Shown piece after piece: positions 1 to 37,955 of a stretch of DNA of 37,955 nt; position 1 is the first letter of the stretch; each line of letters opens with the position of its first letter. The translations under genes and the position numbers were made by a program. This DNA is from Pseudobutyrivibrio sp. OR37 (GTDB taxonomy: Bacteria; Bacillota; Clostridia; Lachnospirales; Lachnospiraceae), in contig NZ_FOQF01000032.1 of NCBI RefSeq assembly GCF_900113655.1, positions 1-37,955 on the forward strand, written 5' to 3'. The notes beneath the pieces are model-generated. The model saw nothing but the letters and a program-made list of their open reading frames with translations, did not search any database and was not told where the DNA came from.

Positions 1-54
1 CTCAAGGTCAATAATATCATGAGCATAACCAAACCGATTGATGGAGTTGTATAA
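1..54 (+). CDS. Possible 3' end of an upstream gene (partial)
   Basis: Frame 1 is open from the window edge to a TAA at 52-54 and would encode a short tail ending in ITKPIDGVV. The other two forward frames stop sooner. No family can be assigned from so few residues, and it may be chance. If real, it is the C-terminus of a gene lying to the left and read in the same direction as the lipoprotein that follows 45 nt later. Confidence 0.3.
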   Translation, partial: LKVNNIMSITKPIDGVV

Positions 55-99
55 ATGTAAAAACTTAGTAACAAAATATATATTACGAGGAGTATTGAT

Positions 100-831
100 A
101 TGAAAAAAATAAAACTTTTAGGAATGTTAATTGTAGGAATGACTATTGGAGTTGTAGGCGCAGGATGTGGAAAAAGCGAAAATGATATGGCTGCGGTTCA
201 AGAGGAGGCTACAGAAGAGGCGAAAGATGTAATAGAGGATAACCAAGAATCAGAGTCAGAAGAAGCTGATTCAACAGATGCAAATACATTCTCAGCAAAA
301 ACAGATGAATTGCCTGATTATGAATATCCAGGGCCAGAGCTTTTCTACTATGAGCTTTATGATTATGTTGAGGACTTTAATGAAGATTATTCTGAGGCTG
401 ATGTAAGCATACCATGTATACAAATTGCAGCTGAGGATGAATCAGATAAAAATGATATTAAAGTTTATGGAAATTTTGCTATCTATAATTATAACCTTGA
501 TGGAGATACTCTTGCATGTGCATCAGGTGGTAGTTATCCTGGAGTGATGCACATTAAAAGTACAGATGAAGGTTATGAAGTCGTTTCTTTTGATGTAGTT
601 GGGGATGGCTCTGATTTCGATAAAAGCGCTAAAGAAATATTTGGAGATAAATATGATGATTTCATGAAAATATACTCTGATGATGAAGAGAGAGAAACAG
701 TAAGAGCACAGATTATTTCTAACTATGTATTTGCAAACAATCTAGACATTCAGTTTTATCAGGATTATGGCTGGGACAAAAAGCCATTGCCTGAGCAGAA
801 TATTGATAGCTTCTATAGTCAACTAGATTAA
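100..831 (+). CDS. Secreted acidic lipoprotein, unknown function
   Basis: The protein is 243 aa. It begins with a lysine-rich n-region and a hydrophobic stretch ending in a lipobox (VGAGC, Cys about residue 23), so it should be exported and lipid-anchored on the outer face of the membrane. A Glu/Asp-rich linker (about 30-65) follows, then a globular region with many Asp, Tyr and Phe residues. I recognise no enzyme motif. The ATG at 100 has GAGGAG about 8 nt upstream. Two other small lipoproteins (5946 and 7024) lie in the same locus, but this gene lacks the TGTGACA repeats that precede those two. It may be a sensor accessory or a substrate-binding protein; that is a guess. Confidence 0.75.
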   Translation: MKKIKLLGMLIVGMTIGVVGAGCGKSENDMAAVQEEATEEAKDVIEDNQESESEEADSTDANTFSAKTDELPDYEYPGPELFYYELYDYVEDFNEDYSEADVSIPCIQIAAEDESDKNDIKVYGNFAIYNYNLDGDTLACASGGSYPGVMHIKSTDEGYEVVSFDVVGDGSDFDKSAKEIFGDKYDDFMKIYSDDEERETVRAQIISNYVFANNLDIQFYQDYGWDKKPLPEQNIDSFYSQLD

Positions 832-872
832 AATTATGATTAAACACCAAAAGATAGAAATGGTGATTTATG

Positions 873-906
873 TGTGACACTTCTGTGACATTTCTAGTGA
901 TATTAT
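873..906 (+). promoter_or_regulatory. Direct-repeat promoter of the RsbW-like gene
   Basis: TGTGACA at 873-879 and again at 884-890 (11-bp period), then a 7-nt spacer and TGATATTAT at 898-906. The last part reads as an extended -10 (TGN plus TATTAT, 901-906). The repeats cover the place of the -35 box, the layout of OmpR/PhoB-activated promoters. The expected transcript start near 913 leaves a leader of about 40 nt. The same arrangement recurs at 3721, 5867 and 6951. Confidence 0.7.
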
Positions 907-951
907 AGAAAATATCTGGTAAGTAACATACTGGGTTGTGAGAGGACGGTA

Positions 952-1389
952 ATGGAAAAAACATTTGAGTGCGAGGCTAAAATTGAAAACCTTGGTAAAG
1001 CTAATGCTTTTTTAGAGGAGACTCTAGAAGAAGTGGGATGTGGCATGAAACAGTCCATGCAGCTTTCTGTTGCGTTAGAAGAGATTTTTGTTAACATCGC
1101 ACACTATGCTTATGCCGAGGCAGATTCATCTGGAAATATAATTCCAGATACGGGGAGTGGTCGAGTGCGCTTGACATTGGTTGCTGAGGACGGAAAAGTC
1201 TTTATGACTTTCGAAGATGAAGGTGTACCTTATAATCCTCTAGAGAAAGACGACCCAGATGTTACTTTGTCAGTAAATGATAGAGAAATAGGCGGTTTAG
1301 GCATCTTTATGGTGAAGAAAAGCATGGATGATATGAAATATGAACATAAGGATGGCAAGAATATTCTTACATTGATGAAAAAATTGTGA
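952..1389 (+). CDS. Anti-sigma factor-like serine kinase (RsbW/SpoIIAB type, GHKL ATPase)
   Basis: The protein is 145 aa, the usual length for RsbW-type kinases. The ATP-binding boxes of the GHKL fold are visible: an N box (ALEEIFVNIAHYAY, about 42-55), a G1-like DEGVPYNP (about 90-97) and a G2-like GGLGIFMVK. In the family such proteins bind and inhibit a target (a sigma factor or other effector) and phosphorylate an RsbV-like STAS partner. A STAS protein lies downstream at 2675 and two PP2C phosphatases at 3815 and 7650, so the three classes of a partner-switching circuit are present. No sigma factor gene is in the window, so the target is unknown. The promoter is the repeat-bearing site at 873-906. 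Confidence 0.88.
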   Translation: MEKTFECEAKIENLGKANAFLEETLEEVGCGMKQSMQLSVALEEIFVNIAHYAYAEADSSGNIIPDTGSGRVRLTLVAEDGKVFMTFEDEGVPYNPLEKDDPDVTLSVNDREIGGLGIFMVKKSMDDMKYEHKDGKNILTLMKKL

Positions 1390-1457
1390 AACTAATACTA
1401 TTTTAATAAAAAAAGGTTATACTAATTATTGACTAACCATGGGGAAAGGGGAGTAAA

Positions 1458-2672
1458 ATGCAATCAGAACGTATTAAAATTGACGACTTGCAAGAGAGTT
1501 TTGAAATTATAAAACAGGTTGCAGAGCAGTATGAAGAAAAAGCCCAAATCAGTGAGAAGGATGCATTAAGATTTACCTTACTTGCCGAAGAGTCAATTAG
1601 ATTAGTATCATCAATAATGACAGAGAAAGATCCAATTGAAGTTTGGTTCGAAGGAAATAGACGTATATCGCATATCTGCATTAGAACAGAGACTGATATA
1701 GATGAAAATAAGAGAGAGAAATTTGTTTCGATCTCATCAGATGGTAAAAACGGAGCTGACAGATCTTTTATAGATGATGTCAGAGAATTTATAACGAGAC
1801 CGAAAAAGCCAACATGGTCGTTAGCCGAATATGAAGCAGATTTGATGCGCAAAAGAGCAAAGGATAAATATGCTGAAGAAGCATGGGAAAACCTTGAGCG
1901 TTCGGTGTTGGCAAATCTTGCAGATGATATAGCGGTTGGTGTTAAAAACGATAATCTACTTATTATAGTCACTAAAGATTTTTCAAATTCACTAAAGAAT
2001 GTAAGTGCTATTAGACCATTAGCTGTGTCTGGTCAGATATATCTTGCTTCAAATGAAGAGTCATTGGAAAGAGCCTACAATTTAGTTGATAAATGTGTAA
2101 CTGATATTGGTTTGAAAAATAAGGATTCCCTCAGAGTAAAGCTTTTATTAGAAGAGACTATTGGGATGTTTGAGGAAATGACCGATGGATTTACTGCCTT
2201 ACTTTGGGTAGAGAAATACAAAGGTCAATGTGCTATAAAACTTATCGGAAATGCCAATATTGACGCGGATGCAAAATTTGATTTGCTTTCGGTATCATCA
2301 AAAGGTACTAATGATTTAGCCCATGGATTTATGGGAAAGATTAAAGATATTATTCAAACAGGAGTACTAAACTACGAGGCAGTAATGAAGCTTCAACAGC
2401 AATATAATGGTATGCCAGTTCATTATGCCGGACTTGGTGTTTACAGCGACACCGGCGTTGCAACGAATCCGGCGGCATTTTCAGGGATGATGTGGTCTAT
2501 GGAGGATTATAGAGCATCTCTAGAAAAGGGGAAGGCCGAAGATGCTGGTATGTTGGCTGCGTGGGATGAATTAGAAAAATCAATCGTAGCAAATATAGCT
2601 GATGATGTAATCGTAGGTGTAGATAAAAACAAAGTACAAATTAAAATGATTTACAAGTTGAAGGAGGAATAA
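1458..2672 (+). CDS. Tandemly duplicated degenerate GHKL-like protein, unknown function
   Basis: The protein is 404 aa and made of two similar halves. Each half has a helix resembling the GHKL N box (LLAEESIRLVSSIM; LLLEETIGMFEEMTDG), a beta-rich stretch, and a conserved closing segment. That segment starts with Trp120 in one half (WSLAEYEADL) and Trp346 in the other (WSMEDYRASL), and ends with matching ANLADDIAVGV and ANIADDVIVGV. The G1/G2 nucleotide-binding boxes are not visible, so ATP binding is doubtful. The start has a GGGGAAAGGGGAG ribosome site. The gene sits between the RsbW-like kinase and the STAS gene, two bases before the latter, and is probably cotranscribed with it. It may act as a scaffold or decoy partner in the switch; this is inference. 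No named family was recognised. Confidence 0.7.
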   Translation: MQSERIKIDDLQESFEIIKQVAEQYEEKAQISEKDALRFTLLAEESIRLVSSIMTEKDPIEVWFEGNRRISHICIRTETDIDENKREKFVSISSDGKNGADRSFIDDVREFITRPKKPTWSLAEYEADLMRKRAKDKYAEEAWENLERSVLANLADDIAVGVKNDNLLIIVTKDFSNSLKNVSAIRPLAVSGQIYLASNEESLERAYNLVDKCVTDIGLKNKDSLRVKLLLEETIGMFEEMTDGFTALLWVEKYKGQCAIKLIGNANIDADAKFDLLSVSSKGTNDLAHGFMGKIKDIIQTGVLNYEAVMKLQQQYNGMPVHYAGLGVYSDTGVATNPAAFSGMMWSMEDYRASLEKGKAEDAGMLAAWDELEKSIVANIADDVIVGVDKNKVQIKMIYKLKEE

Positions 2673-2674
2673 GA

Positions 2675-2974
2675 ATGTTAAACATTAATATTTTAAAAGA
2701 TGGTGGGAAAGCAGTTTTCGCACTAGAAGGAAGGCTTGATACTTCCACAGCCCCTCAGCTTGAGGACGCAGTAAATAAAGACATTGCTGAACTTACAGAT
2801 ATCTCCTTTGATTTTGCGAATCTTGAGTACATTTCAAGTGCAGGATTAAGAGTATTATTATCAACTCAGAAAACCATGAACAAGCAAGGTAAGATGGTTA
2901 TAAAGAATGTTTCTGAAGAAGTTTTAGAAATATTCGATGTAACAGGATTTTCTGATATTCTTACTATTGAATAA
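2675..2974 (+). CDS. Anti-sigma factor antagonist, STAS domain (RsbV/SpoIIAA type)
   Basis: The protein is 99 aa, a single STAS domain. The segment NLEYISSAGLRVLL matches the family's phosphorylation loop. By alignment on the following Gly-Leu, Ser55 is the likely phosphoacceptor, although the usual Asp before it is Ser here. In the family, the unphosphorylated form binds the RsbW-like kinase and frees its target; SpoIIE-type phosphatases regenerate that form. The gene follows the duplicated protein by only 2 nt, with AAGGAGGAAT overlapping the upstream stop, so translation is probably coupled. A strong hairpin terminator closes this unit. Confidence 0.9.
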   Translation: MLNINILKDGGKAVFALEGRLDTSTAPQLEDAVNKDIAELTDISFDFANLEYISSAGLRVLLSTQKTMNKQGKMVIKNVSEEVLEIFDVTGFSDILTIE

Positions 2975-2994
2975 TAAATAATTATGTAGAAATC

Positions 2995-3023
2995 AAAAGC
3001 CAGCTAATCAAAAGCTGGCTTTT
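2995..3023. terminator. Bidirectional rho-independent terminator
   Basis: A perfect 11-bp stem (AAAAGCCAGCT at 2995-3005, AGCTGGCTTTT at 3013-3023) with a 7-nt loop. It lies between the convergent STAS gene and the cyclic-nucleotide-domain gene, and the flanking A and T runs allow use in both directions. Confidence 0.9.
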
Positions 3024-3030
3024 ATCATGC

Positions 3031-3636
3031 TTATTTATCCCTTCCAAGAAAATGCATCCCCTTGTTCTTCATTTGTTTTTCAGGTGAATTCAAAGCATAA
3101 TTACGAAGGTTGTCTTTTTGAAGATTATCACTTCTTAGAATCTCTGCAATATAACTCTCAAAATCATCATTTTTTTCATGACCGTTCACTGCAGAAGTGT
3201 TACTAGTATTGCTTGAAGGATTGTCTGATAAATCCTTTAGCTCCTTACTTAGTTGATTTATCTGATGCTGCATTCTAGTCATATTGGTTGCCATATTACG
3301 CATAATATGTAAAATATCTTCCTTATTTTCTTGAATAAAATCACCCATCAATCCTTCCGTAATGCGGAGAATTCTTGTTTTAGAGAAGGCAATTATAGTA
3401 TAAATAGCAGGTTGACCAGTCAATATTCCAAATTCACCAAAACAAGTGCCAGGCCCTAAAACTCCGATTAAAACTTCATTAGGCGTTCCGTAACCTGTAT
3501 ACATTTCTACATGACCAGATACAATCTTATACATATCCAAATTTATTTCGCCTTCTTTAAGAATCATTGTATCTGCAGGAATTTCATATATTTTGTTTCG
3601 GTTGTAAATACTTTTGTCGTCAAAAATGTTCTCCAT
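3031..3636 (-). CDS. Cyclic nucleotide-binding-domain protein without HTH (CRP-like sensor)
   Basis: The protein is 201 aa. Residues about 1-115 form a cNMP-binding beta-roll: YEIPADTMILKEGE, VSGHVEMYTGYG and GPGTCFGEFGILTGQPA, which resembles the phosphate-binding cassette. A helical region with coiled-coil character follows (about 105-145), then a Ser/Asn-rich linker and a basic tail. CRP/FNR proteins carry a winged helix after the roll; none is seen here, so direct DNA binding is unlikely. The start has a strong GGAGGAG ribosome site. The gene is divergent from the phosphatase at 3815. It may pass a small-molecule or stress signal by protein contact; this is inference. Confidence 0.8.
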   Translation of the reverse strand: MENIFDDKSIYNRNKIYEIPADTMILKEGEINLDMYKIVSGHVEMYTGYGTPNEVLIGVLGPGTCFGEFGILTGQPAIYTIIAFSKTRILRITEGLMGDFIQENKEDILHIMRNMATNMTRMQHQINQLSKELKDLSDNPSSNTSNTSAVNGHEKNDDFESYIAEILRSDNLQKDNLRNYALNSPEKQMKNKGMHFLGRDK

Positions 3637-3672
3637 GTAAGCTCCTCCTACTGATATATTCTATTGTTTTGT

Positions 3673-3754
3673 TGTGAAACCTTTGTGAAGTAGAATGCAT
3701 TAGGTTGGATGCAATATAAATGTGAAACCTTTGTGAAACCACTACATTTATTTA
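3673..3754 (+). promoter_or_regulatory. Double direct-repeat promoter region of the 3815 phosphatase
   Basis: Two copies of an 11-bp-period repeat are present. TGTGAAA at 3673 is followed by TGTGAAG at 3684, and TGTGAAA at 3721 by TGTGAAA at 3732. Counting 17 nt from the start of the last half-site gives TATTTA at 3749-3754, exactly where the -10 lies at the other three sites. The repeat sequence differs slightly (GTGAAA instead of GTGACA), and the -10 is weaker with no TGN extension. The upstream pair lies close to the start of the divergent cyclic-nucleotide-domain gene and could affect it. Confidence 0.55.
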
Positions 3755-3814
3755 CCATATTTAATAAAATAGAGTAGAAAATAAGGGAATATACTTAAGT
3801 TTAGGGGGCAAAAC

Positions 3815-5854
3815 ATGATAAGCATGATTATGAAAATGTCTGGTATTACAGTTCTGTATATAATACTCACATTAGTTGTATGGAATTTCACAAACAAAGT
3901 GGTGCTAAATAGGCTTCAAAAAATTATGATTGGAGTCGTATTTGGAATCAGTTCGATTATATCTACTCATTTTGGGGTGGCCTACGATGGCATGATAATT
4001 AATGTCCGTGATATTGGGCCACTAGCAGCAGGCTTGTTTTTTTCACCAACTGCAGGTGTAGTAGCAGGTTTAATAGGTGGTATCGAAAGATATATAGCAG
4101 GAACCTATTTTGGAGTGGGTTCATATACTAGGATTGCTTGTAGTGTGTCCACATGTTTGGCAGGCTTCGTCGCCATGATTATGAAAATAAAAATGTTTGA
4201 TAGAAAAAAGCCATCACCATTTTATGCGCTATTTATGGGCGCAGTAATGGAAGTTTTCCACATGTACGTAGTTTTCATCACTCATCGAAATGATATGAGG
4301 ATGGCTTTCCTAGTAGTTAGCACTTGTGCAGTACCAATGATTATATTTACAGCTATTGGAATGTGTATCGCTTCAATTTTGCTGCAGGTGCTTTCTGGTG
4401 AATGGGTTAACCCCTTTCAAAGAATTGAAGAAGAAAAAGAACCATTATCTAGGAAGTTTCAGAAATGGCTATTCTTAATTATGTCGATAGTTATTTTAGG
4501 AAGTTTTATTTTTTCATACATTCTTCAAACCCAGACCGCAAATCAGTATTGTAAATCTTTATTAATAAGAAACTTTACCACCCTAGAGTCAAACTATGAA
4601 TTGCATGAGACCAATTTGAACGCCGACAGCAATATTGAATACGGCATTATTACAAATGAAAGAATTATTTTAAAAGGAAAAAATATAGGAGCAACACTAT
4701 CTGAAGCTGAATATAAAAAGATAATTAAAAATTTAGGAAGTGTTGGAGAAGGTACATTTTTCGGAGTTAATTCGTTAATCTATGCACGAAATATAGATGA
4801 AAGTAACATTCTTGCAGTCACAATGTCGAAAAGTGAGGTTTATTGGTATCGTGATGCCCAAGCCTACGAATTTGCTCTTGCAGATATTTTGTTATTCACC
4901 GTTATATATGTGTTGATCGCATATTTGGTAAATCAAATAGTTGTTAATAACATCCAGCTGATTAACACTTCGTTAAGTAAGATTACAAATGGAAATTTGA
5001 ATGAAGTTGTAACAGTACGAAGCTCATCAGAATTTGCATCTTTATCTGACGATATTAACCAGACCGTAGTAGCGTTGAAGGGATATATAAAAGCAGCTGA
5101 AAAACGTATAGAGCAGGAGTTGATTTTTGCAAGAACCATACAAACCTCATCATTACCACAGGTGTTTAATTTCCCTGATAGAGACGAGTTTGAACTTTTC
5201 GCATCCATGAATCCTGCAAAAGAAGTAGGCGGAGATTTCTATGATTTCTTTTTTGCTGATAGAAACAAGATAGCTTTTGTAATAGCTGATGTATCAGGCA
5301 AGGGAATACCAGCAGCATTGTTTATGATGCGAAGTAAAACAGCTATCAGAAGTTTTGCGGAGGCTGGTGGAACTCCAGAAGAAATCCTTATAAAAACCAA
5401 TGAAGCACTGTGTGAAGGAAATGATGCAGAAATGTTTGTTACGGTATGGATTGGAATTCTGGATCTAACCACAGGATACATGCAGTGCGCAAATGCTGGG
5501 CATGAGTACCCAGCCATTATGCATGAGAATGGAAAATATGAGCTGATAAAGGACAAGCACAGCGTAGCACTTGCAGCCATGCCAGGAGTGAAACCAAAAC
5601 CATATCAGCTTAAGCTTGAGCCTCACGATAGAATATTCGTATATACGGATGGTGTACCGGAAGCTATAAACGAGAAAGAAGAACAGTATGGTACAGAACG
5701 TATGCTTGAAGTTTTAAATACTACTGCCAATATATCTATGGAAGAAACTCTTAATAAAGTTTCAGCTAGTGTAAATAGCTTCAAGGGAGGAGCAGAGCAG
5801 TTTGATGATATCACAATGTTAGGCTTCGAATTTATAAAACTATTAGAAAAATAA
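3815..5854 (+). CDS. Membrane PP2C/SpoIIE-type phosphatase with LytS-like 5TM receptor domain
   Basis: The protein is 679 aa. The N-terminal part (about 5-200) is a multi-pass membrane domain with the signature of 5TM LytS/YhcK-type receptors (YDGMIINVRDIGPLAAG, GLIGGIERYIAGTYFGVGS). A further membrane helix (about 215-235), an extracytoplasmic loop, another helix (about 345-370) and a HAMP-like linker follow. Residues about 440-675 are a SpoIIE-type PP2C domain with metal-binding acidic motifs (GGDFYDFF with Asp474, IADVSGKGIPAALFM, YTDGVPEA, FDDITML). It should sense an envelope signal and dephosphorylate a STAS protein, most simply the one at 2675. A repeat promoter lies upstream. Its phosphatase domain is close to that of the 7650 gene. 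Confidence 0.9.
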   Translation: MISMIMKMSGITVLYIILTLVVWNFTNKVVLNRLQKIMIGVVFGISSIISTHFGVAYDGMIINVRDIGPLAAGLFFSPTAGVVAGLIGGIERYIAGTYFGVGSYTRIACSVSTCLAGFVAMIMKIKMFDRKKPSPFYALFMGAVMEVFHMYVVFITHRNDMRMAFLVVSTCAVPMIIFTAIGMCIASILLQVLSGEWVNPFQRIEEEKEPLSRKFQKWLFLIMSIVILGSFIFSYILQTQTANQYCKSLLIRNFTTLESNYELHETNLNADSNIEYGIITNERIILKGKNIGATLSEAEYKKIIKNLGSVGEGTFFGVNSLIYARNIDESNILAVTMSKSEVYWYRDAQAYEFALADILLFTVIYVLIAYLVNQIVVNNIQLINTSLSKITNGNLNEVVTVRSSSEFASLSDDINQTVVALKGYIKAAEKRIEQELIFARTIQTSSLPQVFNFPDRDEFELFASMNPAKEVGGDFYDFFFADRNKIAFVIADVSGKGIPAALFMMRSKTAIRSFAEAGGTPEEILIKTNEALCEGNDAEMFVTVWIGILDLTTGYMQCANAGHEYPAIMHENGKYELIKDKHSVALAAMPGVKPKPYQLKLEPHDRIFVYTDGVPEAINEKEEQYGTERMLEVLNTTANISMEETLNKVSASVNSFKGGAEQFDDITMLGFEFIKLLEK

Positions 5855-5866
5855 ATAAAAAACTGG

Positions 5867-5900
5867 TGTGACAGTTCTGTGACAGTTCATTTGATATTCT
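5867..5900 (+). promoter_or_regulatory. Direct-repeat promoter of the 5946 lipoprotein
   Basis: TGTGACA at 5867-5873 and 5878-5884 (11-bp period), a 7-nt spacer, then TGATATTCT at 5892-5900 as an extended -10. The geometry is identical to 873-906. It starts 12 nt after the phosphatase stop, so the lipoprotein has its own promoter. Confidence 0.7.
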
Positions 5901-5945
5901 TTTTCCATAAGATAAATAACATATTTTTTTTTAAGGAGAAAGAGA

Positions 5946-6863
5946 ATGAAAATGGGAATGATGAAGAAGGTATTATCAACAGCTTTTGCAACAGTACTTG
6001 TAATGGGATTATTTACTGGATGTGGAAACGCATCAGCAAATAGTTCAACAGCTCAGGCTAAGGAGAGTTCTCTCCCAGTAAAAACTACAGCAACAGTATT
6101 CACTAAGGGTGTTTACGTAAATTATGCTGCAGAGGCAGAGAACCCTGAGTTAAATTATTTTTACGTATTCTATGGTGACGGAACAGGAAGCATCGAGGAT
6201 GGCGTAGCCGGAACAGCAAATTACTTTGAATACGAGACAGGAGAAGATACAATTGATTTCCATATTGGAAGCATTGATCCTATCAATGATACTTTTACAG
6301 TAACTTCATACGAGAACGGCATTGTTAAAGGACATTTTGAGGATGGACTTGAGTTAGTATTTGAACCACTTACAGGTGCAGATATTGAAACATTCAACGC
6401 TGTTAATTACGTAAACGGAATAGTTGGAGAGCCAAGTGTATATACAGATGCAAATGGTTGGAGCGTAAAATATGATGCATCATTAATCACAGTTAACCAG
6501 GGTGGCCCTATAACTACATTTGTTTATACTGGCGATTGTGCTGGAACAAATATGATTACAGTTACATACACAGTAGAAAATAAGGCTGAAGCTGCAGTAA
6601 AAGAGCTTGGAAAGTCTTGGGGAGACATCGCTACTTACACAGATGGTGTATTCCCTGGCACAGAAGCTGTTAAAGGCTATTGGGTTACTGCAGTACCTAC
6701 AGAAGACGGCACAGGTTCATACATGACAGCAGTTGCTAGAGACTATATGGAAGGTGCACTTGTATTTGAGCTTACAGGCACTAATGGAGAGGATGAAGCT
6801 AATAATTTAGAGGTTAGTGGAGTATTATCGGATATATTAAATTCAATTGAATTCGCTAATTAA
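5946..6863 (+). CDS. Secreted lipoprotein, unknown function
   Basis: The protein is 305 aa. A basic start (MKMGMMKK), a hydrophobic segment and a lipobox ending FTGC (Cys about 26) mark a lipoprotein. After a Ser/Thr-rich linker the mature part looks beta-rich (YVNYAAEAENPELNYFYVFYGDG and two later similar blocks). A C-terminal half begins near SVYTDANGWSVKYDASLI, a pattern resembling surface proteins of Clostridia, but no named domain is certain. Several in-frame ATGs are possible. The first is chosen because AAGGAG ends 7 nt before it. A repeat-type promoter drives it, linking it to the same regulator as the kinase, the phosphatase and the 7024 lipoprotein. A hairpin terminator follows. Confidence 0.75.
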   Translation: MKMGMMKKVLSTAFATVLVMGLFTGCGNASANSSTAQAKESSLPVKTTATVFTKGVYVNYAAEAENPELNYFYVFYGDGTGSIEDGVAGTANYFEYETGEDTIDFHIGSIDPINDTFTVTSYENGIVKGHFEDGLELVFEPLTGADIETFNAVNYVNGIVGEPSVYTDANGWSVKYDASLITVNQGGPITTFVYTGDCAGTNMITVTYTVENKAEAAVKELGKSWGDIATYTDGVFPGTEAVKGYWVTAVPTEDGTGSYMTAVARDYMEGALVFELTGTNGEDEANNLEVSGVLSDILNSIEFAN

Positions 6864-6893
6864 CATTTTCATTTTACTCTTCTTGAAAAGGGG

Positions 6894-6925
6894 GGATCTC
6901 GATAATCCCATCGAGGTCCTTTCCT
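6894..6925 (+). terminator. Rho-independent terminator
   Basis: A 10-bp stem (GGATCTCGAT at 6894-6903 with ATCGAGGTCC at 6910-6919, one G-T pair) with a 6-nt loop, then TTTCCTT. It follows the 5946 lipoprotein. The T tract is imperfect. Confidence 0.7.
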
Positions 6926-6950
6926 TATGGTTAAACTTCATATTATATAG

Positions 6951-6984
6951 TGTGACATTAGTGTGACAATACAAATGATATTAT
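6951..6984 (+). promoter_or_regulatory. Direct-repeat promoter of the 7024 lipoprotein
   Basis: TGTGACA at 6951-6957 and 6962-6968 (11-bp period), a 7-nt spacer, then TGATATTAT at 6976-6984 as an extended -10. This is the same geometry as the sites at 873 and 5867, although the spacer sequences differ. Confidence 0.7.
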
Positions 6985-7023
6985 TATTTCAGAGTTGAAG
7001 AAGAGAAAAGAGGTATTCCCAAG

Positions 7024-7476
7024 ATGAGTTTTGAAAAGACAGTTAAGAAAACAATGATTGTGTGTCTTATGTCTGTAATGTCTATGATTTTTGTGGGATG
7101 TGGAAATAAAGCATCTGCTGAGGAAGATACAAAAGCCTTTATAGATGTAACTGATGAAGGAAAAAAAGTTACAGCATATTTCGATGAAACTATTGAAGGT
7201 ACAATGGGAGGCAGTGGTGTAAGCATCAATGATAATGAATATTTAGTTATAGATTCAAAGCTGACCGAGGGAAATATACATGTAAGAGTTGTTCCTGGCG
7301 GGAATAATATAGATGAAGCTCCTACCAAGGAAAAGCCTGCAACAATTGATTATGTATTTGAAGGCGAAGGAAAAACTGAATATTACGAAATACCGGCAGG
7401 TAGTTATATGATTAAGGTAGAGGTTGATAAAAAAGCTACTGGTTCAATAATTTGCTCCGTGGTAGATAATGAATAA
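7024..7476 (+). CDS. Small secreted lipoprotein, unknown function
   Basis: The protein is 150 aa. A signal sequence with a lipobox (MIFVGCG, Cys about 26) leads to a compact, apparently beta-rich domain: VTAYFDETIEGTMGGSG, then VRVVPGGNNIDEAPT, then YYEIPAGSYMIKVEV. The Gly-rich centre and the final GSYMIKVEV strand suggest a small sandwich fold, but I recognise no family. Its promoter carries the TGTGACA repeats, so it probably belongs to the same regulon as 952, 3815 and 5946. It ends at a hairpin terminator, so it is a single-gene unit placed between two signalling genes. Confidence 0.75.
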   Translation: MSFEKTVKKTMIVCLMSVMSMIFVGCGNKASAEEDTKAFIDVTDEGKKVTAYFDETIEGTMGGSGVSINDNEYLVIDSKLTEGNIHVRVVPGGNNIDEAPTKEKPATIDYVFEGEGKTEYYEIPAGSYMIKVEVDKKATGSIICSVVDNE

Positions 7477-7518
7477 GCCCAATTTTTTTTCATTTTTTAT
7501 AAACGTTCTTCTCATAAG

Positions 7519-7544
7519 AGGCGTGTCAAATGACGCGCCTTTTT
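7519..7544 (+). terminator. Rho-independent terminator
   Basis: Stem AGGCGTGT (7519-7526) with ACGCGCCT (7533-7540), one G-T pair, loop CAAATG, followed by TTTT. It closes the 7024 lipoprotein unit. Confidence 0.85.
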
Positions 7545-7571
7545 AATTGTGAAAGAATTAAAGCCTCAACG

Positions 7572-7600
7572 TTGATAAATAATGTAGTCACTGTTAAGAT
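7572..7600 (+). promoter_or_regulatory. Sigma-A-type promoter of the 7650 phosphatase operon
   Basis: TTGATA (7572-7577), a 17-nt spacer and TAAGAT (7595-7600). No TGTGACA repeat pair is found here, so this operon may be read constitutively, unlike the neighbouring units. Confidence 0.5.
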
Positions 7601-7649
7601 AAAAGATAAGATGTATTAGAAAAATTAAGGGAGAAGGACAATCACATAA

Positions 7650-9248
7650 ATGAGTGTTGGAAAAAGATGGGGTATTAATCAGAAATCACTTGTTGGCATT
7701 ATCGTATTTACGTTATTAATGAATGTATTGATGTGTATAAGTGGTTCATATATCTTTGATAGGGTTATACAGAAAATCTATAATGAACGAGGCTATGTTG
7801 TAGCAAATATCATCATAGAACATATAGACCATGACAAAATCGCAAAATATTCTGAAACATGGTTGGCAGATGAGTATTACTACGATATGGTGGATTATCT
7901 GAAATATATTCAGGCATGCTCTGATGCCGCTTATATCTACATTGGAGTTCCATACGAAGATCGTACCATTAAATATATTTACGATTCAGGAAGTACAATT
8001 GGCTTTGTTGATCCTATTGCTGCGCCATTTGATGAGATATGGGATGCATACACAAAGGGGATTAGACCTAAAAGCTATTTGGTTAGACATTCCCAGTATG
8101 GTTTCCTTACTTCCAGCTGTCTTCCAGTGCGTGATAGCAATGGCAAAGTAGTAGCTTTACTTTTTGTTGATACAAATATGGAAATCATTTATTCCACAGT
8201 TGAGACTTACATAATAAATGTGTGCATCATAGCACTTGTATTAATGGCTATATTCTGTGTTGTAAATTGGCGAGTTCTTAGAAACAGTTTAATCAATCCT
8301 CTTATAAGTATAAGAGATAATGTAAGTCACTTTGCAGAATATACAACCGTTGAAGATAATCTTCTAGAGGAGATTACATCAAATGATGAGATGAGAGATC
8401 TTGCTGTTTCTATCACAAACATGGAGCGAGATATCATCGAATATATTAATGATATTCAAGATATAACTGCTGAAAAGGAGCGTATCGGTACAGAGCTAAG
8501 TGTCGCAACAAGAATTCAGGCATCAATGCTTCCTACACAGTTCCCTGACCGTAAGGAATTTGACATTTTTGCCACCAGTGCACCAGCCAAAGAGGTAGGT
8601 GGAGATTTCTATGATTTCTTCTTCATTGATGAAACACACTTAGCCCTTGTAATGGCTGATGTAGCAGGTAAAGGTGTTCCAGCTGCTTTATTTATGGTTG
8701 TAGCAAAAACTCTTATTAAGAATAGAACAATGATTGGTGGAGGAGAGCTTTCCCCAGCCAAAATACTTGCGGATGTTAACAATCAGCTGTGCGAAGGCAA
8801 TGATTCCAACATGTTTGTTACAGCCTGGTTCGCTATTATTGATATAACAACAGGTAAAGGAATGGTTACAAATGCTGGCCATGAGCACCCTGCTATACGA
8901 CGTGAAAATGGTATTTTTGAACTATCCATCTACAAACACTCTCCAGCTCTAGCCACAATTGAGGGTATTAATTACAAGGAGCATGAATTTAAACTAAATC
9001 CTGGCGATAGTATTTTTGTATATACTGATGGCGTGCCAGAAGCCACAGATGTATTTGATGAATTATTTGGAACAGATAGGATGTTAGCTGCTTTAAATGA
9101 AGATTCCACTGCAACACCTAAAACTCTTTTAGATAATGTAAAAAATGCTATTGATAAATATGCGATGAAAGCTTCACAGTATGATGATATTACAATGCTG
9201 GGCTTTACATATTATGGAAAGGTAAATCAGGAGGGGGAACATGATTGA
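7650..9248 (+). CDS. Membrane PP2C/SpoIIE-type phosphatase with extracellular sensor and HAMP
   Basis: The protein is 532 aa. One membrane helix (about 15-37) and a second (about 187-208) flank an extracytoplasmic sensor of about 150 residues. This contains AAYIYIGVPYEDRTIKYIYD and a segment like those of Cache/PAS-type sensors (VRDSNGKVVALLFVDTNME). A HAMP linker and coiled coil (about 210-285) lead to a SpoIIE-type PP2C domain (about 290-530): ATSAPAKEVGGDFYDFF with Asp319, MADVAGKGVPAALFM, YTDGVPEAT and YDDITMLGF. It should dephosphorylate a STAS protein. The catalytic domain is very close to that of the 3815 protein but the sensor differs, so two inputs may feed one switch. Its end overlaps the next gene by 8 nt. 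Confidence 0.9.
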   Translation: MSVGKRWGINQKSLVGIIVFTLLMNVLMCISGSYIFDRVIQKIYNERGYVVANIIIEHIDHDKIAKYSETWLADEYYYDMVDYLKYIQACSDAAYIYIGVPYEDRTIKYIYDSGSTIGFVDPIAAPFDEIWDAYTKGIRPKSYLVRHSQYGFLTSSCLPVRDSNGKVVALLFVDTNMEIIYSTVETYIINVCIIALVLMAIFCVVNWRVLRNSLINPLISIRDNVSHFAEYTTVEDNLLEEITSNDEMRDLAVSITNMERDIIEYINDIQDITAEKERIGTELSVATRIQASMLPTQFPDRKEFDIFATSAPAKEVGGDFYDFFFIDETHLALVMADVAGKGVPAALFMVVAKTLIKNRTMIGGGELSPAKILADVNNQLCEGNDSNMFVTAWFAIIDITTGKGMVTNAGHEHPAIRRENGIFELSIYKHSPALATIEGINYKEHEFKLNPGDSIFVYTDGVPEATDVFDELFGTDRMLAALNEDSTATPKTLLDNVKNAIDKYAMKASQYDDITMLGFTYYGKVNQEGEHD

Positions 9249-9732
9249 CAAGAAGTTATACGAGGCGTTAGTACATTTTGAAGAAAATGAGGAAGCACAG
9301 GATTATTACTACAAATCCATGGAAATGCTTACTGGAAAGACTGCAAAGGATGGCCATGAGGAGACACTTAGAGATAAGATTCTAAGAGTTTATGCCATGC
9401 TGTTTTGCGAGGACACACCTATGGAAAATGCTCCATACGCAAATGTAGATGATGTAGCAGATACAGCCGACAGACTCTACATCGGAAGTGTAGGCTACGA
9501 CAGCGAGCATTGGTATAGAATGAAGCACCATTTTCCTGTTATTGACGAGGATAATTTTGATAGGTTTGCAGCACTTGTCATTACAGACCTAAATTGCGGC
9601 ATGCTTCACGACATGGCTGTTAATGAAGGTAAGACATTGGTGGTGGGCGAAGCTTCGCCTCTTAATATGACTCGCGAGCAGCGTTTGAATCAGAAGACAT
9701 CAACTGTTAGTTTAACAGGAGGTGATATCTGA
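9241..9732 (+). CDS. Conserved-looking hypothetical protein in the phosphatase operon
   Basis: The protein is 163 aa, soluble and acidic, with no signal peptide. It has a helical N-terminus (ALVHFEENEEAQDYYYKSMEML) and a middle region with several acidic and aromatic residues (YIGSVGYDSEHWYRMKHHFPVID). I do not recognise it. Its ATG overlaps the end of the phosphatase gene and is preceded by AGGAGGGGG, and its stop shares a base with the response-regulator start. Translation of the three genes is therefore probably coupled. The position suggests an adaptor between the phosphatase and the response regulator; this is inference from context only. Confidence 0.65.
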   Translation: MIDKKLYEALVHFEENEEAQDYYYKSMEMLTGKTAKDGHEETLRDKILRVYAMLFCEDTPMENAPYANVDDVADTADRLYIGSVGYDSEHWYRMKHHFPVIDEDNFDRFAALVITDLNCGMLHDMAVNEGKTLVVGEASPLNMTREQRLNQKTSTVSLTGGDI

Positions 9733-10538
9733 TGAGAGTGATGCTGGTGGAAGATAATAAGAAGGAATTGGCTCAGTTTGAAGAGATAACAAGGGAGCTT
9801 TTACCTGAAGCTGATATTCTTGCTTTCGACGATCCGCTAAATGCACTTGCTAAAGCAAGAACTACAGAGATTGATATTTCATTTGTTGATACAGATATGC
9901 CTGACTTAAACGGAATAGAGCTTGGTATATATTTGAAAGAGCTTAATCCATTTATGAATATTATTTTTGTCAGCGATAATAAGGATTATGGCTTTGATGC
10001 TATGCAGCTTCACGCCAGCGGCTATATGCTGCGACCAATTACAACAGGAAAGCTTCAGGGGGAATTGGCCGAGCTTCGTTATGCTGAAAAGTATAATGAT
10101 CATAAGCGAGTATTTGCTCAGACCTTTGGTAACTTTGAGCTTTTTGTAGATGGTAAGCCGGTAGAATTTAAGTATTCCAGGACTAAAGAAATTGTAGCAA
10201 TCCTTATTAATAACAGAGGTGCGCAGACCACTAACGGAGAAATTATTGCAAATCTTTGGGAGGATGACGGGGACCCTGCCAAGAAGCAATCATATCTTTC
10301 AAATCTGCGTCAAGATTTACAGAATACTTTCACCAAACTTAAGCTTGATGGTATCATTTTAAAGCAGCGTGGCAGTATGGCCATTGCAAAGGACAGAATT
10401 GAGTGCGATCTTTTTGATTGGCTTGAAAAGAAAGAAGCATCTCAATACAAATATATGGGTGATTATATGAATCAGTATGGTTGGTGTGAGTTTTTCCATG
10501 CAGAGCTAGATGAAATCAGCTACGCAATGGAGGAATAA
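9732..10538 (+). CDS. Response regulator, receiver plus SARP/OmpR-like winged helix
   Basis: The protein is 268 aa. The receiver (about 1-120) has the acidic pair Glu7/Asp8 and a probable phosphoacceptor Asp53 (FVDTDMPDLNG). The usual Thr is Ser (IIFVSD), and the usual Lys of the KP motif is Arg (MLRPI), so control may be atypical. Residues about 130-235 match a SARP/OmpR-like winged helix (FGNFELFVDGKPVEFKYSRT, then an acidic loop and LSNLRQDLQN). Such domains bind direct repeats with a turn-length period, as seen upstream of four nearby genes, so it is a candidate regulator of them. No histidine kinase is adjacent. It is translationally coupled to the upstream gene. Confidence 0.85.
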   Translation: MRVMLVEDNKKELAQFEEITRELLPEADILAFDDPLNALAKARTTEIDISFVDTDMPDLNGIELGIYLKELNPFMNIIFVSDNKDYGFDAMQLHASGYMLRPITTGKLQGELAELRYAEKYNDHKRVFAQTFGNFELFVDGKPVEFKYSRTKEIVAILINNRGAQTTNGEIIANLWEDDGDPAKKQSYLSNLRQDLQNTFTKLKLDGIILKQRGSMAIAKDRIECDLFDWLEKKEASQYKYMGDYMNQYGWCEFFHAELDEISYAMEE

Positions 10539-10559
10539 ACATAAAAAATTTATAGTAAT

Positions 10560-10584
10560 AAGAGGGTGCGAGTTGCACCCTCTT
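10560..10584. terminator. Bidirectional rho-independent terminator
   Basis: A perfect 10-bp stem (AAGAGGGTGC at 10560-10569, GCACCCTCTT at 10575-10584) with loop GAGTT. It lies between the convergent response-regulator and zinc-ribbon genes. Confidence 0.9.
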
Positions 10585-10586
10585 GT

Positions 10587-11063
10587 TTATTTAAATCTAT
10601 CAAAATTTAAAAAATGCATTTTACCATCTTGTTGTTGAGGCGCTTCATGATGGGGCTTTTCACCAATATCAGGATTAAAGAACACACCCTTTAAACTATT
10701 AGTGCGGTTGCGTATGCAGTCCGGACAAAATCTGCCATAACGAATACTACAACCACATTTTTCGCATTTAATATATACATTGCTTCCTTCTGGTATTTCA
10801 AGTCTGCCTTGACGAAGCATACCATTTATAATTTCTTCTGGCACGCCAGTACATTCTGAGATTATTATGGCAGGGGCAGAACCGTTTTCATCAATGAAAG
10901 CCTTTACTTTTCCAAAATCATCAATTTCCTCATGTCCACAATCAAAGCATTCATAACGACCAGCACCAATATATCTAATGCGGCCTCTGCATTTAGAACA
11001 TCGGGTAGGTTTTCTTTCAATAAATTCTTTGACAAATTTGTCATGCTCTTTTTTATTTGTCAT
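10587..11063 (-). CDS. Zinc-ribbon/HTH protein, YvyF-like (flagellar-region type)
   Basis: The protein is 158 aa. Two zinc-ribbon segments flank a MerR-like helix-turn-helix. The first has CSKC (about 22-25) and CFDC (about 39-42). The HTH reads IISECTGVPEEIINGMLRQGRLEI (about 67-90). The second ribbon has CEKC and CPDC (about 104-120). This order fits the small flagellar-region regulators of the YvyF (TIGR03826) group, but no flagellar genes are in the window, so the role here is open. Cys pairs should bind zinc structurally. The gene is convergent with the response regulator and shares its terminator. The C-terminal tail is unlike the rest and looks disordered. Confidence 0.7.
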   Translation of the reverse strand: MTNKKEHDKFVKEFIERKPTRCSKCRGRIRYIGAGRYECFDCGHEEIDDFGKVKAFIDENGSAPAIIISECTGVPEEIINGMLRQGRLEIPEGSNVYIKCEKCGCSIRYGRFCPDCIRNRTNSLKGVFFNPDIGEKPHHEAPQQQDGKMHFLNFDRFK

Positions 11064-11266
11064 GGTTGCGCCCTCATGAAATGTACATGAACCTATGCCT
11101 ACTAGCTTATAATAGCACTAATATTTGACAGAATAGTGACTACACCTTTTAGTGTTAGCACAGATGAGCTTGGTATATTCAATATCAGAACATTAATTGA
11201 TTTGGTTGGGTATGTTATTTTAGAAGACATGTTTATGCAGAAGCACGAAAAGTGCGCACAATTTGG

Positions 11267-11295
11267 TTGAACAAAATCTATATTAGAGTTATGAT
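11267..11295 (+). promoter_or_regulatory. Sigma-A-type promoter of the PNPOx-fold gene
   Basis: TTGAAC (11267-11272), 17-nt spacer, TATGAT (11290-11295). AAGGAGG at 11307-11313 then serves the ATG at 11320. The remaining 200 bases or so back to the divergent zinc-ribbon gene hold nothing else I can name. Confidence 0.6.
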
Positions 11296-11319
11296 ATATC
11301 TTAGATAAGGAGGTAAATC

Positions 11320-11712
11320 ATGGAAAAAGTAGTTCAGTTTTTAAAGGATGCAGGAACATATTATCTTGCAACAGTTGATGGTGACCAGCCTAGAGTTAGA
11401 CCTTTCGGTACAGCTCATATCTTTGAAGGCAAGCTCTACATTCAGACAGGAAAGTCAAAGGATGTATCTAAGCAGCTTCATGCAAATCCTAAAGCAGAAA
11501 TCTGCGCATTCAAGGATGGAAAATGGCTTAGAGTAGCTGGAGAACTGGTTTCTGATGATAGAAGAGAGGCAAAGGCTTCTATGCTTGATGCTTATCCATC
11601 ACTACAGAGCATGTATTCAGCAGATGATGATAATACTGAAGTTCTTTATTTTAAGAATGCGACTGCTACCTTCAGTTCATTTACAGATGCGCCTGAGGTA
11701 GTAAAGTTTTAG
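11320..11712 (+). CDS. Pyridoxamine 5'-phosphate oxidase-fold flavin protein
   Basis: The protein is 130 aa, a split-barrel flavin-binding domain of the PNPOx-like class: TYYLATVDGDQPRVRPFGTAHIFEGKLYIQT near the N-terminus, then QLHANPKAEICAFKDGKWLRVAGEL. Family members bind FMN or F420 and act in small-molecule reduction. The substrate cannot be read from the sequence. It is probably not the vitamin B6 biosynthetic enzyme itself, which is longer. It has its own promoter and a strong ribosome site with 6-nt spacing. Confidence 0.85.
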   Translation: MEKVVQFLKDAGTYYLATVDGDQPRVRPFGTAHIFEGKLYIQTGKSKDVSKQLHANPKAEICAFKDGKWLRVAGELVSDDRREAKASMLDAYPSLQSMYSADDDNTEVLYFKNATATFSSFTDAPEVVKF

Positions 11713-11753
11713 TCAAGTACGCGAAAAAAGACAATAATTAACTAAATAAGTAG

Positions 11754-11797
11754 TATAATAAATTGGGGCTTGGGGGATAATACCAGGCCCTAATTTT
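11754..11797 (+). promoter_or_regulatory. lrgA promoter with immediate hairpin and T-tract
   Basis: A perfect TATAAT (11754-11759) has no clear -35. It is followed 7 nt later by a hairpin (GGGCTTGG at 11766-11773 with CCAGGCCC at 11783-11790, one G-T pair) and TAATTTTTTT. The gene starts at 11817. If the -10 is used, the transcript would begin at the hairpin, which then looks like an attenuator or a stabilising cap. Alternatively the hairpin just ends the upstream gene. Confidence 0.5.
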
Positions 11798-11816
11798 TTT
11801 AGAAGGAAGATTATAT

Positions 11817-12176
11817 ATGAAGTATTTGAAACAGTTTCTAATTATTTTAGCAGTTTCATTGATGGGCGAAATACTAAAAGCAGTGTTACCGCTTCCTATT
11901 CCAGCCAGCATCTATGGAATGGTCATTATGTTTATATTCCTGCTTACAGGCGTAATCAAGCTTGGGCAGGTTAGAGAGACAGGAAAGTTTTTAATAGAAA
12001 TCATGCCTGTTATGTTTATACCTGCCGGTGTAGGTCTTATGTCTTCTTGGAATGTGCTTGAACCAGTATTGCTTCCAGTATCAGTAATCACAGTTATTAC
12101 TATATTTACAGTTATGGGTGCCACAGGCCTTATTTCCCAGGCTATCATCCGTCGCAGTGCAAAGGAGGCAAAATAA
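11817..12176 (+). CDS. lrgA: LrgA/CidA-family holin-like membrane protein
   Basis: The protein is 119 aa and almost entirely hydrophobic, with four predicted helices, the normal size of LrgA/CidA proteins. The segment ILAVSLMGEILKAVLPLPIPASIYGMVIMFIFLL matches the family's conserved N-terminal half, and a PVMFIPAGVGLM block follows. The family is linked to murein hydrolase control and cell death, and to pyruvate or related small-molecule export in some Firmicutes; which applies here is unknown. The stop overlaps the next gene's ATG, so the pair is translationally coupled. Confidence 0.9.
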   Translation: MKYLKQFLIILAVSLMGEILKAVLPLPIPASIYGMVIMFIFLLTGVIKLGQVRETGKFLIEIMPVMFIPAGVGLMSSWNVLEPVLLPVSVITVITIFTVMGATGLISQAIIRRSAKEAK

Positions 12177-12868
12177 TGGCAGAATTCATGCAGAACAGTG
12201 CTTATGCGGGAGTTACAATTAGTTTGATTTCCTATGCAATCGGCGCAAAGCTTAAAAGAAAATTTGGTTTTGGATTCTTAAATCCACTTCTTATATCTAT
12301 TATTGTTACTATTCTTGTTTTAGTAGGATGCAATGTAAGCTATGAAACCTACAATGAGGGCGCAAAATACCTTAGTTGGCTTCTTACACCAGCCACAGTT
12401 TGTCTTGCTATTCCTTTATATGAGGAATGGGAGCTTCTTAAGAACAATGCAAAGGCGGTTTTACTTGGTGTATTAGCCGGTGTTATCACATCCCTTCTTA
12501 CAGTTTTTGTATTAGCCAAAATGATGGGATTATCTCACGCAAACTATGTCACCCTTCTTCCTAAGTCAATCACTACAGCTATAGGTATGGGCGTTTCAGA
12601 GGAATTAGGTGGATATGTTACTATCACAGTTGCAGTCATTGTTATCACTGGTGTTCTTGGTAACATATTTGGTGAATTGATTTGTAAAATCTTCAGAATA
12701 AAAGAGCCAATCTCAAAGGGATTAGCTCTTGGTACTGCGGCTCACGCCATTGGAACTGCAAAAGCGATGGAGCTTGGTGATGTTGAAGGAGCCATGAGCT
12801 CACTTTCAATTGCAGTAGCAGGTGTCATCACTGTAGTTCTATCTACCTTGTTTGCAAGTTTCATGTAA
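12176..12868 (+). CDS. lrgB: LrgB/CidB-family membrane protein
   Basis: The protein is 230 aa and multi-spanning, the usual size. The sequence contains ISYAIGAKLKRKFGFGFLNPLL near the start, the conserved LPKSITTAIGMGVSEELGG block (about 128-146), and GTAAHAIGTAKAMELGDVEGAMSSLSIA near the end. These are typical of LrgB/CidB. It works with LrgA in the membrane. A membrane phosphatase with a LytS-like receptor domain sits 6 kb upstream; in other Firmicutes the LytSR pair regulates lrgAB, but no LytTR-type regulator is found in this window. It is convergent with the aldo/keto reductase, ending just before it. Confidence 0.92.
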   Translation: MAEFMQNSAYAGVTISLISYAIGAKLKRKFGFGFLNPLLISIIVTILVLVGCNVSYETYNEGAKYLSWLLTPATVCLAIPLYEEWELLKNNAKAVLLGVLAGVITSLLTVFVLAKMMGLSHANYVTLLPKSITTAIGMGVSEELGGYVTITVAVIVITGVLGNIFGELICKIFRIKEPISKGLALGTAAHAIGTAKAMELGDVEGAMSSLSIAVAGVITVVLSTLFASFM

Positions 12869-12880
12869 TTTAATTTTGGA

Positions 12881-13735
12881 CTAAGCCTGGTCTGGGCTGT
12901 GTCCGCTGTTTCCGTAAGGTGGAATTTCGTCAATTGCTGACATGTCATCATCTGAGAGCTCGAAGTCAAATACATTAGAGTTTTCGATGATGCGGTCTTC
13001 ATTGACAGATTTTGGAAGAGGCACAATGTCGTGCTGTACTTCCCAACGAAGAATTATCTGAGCAACAGTTCTTCCGTATTTATTAGCAAGCTCTTCAAGT
13101 AATGGGTGAGCAAGAGATTTACCTCTTCCAAGAGGACTCCATGCTTCTACCAATATTCCATGCTCTTTACAGTAATCTACTGTATCCTTTTGTAAAAATC
13201 CAGGGTTAACCTCAATTTGATCTACGGCAGGTGTTACTTCCATATCTATAATGGTATCCAAATGATGTGTAAGGAAGTTTGATACGCCGATTGCCTTAAC
13301 ACGGCCAGATTTATAAATCTCTGTCATGGCCTTCCAGGTCTGTCTGTTTGTATTTTCCCAATCATCATCAAAGGCATAAGATGCTGGCCAATGAACTAAA
13401 TACAAATCCAGATAATCCATCTGCATTTCATTCATAGTCTTTTCAAAGGCAGCAAGAGTTTTGTCGTAGCCAAGCTCTGTTTTCCAAGCCTTGCTGGTAA
13501 CAAAAATATCCTCGCGTTTTGTGTGAGTCTCTTCCATAAAATCCTTTATGGCATTAGCAACATATTTTTCATTTTCATAAAAAGCAGCAGTATCGATATG
13601 GCGATAGCCGTTTTTTAGAGCAAGCCTAACAGAATTGTAGGCTTCAGTTTGGTCTTTGATTTTGTAGGTACCATATCCAAACATTGGAATTGCGGTGCCA
13701 TTATTCAAGTTGATTCTTGTTGTAAGTGATTCCAT
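12881..13735 (-). CDS. Aldo/keto reductase
   Basis: The protein is 284 aa with an NADP(H)-dependent TIM-barrel fold. Catalytic residues of the family are visible: Asp and Tyr in DTAAFYENE (about 41-49), Lys in VTSKAWK and His in YLVHWPAS. NADP-contact motifs lie near the end (PLPKSVNEDRI). It reduces aldehydes or ketones; the substrate is not predictable. The longer start at 13750 is rejected because AAGGAGAAGG, the ribosome site, lies directly inside it. The inner ATG gives MESLTTRINLNNG, a normal start for the family. A consensus promoter on the minus strand lies just upstream. Confidence 0.9.
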   Translation of the reverse strand: MESLTTRINLNNGTAIPMFGYGTYKIKDQTEAYNSVRLALKNGYRHIDTAAFYENEKYVANAIKDFMEETHTKREDIFVTSKAWKTELGYDKTLAAFEKTMNEMQMDYLDLYLVHWPASYAFDDDWENTNRQTWKAMTEIYKSGRVKAIGVSNFLTHHLDTIIDMEVTPAVDQIEVNPGFLQKDTVDYCKEHGILVEAWSPLGRGKSLAHPLLEELANKYGRTVAQIILRWEVQHDIVPLPKSVNEDRIIENSNVFDFELSDDDMSAIDEIPPYGNSGHSPDQA

Positions 13736-13763
13736 AGCCTTCTCCTTCATAGTTTATAAGGCA

Positions 13764-13792
13764 ATTATATGTATTTTGAAGGTGAAATACAA
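13764..13792 (-). promoter_or_regulatory. Sigma-A-type promoter of the aldo/keto reductase
   Basis: On the minus strand: TTGTAT (13792-13787), 17-nt spacer, perfect TATAAT (13769-13764). The transcript start near 13757 leaves the ribosome site at about 13741-13747 inside the leader. This supports the inner start at 13735. Confidence 0.65.
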
Positions 13793-13849
13793 TTTTAAAT
13801 GTAATAGAATATAAACGTTGAAAAATTTTTTATTAGGAGAAGAAGGAAA

Positions 13850-14590
13850 ATGTATATTGTTGATGATGGAATTAAACTAAACGCAATTTTGGATATGCCA
13901 GAAGGGGGAGCAGAAAAGTGTCCACTTTGTCTTGTATTTCATGGCTTTACAGGACATATTGAGGAAGACCATATAGTTGCAGTAGCAAAGGGACTTAACG
14001 AAATCGGAGTTGCAACACTTCGTGTAGATTTATTTGGTCACGGCAAGAGCGAGGGAGAGTTCAGAGAGCACAATCTTTACAAGTGGCTTAATAACATCCT
14101 TGCAGTAGTTGACTATGCCAAGAAGCTGGATTTCGTTACGGATCTTTACATCTGCGGACATTCACAGGGCGGTCTTGCAGTTACACTTGCTGCCGCAATG
14201 GAAAGAGATACTATCAAGGCTCTTATGCCACTTTCACCTGCATACGTCATTATTGACGGTGCAAAGGCCGGCATGCTTTTAGGTCAGCCATTCGACCCAG
14301 ATCATATTCCAGATGAATTAGTATCATGGGATGGTCGTACACTTAACGGTAATTACATCAGAGTAGCACAGTCAATCGACTTAGATGCAGCCATGAAGAA
14401 ATTTACAGGACCTGTACTTATCGTTCACGGTGATGCAGATGATACTGTACCTGTTGAATTTGCTATTGATGCATCAAAGAAATTTGCAAACTGCAAGCTT
14501 GAGCTGATTAAGGATGATGATCACTGCTATGGAAAGCACATGGACCTCATGGTTGAAGCTGTACAGAATTTTGTAAAGGGATTACAGTAA
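13850..14590 (+). CDS. Alpha/beta hydrolase, feruloyl (cinnamoyl) esterase, Est1E-like
   Basis: The protein is 246 aa with an alpha/beta-hydrolase fold. The nucleophile elbow GHSQGG places Ser105; Asp197 (HGDADDTV) and His225 (DDHCYGKH) complete a catalytic triad, the same numbers as recalled for Est1E of Butyrivibrio proteoclasticus. Conserved blocks such as HGFTGH and LNEIGVATLR agree. Est1E cleaves ferulate esters from plant arabinoxylan, so this is likely a cytoplasmic esterase acting on feruloylated oligosaccharides. No signal peptide is seen. The lipoprotein gene follows after 3 nt. A short divergent promoter region separates it from the aldo/keto reductase. Confidence 0.88.
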   Translation: MYIVDDGIKLNAILDMPEGGAEKCPLCLVFHGFTGHIEEDHIVAVAKGLNEIGVATLRVDLFGHGKSEGEFREHNLYKWLNNILAVVDYAKKLDFVTDLYICGHSQGGLAVTLAAAMERDTIKALMPLSPAYVIIDGAKAGMLLGQPFDPDHIPDELVSWDGRTLNGNYIRVAQSIDLDAAMKKFTGPVLIVHGDADDTVPVEFAIDASKKFANCKLELIKDDDHCYGKHMDLMVEAVQNFVKGLQ

Positions 14591-14593
14591 TAG

Positions 14594-16243
14594 ATGAAAA
14601 AAAGATTTGTAGTTATATTAGCCACTTTTATGTTAGCAGTGCTGACAGCCTGCGGTAATAAGAATCAGGGGACAGAATCTGCCACTTCGGAAATACAGGC
14701 TAGTGATATCAAAGAATCTGAGGAGGCAGTAGAGCTTACACAGGAGGAACTAGATTCATTTACGGAGTTATTTGGTACTTCTGAATATAATGGATTTGTA
14801 GTACGCCCATTTAATGATGTAAATGATATAGATTGGGCTGAAGTCTTTTTCAATGGAGCAGGTATCGCGGCCACTGATGTTTCAGAGGAAGAAAGTGATA
14901 ATGCCTATAAGCACTTTGGGGATGATTGTGGAGATTTAATCACTCTTAGAGCTGATGACATAGATAGCTTCGTTGAGTCCCACACTGGAATTAAAGATGA
15001 TATAAAGGACCAGATTGGCTATGACTATATTGAGGAATATGATTCATATTATGCCTTACATGGAGATACCAATTGGATGTCTTATGAATGTACAAGCGGC
15101 ATAAAGCTTGGCGATTTGTATGTAGTTGAGATGCACAATGTTCCTCCTGAAGACGTCGAATGGCATGCATGGGACACCCCTGACATTGAATTAACTTTCG
15201 AGAAAAACGGTGATGTCTACAGGATGATTTCCAATGTTTGGTTTTGGGAGGATGGCAATGACCCTGCCCAGACCTTTGATATCAATGTGCCAGGACATGA
15301 GAATGGCCGTGTAATTACATATCAGGGAGATACAAAAACTGGAAAGGCTGCCAATATAGTAGTTACCGCCGATGGCAAGCGTGTGTGTTGGCTTGGCACC
15401 TGGTTTTTGGATGACGAACGTGTTTCCACGGACTTTATAACAATCAAGGCAGTTGGCATTTTTGATTTTTCCGCAGATGGCGTTGATGATATTGTAGTGG
15501 TGGCGGAAGATACTGAAGGCGATGAACATGTTGGCTTATATGAATACCAATTCGTTTATGGTTCCGAAGGCTACAATTATCACGCAGATGCTTCTGATTG
15601 GATAAGCACCTATTATTCGGAAGAATTAAATATTCCTAACGTAAAAGAATATCTATTGGGTGACAATCAGAAAGCTGTTTATCCTACATGGAAGGAAGCC
15701 TACAAACAGGTTGTTCGTTTAACTAATCTTGATGACAGTTATAGCTACAATCTTATTTATTTAGATGACGATGATGTTCCTGAGCTTGTAGTTGATAACT
15801 ATGGTTATTATTTCTTCCTATACAGCTATAAGGATGGACATGTAGTACCTGTTGGTGAGGACTTCGGATATGGAGCTGGTGGCATAGCTGATTACGAATA
15901 TGTTCCAAAGAAAAACTGTATCAGATATTGGAATTCTGATTACGCAGGAATAGTTTGCGATTTACATTTTATCTCAATTCATGATGGTAAAATCGTCTAC
16001 GATTACACCTGTCAAATGGATAACTATGATGATTTAGATGGCAATGGCTACCCTTCCGAGGACGAGATGACAGATGAAGCTCTTGCAAAAGCAGAGGGAA
16101 AAACTAGTTACAGCGCCGATGACAAATCATTAAGCCAGGATGAAATCCAAAAGAAAATCGAACAGCTCCAGGAGTATGAATATGAAACAATCCACGGGCA
16201 GTATGATTCAGTTGACTTTTATGATGTGATGGCGAAGATGTAG
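14594..16243 (+). CDS. Large secreted lipoprotein, unknown function
   Basis: The protein is 549 aa. A signal peptide with lipobox LTAC (Cys about 20) and a Ser/Glu-rich linker lead to a long acidic mature part rich in Asp, Tyr and Trp. Two halves can be made out. The first runs from about 50-230. The second has VCWLGTWFLDDERVSTDFITIKAVGIFDFSADGVDDIVVVAEDTEGDEHVGLYEYQF and a later similar FLYSYKDGHVVPVGEDFG block. These suggest repeated beta-propeller-like or VCBS-like segments with Asp-rich loops (DFSADGVDDI, YLDDDDVPEL), which may bind calcium. I recognise no named family. It is 3 nt after the esterase gene and probably cotranscribed with it, and a terminator follows. Confidence 0.75.
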   Translation: MKKRFVVILATFMLAVLTACGNKNQGTESATSEIQASDIKESEEAVELTQEELDSFTELFGTSEYNGFVVRPFNDVNDIDWAEVFFNGAGIAATDVSEEESDNAYKHFGDDCGDLITLRADDIDSFVESHTGIKDDIKDQIGYDYIEEYDSYYALHGDTNWMSYECTSGIKLGDLYVVEMHNVPPEDVEWHAWDTPDIELTFEKNGDVYRMISNVWFWEDGNDPAQTFDINVPGHENGRVITYQGDTKTGKAANIVVTADGKRVCWLGTWFLDDERVSTDFITIKAVGIFDFSADGVDDIVVVAEDTEGDEHVGLYEYQFVYGSEGYNYHADASDWISTYYSEELNIPNVKEYLLGDNQKAVYPTWKEAYKQVVRLTNLDDSYSYNLIYLDDDDVPELVVDNYGYYFFLYSYKDGHVVPVGEDFGYGAGGIADYEYVPKKNCIRYWNSDYAGIVCDLHFISIHDGKIVYDYTCQMDNYDDLDGNGYPSEDEMTDEALAKAEGKTSYSADDKSLSQDEIQKKIEQLQEYEYETIHGQYDSVDFYDVMAKM

Positions 16244-16290
16244 TTTCCAAATGTACATATAGTACAACATATGCGTAAATATTGTAAAAC

Positions 16291-16328
16291 CTCCTAGTGT
16301 CATTTAAAATGATGTTGGGAGTTTTTTT
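16291..16328 (+). terminator. Rho-independent terminator before the Wadjet operon
   Basis: Stem CTCCTAGTGTCAT (16291-16303) with ATGATGTTGGGAG (16309-16321), 13 pairs of which four are G-T, loop TTAAA, then TTTTTTT. It separates the lipoprotein unit from jetA. Confidence 0.8.
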
Positions 16329-16365
16329 GTTTGATTAATGGTATTTTGATGTTTAGGAGAGATAG

Positions 16366-17769
16366 ATGATAAAGTTATTTGATGTGGTTCCGAATAATTT
16401 TTTTAATTATTTGGGAAGCGGAAGTAACAATAGAATATACGCAGAATGTTTGTTAATTATTTATGGTGAATATGAAAATGAAATATCATATAGATTACCA
16501 CGTAACCAAATCAGAGATGCGGTTGCATTTTATCTAAATGAAATACATTCAGATTTAATTCTTGATAATGGCGAAACTGAGAAAAATTATTCTGAAATGG
16601 CTTCGGCTATTATAAGAAAATTTGCAGATGCTGATGTGGGTTGGCTTGAAGAAGACAATGATGAGGCGACTTTTGAAAAACAGATAATTATGTCTGAGCA
16701 GGGAATCATGCTTGCTGAATTCTTGGAAAGACTGAAGGTTCCTGAAAAAGAAGAATTCTCCAGTTATATTTTTAATATTTATAACATTCTTAGAAGTCAT
16801 GACCAATGGGAGGAAAATCCATATGCGCTTTGTCTATTAAGCGTTTATAAGAATAGTAGAAATCTTTCAAAAGCTTTGAAGAAACTAGCTACATTTATTA
16901 GAAAAATAATTGAAGAAATGATGAATGAAAATTCTTTCGAAAGTCTTACGGAGAATATTATTTCTTATTGCGATGGAGATTTTATAAAGGAGTATTCTAG
17001 ATTAGCAAAAAGGCAAAACATTCATATTTACAGAAGCTCGATTATTAATAGTATCAAAGAGTTTGAGAATAATCAGGAATTGTTTGAAAAATTACTGGAA
17101 GGTTGTTCGGGTGAAAACAATATTTCAAAAGAAGAGGCCCAAGATAAGGTCTTGGATATGATTCAAAAAACCAAAAATTTCCTTGAATATGAATATGATG
17201 CAATTATGGCAGACATTAAGCATAAGATTAATATTTATCTGCAAATTGCTGTCGGGAGAGGAAGATTTTTAAGGAATAAAGGTGCAGATATCAGGGGCAG
17301 TGTTGAACAGACCATTAGATATATTGTTGAAGAGATGGATGAATTAGGTCTAAAAGATGATATGCCAGAGGATTATATGGATTTATTTTCTCTTCAGAAA
17401 AATGAATTTATTGACTTGAATTCAATTCGTTACCCTGCTAAGCAAAAGGCCATTAAGAAGAATGTTAAACAACAGTATGAAGTTCTTACAGATGAAGATA
17501 AATTAAATGCTATTGAAGCACAAAGAAAAAGTGCCTTTAATCCATATTCGAAAGAGCGTATGAAGAATTTCTTAGATAAGCAAATTGAAAACAAAGTATT
17601 GGTTAGTGCAGCCGAATTACCGCTTACCTCAAAGGATGACATGCTAGTTAGTCTATCGGCAGTTGCATATGCTATGGATAACGGATATACGATAATAACA
17701 AAAGACGGTTATGTTGAAAGTAATGATTTAATCATCAAGGATTTTGAAATTAGAAGGGATAATAAATGA
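16366..17769 (+). CDS. jetA: Wadjet subunit JetA (DUF5716-like, kleisin-type)
   Basis: The protein is 467 aa, helical and soluble. Starting MIKLFDVVPNNFFNYLGSGSN, it looks like the JetA form used by type III Wadjet systems (DUF5716), not the DUF3375 form of type I; the type is my best judgement from the sequence alone. In the complex JetA acts as a kleisin-like subunit bridging the JetC motor and JetB. It is first of four genes read in the same direction and its TGA overlaps the jetB ATG by 4 nt. A ribosome site TAGGAGAG precedes the start. The operon is AT-rich with many AAT, ATA and AGA codons, which fits horizontal transfer. Confidence 0.85.
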   Translation: MIKLFDVVPNNFFNYLGSGSNNRIYAECLLIIYGEYENEISYRLPRNQIRDAVAFYLNEIHSDLILDNGETEKNYSEMASAIIRKFADADVGWLEEDNDEATFEKQIIMSEQGIMLAEFLERLKVPEKEEFSSYIFNIYNILRSHDQWEENPYALCLLSVYKNSRNLSKALKKLATFIRKIIEEMMNENSFESLTENIISYCDGDFIKEYSRLAKRQNIHIYRSSIINSIKEFENNQELFEKLLEGCSGENNISKEEAQDKVLDMIQKTKNFLEYEYDAIMADIKHKINIYLQIAVGRGRFLRNKGADIRGSVEQTIRYIVEEMDELGLKDDMPEDYMDLFSLQKNEFIDLNSIRYPAKQKAIKKNVKQQYEVLTDEDKLNAIEAQRKSAFNPYSKERMKNFLDKQIENKVLVSAAELPLTSKDDMLVSLSAVAYAMDNGYTIITKDGYVESNDLIIKDFEIRRDNK

Positions 17770-18422
17770 TAGAGGAACATTGGGATAATTATACTTCGTC
17801 AGAGAAGGAACAGTTTCAAAGGGCGGCCAGACGATTATTAAAGAATACTTTTATAGTTAGAGATAAAGACGATGATAATCGAAAAATATATTTCTTTATT
17901 GCAAAGCGCCCTGACCCTTTTAGAGAGTACTTTAAGTATATTGGTTTTGATATTGCTGTTGATAGAGAAAATGGCGTGGTTATGCTTCAAAATGACAGGA
18001 GTGTTAGCGAGACTAGAAGAATACAGGCAAATCGAATTCAGTTAAAAAAATTTGAAAGCATTGTATTATGCTGCTTATGGACAATATATGTTGATAGAAT
18101 TTCTAAGGGCTCTCTTAAGCGAGATATTATTATAGGAATTACAGATTTGCGATTTGAATTAGAGAAATACGGATTAAAAGATCAGATTGATAATAAAACA
18201 TTAATGATAAACACTATTGATACTTTTAAGAAATATAATTTGGTCGATGTTATTGGAAAAATAGGCGATGTTGATTGTAGTATAAGAATATATCCTTCCA
18301 TACAATTTGCATTAAATGGAGAAGAGTTTAGGAAGTTTGTTGAAAAAGCTACTGAACGATTTAAATATGCTGATGAAGATGATGGATTTGATGAGGAAGA
18401 AATAGATGAGTTCGATGAATAA
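17766..18422 (+). CDS. jetB: Wadjet subunit JetB (DUF4194-like)
   Basis: The protein is 218 aa. The core (about 10-185) fits DUF4194: FQRAARRLLKNTFIVRDKDDDN near the start, YFKYIGFDIAVDRENGVVMLQ and, later, ILCCLWTIYVD-like and LEKYGLKDQIDNKTLMINTIDTFKKYNL segments. In Wadjet, JetB is the KITE-like winged-helix subunit that binds JetA. The C-terminal tail is very acidic (DEDDGFDEEEIDEFDE), and its codons overlap the first codons of jetC by 17 nt. It is coupled to jetA by a 4-nt overlap. Confidence 0.88.
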   Translation: MIEEHWDNYTSSEKEQFQRAARRLLKNTFIVRDKDDDNRKIYFFIAKRPDPFREYFKYIGFDIAVDRENGVVMLQNDRSVSETRRIQANRIQLKKFESIVLCCLWTIYVDRISKGSLKRDIIIGITDLRFELEKYGLKDQIDNKTLMINTIDTFKKYNLVDVIGKIGDVDCSIRIYPSIQFALNGEEFRKFVEKATERFKYADEDDGFDEEEIDEFDE

Positions 18423-21400
18423 CAGTAGAAAGTCTGCTACTAGATTGTTACTTATTAATTGGTCTAGGTTTCAATATGAAAATATAAGTTTGGACGGATC
18501 AACTCTTTTTACTGGTGTAAATGGAAGTGGAAAATCTACAGTACTAGATGCAATGACTTATCTACTTACAGGAAACACACAGTTTAATACTGCAGCAAAA
18601 GACAGGGATCGAAATGTAAAAGCCTATGTAAGAGGAGATACCAAGAGTAACGAATCAAACAGATTTTTAAGAGAAGGTGATGTTGTAAGTTATATAGCAA
18701 TGGAATTTTTCTCTCCAGATGAAAATGCATATATGGTTATCGGTGTAGAAATAGAATCTTCAAGTGAAAATGACGCCAGCTCAAGCTGGTTTATTTTGCG
18801 TGACACTAAAATTGAAAATATTCAATTTTGTGAGACAAAAGAAGGTATCCGTAGTATTTATCCTAAAAATAGATTGTTGGTGAAAAACAAAAAATTAAAT
18901 AGAACTGATTTTCTGGGACGTGATAAAGCAAAAGATCAAATAATAAGGAGCCTTGGTATGCGATGTGATGCAGCAATGTATAAAAAGAAGCTTCTTAAAA
19001 TGATGGCATTTAATCCTGAAAATAATATAGATCAATTCATCTCAGAATGCGTGTTAGATGCTAATCCTATTGAATCTCTGAATCAGCTGAGAGAGCAAAA
19101 AGAATTATTTGAAAAAGTAAGAAATATGTATGAAAACTTACTAGAGTCGAAGGTGATTCTTGAAGATATTGAGAGACTTTCATCTGATTACGAAAAGAAA
19201 CAGCATAATTATATGGTCAAAGATATGATTTTAGATTTACAGCGAGTAAAATTATGTGAAGAAGATTTAAAGAAAATGAATTTAAACATAATTCAATATA
19301 AGCAAGAGCTAAAGGAGCTAAACTCAAAAATTAGTTCAGTTGAAAATGAAAGAAAACTTGCCGAGGAAAGATATAATGCTGCTATAAATAACACAGATTT
19401 TCAGAATTTTACTAAATCGTTAGAAAATCTTAATAGGCAATTAGAAGAACTTGATAGAGAAATATGTTCTCAGGAAAAAGACGTAGAAAAGCTTAGACAA
19501 TTACAAAGTTTAATAGATTCAGATCTGGAGTGGTTGATATCTGATGAAGAAGAACTAAAAAGTGAAATTGGTACTTTTTGCAATTATCTATCTGAAAATG
19601 TAGCTGGTAGCAAGAAAAGCGAATTATTTATTAAGCTTGTAGATGCTCAAAAAAATGCATTCAATATATATTCAAAGATTAAATATAAAAATGAAGTTGA
19701 GAGAGAGGATTTAAAAGAAAAACTTAACGAACAGGAGCAAATAATAAAAAAATTGGATGCCAATATACTACATCTTCCTCCTAGTGTTAGAAAAGCAAAG
19801 GATATTATTCAAACTGAATTGTTAGAGCAAGGAATAAAGACTGAAGTTAGAACCTTTGCAGAATTGGTAGCAGAAATTGAAGATGAAGGTTTTAGAGTAG
19901 CAGTAGAAACCTTCTTGGGTAGGAAAAGATATAATCTAATTGTAGATGCAAAATACTGTAAAAATGTGATTGAAATTGTACATAATAGCAAGTTATATGA
20001 TGTCAATGTTGTTGTGACAGATAAACTACCAGAAAGTGATGTTGTTAAGGGCTCAGCAGCTGAGGTACTAAGAATTCCAAATGTTTTTGCCAGAAGATAT
20101 GCAAACTATCTGTTGAACGGTATTCATTTGTGTGAAAATATAGATGAACTTCATGAATATCCACTGGGAGGATTAACAAAGGATGGTATGCTAGCAAAAA
20201 GCTACGCTATTTCATGTTTGGATATAAAGAAGACAGAAATGTGCCTTGGTAGTGATGCAATCAAATATCAAAAGAAGAAGGCGGAGAGTATTCGAAATGA
20301 GCTAAAAGAGCAGATTGATAACTGTGTGTTAGTTGAAAATGATTGCAAATTTAGAATTGAATCACTTGAAAAATTTGATACAAATATTGAAAACTATAGA
20401 TTTGATGCACCTTCATTATTATCTAATAGTAAGTTAAGAAAAGCAGAGATAGAATTGGCTAAAAGAGAATATGAACAAAATCCTGATTTTGCACGTATTC
20501 TAATAGAGCAAGAAAAATCAAAACAATTGAAGGATGAAGCTAATAAAAAATACGATAAGTTACAGCAGGATATAGGGCGCTTAGAGGGAAGTATTAATCA
20601 ATGCAATGCTGATGAGGCTAGGTTAACCGAGGAGTTATCAAAAGCAGCTGAGCTATATGATGAAAAGAAAAAGAATAATCCAGAAATAGTTTTTGATGCA
20701 GAAGCTGAATATGGCAGGGCTTTTAAATCAAGGGGTACTATAAAGGTTGTAACAGAGAATTATGTTAAAAATCTAGCCACTGACGTGGATAAAGCTGCTA
20801 AGGTGTTAGAAGACAAACAGCTGGATTACTGTAAGATTGCCGAAACCGACAATAGTAAGCGCGGAGTAGCCTATATTCCATTCTATAGAGCAGAGCTTAG
20901 TAATTTATCAAATGTGAAGCTTGAAGAGGCAAAAAATAAAATGCATGACCAGGAGAAAAATCTTCAGAGTGCATTCATGCATGATTTCATTGGTGAAATA
21001 AATGAAGCTATAAGGTTGGCAAAAGATGAAATTGGAGCTATTAATAGAGAGTTAAAACAGATACCATTTGGACAGGATACTTATCAGTTCAAAATGAAAG
21101 AAAAGGCTGATAGAGCTATATTTTTCAGGATTAGCAGTAAGCTATCAGAATATGCGGGAGCCGATTTTTACTTAGCTAGTGGAGCTGATGATGAAGAAAT
21201 GGAGCATGACATTAAACAGTTCATGGATACTATTTTAGACGAAGAAGATGAGCTAGAGTATACAGATTATAGAAGATATTTTACTTATGATATGGAAATC
21301 GCCAGAACGATTGATAATAAATTAGTAACATCTGATTTATCAAAAAAGCAGGGTTCTGCAAGCAATGGAGAAAAGCAGACTCCATATTTCATCATTTTGG

Positions 21401-21654
21401 CAGCTAGCTTAATGCAATGTTATCCTAAGAATAAATGTTGTGCTAGATTAGCATTTATTGATGAGGCTTTTGCTGCATTATCAAGAGAACGTATTGAACA
21501 AATGGTTAAGTATTTTGAAGAACATGATTTTCAAGTTATATATGCTGCGCCACCTGAAAAGATTGCTAGCATTGGTCAATTTATAACAACAACCGTTTCG
21601 CTGTATCCTAAAGGAAACTATTCATATGCTATAGAGGGACAATATGTGGGATAA
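18406..21654 (+). CDS. jetC: Wadjet subunit JetC, SMC/MukB-like ATPase
   Basis: The protein is 1082 aa. Walker A is GVNGSGKST (about 37-45). A long coiled-coil arm (about 230-370) and a hinge-like globular middle (about 440-600) follow, then a second coiled coil. A signature-like SNGEKQ (about 985-990) leads to Walker B FIDEAF (Asp1019, Glu1020). This is the loop-extruding motor of Wadjet, which recognises small circular DNA by extruding it. The first ATG (18406) has GAGGAAGA upstream and is preferred over one 9 nt later. It overlaps jetB by 17 nt and jetD by 11 nt, so translation of the operon is tightly coupled. The sequence looks intact. Confidence 0.93.
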   Translation: MSSMNNSRKSATRLLLINWSRFQYENISLDGSTLFTGVNGSGKSTVLDAMTYLLTGNTQFNTAAKDRDRNVKAYVRGDTKSNESNRFLREGDVVSYIAMEFFSPDENAYMVIGVEIESSSENDASSSWFILRDTKIENIQFCETKEGIRSIYPKNRLLVKNKKLNRTDFLGRDKAKDQIIRSLGMRCDAAMYKKKLLKMMAFNPENNIDQFISECVLDANPIESLNQLREQKELFEKVRNMYENLLESKVILEDIERLSSDYEKKQHNYMVKDMILDLQRVKLCEEDLKKMNLNIIQYKQELKELNSKISSVENERKLAEERYNAAINNTDFQNFTKSLENLNRQLEELDREICSQEKDVEKLRQLQSLIDSDLEWLISDEEELKSEIGTFCNYLSENVAGSKKSELFIKLVDAQKNAFNIYSKIKYKNEVEREDLKEKLNEQEQIIKKLDANILHLPPSVRKAKDIIQTELLEQGIKTEVRTFAELVAEIEDEGFRVAVETFLGRKRYNLIVDAKYCKNVIEIVHNSKLYDVNVVVTDKLPESDVVKGSAAEVLRIPNVFARRYANYLLNGIHLCENIDELHEYPLGGLTKDGMLAKSYAISCLDIKKTEMCLGSDAIKYQKKKAESIRNELKEQIDNCVLVENDCKFRIESLEKFDTNIENYRFDAPSLLSNSKLRKAEIELAKREYEQNPDFARILIEQEKSKQLKDEANKKYDKLQQDIGRLEGSINQCNADEARLTEELSKAAELYDEKKKNNPEIVFDAEAEYGRAFKSRGTIKVVTENYVKNLATDVDKAAKVLEDKQLDYCKIAETDNSKRGVAYIPFYRAELSNLSNVKLEEAKNKMHDQEKNLQSAFMHDFIGEINEAIRLAKDEIGAINRELKQIPFGQDTYQFKMKEKADRAIFFRISSKLSEYAGADFYLASGADDEEMEHDIKQFMDTILDEEDELEYTDYRRYFTYDMEIARTIDNKLVTSDLSKKQGSASNGEKQTPYFIILAASLMQCYPKNKCCARLAFIDEAFAALSRERIEQMVKYFEEHDFQVIYAAPPEKIASIGQFITTTVSLYPKGNYSYAIEGQYVG

Positions 21655-22882
21655 ATTATCTAAGACACAAAAAACAGTTATAAACAAGTTGATAGATAAA
21701 TATGAGCGAAGCAAATTATATACGGGCGATTGTAAAGTTAATCGAAATATATTTTTGTTGCCTACAGAAGTTTTTACCGATTATGATAGTGACTTTGCAG
21801 ATGTTGAAAAGGTGTCGCAGTTTGAAGACGAGCTTCGGGAGCTAGATGAAAAGGGATTGATAGAAATTTCGTATGATACGAATTATGTGGTTAAGAAAAT
21901 TCTTTCGATACCGGAAAAGTGGGATATGTACTATAGTCTTTTGGGCAGAGTCACAAAAAAACATATTATTGTTGAACAAACGTCATATCTTGAAGATGTG
22001 ATTTGCAACAATAAAGACGATATTATTTTGAAGTTTTGTGAGGAACAATTACAACGATTACAGCAAGGGAAAAAGCCATCATATAACTTTGATGATTTAA
22101 AGAATATTGTTGAGTTAATAGAAACAATAATAGGTAATAAGACTACATTACTTGAAAGGGAATTATCTATTTTAAAGTTTGGTGACAGTAAAGAATTTGA
22201 AAAAAGATATAAAAGTAGGATATGTTCTATCCTTCGTAAATACGGTAATTATGAGGAACGACTTGATGGTATTGATGTTAAAAGTGAAGTTGAACATATA
22301 ATTTTAGAAGAGCACATGATTTTTGCTAACCCCTCGTATATATATTTTAAGGGAAATGGCAGAATAATGTTTCATGATGGTCATAAAATCAGTTTGAATA
22401 ATGATATTTCTATAGGATTAATATCAGATGCTATAAGTGATATCAAGAACATAGAAATTTATGATGATAATATTGTAACAATCGAGAATCTTACTTCATT
22501 TAATAGGTATTTTGCTCAAAATACCTTTAGTATGTATCTTGCAGGTTATCATAATTCGGCTAAGACAAATTTCTTAAAATTGATTAATCAACATAATCAG
22601 CGGAAGAATTGGTATCATTTTGGCGATTTAGATCCGGATGGATTTTATATATTAGAGCATTTAAAAACGACTACAAATATTGATTTTGAATCAAAGTTTA
22701 TGAATGCTGAATATCTTAAAAAATATAAGCAATACACAAAAGAGCTTGCGGAAAATGATAAAGTTAAAGCTAAAAACTTAATAGAAAGTGGTAAATACAA
22801 AGAAGTTCTAGAGTATATGCTTGAAAACAATTGTAAGTTAGAGCAAGAGATAATAAGTTTGGAAGAAATAAATGAAATATAA
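21644..22882 (+). CDS. jetD: Wadjet nuclease subunit JetD (DUF3322/DUF2220, Toprim)
   Basis: The protein is 412 aa. The N-terminal part (about 1-200) matches the winged-helix and arm region, while the C-terminal part carries a Toprim fold. Its metal site is visible: Glu281 in IVTIENLTSF and the DLDPDG motif (Asp328, Asp330, Asp332). In Wadjet, JetD cleaves circular DNA once the JetABC motor has extruded it, so plasmids are destroyed. It starts inside the jetC end and is the last gene of the unit. All catalytic residues expected for activity are present. A broken toxin-antitoxin locus follows after about 36 nt. Confidence 0.92.
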   Translation: MWDKLSKTQKTVINKLIDKYERSKLYTGDCKVNRNIFLLPTEVFTDYDSDFADVEKVSQFEDELRELDEKGLIEISYDTNYVVKKILSIPEKWDMYYSLLGRVTKKHIIVEQTSYLEDVICNNKDDIILKFCEEQLQRLQQGKKPSYNFDDLKNIVELIETIIGNKTTLLERELSILKFGDSKEFEKRYKSRICSILRKYGNYEERLDGIDVKSEVEHIILEEHMIFANPSYIYFKGNGRIMFHDGHKISLNNDISIGLISDAISDIKNIEIYDDNIVTIENLTSFNRYFAQNTFSMYLAGYHNSAKTNFLKLINQHNQRKNWYHFGDLDPDGFYILEHLKTTTNIDFESKFMNAEYLKKYKQYTKELAENDKVKAKNLIESGKYKEVLEYMLENNCKLEQEIISLEEINEI

Positions 22883-22918
22883 AGAAAAGGTGATTATATT
22901 ATATGTTTGGAGGTTTCC

Positions 22919-23649
22919 ATGATACGAGATCCATTTGAAGAATATTATAGGCAGCTAGAGCCTAGTAAACGAGAAAAAGGCAATGCATGGAATACAGCTA
23001 TTGGATTACAAGCTGTTGATGGTTTGTATCCAATCTTTGGCAGATTCATGTTTTTAAAGAAGGAAACACGAGAACGACTGCAGTGTTTTTTATTAAATAT
23101 TTAAGAACTTTGGGATTCGAAGCTACTAATGATATATTTGCTGAAAATGCTTGGTATTTTAGAAATGCATTAGTAAGAGCTAATTATTCTAATCTGCAAA
23201 AAGGCATTCATGAGACTACAGAATATGTTGAGATTTTCCTTAGAAATCTTTTACTTGATGAAAATAATGAACTTCATAATAGAGAAATGCACATTAGTGG
23301 AAGGTATACTTTTAAGAGAAAACCAAACATTGGAGATGGAAAACCAAACATTGGAGGCAAAAAACCAAACATTGAAGGTGAAAAACCAAACATTGGAGAT
23401 AAAAACCAAATAATTGAGATTATAAATCAAATTGCCTCTATATCTACATATTCTAGGAATCAAATCTATGACTTGTATAAAGAATTAGGTGATAAAAATT
23501 ATTTCGGAAGAAGTGATGTGGAAAAAGTGCTTAATTTGAAATCTTACAGAGCACATGAGATTATAAAGCTTATGCAAAATATTGGTATCATATCTCCGGT
23601 AAAAGGACATGGAAAGGGAAAGTATAGATTCAATTTACAAAATGAATAG
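22919..23649 (+). pseudogene. Collapsed VbhA-like antitoxin/Fic toxin pair (internal deletion, frameshift)
   Basis: The first 36 codons (MIRDPFEEYYRQ to AVDGL, frame of 22919) resemble a VbhA-type antitoxin. The frame then changes near 23024-23030. In the other frame the sequence reads SNLWQIHVFKEGNTRTTAVF, the Fic active-site motif (HxFxEGNTR, His at 23047-23049). This continues in frame to 23649 with the usual Fic C-terminal helices (FAENAWYFRNALVRANY), a repeated KPNI linker and a winged-helix-like end. Most of the antitoxin and the N-terminal part of the toxin are missing. One deletion joining two genes out of frame explains this. AMP-transferase activity is unlikely, but the fragment could be expressed. 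A sequencing error alone would not explain the missing region. Confidence 0.8.
23320..23421 (+). repeat. 21-bp tandem repeat encoding KPNIxxx units
   Basis: Four direct units of 21 bp (23320-23340, 23341-23361, 23362-23382, 23383-23403) plus a degenerate fifth. Each encodes KPNI followed by three variable residues. It forms the linker between the Fic helical part and the C-terminal winged helix. Copy number could vary by slippage. Confidence 0.85.
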
Positions 23650-23722
23650 TTTAAAGAGCAGTGCTTGTACCGACCCCAAAAAGTTAGACAAAAAAATCTA
23701 ACGATTGGAGGTCGGTATTTTT

Positions 23723-24298
23723 ATGGCAAAATATGATTTTGAATTTAAGAAAAAGGTAGTCCTAGCATACCTCAAAGGTGAAGGCGGAAGGAACTTCTTG
23801 GCAGAAAAGTATGGTATCGCATGTTCACAGCATATCATCGAATGGGTTAATAATTACAATAAGTTTGGTGATGATGGTCTGAAACGATCTCGAAAAAAAG
23901 AAACTTATTCTTTCGAGAAGAAGCTTTCTGTTGTAGAGTTATATTTATCAAGTGAAATCTCATATCAGGATTTAGCTCTACAAGAAGGAATCACTAATCC
24001 AAGCATGATTGTTAACTGGGTAAAACGCTTTCGTGTAGCAGGTCCTGATGCATTGAGACCTCACAAGAAAGGTCGAAGGAAAACATTGGAAAAGCCAGAA
24101 AAGAAATCTTCTACTCTGCCCATTGAGAGTCCAGTTGATACAAGTGCAGAGCATGTTAAAGAGTTAGAGGATGAGCTGCTGAAGCTGAGAATAGAGAATG
24201 CATTTTTAAAAGAACTGAGGAGGCTGCGTTTAGAGGACGAAGCAAAAATGAGAGAACGGCGCGAATCATCAACAGCCTCCGAAGACAGTTCAAACTAA
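23723..24298 (+). CDS. IS3-family transposase OrfA (HTH protein)
   Basis: The protein is 191 aa from the ATG at 23723, which has TTGGAGG 11 nt upstream; an upstream TTG in frame is not needed. Two helix-turn-helix units are seen: KKKVVLAYLKGEGGRNFLAEKYGI and KLSVVELYLSSEISYQDLALQEGI. A leucine-zipper-like region follows (ELEDELLKLRIENAFLKEL). This is the DNA-binding half of the transposase, which binds the inverted repeats. Translation may shift to the -1 frame at 24205-24211 to make the OrfAB fusion. Confidence 0.92.
   Translation: MAKYDFEFKKKVVLAYLKGEGGRNFLAEKYGIACSQHIIEWVNNYNKFGDDGLKRSRKKETYSFEKKLSVVELYLSSEISYQDLALQEGITNPSMIVNWVKRFRVAGPDALRPHKKGRRKTLEKPEKKSSTLPIESPVDTSAEHVKELEDELLKLRIENAFLKELRRLRLEDEAKMRERRESSTASEDSSN
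24205..24211 (+). other. Programmed -1 frameshift heptamer T TTA AAA
   Basis: In the orfA frame the codons are TTT TTA AAA GAA. The heptamer T-TTA-AAA fits the X XXY YYZ rule. After slipping, the -1 frame reads RTEEAAFRGRSKNERTARIINSLRRQ, which joins orfB without a stop. The orfB frame opens only after a TGA at 24187-24189. Confidence 0.75.
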
Positions 24299-24321
24299 AA
24301 GACCTTCTCTCATATACAGGT

Positions 24322-25140
24322 ATGCCAAAGTCTACATTTATGTACTGGCAAAAGAGATTTGACCGGGAGAATCCAGATAAAGTGCTAGAAGAAACGATTC
24401 TTGCTATACGCGCGAGGAACAAGGACTATGGTTATCGTAGAGTGGTAGGAGAATTAAATAACCAGGGATACAAGGTCAACAAAAAGAAGGTTCAACGGAT
24501 TATGCAGAAGCTAGGACTCCAGGTGACATCCTATACTCGTAAGAGCAGAAAATATAGTTCATATAAAGGAAAAGTCGGAACTGTTGCTCCTAACAGAATT
24601 AGGAGAAGGTTTAACACCCATATACCGCACCAGAAAATAACCACCGATACAACAGAGCTAAAGTACTATGAAGTAGATACAAAAGGTCACTTGACCATGC
24701 ACAAGCTCTATCTGGATCCATTTATGGATATGTGTAATGGAGAAATACTAAGCTTTGGAATAGATAAACATCCATCTGCCAAGAATGTAATGGCTGCTCT
24801 TGAACAGGCGATAGAAATCACATCAGACTGTCCTTATCGTAGGACCTTCCATTCAGATCAGGGATGGGCTTACCAGATGAAGGCTTATTCCCATCGGCTA
24901 AAACAAGAACGTATCTTCCAAAGCATGTCCAGAAAAGGTAACTGCTTAGATAATTCGGTAATGGAAAACTTCTTCGGACTGCTAAAGCAAGAAATCTATT
25001 ATGGTGTGGTTTATTACAGTTACGAAGAATTGAAATCTGAAATAGAACGATATATAAAGTATTATAACGAGCAAAGAATCAAAGAGAAACTAGGATGGAT
25101 GAGCCCTGTTCAATACAGGCTCCATCTTTTAGCTGCATAA
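24322..25140 (+). CDS. IS3-family transposase OrfB (DDE integrase domain)
   Basis: The protein is 272 aa from the first ATG, but the frame is open from 24190 and is probably read as an OrfAB fusion through the shift at 24205. It has an HTH_21-type region (RNKDYGYRRVVGELNNQGYKVNKKKVQRIM) and an rve-type catalytic core: Asp in TTDTTELKYY, Asp in FHSDQGWAYQ and Glu in NSVMENFFGLLKQE, the DDE triad. It ends with the usual YYNEQRIKEKLGWMSPVQYR block. No defect is visible. Confidence 0.93.
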   Translation: MPKSTFMYWQKRFDRENPDKVLEETILAIRARNKDYGYRRVVGELNNQGYKVNKKKVQRIMQKLGLQVTSYTRKSRKYSSYKGKVGTVAPNRIRRRFNTHIPHQKITTDTTELKYYEVDTKGHLTMHKLYLDPFMDMCNGEILSFGIDKHPSAKNVMAALEQAIEITSDCPYRRTFHSDQGWAYQMKAYSHRLKQERIFQSMSRKGNCLDNSVMENFFGLLKQEIYYGVVYYSYEELKSEIERYIKYYNEQRIKEKLGWMSPVQYRLHLLAA

Positions 25141-25145
25141 AGAAA

Positions 25146-25169
25146 ACGAGACGACCAAAGTCGTCTCGT
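25146..25169. terminator. Perfect hairpin near the right end of the IS
   Basis: ACGAGACGAC (25146-25155) with GTCGTCTCGT (25160-25169), loop CAAA. It ends about 6 nt before the right inverted repeat, just after the orfB stop. T runs flank it when read on the minus strand, so it may block transcription entering the IS from the right. Confidence 0.65.
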
Positions 25170-25248
25170 AAAAAAGTCTAACTTTGAGGGGTCACCTCAG
25201 CTTGCTGCTCTTTTTAATAAACTATGCAAATTCTGATTATTTTTTTGT

Positions 25249-26742
25249 TTAATTTTTATTGGAATTTTCGTTGCTAGGTGGGGTTCCTTCAGGTTTTTCA
25301 CCACTAGGGGCTTCACCAGCTGGCTTTTCACCACTTGGTGGATTGCCTTCAGGTTTTTCGCCACTAGGGGCTTTACCTTCTGGCATACCTCCATCAGGAG
25401 CACCTGATGAAGTAGCTTTTTCTAGAGTGATTGCATCACCTGTAGATTCAGAACCTTCTGTATATTCTTCACCATTTACATATAATTTATAGCCATTTAA
25501 ATTAATGCTGTCGGCATCACATGCAAGAGCAGTGACATAGGAATCTCCAGTTAGTGTCCATGTCGCTCCATCTGTTAGCTGAATATAAACGTCTCCAGCT
25601 TCACCGTTTGTATTAATTGCGCCGCTATAGGTTGCACCTTCGCCAAGATAAAGATTCATTGCAGATACATCATCGATAGACATATCACCTTCAAGCGACT
25701 GATTTTTAACATTAACATTTACCTGCCCGCCGTTAGCTCCTTCATTGCCCCAACCTGCAGCTGCGGCTCTCAGTAAAATGCCATCACCATTATTGTTTAT
25801 CTCAGAGTTTTCAATGTTAATATCTGCCACGGTATTTGTGATAAAGAAAACATCACCGTTTGCATTGTTTAATAAACTGTCTTTAAGAGAAAATGATGCA
25901 GTACCTTCATCAGCGTCACCTGACATAGATTGGTAAATCATAACAGCCTGATAATAATCAGACTTATCGCTGTTTTTTGTGTTATTGTCAGCGTTAAGAA
26001 CCACATTGTTTAATGTAGCTGAATTATTTCCTTCTACCACAACGCCTTGAGAGGCAGTAGAGGTTAGTGTTGCATTTGAAACTGTTACATCTGCAGTAGA
26101 ATAAATGACAGGCGAGCCTGTTCCTGAGGTAGTGTAGTCTCCACCAGTGACAGTTACGGTACCGCCGCCTCTGTCTGAACGGATAGCTGCTGACGAATTA
26201 CCGCTGGTTTCAATTGTAAGATTGGTGGCATTCATAGTACCGCCACCTGTTGTCATAAGTCCACCAGAACAGTTGCCAGCTGTAGTAATGTATGAATCTG
26301 AAATATTAACAGTTGTGCCTTCGCCATAGCTAAATACATCATTAGCATGTGTACCGTTAGTATCAACAACTATTTCTGATAAATCAAGAGTTGCTCCATC
26401 TGTTGCAAATATGGCTGCATTATCACCGTAAAAATCGGCTTCATCGCCCTCATCTGAATCCCCGGTCTTAATTACTTCCACATTGCTATAGGATGCATCT
26501 TCTCCTGAGGCTTCAATGGCATGTTCACCATCTTCGTTATTTTCAATAGTTTCGTTAACAGAGATATCATCTCTGGCAGGACCAGATACGGTCTGACCAA
26601 TAGTGGTAGAACCAGCAGCTTCATTCGCTGAATCTGTAACTTCGGTTTCAGTAGATGATACACTGGTATTACCGCATCCTGATAGGATTAATCCTGCAGA
26701 AAGAGCACATGTTAAAAGTTTTGTAACAATCTTATTTTGCAT
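25249..26742 (-). CDS. Lipoprotein with beta-helix-like repeats and Pro-rich tail
   Basis: The protein is 497 aa. A signal sequence with lipobox LSGC (Cys about 23) is followed by an Asn/Ser/Thr/Asp-rich body of repeating short strands (GATLDLSEIVVDTNG, GTMNATNLTIETSGNSSAAIRSD, VTVSNATLTSTASQG). This is the look of a right-handed parallel beta-helix or carbohydrate-binding adhesin. The last 45 residues are repeats of the type PSGEKPEGxP, probably a flexible cell-wall-spanning segment. An AAGGAGG-like site (TGGAGGAA) precedes the start. The gene is divergent from the GH115 gene, which suggests a surface role in polysaccharide contact; the exact role is unknown. Its far end meets the right side of the IS. 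Confidence 0.8.
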   Translation of the reverse strand: MQNKIVTKLLTCALSAGLILSGCGNTSVSSTETEVTDSANEAAGSTTIGQTVSGPARDDISVNETIENNEDGEHAIEASGEDASYSNVEVIKTGDSDEGDEADFYGDNAAIFATDGATLDLSEIVVDTNGTHANDVFSYGEGTTVNISDSYITTAGNCSGGLMTTGGGTMNATNLTIETSGNSSAAIRSDRGGGTVTVTGGDYTTSGTGSPVIYSTADVTVSNATLTSTASQGVVVEGNNSATLNNVVLNADNNTKNSDKSDYYQAVMIYQSMSGDADEGTASFSLKDSLLNNANGDVFFITNTVADINIENSEINNNGDGILLRAAAAGWGNEGANGGQVNVNVKNQSLEGDMSIDDVSAMNLYLGEGATYSGAINTNGEAGDVYIQLTDGATWTLTGDSYVTALACDADSINLNGYKLYVNGEEYTEGSESTGDAITLEKATSSGAPDGGMPEGKAPSGEKPEGNPPSGEKPAGEAPSGEKPEGTPPSNENSNKN

Positions 26743-26866
26743 GTTATTTCCTCCATTTGATTTGATATTTAAATTTTTATCAAACGGATTTGACGATTAG
26801 GTGATGAGTTCCTGTAGGATACTAAATTGTTTTCTGAAAAGCTTTTAACCCTATAACCTTCACAAG

Positions 26867-26889
26867 TTTTGACATATAAAAGGTCAAAA
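26867..26889. promoter_or_regulatory. Inverted repeat between divergent lipoprotein and GH115 genes
   Basis: TTTTGAC (26867-26873) with GTCAAAA (26883-26889), a 7-bp perfect inverted repeat with a 9-nt centre. It contains a TTGACA, but no good -10 lies 17 nt after it. It could be an operator for both genes. The rest of the 215-bp gap shows no further clear signal. Confidence 0.4.
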
Positions 26890-26957
26890 AATGAATAGAG
26901 GTATATTGCCTCAGTTGGTAGAATCAGTGTTATAAAATCAAAATTGGGAGAAGAATA

Positions 26958-29864
26958 ATGGCTGAATTTAATTTGTTCAAAAATGGTGTATTGGCACCTA
27001 TTGTGCTTGAGGATAATGGAGTACATGGTGTTAAGAAGATGGCAGGGATTTTTGCCAAGGATATTAAAAGAGTTACAGGCAAGGCTCCTGAAATCATAGC
27101 AGATATTCCAGGTGAGGCAAGCTTTGTTATTTACCTTGGCTTGGCTGAAAGTGCCAAGGTTCAAAATGAATTTAAGGATGTAATCGATACTAATGCTATA
27201 GTAGGAAAGAGAGAGACCTACGGTATTTTCATGTTTGAAAATCCTGTTAATAAGGGACAGCAGGTGCTTGCTATAGTTGGTAGTGACAAGCGTGGTCTTA
27301 CTTATGGTATGTTTTCTATCTCAGAAATCATGGGTGTATCACCATGGTATTTCTGGGCAGATGCAAATGTAAAGCAAAAGGCTGAGGTTGTTCTTACAGA
27401 GGATGTATGCAAGATTTCAAAGGAGCCATCAGTAAGATACAGAGGCTTCTTTATTAATGACGAGCAGCCATGTCTTGGAAACTGGGCTAGAGAAAATTAC
27501 GGAAGTATCAGCCCTGGACCAGAGCTTTATGAAAAGATTTTTGAGTTGCTTCTTAGATTAAAGGGCAATTATATTTGGCCTGCAATGTGGCGCTCAGATT
27601 TTACATTAGATTATTTCGAAAATGCGGTTCTTGCAAATGAGATGGGGGTAATTGTTGGTGCATCTCATCACGAGCCATGCTGTCGTTCAGGACAGGAGTT
27701 CCAGCGTCTTCGCCACGACAATCCACAGTACGGAACAGAGTGGAGCTTCCTATCTAATGCAGAAGGTATCACAGAATTCTGGAAGGATGGTTTGACCAGA
27801 AATAAGGATTTCGAAAATCTTATTACAATTGGTATGCGTGGAGAGAACGATTCATATCTTATGCCAGAGGATGCCACTCTTGAGGACAATATTAATGTTC
27901 TGAAGAAGGCAATTGTTAAGCAAAAGGAACTTATTTCAAAATATGCTCCAAGTGAGCACCCACAGCTTCTTGCCTTATATAAGGAAGTAGAGGAATACTA
28001 CTACGGTGATGAAAACACTAAGGGACTTAAGGATTGGGAAGCCCTTGATAATGATATCATGATGCTTTGCGACGATAACTTCGCAAATGTAAGAACTCTT
28101 CCAGATGATGAGCTTCGTAAGAAAAATGGCGGCTTTGGTATGTACTATCATTTTGATTATTTCGGAGAGCCAGTTTCTTATCTTTGGATTAACACATCAC
28201 CTCTTACAAAGGTTTGGGAGCAGATGACAATGGCATACGATTTTGGTGTTCGTTCTGCTTGGATTGTAAACGTAGGTGATATTAAAAATCAGGAACTTCC
28301 ACTTAGCTATTTCCTTGATTTGGCTTATGATTTTGATAAGTGGGGAACAACTGCTATCAATAAGACTGGGGAATACACAGTTAACTGGCTGAAGGGCTTA
28401 GGCTTTGATGCCAAAATGTCAGAGGAAGCAGCAAAGCTTGTTACAGAGTATGTAAGCTGGAGCGGCAGAAGACGTCCAGAGGCTCTTAATTCATCAATCT
28501 ATCATGGAGCACATGAAAACGAAGCAAGAGATTATCTAAATCGTATTTACGAAGCAGAAGAAAAGGTGGAGGAGCTTTACAAGCAGGTTAAGGGAACTGA
28601 CCTTGAGGAATGCTTCTTCCAGGTAGTTTATTATCCACTCAAATCTGTTGCAGAGATTAACAAGATGCATCTTTATGCAAGCCTTAACAATGTTTATATT
28701 AAAAAGCGTATGAAGCATGCTAACGTATATGCGAAGCTGATTCAGGACTGCGTTAAAACTGAGCGCAATCTTGTAAAGGAATATCACACAAGAAATGGCG
28801 GTAAGTGGAACCACATGCAGTCTGTTTACCACATAGGTTTTACTAATTGGAATGATGAGCAGTGCGAGTATCCAATCAGCCAGTTCTTAAATCCTGTAGA
28901 GGAAGCAAGATTATTAGTTGGAATAGCAGACAGTGAAGATTCAACTGGTGCACATCGCTGGACAAGACACGTTCTTCACATGCCACTTTGCTTTGAGACT
29001 AATGCTACAGGTGTATTTGAAGTTGCAAATGGTGGCGAGAAGGAGCTTCACTATCGCATAGACTGGGATGAAGATTGGATTGAAGTCACAGCTGCAGATG
29101 ATGGCACAGTAGTAGAAAAGAACCAGCCACTTACTGTAGATGATATTAAGCTATACAACGTAAGAATTAACAAAGATAAATGGAATCAGGTAGATAGCAC
29201 TATAATTCGTATTTACGGAGATGATTGCGAAACTGTTGCTGATGAATCGGAAAACGGTGGCAGCATAACAATGGTAGAGCTTGCGGTAGATGTAACAGCT
29301 ATTGATTTAGGCGATGTAACTGAAAAGTGCTTCCTTGAAACAAATGGCTGTATATCAATTGAGGCAAATCACTTCAGCAAAGCTATTGCTACAGATAAGG
29401 GTGAGTACAAGGAAATCAAGGATTACGGAAGAACAGAAAGTGGAATGAAGGCATATCCACAGACGGTTCGATTTGATAATCCAGCAGATGCGCCAGCACT
29501 TATTTATAATGTATACGCACTTGAAGATGCTGACTATGAAGTAAATATATACGCAGCAGCAAGCAATCCAGTTGTATATCAGGGCAAACTTGCCCTTAAG
29601 GTTGCTGCAAATGATGAAGCGGGGATTATCGTAAATACGATACCTGAAATAGATTTCGTTCCATGGAAATCAAATAGCTGGAGAAAGGGTGTCCTTGACC
29701 AGATTCATATTGGTACCTGCAAGGTTAGCTTGCGCAAGGGTGTGAATACTATTAAGCTTTCTGCAATTGACCCAGGTGTGGTTATTGAAAAGCTGGTATT
29801 ATGGAATGAAAACTGTGAAAAGCGTGATTCATATTTAGGTCCAAAAGAGAGTAAAATCGACTAA
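26958..29864 (+). CDS. Glycoside hydrolase family 115 (xylan alpha-1,2-glucuronidase)
   Basis: The protein is 968 aa, a normal length for GH115. An N-terminal domain (about 1-150) is followed by the family's barrel region, with blocks such as VRYRGFFINDEQPCLGNWARENYG, LLRLKGNYIWPAMWRSDFTLDYFENAVLANEMGVIVGASHHEPCCRS and ITIGMRGENDSYLM. A C-terminal beta-rich region follows. GH115 enzymes remove glucuronic acid or its 4-O-methyl form from xylan, including internal residues. No signal peptide is visible, so it probably acts in the cytoplasm on imported oligosaccharides. A site GGGAGAAG precedes the start. Next to the enoate-reductase-like gene and GH35, it forms a carbohydrate-use cluster. Confidence 0.93.
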   Translation: MAEFNLFKNGVLAPIVLEDNGVHGVKKMAGIFAKDIKRVTGKAPEIIADIPGEASFVIYLGLAESAKVQNEFKDVIDTNAIVGKRETYGIFMFENPVNKGQQVLAIVGSDKRGLTYGMFSISEIMGVSPWYFWADANVKQKAEVVLTEDVCKISKEPSVRYRGFFINDEQPCLGNWARENYGSISPGPELYEKIFELLLRLKGNYIWPAMWRSDFTLDYFENAVLANEMGVIVGASHHEPCCRSGQEFQRLRHDNPQYGTEWSFLSNAEGITEFWKDGLTRNKDFENLITIGMRGENDSYLMPEDATLEDNINVLKKAIVKQKELISKYAPSEHPQLLALYKEVEEYYYGDENTKGLKDWEALDNDIMMLCDDNFANVRTLPDDELRKKNGGFGMYYHFDYFGEPVSYLWINTSPLTKVWEQMTMAYDFGVRSAWIVNVGDIKNQELPLSYFLDLAYDFDKWGTTAINKTGEYTVNWLKGLGFDAKMSEEAAKLVTEYVSWSGRRRPEALNSSIYHGAHENEARDYLNRIYEAEEKVEELYKQVKGTDLEECFFQVVYYPLKSVAEINKMHLYASLNNVYIKKRMKHANVYAKLIQDCVKTERNLVKEYHTRNGGKWNHMQSVYHIGFTNWNDEQCEYPISQFLNPVEEARLLVGIADSEDSTGAHRWTRHVLHMPLCFETNATGVFEVANGGEKELHYRIDWDEDWIEVTAADDGTVVEKNQPLTVDDIKLYNVRINKDKWNQVDSTIIRIYGDDCETVADESENGGSITMVELAVDVTAIDLGDVTEKCFLETNGCISIEANHFSKAIATDKGEYKEIKDYGRTESGMKAYPQTVRFDNPADAPALIYNVYALEDADYEVNIYAAASNPVVYQGKLALKVAANDEAGIIVNTIPEIDFVPWKSNSWRKGVLDQIHIGTCKVSLRKGVNTIKLSAIDPGVVIEKLVLWNENCEKRDSYLGPKESKID

Positions 29865-29884
29865 ACTCACTTTTTGTTTACAAT

Positions 29885-29986
29885 CATAAACCGTTTGTTG
29901 ATGGAGATATCCCTGGTACTGATTTAAAATAATCCTATCAATGATAAAAATTTAACAATGTTCTGGCAGACAAAAAACATTGCTAA
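29885..29986 (+). promoter_or_regulatory. Leader of the enoate-reductase-like gene: shared motif and inverted repeat
   Basis: A motif starting CATAAACCG at 29885-29910 matches one at 34131-34156 (22 of 26 bases). Further down, TTAACAATGTT (29952-29962) and AACATTGCTAA (29976-29986) form an 11-bp inverted repeat with one mismatch, just before AAGGAGG at 29996-30002. The inverted repeat could be an operator or a leader hairpin. No -35/-10 pair is clear. Confidence 0.45.
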
Positions 29987-30010
29987 ATTTGGTTAAAGGA
30001 GGAAATTTTA

Positions 30011-32002
30011 ATGAAGTACCAGGGACTTTTTGAGCCTATCAATATCGGTAAGCTTGAGATTAAGAACCGCTACGCAATGGCACCTATGGGACCACTCGGT
30101 CTTGGTGATTGCGAAGGTGGATGGAACGACAGAGGAATTGATTACTACACAAGACGTGCCAAGGGTGGCATCGGTCTTATCATTACAGGTGTAACTTTCT
30201 CTGACACAGAGGTTGAGAAGCCTTCATTCCCAAACACACCAAACTCTACATACAACCCAGTTCAGTTTGTTAGAACCAGCCGTCAAATGACAGAGAGAGT
30301 TCATGCTTACGGTTCAAAGATTTTCTTACAGATGTCAGGTGGATTCGGACGTGTAACTATTCCTACAAACTTAGGAGAGTTCCCACCTGTATCTGCATCA
30401 GCTGTACCACACAGATGGCTTGATAAGACTTGCCGTCCTCTTACAGTTGAAGAGATTCACGGTATCGTTGAAAGCTTTGGTAAGGGTGCTTATAATGCTA
30501 AGCGCGCAGGCTTCGATGGTGTTGAAATTCACGCTGTTCATGAGGGATACCTTATTGATCAGTTCGCTATTTCATTCTTCAATCAGCGTACAGATGAATA
30601 CGGCGGAAGCTTAGAGAACAGACTTCGTTTCGCTAAGGAAATTCGTGAGGAAATCGCAAAGACATGTGGATGGGATTTTCCAGTTGCTATGAGATTTTCT
30701 CTCAAGTCTATGATTAAGGACTTCAGAGAAGGTGCTCTTCCAGGAGAGGAATTCGAAGAAAAGGGCCGTGACATCGAAGAAGGTATCGAGGCAGCTAAGC
30801 TTCTTGAGAAGTACGGCTATGATGCCCTTGACGTAGATGCAGGAACATACGATGCATGGTGGTGGAACCACCCACCAATGTACATGGAGAAGGCTCCATA
30901 CAAGGAGTTCGCTCGCATTACAAAGGAACATGTTAACATCCCTGTAATTATGGCAGGTCGTGTTGATAACCCAGATACAGCACTTGATTGCCTTAATAAT
31001 GATATCTGCGACATGATTTCGCTTGGTCGTCCTACACTTGCAGATCCAGATATCGTAAATAAGATTAGAAGAAATGAGCTTAGCCAGATTCGTCCATGTA
31101 TCAGCTGTCAGGAAGGCTGCATGGGTCGTATCCAGACATACTCACTTATCAACTGTGCAGTTAACCCACAGTGCGGTAAGGAAAGACTTAACCAGTACAA
31201 TCCAGTTTGCAAGAAGAAAAAGGTTCTTGTTGTCGGCGGTGGCGTAGCAGGTTGTGAAGCAGCACGTGTACTTGCCGAGAGAGGTCATGAGCCTGTACTT
31301 TACGAGGCTAATGGTCGCCTTGGCGGTAACCTTATCCCAGGTGGCGCTCCAGATTTCAAGGAAGACGATATCGCACTTGCAAAATGGTATGAGGATGAAA
31401 TGGTACGTCTTGGCGTAGAGGTTCACCTTAATACTAAGGCTACAGAAAAGGAAATCCTTGATAAGCAGTTTGATGCAGTTATCCTTGCTACAGGTTCTCG
31501 TCCAAAGATGTTCTCACTTGGTGATGATGAAAAGGTCTACTCTGCAGAGCAGGTACTTCTTGGTGAGAAGGAATCTGGTGAGAAGACTGTTGTAGTAGGT
31601 GGCGGTCTTGTGGGTTGCGAGCTTGCACTTGACCTTGCCATGAAGGGTAAAAAGGTAACAATTGTAGAGGCTCTCGACAAGCTTATGGCTGTTAATGGAC
31701 CACTTTGCTCAGCTAATAAGGAAATGCTTGAAAAGCTTATTCCTTTCAATGGTATTGAAGTTATTACTGGCGCAAGAGTTACAGAGTACAAGAATGGCGT
31801 ACTTAAGGCTTCAGTTGGCGAAGTGACAAAAGAGCTTGAGGCTGACAGCGTAGTACTTTGTGTTGGTTATGCTAGCGAAAACACACTTTATAATCAGTAC
31901 AAGAATGATGTAGATGAGATTTATCTACTTGGTGATGCTAGACAGGTTTCAAATATCATGTATGGTATTTGGGATGCATTTGAAGTAGCAAACCACATTT
32001 AA
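30011..32002 (+). CDS. NADH:flavin oxidoreductase / enoate reductase-like (FMN, FAD, 4Fe-4S)
   Basis: The protein is 663 aa, the size of 2-enoate reductases, 2,4-dienoyl-CoA reductase and the clostridial FldZ cinnamate reductase. The N-terminal part (about 1-345) is an old-yellow-enzyme TIM barrel. Next is a 4Fe-4S Cys cluster (CISCQEGC, then CAVNPQC). Then come two Rossmann folds: VLVVGGGVAGCEAARVL (about 400) and TVVVGGGLVGCELALDL (about 525), for FAD and NAD. It should reduce activated C=C bonds with NADH. Substrate is unknown; candidates are unsaturated acids such as hydroxycinnamates. It has AAGGAGG with good spacing and ends at a strong terminator. Its codons are unusually C- and G-ending compared with its neighbours, which hints at high expression. 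Confidence 0.92.
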   Translation: MKYQGLFEPINIGKLEIKNRYAMAPMGPLGLGDCEGGWNDRGIDYYTRRAKGGIGLIITGVTFSDTEVEKPSFPNTPNSTYNPVQFVRTSRQMTERVHAYGSKIFLQMSGGFGRVTIPTNLGEFPPVSASAVPHRWLDKTCRPLTVEEIHGIVESFGKGAYNAKRAGFDGVEIHAVHEGYLIDQFAISFFNQRTDEYGGSLENRLRFAKEIREEIAKTCGWDFPVAMRFSLKSMIKDFREGALPGEEFEEKGRDIEEGIEAAKLLEKYGYDALDVDAGTYDAWWWNHPPMYMEKAPYKEFARITKEHVNIPVIMAGRVDNPDTALDCLNNDICDMISLGRPTLADPDIVNKIRRNELSQIRPCISCQEGCMGRIQTYSLINCAVNPQCGKERLNQYNPVCKKKKVLVVGGGVAGCEAARVLAERGHEPVLYEANGRLGGNLIPGGAPDFKEDDIALAKWYEDEMVRLGVEVHLNTKATEKEILDKQFDAVILATGSRPKMFSLGDDEKVYSAEQVLLGEKESGEKTVVVGGGLVGCELALDLAMKGKKVTIVEALDKLMAVNGPLCSANKEMLEKLIPFNGIEVITGARVTEYKNGVLKASVGEVTKELEADSVVLCVGYASENTLYNQYKNDVDEIYLLGDARQVSNIMYGIWDAFEVANHI

Positions 32003-32037
32003 TTCATAGTCCTTATCTTAAAATAGAATCAATCATT

Positions 32038-32086
32038 ATAAGCTTCTGCCAATGGGCGTTTTTGCCCAGCAGAAGCTTATTTTTTA
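32038..32086 (+). terminator. Strong rho-independent terminator
   Basis: Stem ATAAGCTTCTGC (32038-32049) with GCAGAAGCTTAT (32069-32080), 12 perfect pairs, an inner GGGC/GCCC pair and then TTTTTT. It closes the enoate-reductase-like gene. Confidence 0.93.
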
Positions 32087-32151
32087 GGTAAAAAATGGAA
32101 TAAACTGTGATAACATATTTTTATTGATAATGACGATTAGTGGGGAATAAT

Positions 32152-34095
32152 ATGATTTATAAATTTAAAGAATATCAAAAGCCAGATATAATAAGTAACC
32201 ATCTTAATCTAGGTGGGACGGACAGCAAAGGCAATGAAATAAAGGTAAATAGCCTTTATTTCGAAGAAAATGGAAAACCTTCAATGGGGATTATGGGCGA
32301 GCTACATTTTGAACGAGTACCTCGCATTCAGTGGAAGACTGCCCTTGAAACTATGAAGGCAGGTGGAATAGATATTGTAGCTACCTATATTATATGGATT
32401 TACCATGAGCAAGAGGAAGGAAGGCTTGATTGGAATGGCGATAATGATCTTCGTGCCTTTATTTCTTTAGCGGCAGAAGTTGGTCTGAAGGTTTGCATCC
32501 GTATCGGCCCATGGTGCCATGGAGAAGTCAGAAATGGTGGATTTCCTGATTGGCTCCTTAAAAAGCCTTGTAGCTTAAGAACAAATGATGAGGAGTACCT
32601 TAAAATCGTAAAAGCTTGGTATAAGTCTATCGCCACTCAGGTAAGGGGCCTGCTTTATTCAGAGGGCGGCCCTATAATCATGTGTCAGCTGGAAAATGAA
32701 TTAACAGAAGATGCTGAACATCTGATGACCTTGAAGCAAATGGCAAAGGAAGTGGGAATAGATGTGCCATTATTTACTGTGACTGGTTGGAATTCTGTTA
32801 ATGGCGCCAAGATTCCTGTGGATGATGTGGTTCCTGCATTTGGTGGCTACTGTGACGCCCCTTGGGACCCGGGAGTAAAACAGCTTCCTCCATGTGCAAG
32901 ATATTATTTCACTGGTATTCGAAACGATTCAGCTATAGGCAAGGATTTAATTAAAGCGAAGCAGGAGGACGGTTGGCAATTACCGTATTTACGATATCCA
33001 TATCTGACCTGTGAAATAGGTGCGGGACTTATGAATACCTATCATCGTAGATATAAAATATACGGAATGGATATCTATGCAATGACTCTTATCATGCTCT
33101 GCGAGGGGGCAAATATGCTTGGATACTACATGTATCATGGTGGAATTAATAAGCTGGCAGATGATTACACCCTGCAGGAATCCAAAGCAACAGGCTATCC
33201 TAATGATTACCCAATCATATCCTACGATTTTCAGGCGCCAATATCCTGCTTCGAGGAAACCAGAGAATCCTATGACTTGCTAAATCTGCTTCATCTTTTT
33301 ATACACGAGTATGGCGAAAAGCTTGCCCTAATGACTTACGTCGAGGGAGAAGCAAACAGTAAACTAGGTGAGCTTGCTGGTCTTAGATATGGTGTGCGCA
33401 GGGATGAAAATAGCGGTTTCGTATTCATCAATAATTATCAAAGATTACATGGGCTTAAGGCTATCAAAGATGTAGTAATTGACACTGGCACGGTAATCTT
33501 CCCATCAATAGATATTAAAGAAAATATGGCTTTCTTTATGCCATTCAATATGGACTTAGAAAATGATGTAATCCTTAAATATGCAACTGCTCAACCTCTT
33601 TGTAAGGATGGGGATACTTGGCTTTTTATGGCAATACCAGGTGTTACACCAGAGTTTGAATTTGAAAATCCTGCTAAGCAAGTAGACATAAAGCTACTAA
33701 CTATGGAAGAGGCAAAACGCCTGCGAAAAGTCGATGGCAGAGTTTACTTTGCAAAACACAGTGGAAAGACTATCGAAGGGTTAGAAGCTAGCGAGGATAA
33801 AGAGTATCAATTGGTAAAGCTTGATAAGCCTCAGTTTGAAATACCTAAAATGTTTATTGATGAGCTTAAATACCAGAACAAGCCAATCACCTGGTATAGT
33901 CTAAAGGTCCAAGGCCAGGAAGGCTTTGTGGACATTGAACTATCTTGTGATGTAATGCAGGTATATGTAGATGGCAAGCTTGTCACAGACGATTTCTATC
34001 ATGGAATGCCATTTAGATTGCCTAAAGCAATTTTGCAAGGAGAAGAGGTTTTTATAGTTTGCACCGATATGCCTGATAATATCTATATGGAATAG
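32152..34095 (+). CDS. Glycoside hydrolase family 35 (beta-galactosidase)
   Basis: The protein is 647 aa. A TIM barrel carries the GH35 hallmarks: LHFERVPRIQWKTALETMKAGGIDIVATYIIW near the start, GPIIMCQLENE (acid/base Glu) and LTCEIGAGLM (likely nucleophile Glu). C-terminal beta domains follow. It releases terminal beta-galactose. No signal peptide, so probably intracellular. A GTG 12 nt upstream also opens the frame, but the ATG at 32152 is preferred because GGGG lies 6 nt before it. ATAAACTG occurs at 32100-32107 in its promoter region, similar to a motif before two other genes. A LysR gene follows. Confidence 0.92.
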   Translation: MIYKFKEYQKPDIISNHLNLGGTDSKGNEIKVNSLYFEENGKPSMGIMGELHFERVPRIQWKTALETMKAGGIDIVATYIIWIYHEQEEGRLDWNGDNDLRAFISLAAEVGLKVCIRIGPWCHGEVRNGGFPDWLLKKPCSLRTNDEEYLKIVKAWYKSIATQVRGLLYSEGGPIIMCQLENELTEDAEHLMTLKQMAKEVGIDVPLFTVTGWNSVNGAKIPVDDVVPAFGGYCDAPWDPGVKQLPPCARYYFTGIRNDSAIGKDLIKAKQEDGWQLPYLRYPYLTCEIGAGLMNTYHRRYKIYGMDIYAMTLIMLCEGANMLGYYMYHGGINKLADDYTLQESKATGYPNDYPIISYDFQAPISCFEETRESYDLLNLLHLFIHEYGEKLALMTYVEGEANSKLGELAGLRYGVRRDENSGFVFINNYQRLHGLKAIKDVVIDTGTVIFPSIDIKENMAFFMPFNMDLENDVILKYATAQPLCKDGDTWLFMAIPGVTPEFEFENPAKQVDIKLLTMEEAKRLRKVDGRVYFAKHSGKTIEGLEASEDKEYQLVKLDKPQFEIPKMFIDELKYQNKPITWYSLKVQGQEGFVDIELSCDVMQVYVDGKLVTDDFYHGMPFRLPKAILQGEEVFIVCTDMPDNIYME

Positions 34096-34101
34096 AATAC
34101 T

Positions 34102-34204
34102 TGGTATAATATCCATATTTTGTTTCGATGCATAAACTGAATGTTGATGGAGAAATGGCAAAATATGTTTTACTATATGTTTTTAAAACATATTTCATTT
34201 CTCC
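34102..34204 (+). promoter_or_regulatory. Extended -10 promoter and long hairpin leader of the LysR gene
   Basis: TGGTATAAT (34102-34110) is an extended -10. The CATAAACTG motif shared with 29885 lies at 34131-34156. Next is a long stem: GGAGAAATG (34149-34157) plus AAAATATGTTTT (34160-34171) against AAAACATATTT plus CATTTCTCC (34185-34204). The loop holds another ATATGTTTT that could pair in its place. It looks like a switchable leader or an operator. Further down, a CCCC...GGGG pair and T run (34203-34250) may form a second hairpin. Confidence 0.5.
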
Positions 34205-34259
34205 CCTGGTCTCGATGGACTTATTGTCTGTCGGGGCCTTTTATTTTATAATAAATAAT

Positions 34260-35111
34260 ATGAATACACGAAATTTTAAATGCTTCCAAACTGTATATGA
34301 GGAAAGAAATCTCCAGGTTGCAGCAAGTAAGCTATTTCTATCTCCACAGGGATTAAGCAAAATTATCAAAAGCCTGGAGGATGAATGCGGCACTCCTTTA
34401 TTTATTCGTAGTAAGGAGGGCTTTGTGCCTACTGAAAGCGGAAAGCTTTTCTATGAGAAGTCCAAGGTTGTTACCAGAGATTTAAATGATCTTTTCGCTT
34501 CAATTGAGTCCGTAAGTGATAAGGAAAAGAGGTTTAAGGTAGGCTTCGCTGCCGGAACTATCAGAGCCATTGATATCCCAAAGGTAAATAATTTCATGGA
34601 ATCGAATCCTGAAGTTTTGGCAAGCTGGTTTGAATACAGCAATGAGGACATCATTCAAATGCTTCTTAATGATGAAATCAGCTTTGGTTTTGTAGTTGGA
34701 AAGCCTACAGCCAGCAATTTGGTTGCCAAGCTTCTTTATTCGGTAGATTTGGTTGCTTATGTTTACAATGGGCACAAGTTTTGGGAAGCTTCTCAAATCG
34801 AAATTTCAGACCTTAATCTTGAGCATATCATCTCAATGAACGAAAGATACCGAGTTTATCATGATGTGCTAGATGCATGTCACATGAATGGCTTCAATCC
34901 TAACTTTGTTGCTATGGTGGGAGAAGGAGAGTCTATCTATCGATTGGTTAAAAATAAGGTAGGCGTTGGTATCTGTCCTAAATTTTTTGAGGATGAAGCT
35001 GATGTTAGAGCCATAGAAATAAAGGATGCCTATAATTGGGATGTTTATGGAGCCTTCCGTGAAGATTCAGCAGATAGAGATTTGGCAAAGAAATTTTTAG
35101 AGGGGTGTTGA
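34260..35111 (+). CDS. LysR-family transcriptional regulator
   Basis: The protein is 283 aa from the ATG at 34260. A longer reading from 34128 covers the hairpin leader and lacks an LTTR-like start, while MNTRNFKCFQTVYEERNLQVAASKLFLSPQGLSKIIKSLED is a typical LysR helix-turn-helix start. The co-inducer domain follows (FKVGFAAGTIRAIDIPKVNNFM onwards). No clear ribosome site is seen before 34260. It probably controls GH35, the enoate-reductase-like gene or itself; the shared CATAAAC motif upstream of those genes is consistent with this. Ligand is unknown. Confidence 0.88.
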   Translation: MNTRNFKCFQTVYEERNLQVAASKLFLSPQGLSKIIKSLEDECGTPLFIRSKEGFVPTESGKLFYEKSKVVTRDLNDLFASIESVSDKEKRFKVGFAAGTIRAIDIPKVNNFMESNPEVLASWFEYSNEDIIQMLLNDEISFGFVVGKPTASNLVAKLLYSVDLVAYVYNGHKFWEASQIEISDLNLEHIISMNERYRVYHDVLDACHMNGFNPNFVAMVGEGESIYRLVKNKVGVGICPKFFEDEADVRAIEIKDAYNWDVYGAFREDSADRDLAKKFLEGC

Positions 35112-35195
35112 TATTAATTTGAAATGGTGTTATCCTTCTATTGATTGAATACAACTAAAACGCATGCAATCAATATTTTTATATGAGGAATTACC

Positions 35196-36293
35196 ATGGA
35201 AAAGGAATTTGACATTCAAGATTATATGACAAAGGGCGTGGAGCGTGTCGTAAAGGATTCACTCAGAGCCACTTTAAAAGACCCAAAGGAAAGCATCTTT
35301 ATGGGTAAATTTGCTCTTGCCACTAAAAAGGCTGCAGATATCAGAAAGAAATACGAAGCTGAAGGTCTTCATGTGCCTCCGTTTCTTATTGCATCTATTA
35401 CTAGCAATTGCAATCTACATTGCGCCGGCTGCTATTCTAGACAAAATCAGGCCACAAAGGATTGTGAGCCTGTAAACCAGTTGTCAGATGAGCAATGGCT
35501 TGAGATTTTCAACGAAGCCGATAGCCTTGGAATCAGCTTTATTCTTCTGGCAGGTGGCGAGCCACTTCTTAGAAAGGGTGTAATCAAAGCAGCGGCTACC
35601 AAGTCAAATATACTATTCCCTATTTTTACAAATGGTGTTTTTATCAGTGATGAATATTTCGATATGTTTGATAAAAACAGAAACCTTGTGCCTATCATGA
35701 GTATCGAAGGTCATAAGGAAGCTACCGATGCCAGACGTGGCGAAGGAATTTATGAAAAACTCATTTCCAACATGGAGACATTCAAGAAAAATGGCCAAAT
35801 ATTCGGCAATTCTGTTACCGTTACTACAGAAAATTTCCAGGATGTTCTTTCTGATGATTTCGTATCAATGCTTCAGGGATACGGTTGTAAGGCTGTAATT
35901 TACGTGGAGTATGTCCCAGTATCTGATGAAAGCAAGCACTTGGCCCTTGAGGAAGCAAGGGAAGAACAGCTCAGAGCTCGAATTGATGAGCTTAGAACAA
36001 AATATGAGGATATGGTATTTATCTCATTCCCTGGGGATGAAAAATCTTCTGGTGGCTGTGTTGCTGCAGGAAGAGGCTTCTTCCATATAAATTCTCATGG
36101 CGGGGCAGAGCCATGTCCATTTTCACCTTTCTCTGATACTAATGTAATGGACTTAGGTTTAAAGGGCGCAATATCCTCAAGACTTTTCAAGGTGCTTCAG
36201 TCAGGTGACATCCTTAAAGATGACCATGTGGGTGGTTGTGTTTTATTTGAGAAGCAAGACCAGGTTCAGAGAATATTGCAGGAATATATGTAA
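35196..36293 (+). CDS. Radical SAM protein, function unknown
   Basis: The protein is 365 aa. The CxxxCxxC motif (CNLHCAGCYSR, about 72-81) binds the 4Fe-4S cluster, and a GGEP motif follows (LLAGGEPLL). The C-terminal part holds further cysteines (GGCVAAGRG, EPCPF and GGCVLF), suggesting an auxiliary cluster like those in SPASM or twitch domains. The N-terminal 65 residues are a helical extension. The substrate cannot be predicted; a peptide or a small molecule is possible, and no precursor peptide gene is obvious next to it. A TetR-family gene follows after 23 nt and is likely its regulator. GAGGAA precedes the ATG. Confidence 0.88.
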   Translation: MEKEFDIQDYMTKGVERVVKDSLRATLKDPKESIFMGKFALATKKAADIRKKYEAEGLHVPPFLIASITSNCNLHCAGCYSRQNQATKDCEPVNQLSDEQWLEIFNEADSLGISFILLAGGEPLLRKGVIKAAATKSNILFPIFTNGVFISDEYFDMFDKNRNLVPIMSIEGHKEATDARRGEGIYEKLISNMETFKKNGQIFGNSVTVTTENFQDVLSDDFVSMLQGYGCKAVIYVEYVPVSDESKHLALEEAREEQLRARIDELRTKYEDMVFISFPGDEKSSGGCVAAGRGFFHINSHGGAEPCPFSPFSDTNVMDLGLKGAISSRLFKVLQSGDILKDDHVGGCVLFEKQDQVQRILQEYM

Positions 36294-36316
36294 GAAGTCT
36301 GAAAGGGCTGAACATC

Positions 36317-36868
36317 ATGAAATCAGACATTAAATACAAGCTAGCAGAAGCTATGAAAATCTGCATGAAAACTACCTCAGTTGAAAACATAACAGTCAAA
36401 CAGATAGTAGATGTTTGCGGAGTTTCCAGACAAAGTTTCTATCGTAATTTTATTGACAAGTACGACCTTATAAACTGGTATTTTGACAGGCTTCTGGAAC
36501 AGTCCTTTAAGGAGATGGGACAGGGCGAGACTATTCGAGAGGGGCTTATAAAAAAGTTTGCATATATAAAGCAGGAGAGATTATTCTTTACAGCAGGTTT
36601 CAAGGGCGATGAGCAAAACAATCTAAAAGAACATGATTTCATTATGATTTATGAATTCTATTGTGACTTAATTAGAAAGAAGACCGGTGAAAATCTGGAT
36701 AAGCACATGCGAAAGCTTCTTGAGATGTATTGTCAGGCTTCCATATATATGACTGTCCAGTGGCTTATGAAGGGTATGAAAGAGACCGAGGAAGAGCTTG
36801 CTGATTTGATGATAGATGCGATGCCAGAAATGTTACACAGCCTCTTTGGTAAAATAAAATTAGTCTGA
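36317..36868 (+). CDS. TetR-family transcriptional regulator
   Basis: The protein is 183 aa. The N-terminal HTH (about 18-47) reads VENITVKQIVDVCGVSRQSFYRNFIDKYDLINWYF, the classic TetR pattern; similar N- and C-terminal sequences occur in DhaS-like proteins. The C-terminal part is helical and binds an unknown ligand. It follows the radical SAM gene by 23 nt in the same direction and may regulate it or the alcohol dehydrogenase downstream. A GGGCTGAAC stretch is a weak ribosome site. Confidence 0.88.
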   Translation: MKSDIKYKLAEAMKICMKTTSVENITVKQIVDVCGVSRQSFYRNFIDKYDLINWYFDRLLEQSFKEMGQGETIREGLIKKFAYIKQERLFFTAGFKGDEQNNLKEHDFIMIYEFYCDLIRKKTGENLDKHMRKLLEMYCQASIYMTVQWLMKGMKETEEELADLMIDAMPEMLHSLFGKIKLV

Positions 36869-36910
36869 CAATGGCCGTATTTATAAGGTTTATTAGAAAT
36901 TCATAAAATG

Positions 36911-36990
36911 TTACACATATACACATTTGTAACTTATAATCAAACACCCTATGATGATAAAATTATCATCGTAGGGTGTTAATTTTTTAA
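36911..36990 (+). promoter_or_regulatory. Promoter followed at once by a hairpin with T-tract, before the dehydrogenase gene
   Basis: TTACAC (36911-36916), 18-nt spacer and a perfect TATAAT (36935-36940). The stem AACACCCTATGATGATAA (36943-36960) with TTATCATCGTAGGGTGTT (36963-36980) follows, then TTAATTTTTT. The gene starts at 37027. If used, the transcript begins inside the stem, as at lrgA. The hairpin may be an attenuator, or simply the terminator of the TetR gene. Confidence 0.6.
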
Positions 36991-37026
36991 CACGAAGTTT
37001 TTTAGGAAGAAAAGGAGTGTAGAATA

Positions 37027-37955
37027 ATGGCAAACAGAATTTCTCTTAATCCAACATCTTATCACGGTGCTGGAGCAATCCAAGAAGTAGTTAATGAAAT
37101 CAATGGAAACGGATTCAAGAAAGCATTTGTTGCTTCTGATCCGGACCTTATTAAATTTGGCGTAACAGGAAAGGTTACAGATTTGCTTGATAAAGCAAAT
37201 ATTCCTTATGAGGTTTATTCAGATATTAAGCCTAATCCAACAATCGAAAATGTTAAAAATGGTGTAGAGGCTTTCAAGAAGTCTGGCGCTGATTGTATCG
37301 TAGCAATCGGTGGTGGTTCTTCTATGGATACATCAAAGGCAATCGGTATTATCATCACAAACCCAGAGTTTGCAGATGTTCGTTCACTTGAAGGTGTTGC
37401 ACCTACAAAAAATCCTTGTGTACCTATTATTGCAGTTCCAACAACAGCTGGTACAGCAGCAGAGGTTACAATCAATTATGTAATCACTGATGTAGAAAAG
37501 GAAAGAAAGTTTGTATGTGTTGATACACATGATATGCCTATCGTTGCAGTTGTTGACCCAGAGATGATGTCTTCAATGCCAAAGGGCCTTACAGCAGCTA
37601 CAGGTATGGATGCCCTTACACACGCAATCGAAGGATATACAACAAAGGCTGCATGGGAAATGACAGATATGTTCCATCTTGAAGCTATCCGTCTTATCTC
37701 TAAGAATCTTCGTGATGCAGTAGAAAACAAGAAAGAGGGCCGTGAGGGAATGGCTCTCGGTCAGTACATTGCTGGTATGGGATTTTCAAATGTAGGTCTT
37801 GGTATTGACCACGCAATGGCACACACACTTTCAGCACATTATGATACACCACACGGTGTTGCATGCGCTATGTTCCTTCCAATCTCTATGGAATTTAACC
37901 GTGAGTACACAGGTGAGAGACTCCGTGAGGTAGCTAGAGCTATGGGAGTTGAAGG
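37027..37955 (+). CDS. fucO: Iron-containing alcohol dehydrogenase, lactaldehyde reductase type (partial)
   Basis: The frame is open from the ATG at 37027 to the window end (about 309 residues), so the C-terminus is missing. The N-terminus MANRISLNPTSYHGAGAIQEV fits lactaldehyde reductase. An NAD-binding GGGSSMDTSKA motif (about 96-106) and metal-binding residues (GMDALTHAIEGY; GIDHAMAHTLSAHYDTPHG) are present. In the family it reduces L-lactaldehyde to 1,2-propanediol in fucose or rhamnose use. GAAAAGGAG lies before the start. The gene symbol is a homology judgement; other group III alcohol dehydrogenases are possible. Confidence 0.85.
   Translation, partial: MANRISLNPTSYHGAGAIQEVVNEINGNGFKKAFVASDPDLIKFGVTGKVTDLLDKANIPYEVYSDIKPNPTIENVKNGVEAFKKSGADCIVAIGGGSSMDTSKAIGIIITNPEFADVRSLEGVAPTKNPCVPIIAVPTTAGTAAEVTINYVITDVEKERKFVCVDTHDMPIVAVVDPEMMSSMPKGLTAATGMDALTHAIEGYTTKAAWEMTDMFHLEAIRLISKNLRDAVENKKEGREGMALGQYIAGMGFSNVGLGIDHAMAHTLSAHYDTPHGVACAMFLPISMEFNREYTGERLREVARAMGVE

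Follow-up and report, generated by a model that had tools for sequence, protein, structure and literature searches.

The window analysed here, a stretch of 37,955 nucleotides from Pseudobutyrivibrio sp. OR37, carries partner-switching genes, two lipoprotein genes and the gene of a proposed response regulator (Table 1). Three of the genes are preceded by paired TGTGACA heptamers followed at a fixed distance by an extended −10 element; the first of these boxes begins 79 bases before the ATG of the kinase gene, which has a Shine-Dalgarno-like sequence. The 404-aa protein matched nothing in Pfam and NCBIfam, and its reading as a degenerate relative of the RsbW-like ATPase found no support (profile-comparison probability 1%); for the 163-aa protein, whose gene lies directly 5′ of the regulator gene in 16/16 genus regions and in 25/25 named loci reaching that far, the fold model (mean pLDDT 73) found no relative with Foldseek (best E 1.8).

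Table 1. Genes, boxes and repeats of the window.
Feature	Position	Strand	Basis or remark
Box and predicted promoter, TGTGACA-CTTC-TGTGACA-N7-TGATATTAT	873..906	+	0 mismatches; precedes RsbW-like kinase gene
RsbW-like serine kinase (HATPase_c_2)	952..1389	+	Pfam PF13581, E 4.1e-23; box-headed in relatives too
404-aa protein of unknown function	1458..2672	+	First gene of the regulator-holding, box-headed run in five relatives
STAS-domain anti-sigma-factor antagonist	2675..2974	+	PF01740, E 9.2e-18; TIGR00377 above cut-off
cNMP-binding protein	3031..3636		cNMP-binding domain match
Imperfect second TGTGAAA repeat	3673..3690	+	48 bases 5′ of the 3721 repeat
TGTGAAA-CCTT-TGTGAAA repeat	3721..3738	+	Precedes phosphatase gene; membership unsupported
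5TMR-LYT membrane protein with SpoIIE/PP2C phosphatase domain	3815..5854	+	PF07694, PF07228
Box and predicted promoter, TGTGACA-GTTC-TGTGACA-N7-TGATATTCT	5867..5900	+	0 mismatches; precedes 305-aa lipoprotein gene
305-aa lipoprotein	5946..6863	+	Lipobox read by eye; no Pfam match
Box and predicted promoter, TGTGACA-TTAG-TGTGACA-N7-TGATATTAT	6951..6984	+	0 mismatches; precedes 150-aa lipoprotein gene
Small 150-aa lipoprotein	7024..7476	+	Lipobox read by eye; no Pfam match
SpoIIE/PP2C phosphatase-domain protein	7650..9248	+	PF07228, E 1.2e-42; here the first gene of the run with the regulator
163-aa protein	9241..9732	+	Directly upstream of regulator gene
Proposed regulator: receiver and SARP/OmpR-like winged helix	9732..10538	+	Domain matches, alignment, orthologue comparison

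At 873, 5867 and 6951 the letters are exactly those given in the first-pass annotation, TGTGACA-N4-TGTGACA-N7-TGATATT(A/C)T. With up to three mismatches allowed, TGTGACA-N4-TGTGACA has 12 matches in the window (three of which are the same sites on the opposite strand) vs. 3.4 ± 2.2 in shuffled sequences, a count reached by 0/100 shuffles. The annotation had the sites driving a kinase, a phosphatase and two lipoproteins; boxes do precede the kinase gene and both lipoprotein genes, but the phosphatase site at 3721, its proposed fourth member, is unsupported: the heptamer reads TGTGAAA, which occurs in only 3 of 138 genus-wide matches; the −10 element lacks both the TG and the last T; and a near copy lies at 3673. 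When the region upstream of the orthologous phosphatase was compared in two other genomes, the 18-mer was identical in one (G160), with different letters after it, and no such repeat was present in the other (G171). We dropped the 3721 site from the regulon because its heptamer differs, the TG of the extended −10 is absent, and it is kept in only one of the two orthologous regions.

Applied to all 81 contigs of the genome (3.56 Mb), TGTGAYA-N4-TGTGAYA-N7-TNNTANNNT returned 11 matches with no mismatch, none with one, five with two and 21 with three, and the reversed pattern gave 17 matches within three mismatches. For a slightly different pattern at zero mismatches, the reversed control was empty in 29/29 genomes of the genus and in 150/150 of the family. 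Every one of the 11 perfect sites has direct rather than inverted repeats and a gene downstream with a ribosome-binding-like site, so that the motif with its fixed spacing does recur genome-wide upstream of genes. Contrary to the initial proposal, the regulon is not local: only three of the 11 sites fall within the window, and the other 8 are spread over six further contigs. The predicted regulon comprises genes for envelope or secreted proteins, for short peptides and for a RiPP-like precursor, together with those of partner switching (an RsbW-like kinase, a STAS protein, a PP2C phosphatase); a protein similar to the 305-aa lipoprotein, encoded on another contig (C37), likewise has a perfect box. 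Recurrence across contigs might also be expected of a mobile or recombination repeat without regulatory function, an explanation that we find barely credible, since only the letters of the box, the −10 element and a start-like CA recur while the flanks vary, and the sites keep one orientation and a near-fixed distance before the ribosome-binding-like site and gene. It is very probable that the repeats are genuine docking sites, present at eleven promoters.

Assuming a start 7 bases after the −10 element, where a CA signal sits, the heptamers in a profile of 51 distinct boxes fall at −40 and −29; the boxes include orthologous promoters and are thus not mutually independent. Several positions are conserved although the pattern leaves them free: T at −15 (0.92), G at −14 (0.76) and T at −32 (0.94), as well as C followed by A at the expected start, and we infer that transcription begins there. 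The putative operator, its geometry and its predicted targets are read directly from these sequences.

Which protein would read the boxes is suggested by their distribution. Among 29 Pseudobutyrivibrio genomes, an orthologue of the 9732 regulator (about 65% identity or more) is present in 17 of the 18 genomes with at least three boxes vs. 0 of the 11 others (Fisher p 3.5e-7). Presence or absence of boxes follows the orthologue in 28/29 genomes, the exception being a genome 81% complete (G162) in which boxes are present and no orthologue was found. This co-occurrence, computed for the 9732 orthologue and its paralogue, supports the earlier proposal of a single regulator, for which the 9732 protein is the candidate. 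It is partly a matter of shared ancestry, and several independent losses are not firmly shown: on an rpoB tree covering 19 of the 29 genomes (10 had no rpoB match), the distribution of box and regulator asks for four changes, well-supported branches force only one, and a value as low is reached in 89 of 500 shuffles.

Gene order points the same way in several genomes. In five relatives (G154, G169, G171, G176 and G177) a box heads a run of 404-aa protein, STAS protein, 163-aa protein and regulator, and in a genome from outside the genus (G120, regulator 59% identical) the stop codon of the regulator gene is followed by a box about 20 bases downstream. In the window no box directly precedes the regulator's own gene run, and in Butyrivibrio and other orthologous loci outside the genus a TGTGAYA box was found in only 6 of 19, within the locus sequence examined. 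Two-component genes beyond one of the sites (C39) were also considered as the source of the regulator; the second protein matches receiver domains only, and therefore offers no candidate DNA binder.

A second regulator–operator pair is predicted in some of the same genomes. A paralogue with 27–31% identity to the 9732 regulator (28% for the copy in the genome of the window) pairs with TGTAACN in the same geometry, and TGTAACN boxes occur in exactly the 7 of 29 genomes assigned this paralogue. They lie close to the paralogue gene, although in two fragmented assemblies some of them fall on different small contigs. That assignment sets apart two homologues (G155, 33%; G168, 37%); with both counted in, the pairing stands at 7/9 vs. 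0/20 (p 2e-5). Both the co-occurrence and the paralogue's code are legible in the genome sequences themselves.

Across 150 genera, the general pattern TGTNNCN-N4-TGTNNCN-N7-TGNTANNNT has 44 matches in 19 genomes vs. 6 in a backward control, and a regulator homologue is found in 16 of the 19 genomes with such boxes vs. 26 of the 131 others (p 6e-8). Boxes from 12 of the 150 genomes had helped to define the pattern; when these genomes are left out, the link is weaker (6/9 vs. 24/129, p 0.003). The general box is absent in 26 of 42 homologue-bearing genera, and absences of the protein are not certain, as the family search drew on at most 17 candidates scored per genome. Homologues of the 9732 regulator lie near boxes whose words differ from TGTGA. 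It thus seems that the general layout tracks the regulator family across genera, with differing heptamers.

Scans free of a preset word give a more qualified picture. In 21 paralogue regions, repeats of any heptamer with at most one mismatch and no demand for TG show no excess at 11 bp (39 vs. 18–60 at other periods); exact repeats alone number 9 at 11 bp vs. 1–4 at other periods, but 7–9 at gaps 7–11. The 11-bp excess in these scans is clear only with the −10 TG or with repeats that begin with TG. In the loci scan a gap of 10 occurs in 19 of 54 loci and a gap of 7 also in 8 of 54. The null sets of the repeat scans are impure: 4 of 40 null loci in one and 4 matches in another are own boxes or the 3673 repeat, through which those loci had been selected.

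Two other classes of regulator have to be weighed. WalR- and PhoP-like proteins bind TGTNA-type repeats with an 11-bp period, a similar layout, and Trans_reg_C has ten further matches above cut-off elsewhere in the genome; another OmpR-family response regulator might therefore bind the boxes, the 9732 gene merely travelling with the regulon. We regard this as improbable: the boxes follow the 9732 orthologue in nearly every genome of the genus and adjoin its gene in several, the paralogue combines this geometry with a word of its own, and across genera the general layout goes with the 9732 family. The WalR/YycF box, TGTWAH-N5-TGTWAH, does not accommodate the G at position 4 of TGTGAYA. Still less probable, to the point of being quite unlikely, is a CRP/FNR-type protein, for which the cyclic-nucleotide-binding protein encoded at 3031 would be the regulator. 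TGTGA is indeed the CRP half-site, but the CRP site is inverted (TGTGA...TCACA) whereas the repeats here are direct; the 3031 protein matches the cNMP-binding domain only, with no DNA-binding domain match; and boxes near homologues of the 9732 protein show words different from TGTGA. We consider it very probable that the boxes are read by the 9732 response regulator.

The domain composition of this protein is mixed. The receiver domain (PF00072) is matched in 32/32 family members and Trans_reg_C weakly in 31/32, the window regulator scoring 16.2 bits, below the cut-off of 26.2. A profile of 25 DNA-binding domains has EmbR (2fez, E 2.4e-4) as the best among 15 matches listed, which also include the OmpR-type 1p2f (0.011) and 1kgs (0.025) and, fourth, AfsR (8hvr, 0.03); the first three Foldseek matches of the whole regulator model are 1p2f (DrrB), 1ys6 (PrrA) and 1kgs, and the VIA-align match list is filled by receiver domains and therefore uninformative on the winged helix. 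Only some 45–50 residues lie C-terminal of the winged helix, and the BTAD family (PF03704) is not one of the 15 families to which the 25 members have matches at E up to 1. In the receiver the window regulator retains D53 and has R in place of the conserved Lys. Of 31 aligned orthologues, 7 lack the phospho-acceptor Asp; identity to the window regulator averages 87% in the DNA-binding domain vs. 52% in the receiver.

Taken as a whole, the sites are best explained, in our view with high probability, as operators of the one response regulator encoded at 9732; we infer that this protein binds the boxes and activates transcription. A pair of SARP-like winged-helix domains would bind the two head-to-tail TGTGAYA heptamers, whose 11-bp spacing puts both on one DNA face; the heptamers, at −40 to −34 and −29 to −23, would cover the place of the −35 element; and RNA polymerase would be held by the regulator pair together with the extended −10 element (TGNTANNNT). 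As the boxes would also control the partner-switching genes that belong to the regulator (those of the kinase, the STAS protein and the PP2C phosphatase), the regulon would feed back on the regulator's likely inputs; in several relatives a box heads the very gene run in which the regulator lies, and related regulators of the family would keep this geometry but read a different heptamer. Control of the regulator by partner switching is our guess.

A broader reading is tentative, and we would lean against it if pressed: Lachnospiraceae may hold a diversified receiver–SARP-like family in which the promoter plan stays rigid (two heptamers with an 11-bp period, then 7 bases and an extended −10) and each lineage or paralogue reads a heptamer of its own (TGTGAYA, TGTAACN, TGTTGCN, TGTGTCC, TGTCCCY, TGGTGCT and TGTTGGA), amounting to a readable protein–DNA code, while the receiver of the TGTGAYA branch drifts away from phosphorylation and hands control to the partner-switching module and the conserved 163-aa companion.

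Our literature search found no description or functional study of this regulator family; the present work assigns it, in rumen and gut Lachnospiraceae, predicted operators and a regulon from sequence alone. As two regulator–operator pairs are predicted in one genome, specificity is testable by swapping recognition helices. The work also raises the question of how response regulators are activated when some orthologues lack the phospho-acceptor and conservation is far higher in the DNA-binding domain than in the receiver.

The RsbU/RsbV/RsbW partner-switching system is echoed by the RsbW-like kinase, STAS protein and SpoIIE-type phosphatases that adjoin the regulator, partly under its boxes; unlike that system, the window has no sigma factor among the 11 proteins scanned, and the output would be the proposed response regulator. 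With OmpR/PhoB response regulators the family shares a receiver joined to a winged helix and 11-bp repeats over the −35 region, and to this extent the OmpR/PhoB-type layout first suggested is upheld; it differs in the sub-threshold Trans_reg_C match and the loss of Asp in some orthologues. The E. coli-type Pho box, bound by PhoB, consists of CTGTCAT repeats and its position differs from the box centre of −29.5 here, and the heptamer TGTGAYA agrees with the earlier statement that this is not the known Pho box. Both layout and DNA-binding domain appear closer to SARP activators. In two published accounts, the AfsR box is made of heptameric direct repeats with 4-nt spacers (an 11-bp period), spans −40 to −19, is centred at −29.5 and overlaps a poor −35 element (PMC10936776, PMC5930380). 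With the operators of actinomycete SARP activators such as AfsR, PimR and EmbR, the boxes here share the heptameric direct repeats, the 4-nt spacers and, for the putative start, a centre near −29.5. From heptamer end to TANNNT there are 10 bases and to TG 7, vs. 8 bp between the SARP 3′ repeat and the −10 element, figures that depend on how the repeat end is defined. The 9732 family differs from SARPs in its N-terminal receiver, in the unmatched BTAD that defines them, in targets that are envelope proteins, peptides and partner-switching genes, in its occurrence in Lachnospiraceae rather than actinomycetes, and in the conserved extended −10 at its boxes. Its geometry nevertheless resembles that of SARP activators more than that of PhoB, and its OmpR-type winged helix appears to be of the SARP type, with EmbR as the best solved DNA-binding relative among the matches listed.

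Our whole-genome search with TGTGAYA-N4-TGTGAYA-N7-TNNTANNNT, a candidate operator ("box") of direct repeats and an extended −10 element, returned 11 perfect and no one-mismatch matches in the 3.56-Mb genome: three each on contigs C61 (the window) and C75, and one each on C32, C37, C39, C52 and C59. The first-pass annotation had described three window sites of one pattern, all of which are indeed exact; the fixed-spacing search that it proposed found a gene with a ribosome-binding-like site after every perfect box, the distance from box start to gene start being 71 to 101 bases in ten cases and 170 for the gene of a 57-aa peptide. The 26 weaker matches carry two (5) or three (21) mismatches; two are perfect sites re-read on the other strand, three (C33:93186, 93202 and 96992) are TGTAACN boxes of a paralogous regulator or their other strand, and the rest look like background.

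Boxes, genes behind the 11 perfect boxes, and related features (C, contigs; L, cut-out loci)
Feature	Location	Remark
Exact boxes	window 873, 5867, 6951	
RsbW-like kinase	window	box target
Two lipoproteins	window	box targets; lipoboxes judged by eye
Lipoprotein similar to window ones	C37	box target; lipobox judged by eye
Two sister peptides, 43-46 aa (MVVGQII...)	L061:4512, L061:6288 (C75)	box targets
RiPP-like precursor	L067:7039-7497 (C75)	box target; sub-threshold matches to Nif11-leader and class II bacteriocin models
57-aa peptide	C39	box target
68-aa peptide		box target
Secreted protein with PepSY domain		box target
741-aa protein		box target; signal-like start
Hybrid histidine kinase (HisKA-HATPase-REC-Hpt)	within L063:3959-8219 (C39)	past the box and the 57-aa gene
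163-aa protein	window 9241-9732	no family or fold match
9732 regulator	window 9732..10538 (+)	receiver and SARP/OmpR-like winged helix
Paralogue of 9732 regulator	C33:87914	28% identity; in L196 (C33:82000-101000)
Two TGTGAAA-CCTT-TGTGAA(A/G) repeats	window 3673-3738	48 bases apart

Further genes follow the RiPP-like precursor, and receiver domains are the sole matches of the protein alongside the C39 hybrid kinase. Of 60 box targets called here and in relatives, nine belong to the MVVGQII... family; the relatives have other short box-target peptides with GG-type leaders, as judged by eye.

Matches without mismatch occur in one orientation: 138 forward (19 genomes) vs. 0 backward among 29 Pseudobutyrivibrio genomes, and 17 forward (6 genomes) vs. 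0 backward among 150 genomes of 150 genera, 11 of the 17 belonging to the genome of the window. Five of the six matches in the five other genera have the −10-extending TG, which the pattern does not demand; the sixth (genome G087), which also carries a TGTGAAA repeat, is a doubtful box. With the start site assumed 7 bases after TANNNT, free positions are strongly non-random in 51 distinct boxes, taken from this genome and genus loci and non-independent because orthologous promoters are included: T(−32) (0.94), T(−15) (0.92), G(−14) (0.76), and, where transcription is expected to start, C (0.59) followed by A (0.65).

The membership proposed for a fourth site, at 3721, was not borne out: it has TGTGAAA heptamers, present in only 3 of the 138 genus matches, and lacks both the TG before the −10 element and its final T. 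Upstream of the orthologous phosphatase gene, one of two other genomes has the identical 18-mer followed by other letters; no such repeat was found in the second. The 3721 repeat may be something other than a box. The repeats at 3673-3738, between the genes for a cyclic-nucleotide-binding protein and the phosphatase, are possibly another regulator's site.

The response regulator at 9732, suggested earlier for binding assays, stands as the candidate for box recognition on comparative grounds: among genus genomes, 17 of 18 that have at least three boxes carry an orthologue (about 65% identity or more) vs. 0 of the 11 others (Fisher p 3.5e-7). Of these 11, G165 shows one match, of TGTGAAA type. 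G162 (81% complete) has boxes, and neither an orthologue nor rpoB was found in it. An rpoB tree requires four gains or losses, of which firm branches force only one; shared ancestry could therefore explain the co-occurrence, and other lines of evidence therefore matter. The run of 404-aa protein, STAS protein, 163-aa protein and regulator begins with a box in G154, G169, G171, G176 and G177, of which G154, G169 and G176 have an additional box ahead of kinase and phosphatase. Among 149 other genera, the closest homologue (59%; next ≤44%) is that of G120, one of the five genera with a box match, where the box lies about 20 bases beyond the regulator's stop codon. Named records, from Butyrivibrio among others, supplied 19 orthologous loci (L205-L223): six have a TGTGAYA box (L211, L213, L215, L216, L221, L223) and L205 a TGTGACC box; none was found within the DNA covered at the other 12.

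A generalized box, TGTNNCN-N4-TGTNNCN-N7-TGNTANNNT, occurs six times around 21 homologue regions, with no occurrence at period 10 or 12, with the gap changed by ±1, or backward. Across the 150 genera it gave 44 matches in 19 genomes vs. 6 backward, and homologues (E up to 1e-30) occur in 16 of these 19 genomes vs. 26 of 131 others (p 6e-8), in 15 of 16 when heptamers must agree within one letter, and in 6 of 9 vs. 24 of 129 (p 0.003) without the 12 genomes that shaped the pattern. Against a family link count the 26 of 42 homologue-bearing genera in which no general box was found and the presence of any TG-heptamer box at only 19 of 54 regulator loci scanned. The word varies by lineage: TGTTGCN (G002, G051, G104), TGTGTCC (G034, G037), TGTCCCY (G089), TGGTGCT (G074), TGTTGGA (G002, G075; imperfect in G147) and TGTAACN (G011, G081, G103). 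In the few cases at hand, regulators that adjoin an identical word tend to have the recognition-helix region in common; both regulators adjoining TGTTGCG boxes (L251, L258) have SYFRTI.

The paralogue adjoins a histidine kinase among SpaA-fold/LPXTG-type surface-protein genes, and the surrounding boxes keep the geometry with the word TGTAACN; one lies directly 3′ of its gene. TGTAACN boxes occur in exactly the 7 of 29 genus genomes with the paralogue, assigned at 27-31% identity to the 9732 protein (p 6e-7; 2e-5 if the G155 (33%) and G168 (37%) homologues, set apart as other branches, are included), and the backward pattern gave no match in these 29 genomes. A TGTTGCA box lies near the G155 homologue; none was found near that of G168.

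Genes for SpoIIE-type phosphatases, a STAS protein, an RsbW-like kinase and the 163-aa companion accompany that of the 9732 regulator; a scan of 11 window proteins turned up no histidine kinase. The companion gene pairs with the regulator gene at every inspected orthologous locus that reaches there. The receiver is far less conserved than the DNA-binding domain (mean identity 52% vs. 87%), and its phospho-acceptor Asp is missing in 7 of 31 aligned orthologues, including L216 and L221, which retain boxes nonetheless. Our guess is that partner switching, beyond phosphorylation alone, sets the regulator's activity. A literature search, mostly within openly available papers, yielded no account of the motif or of operators of such regulators in Lachnospiraceae.

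With the start site assumed above, one heptamer occupies −40 to −34 and the other −29 to −23; together the two 11-bp units extend from −40 to −19 (centre −29.5). By analogy with SARP activators, we propose that two regulators would bind the box side by side, and that the bound pair would substitute for a −35 element and touch RNA polymerase. Among solved structures, EmbR was the best match of the DNA-binding domain profile (E 2.4e-4), and two OmpR-type regulators and then AfsR came next; a domain profile search of family members gave no BTAD match, and the family is therefore SARP-like rather than a member of the SARPs. For SARPs, heptamers with 4-nt spacers are typical (PMC5930380), and the box of the SARP AfsR is reported at the position of the boxes here, given the assumed start (PMC10936776).
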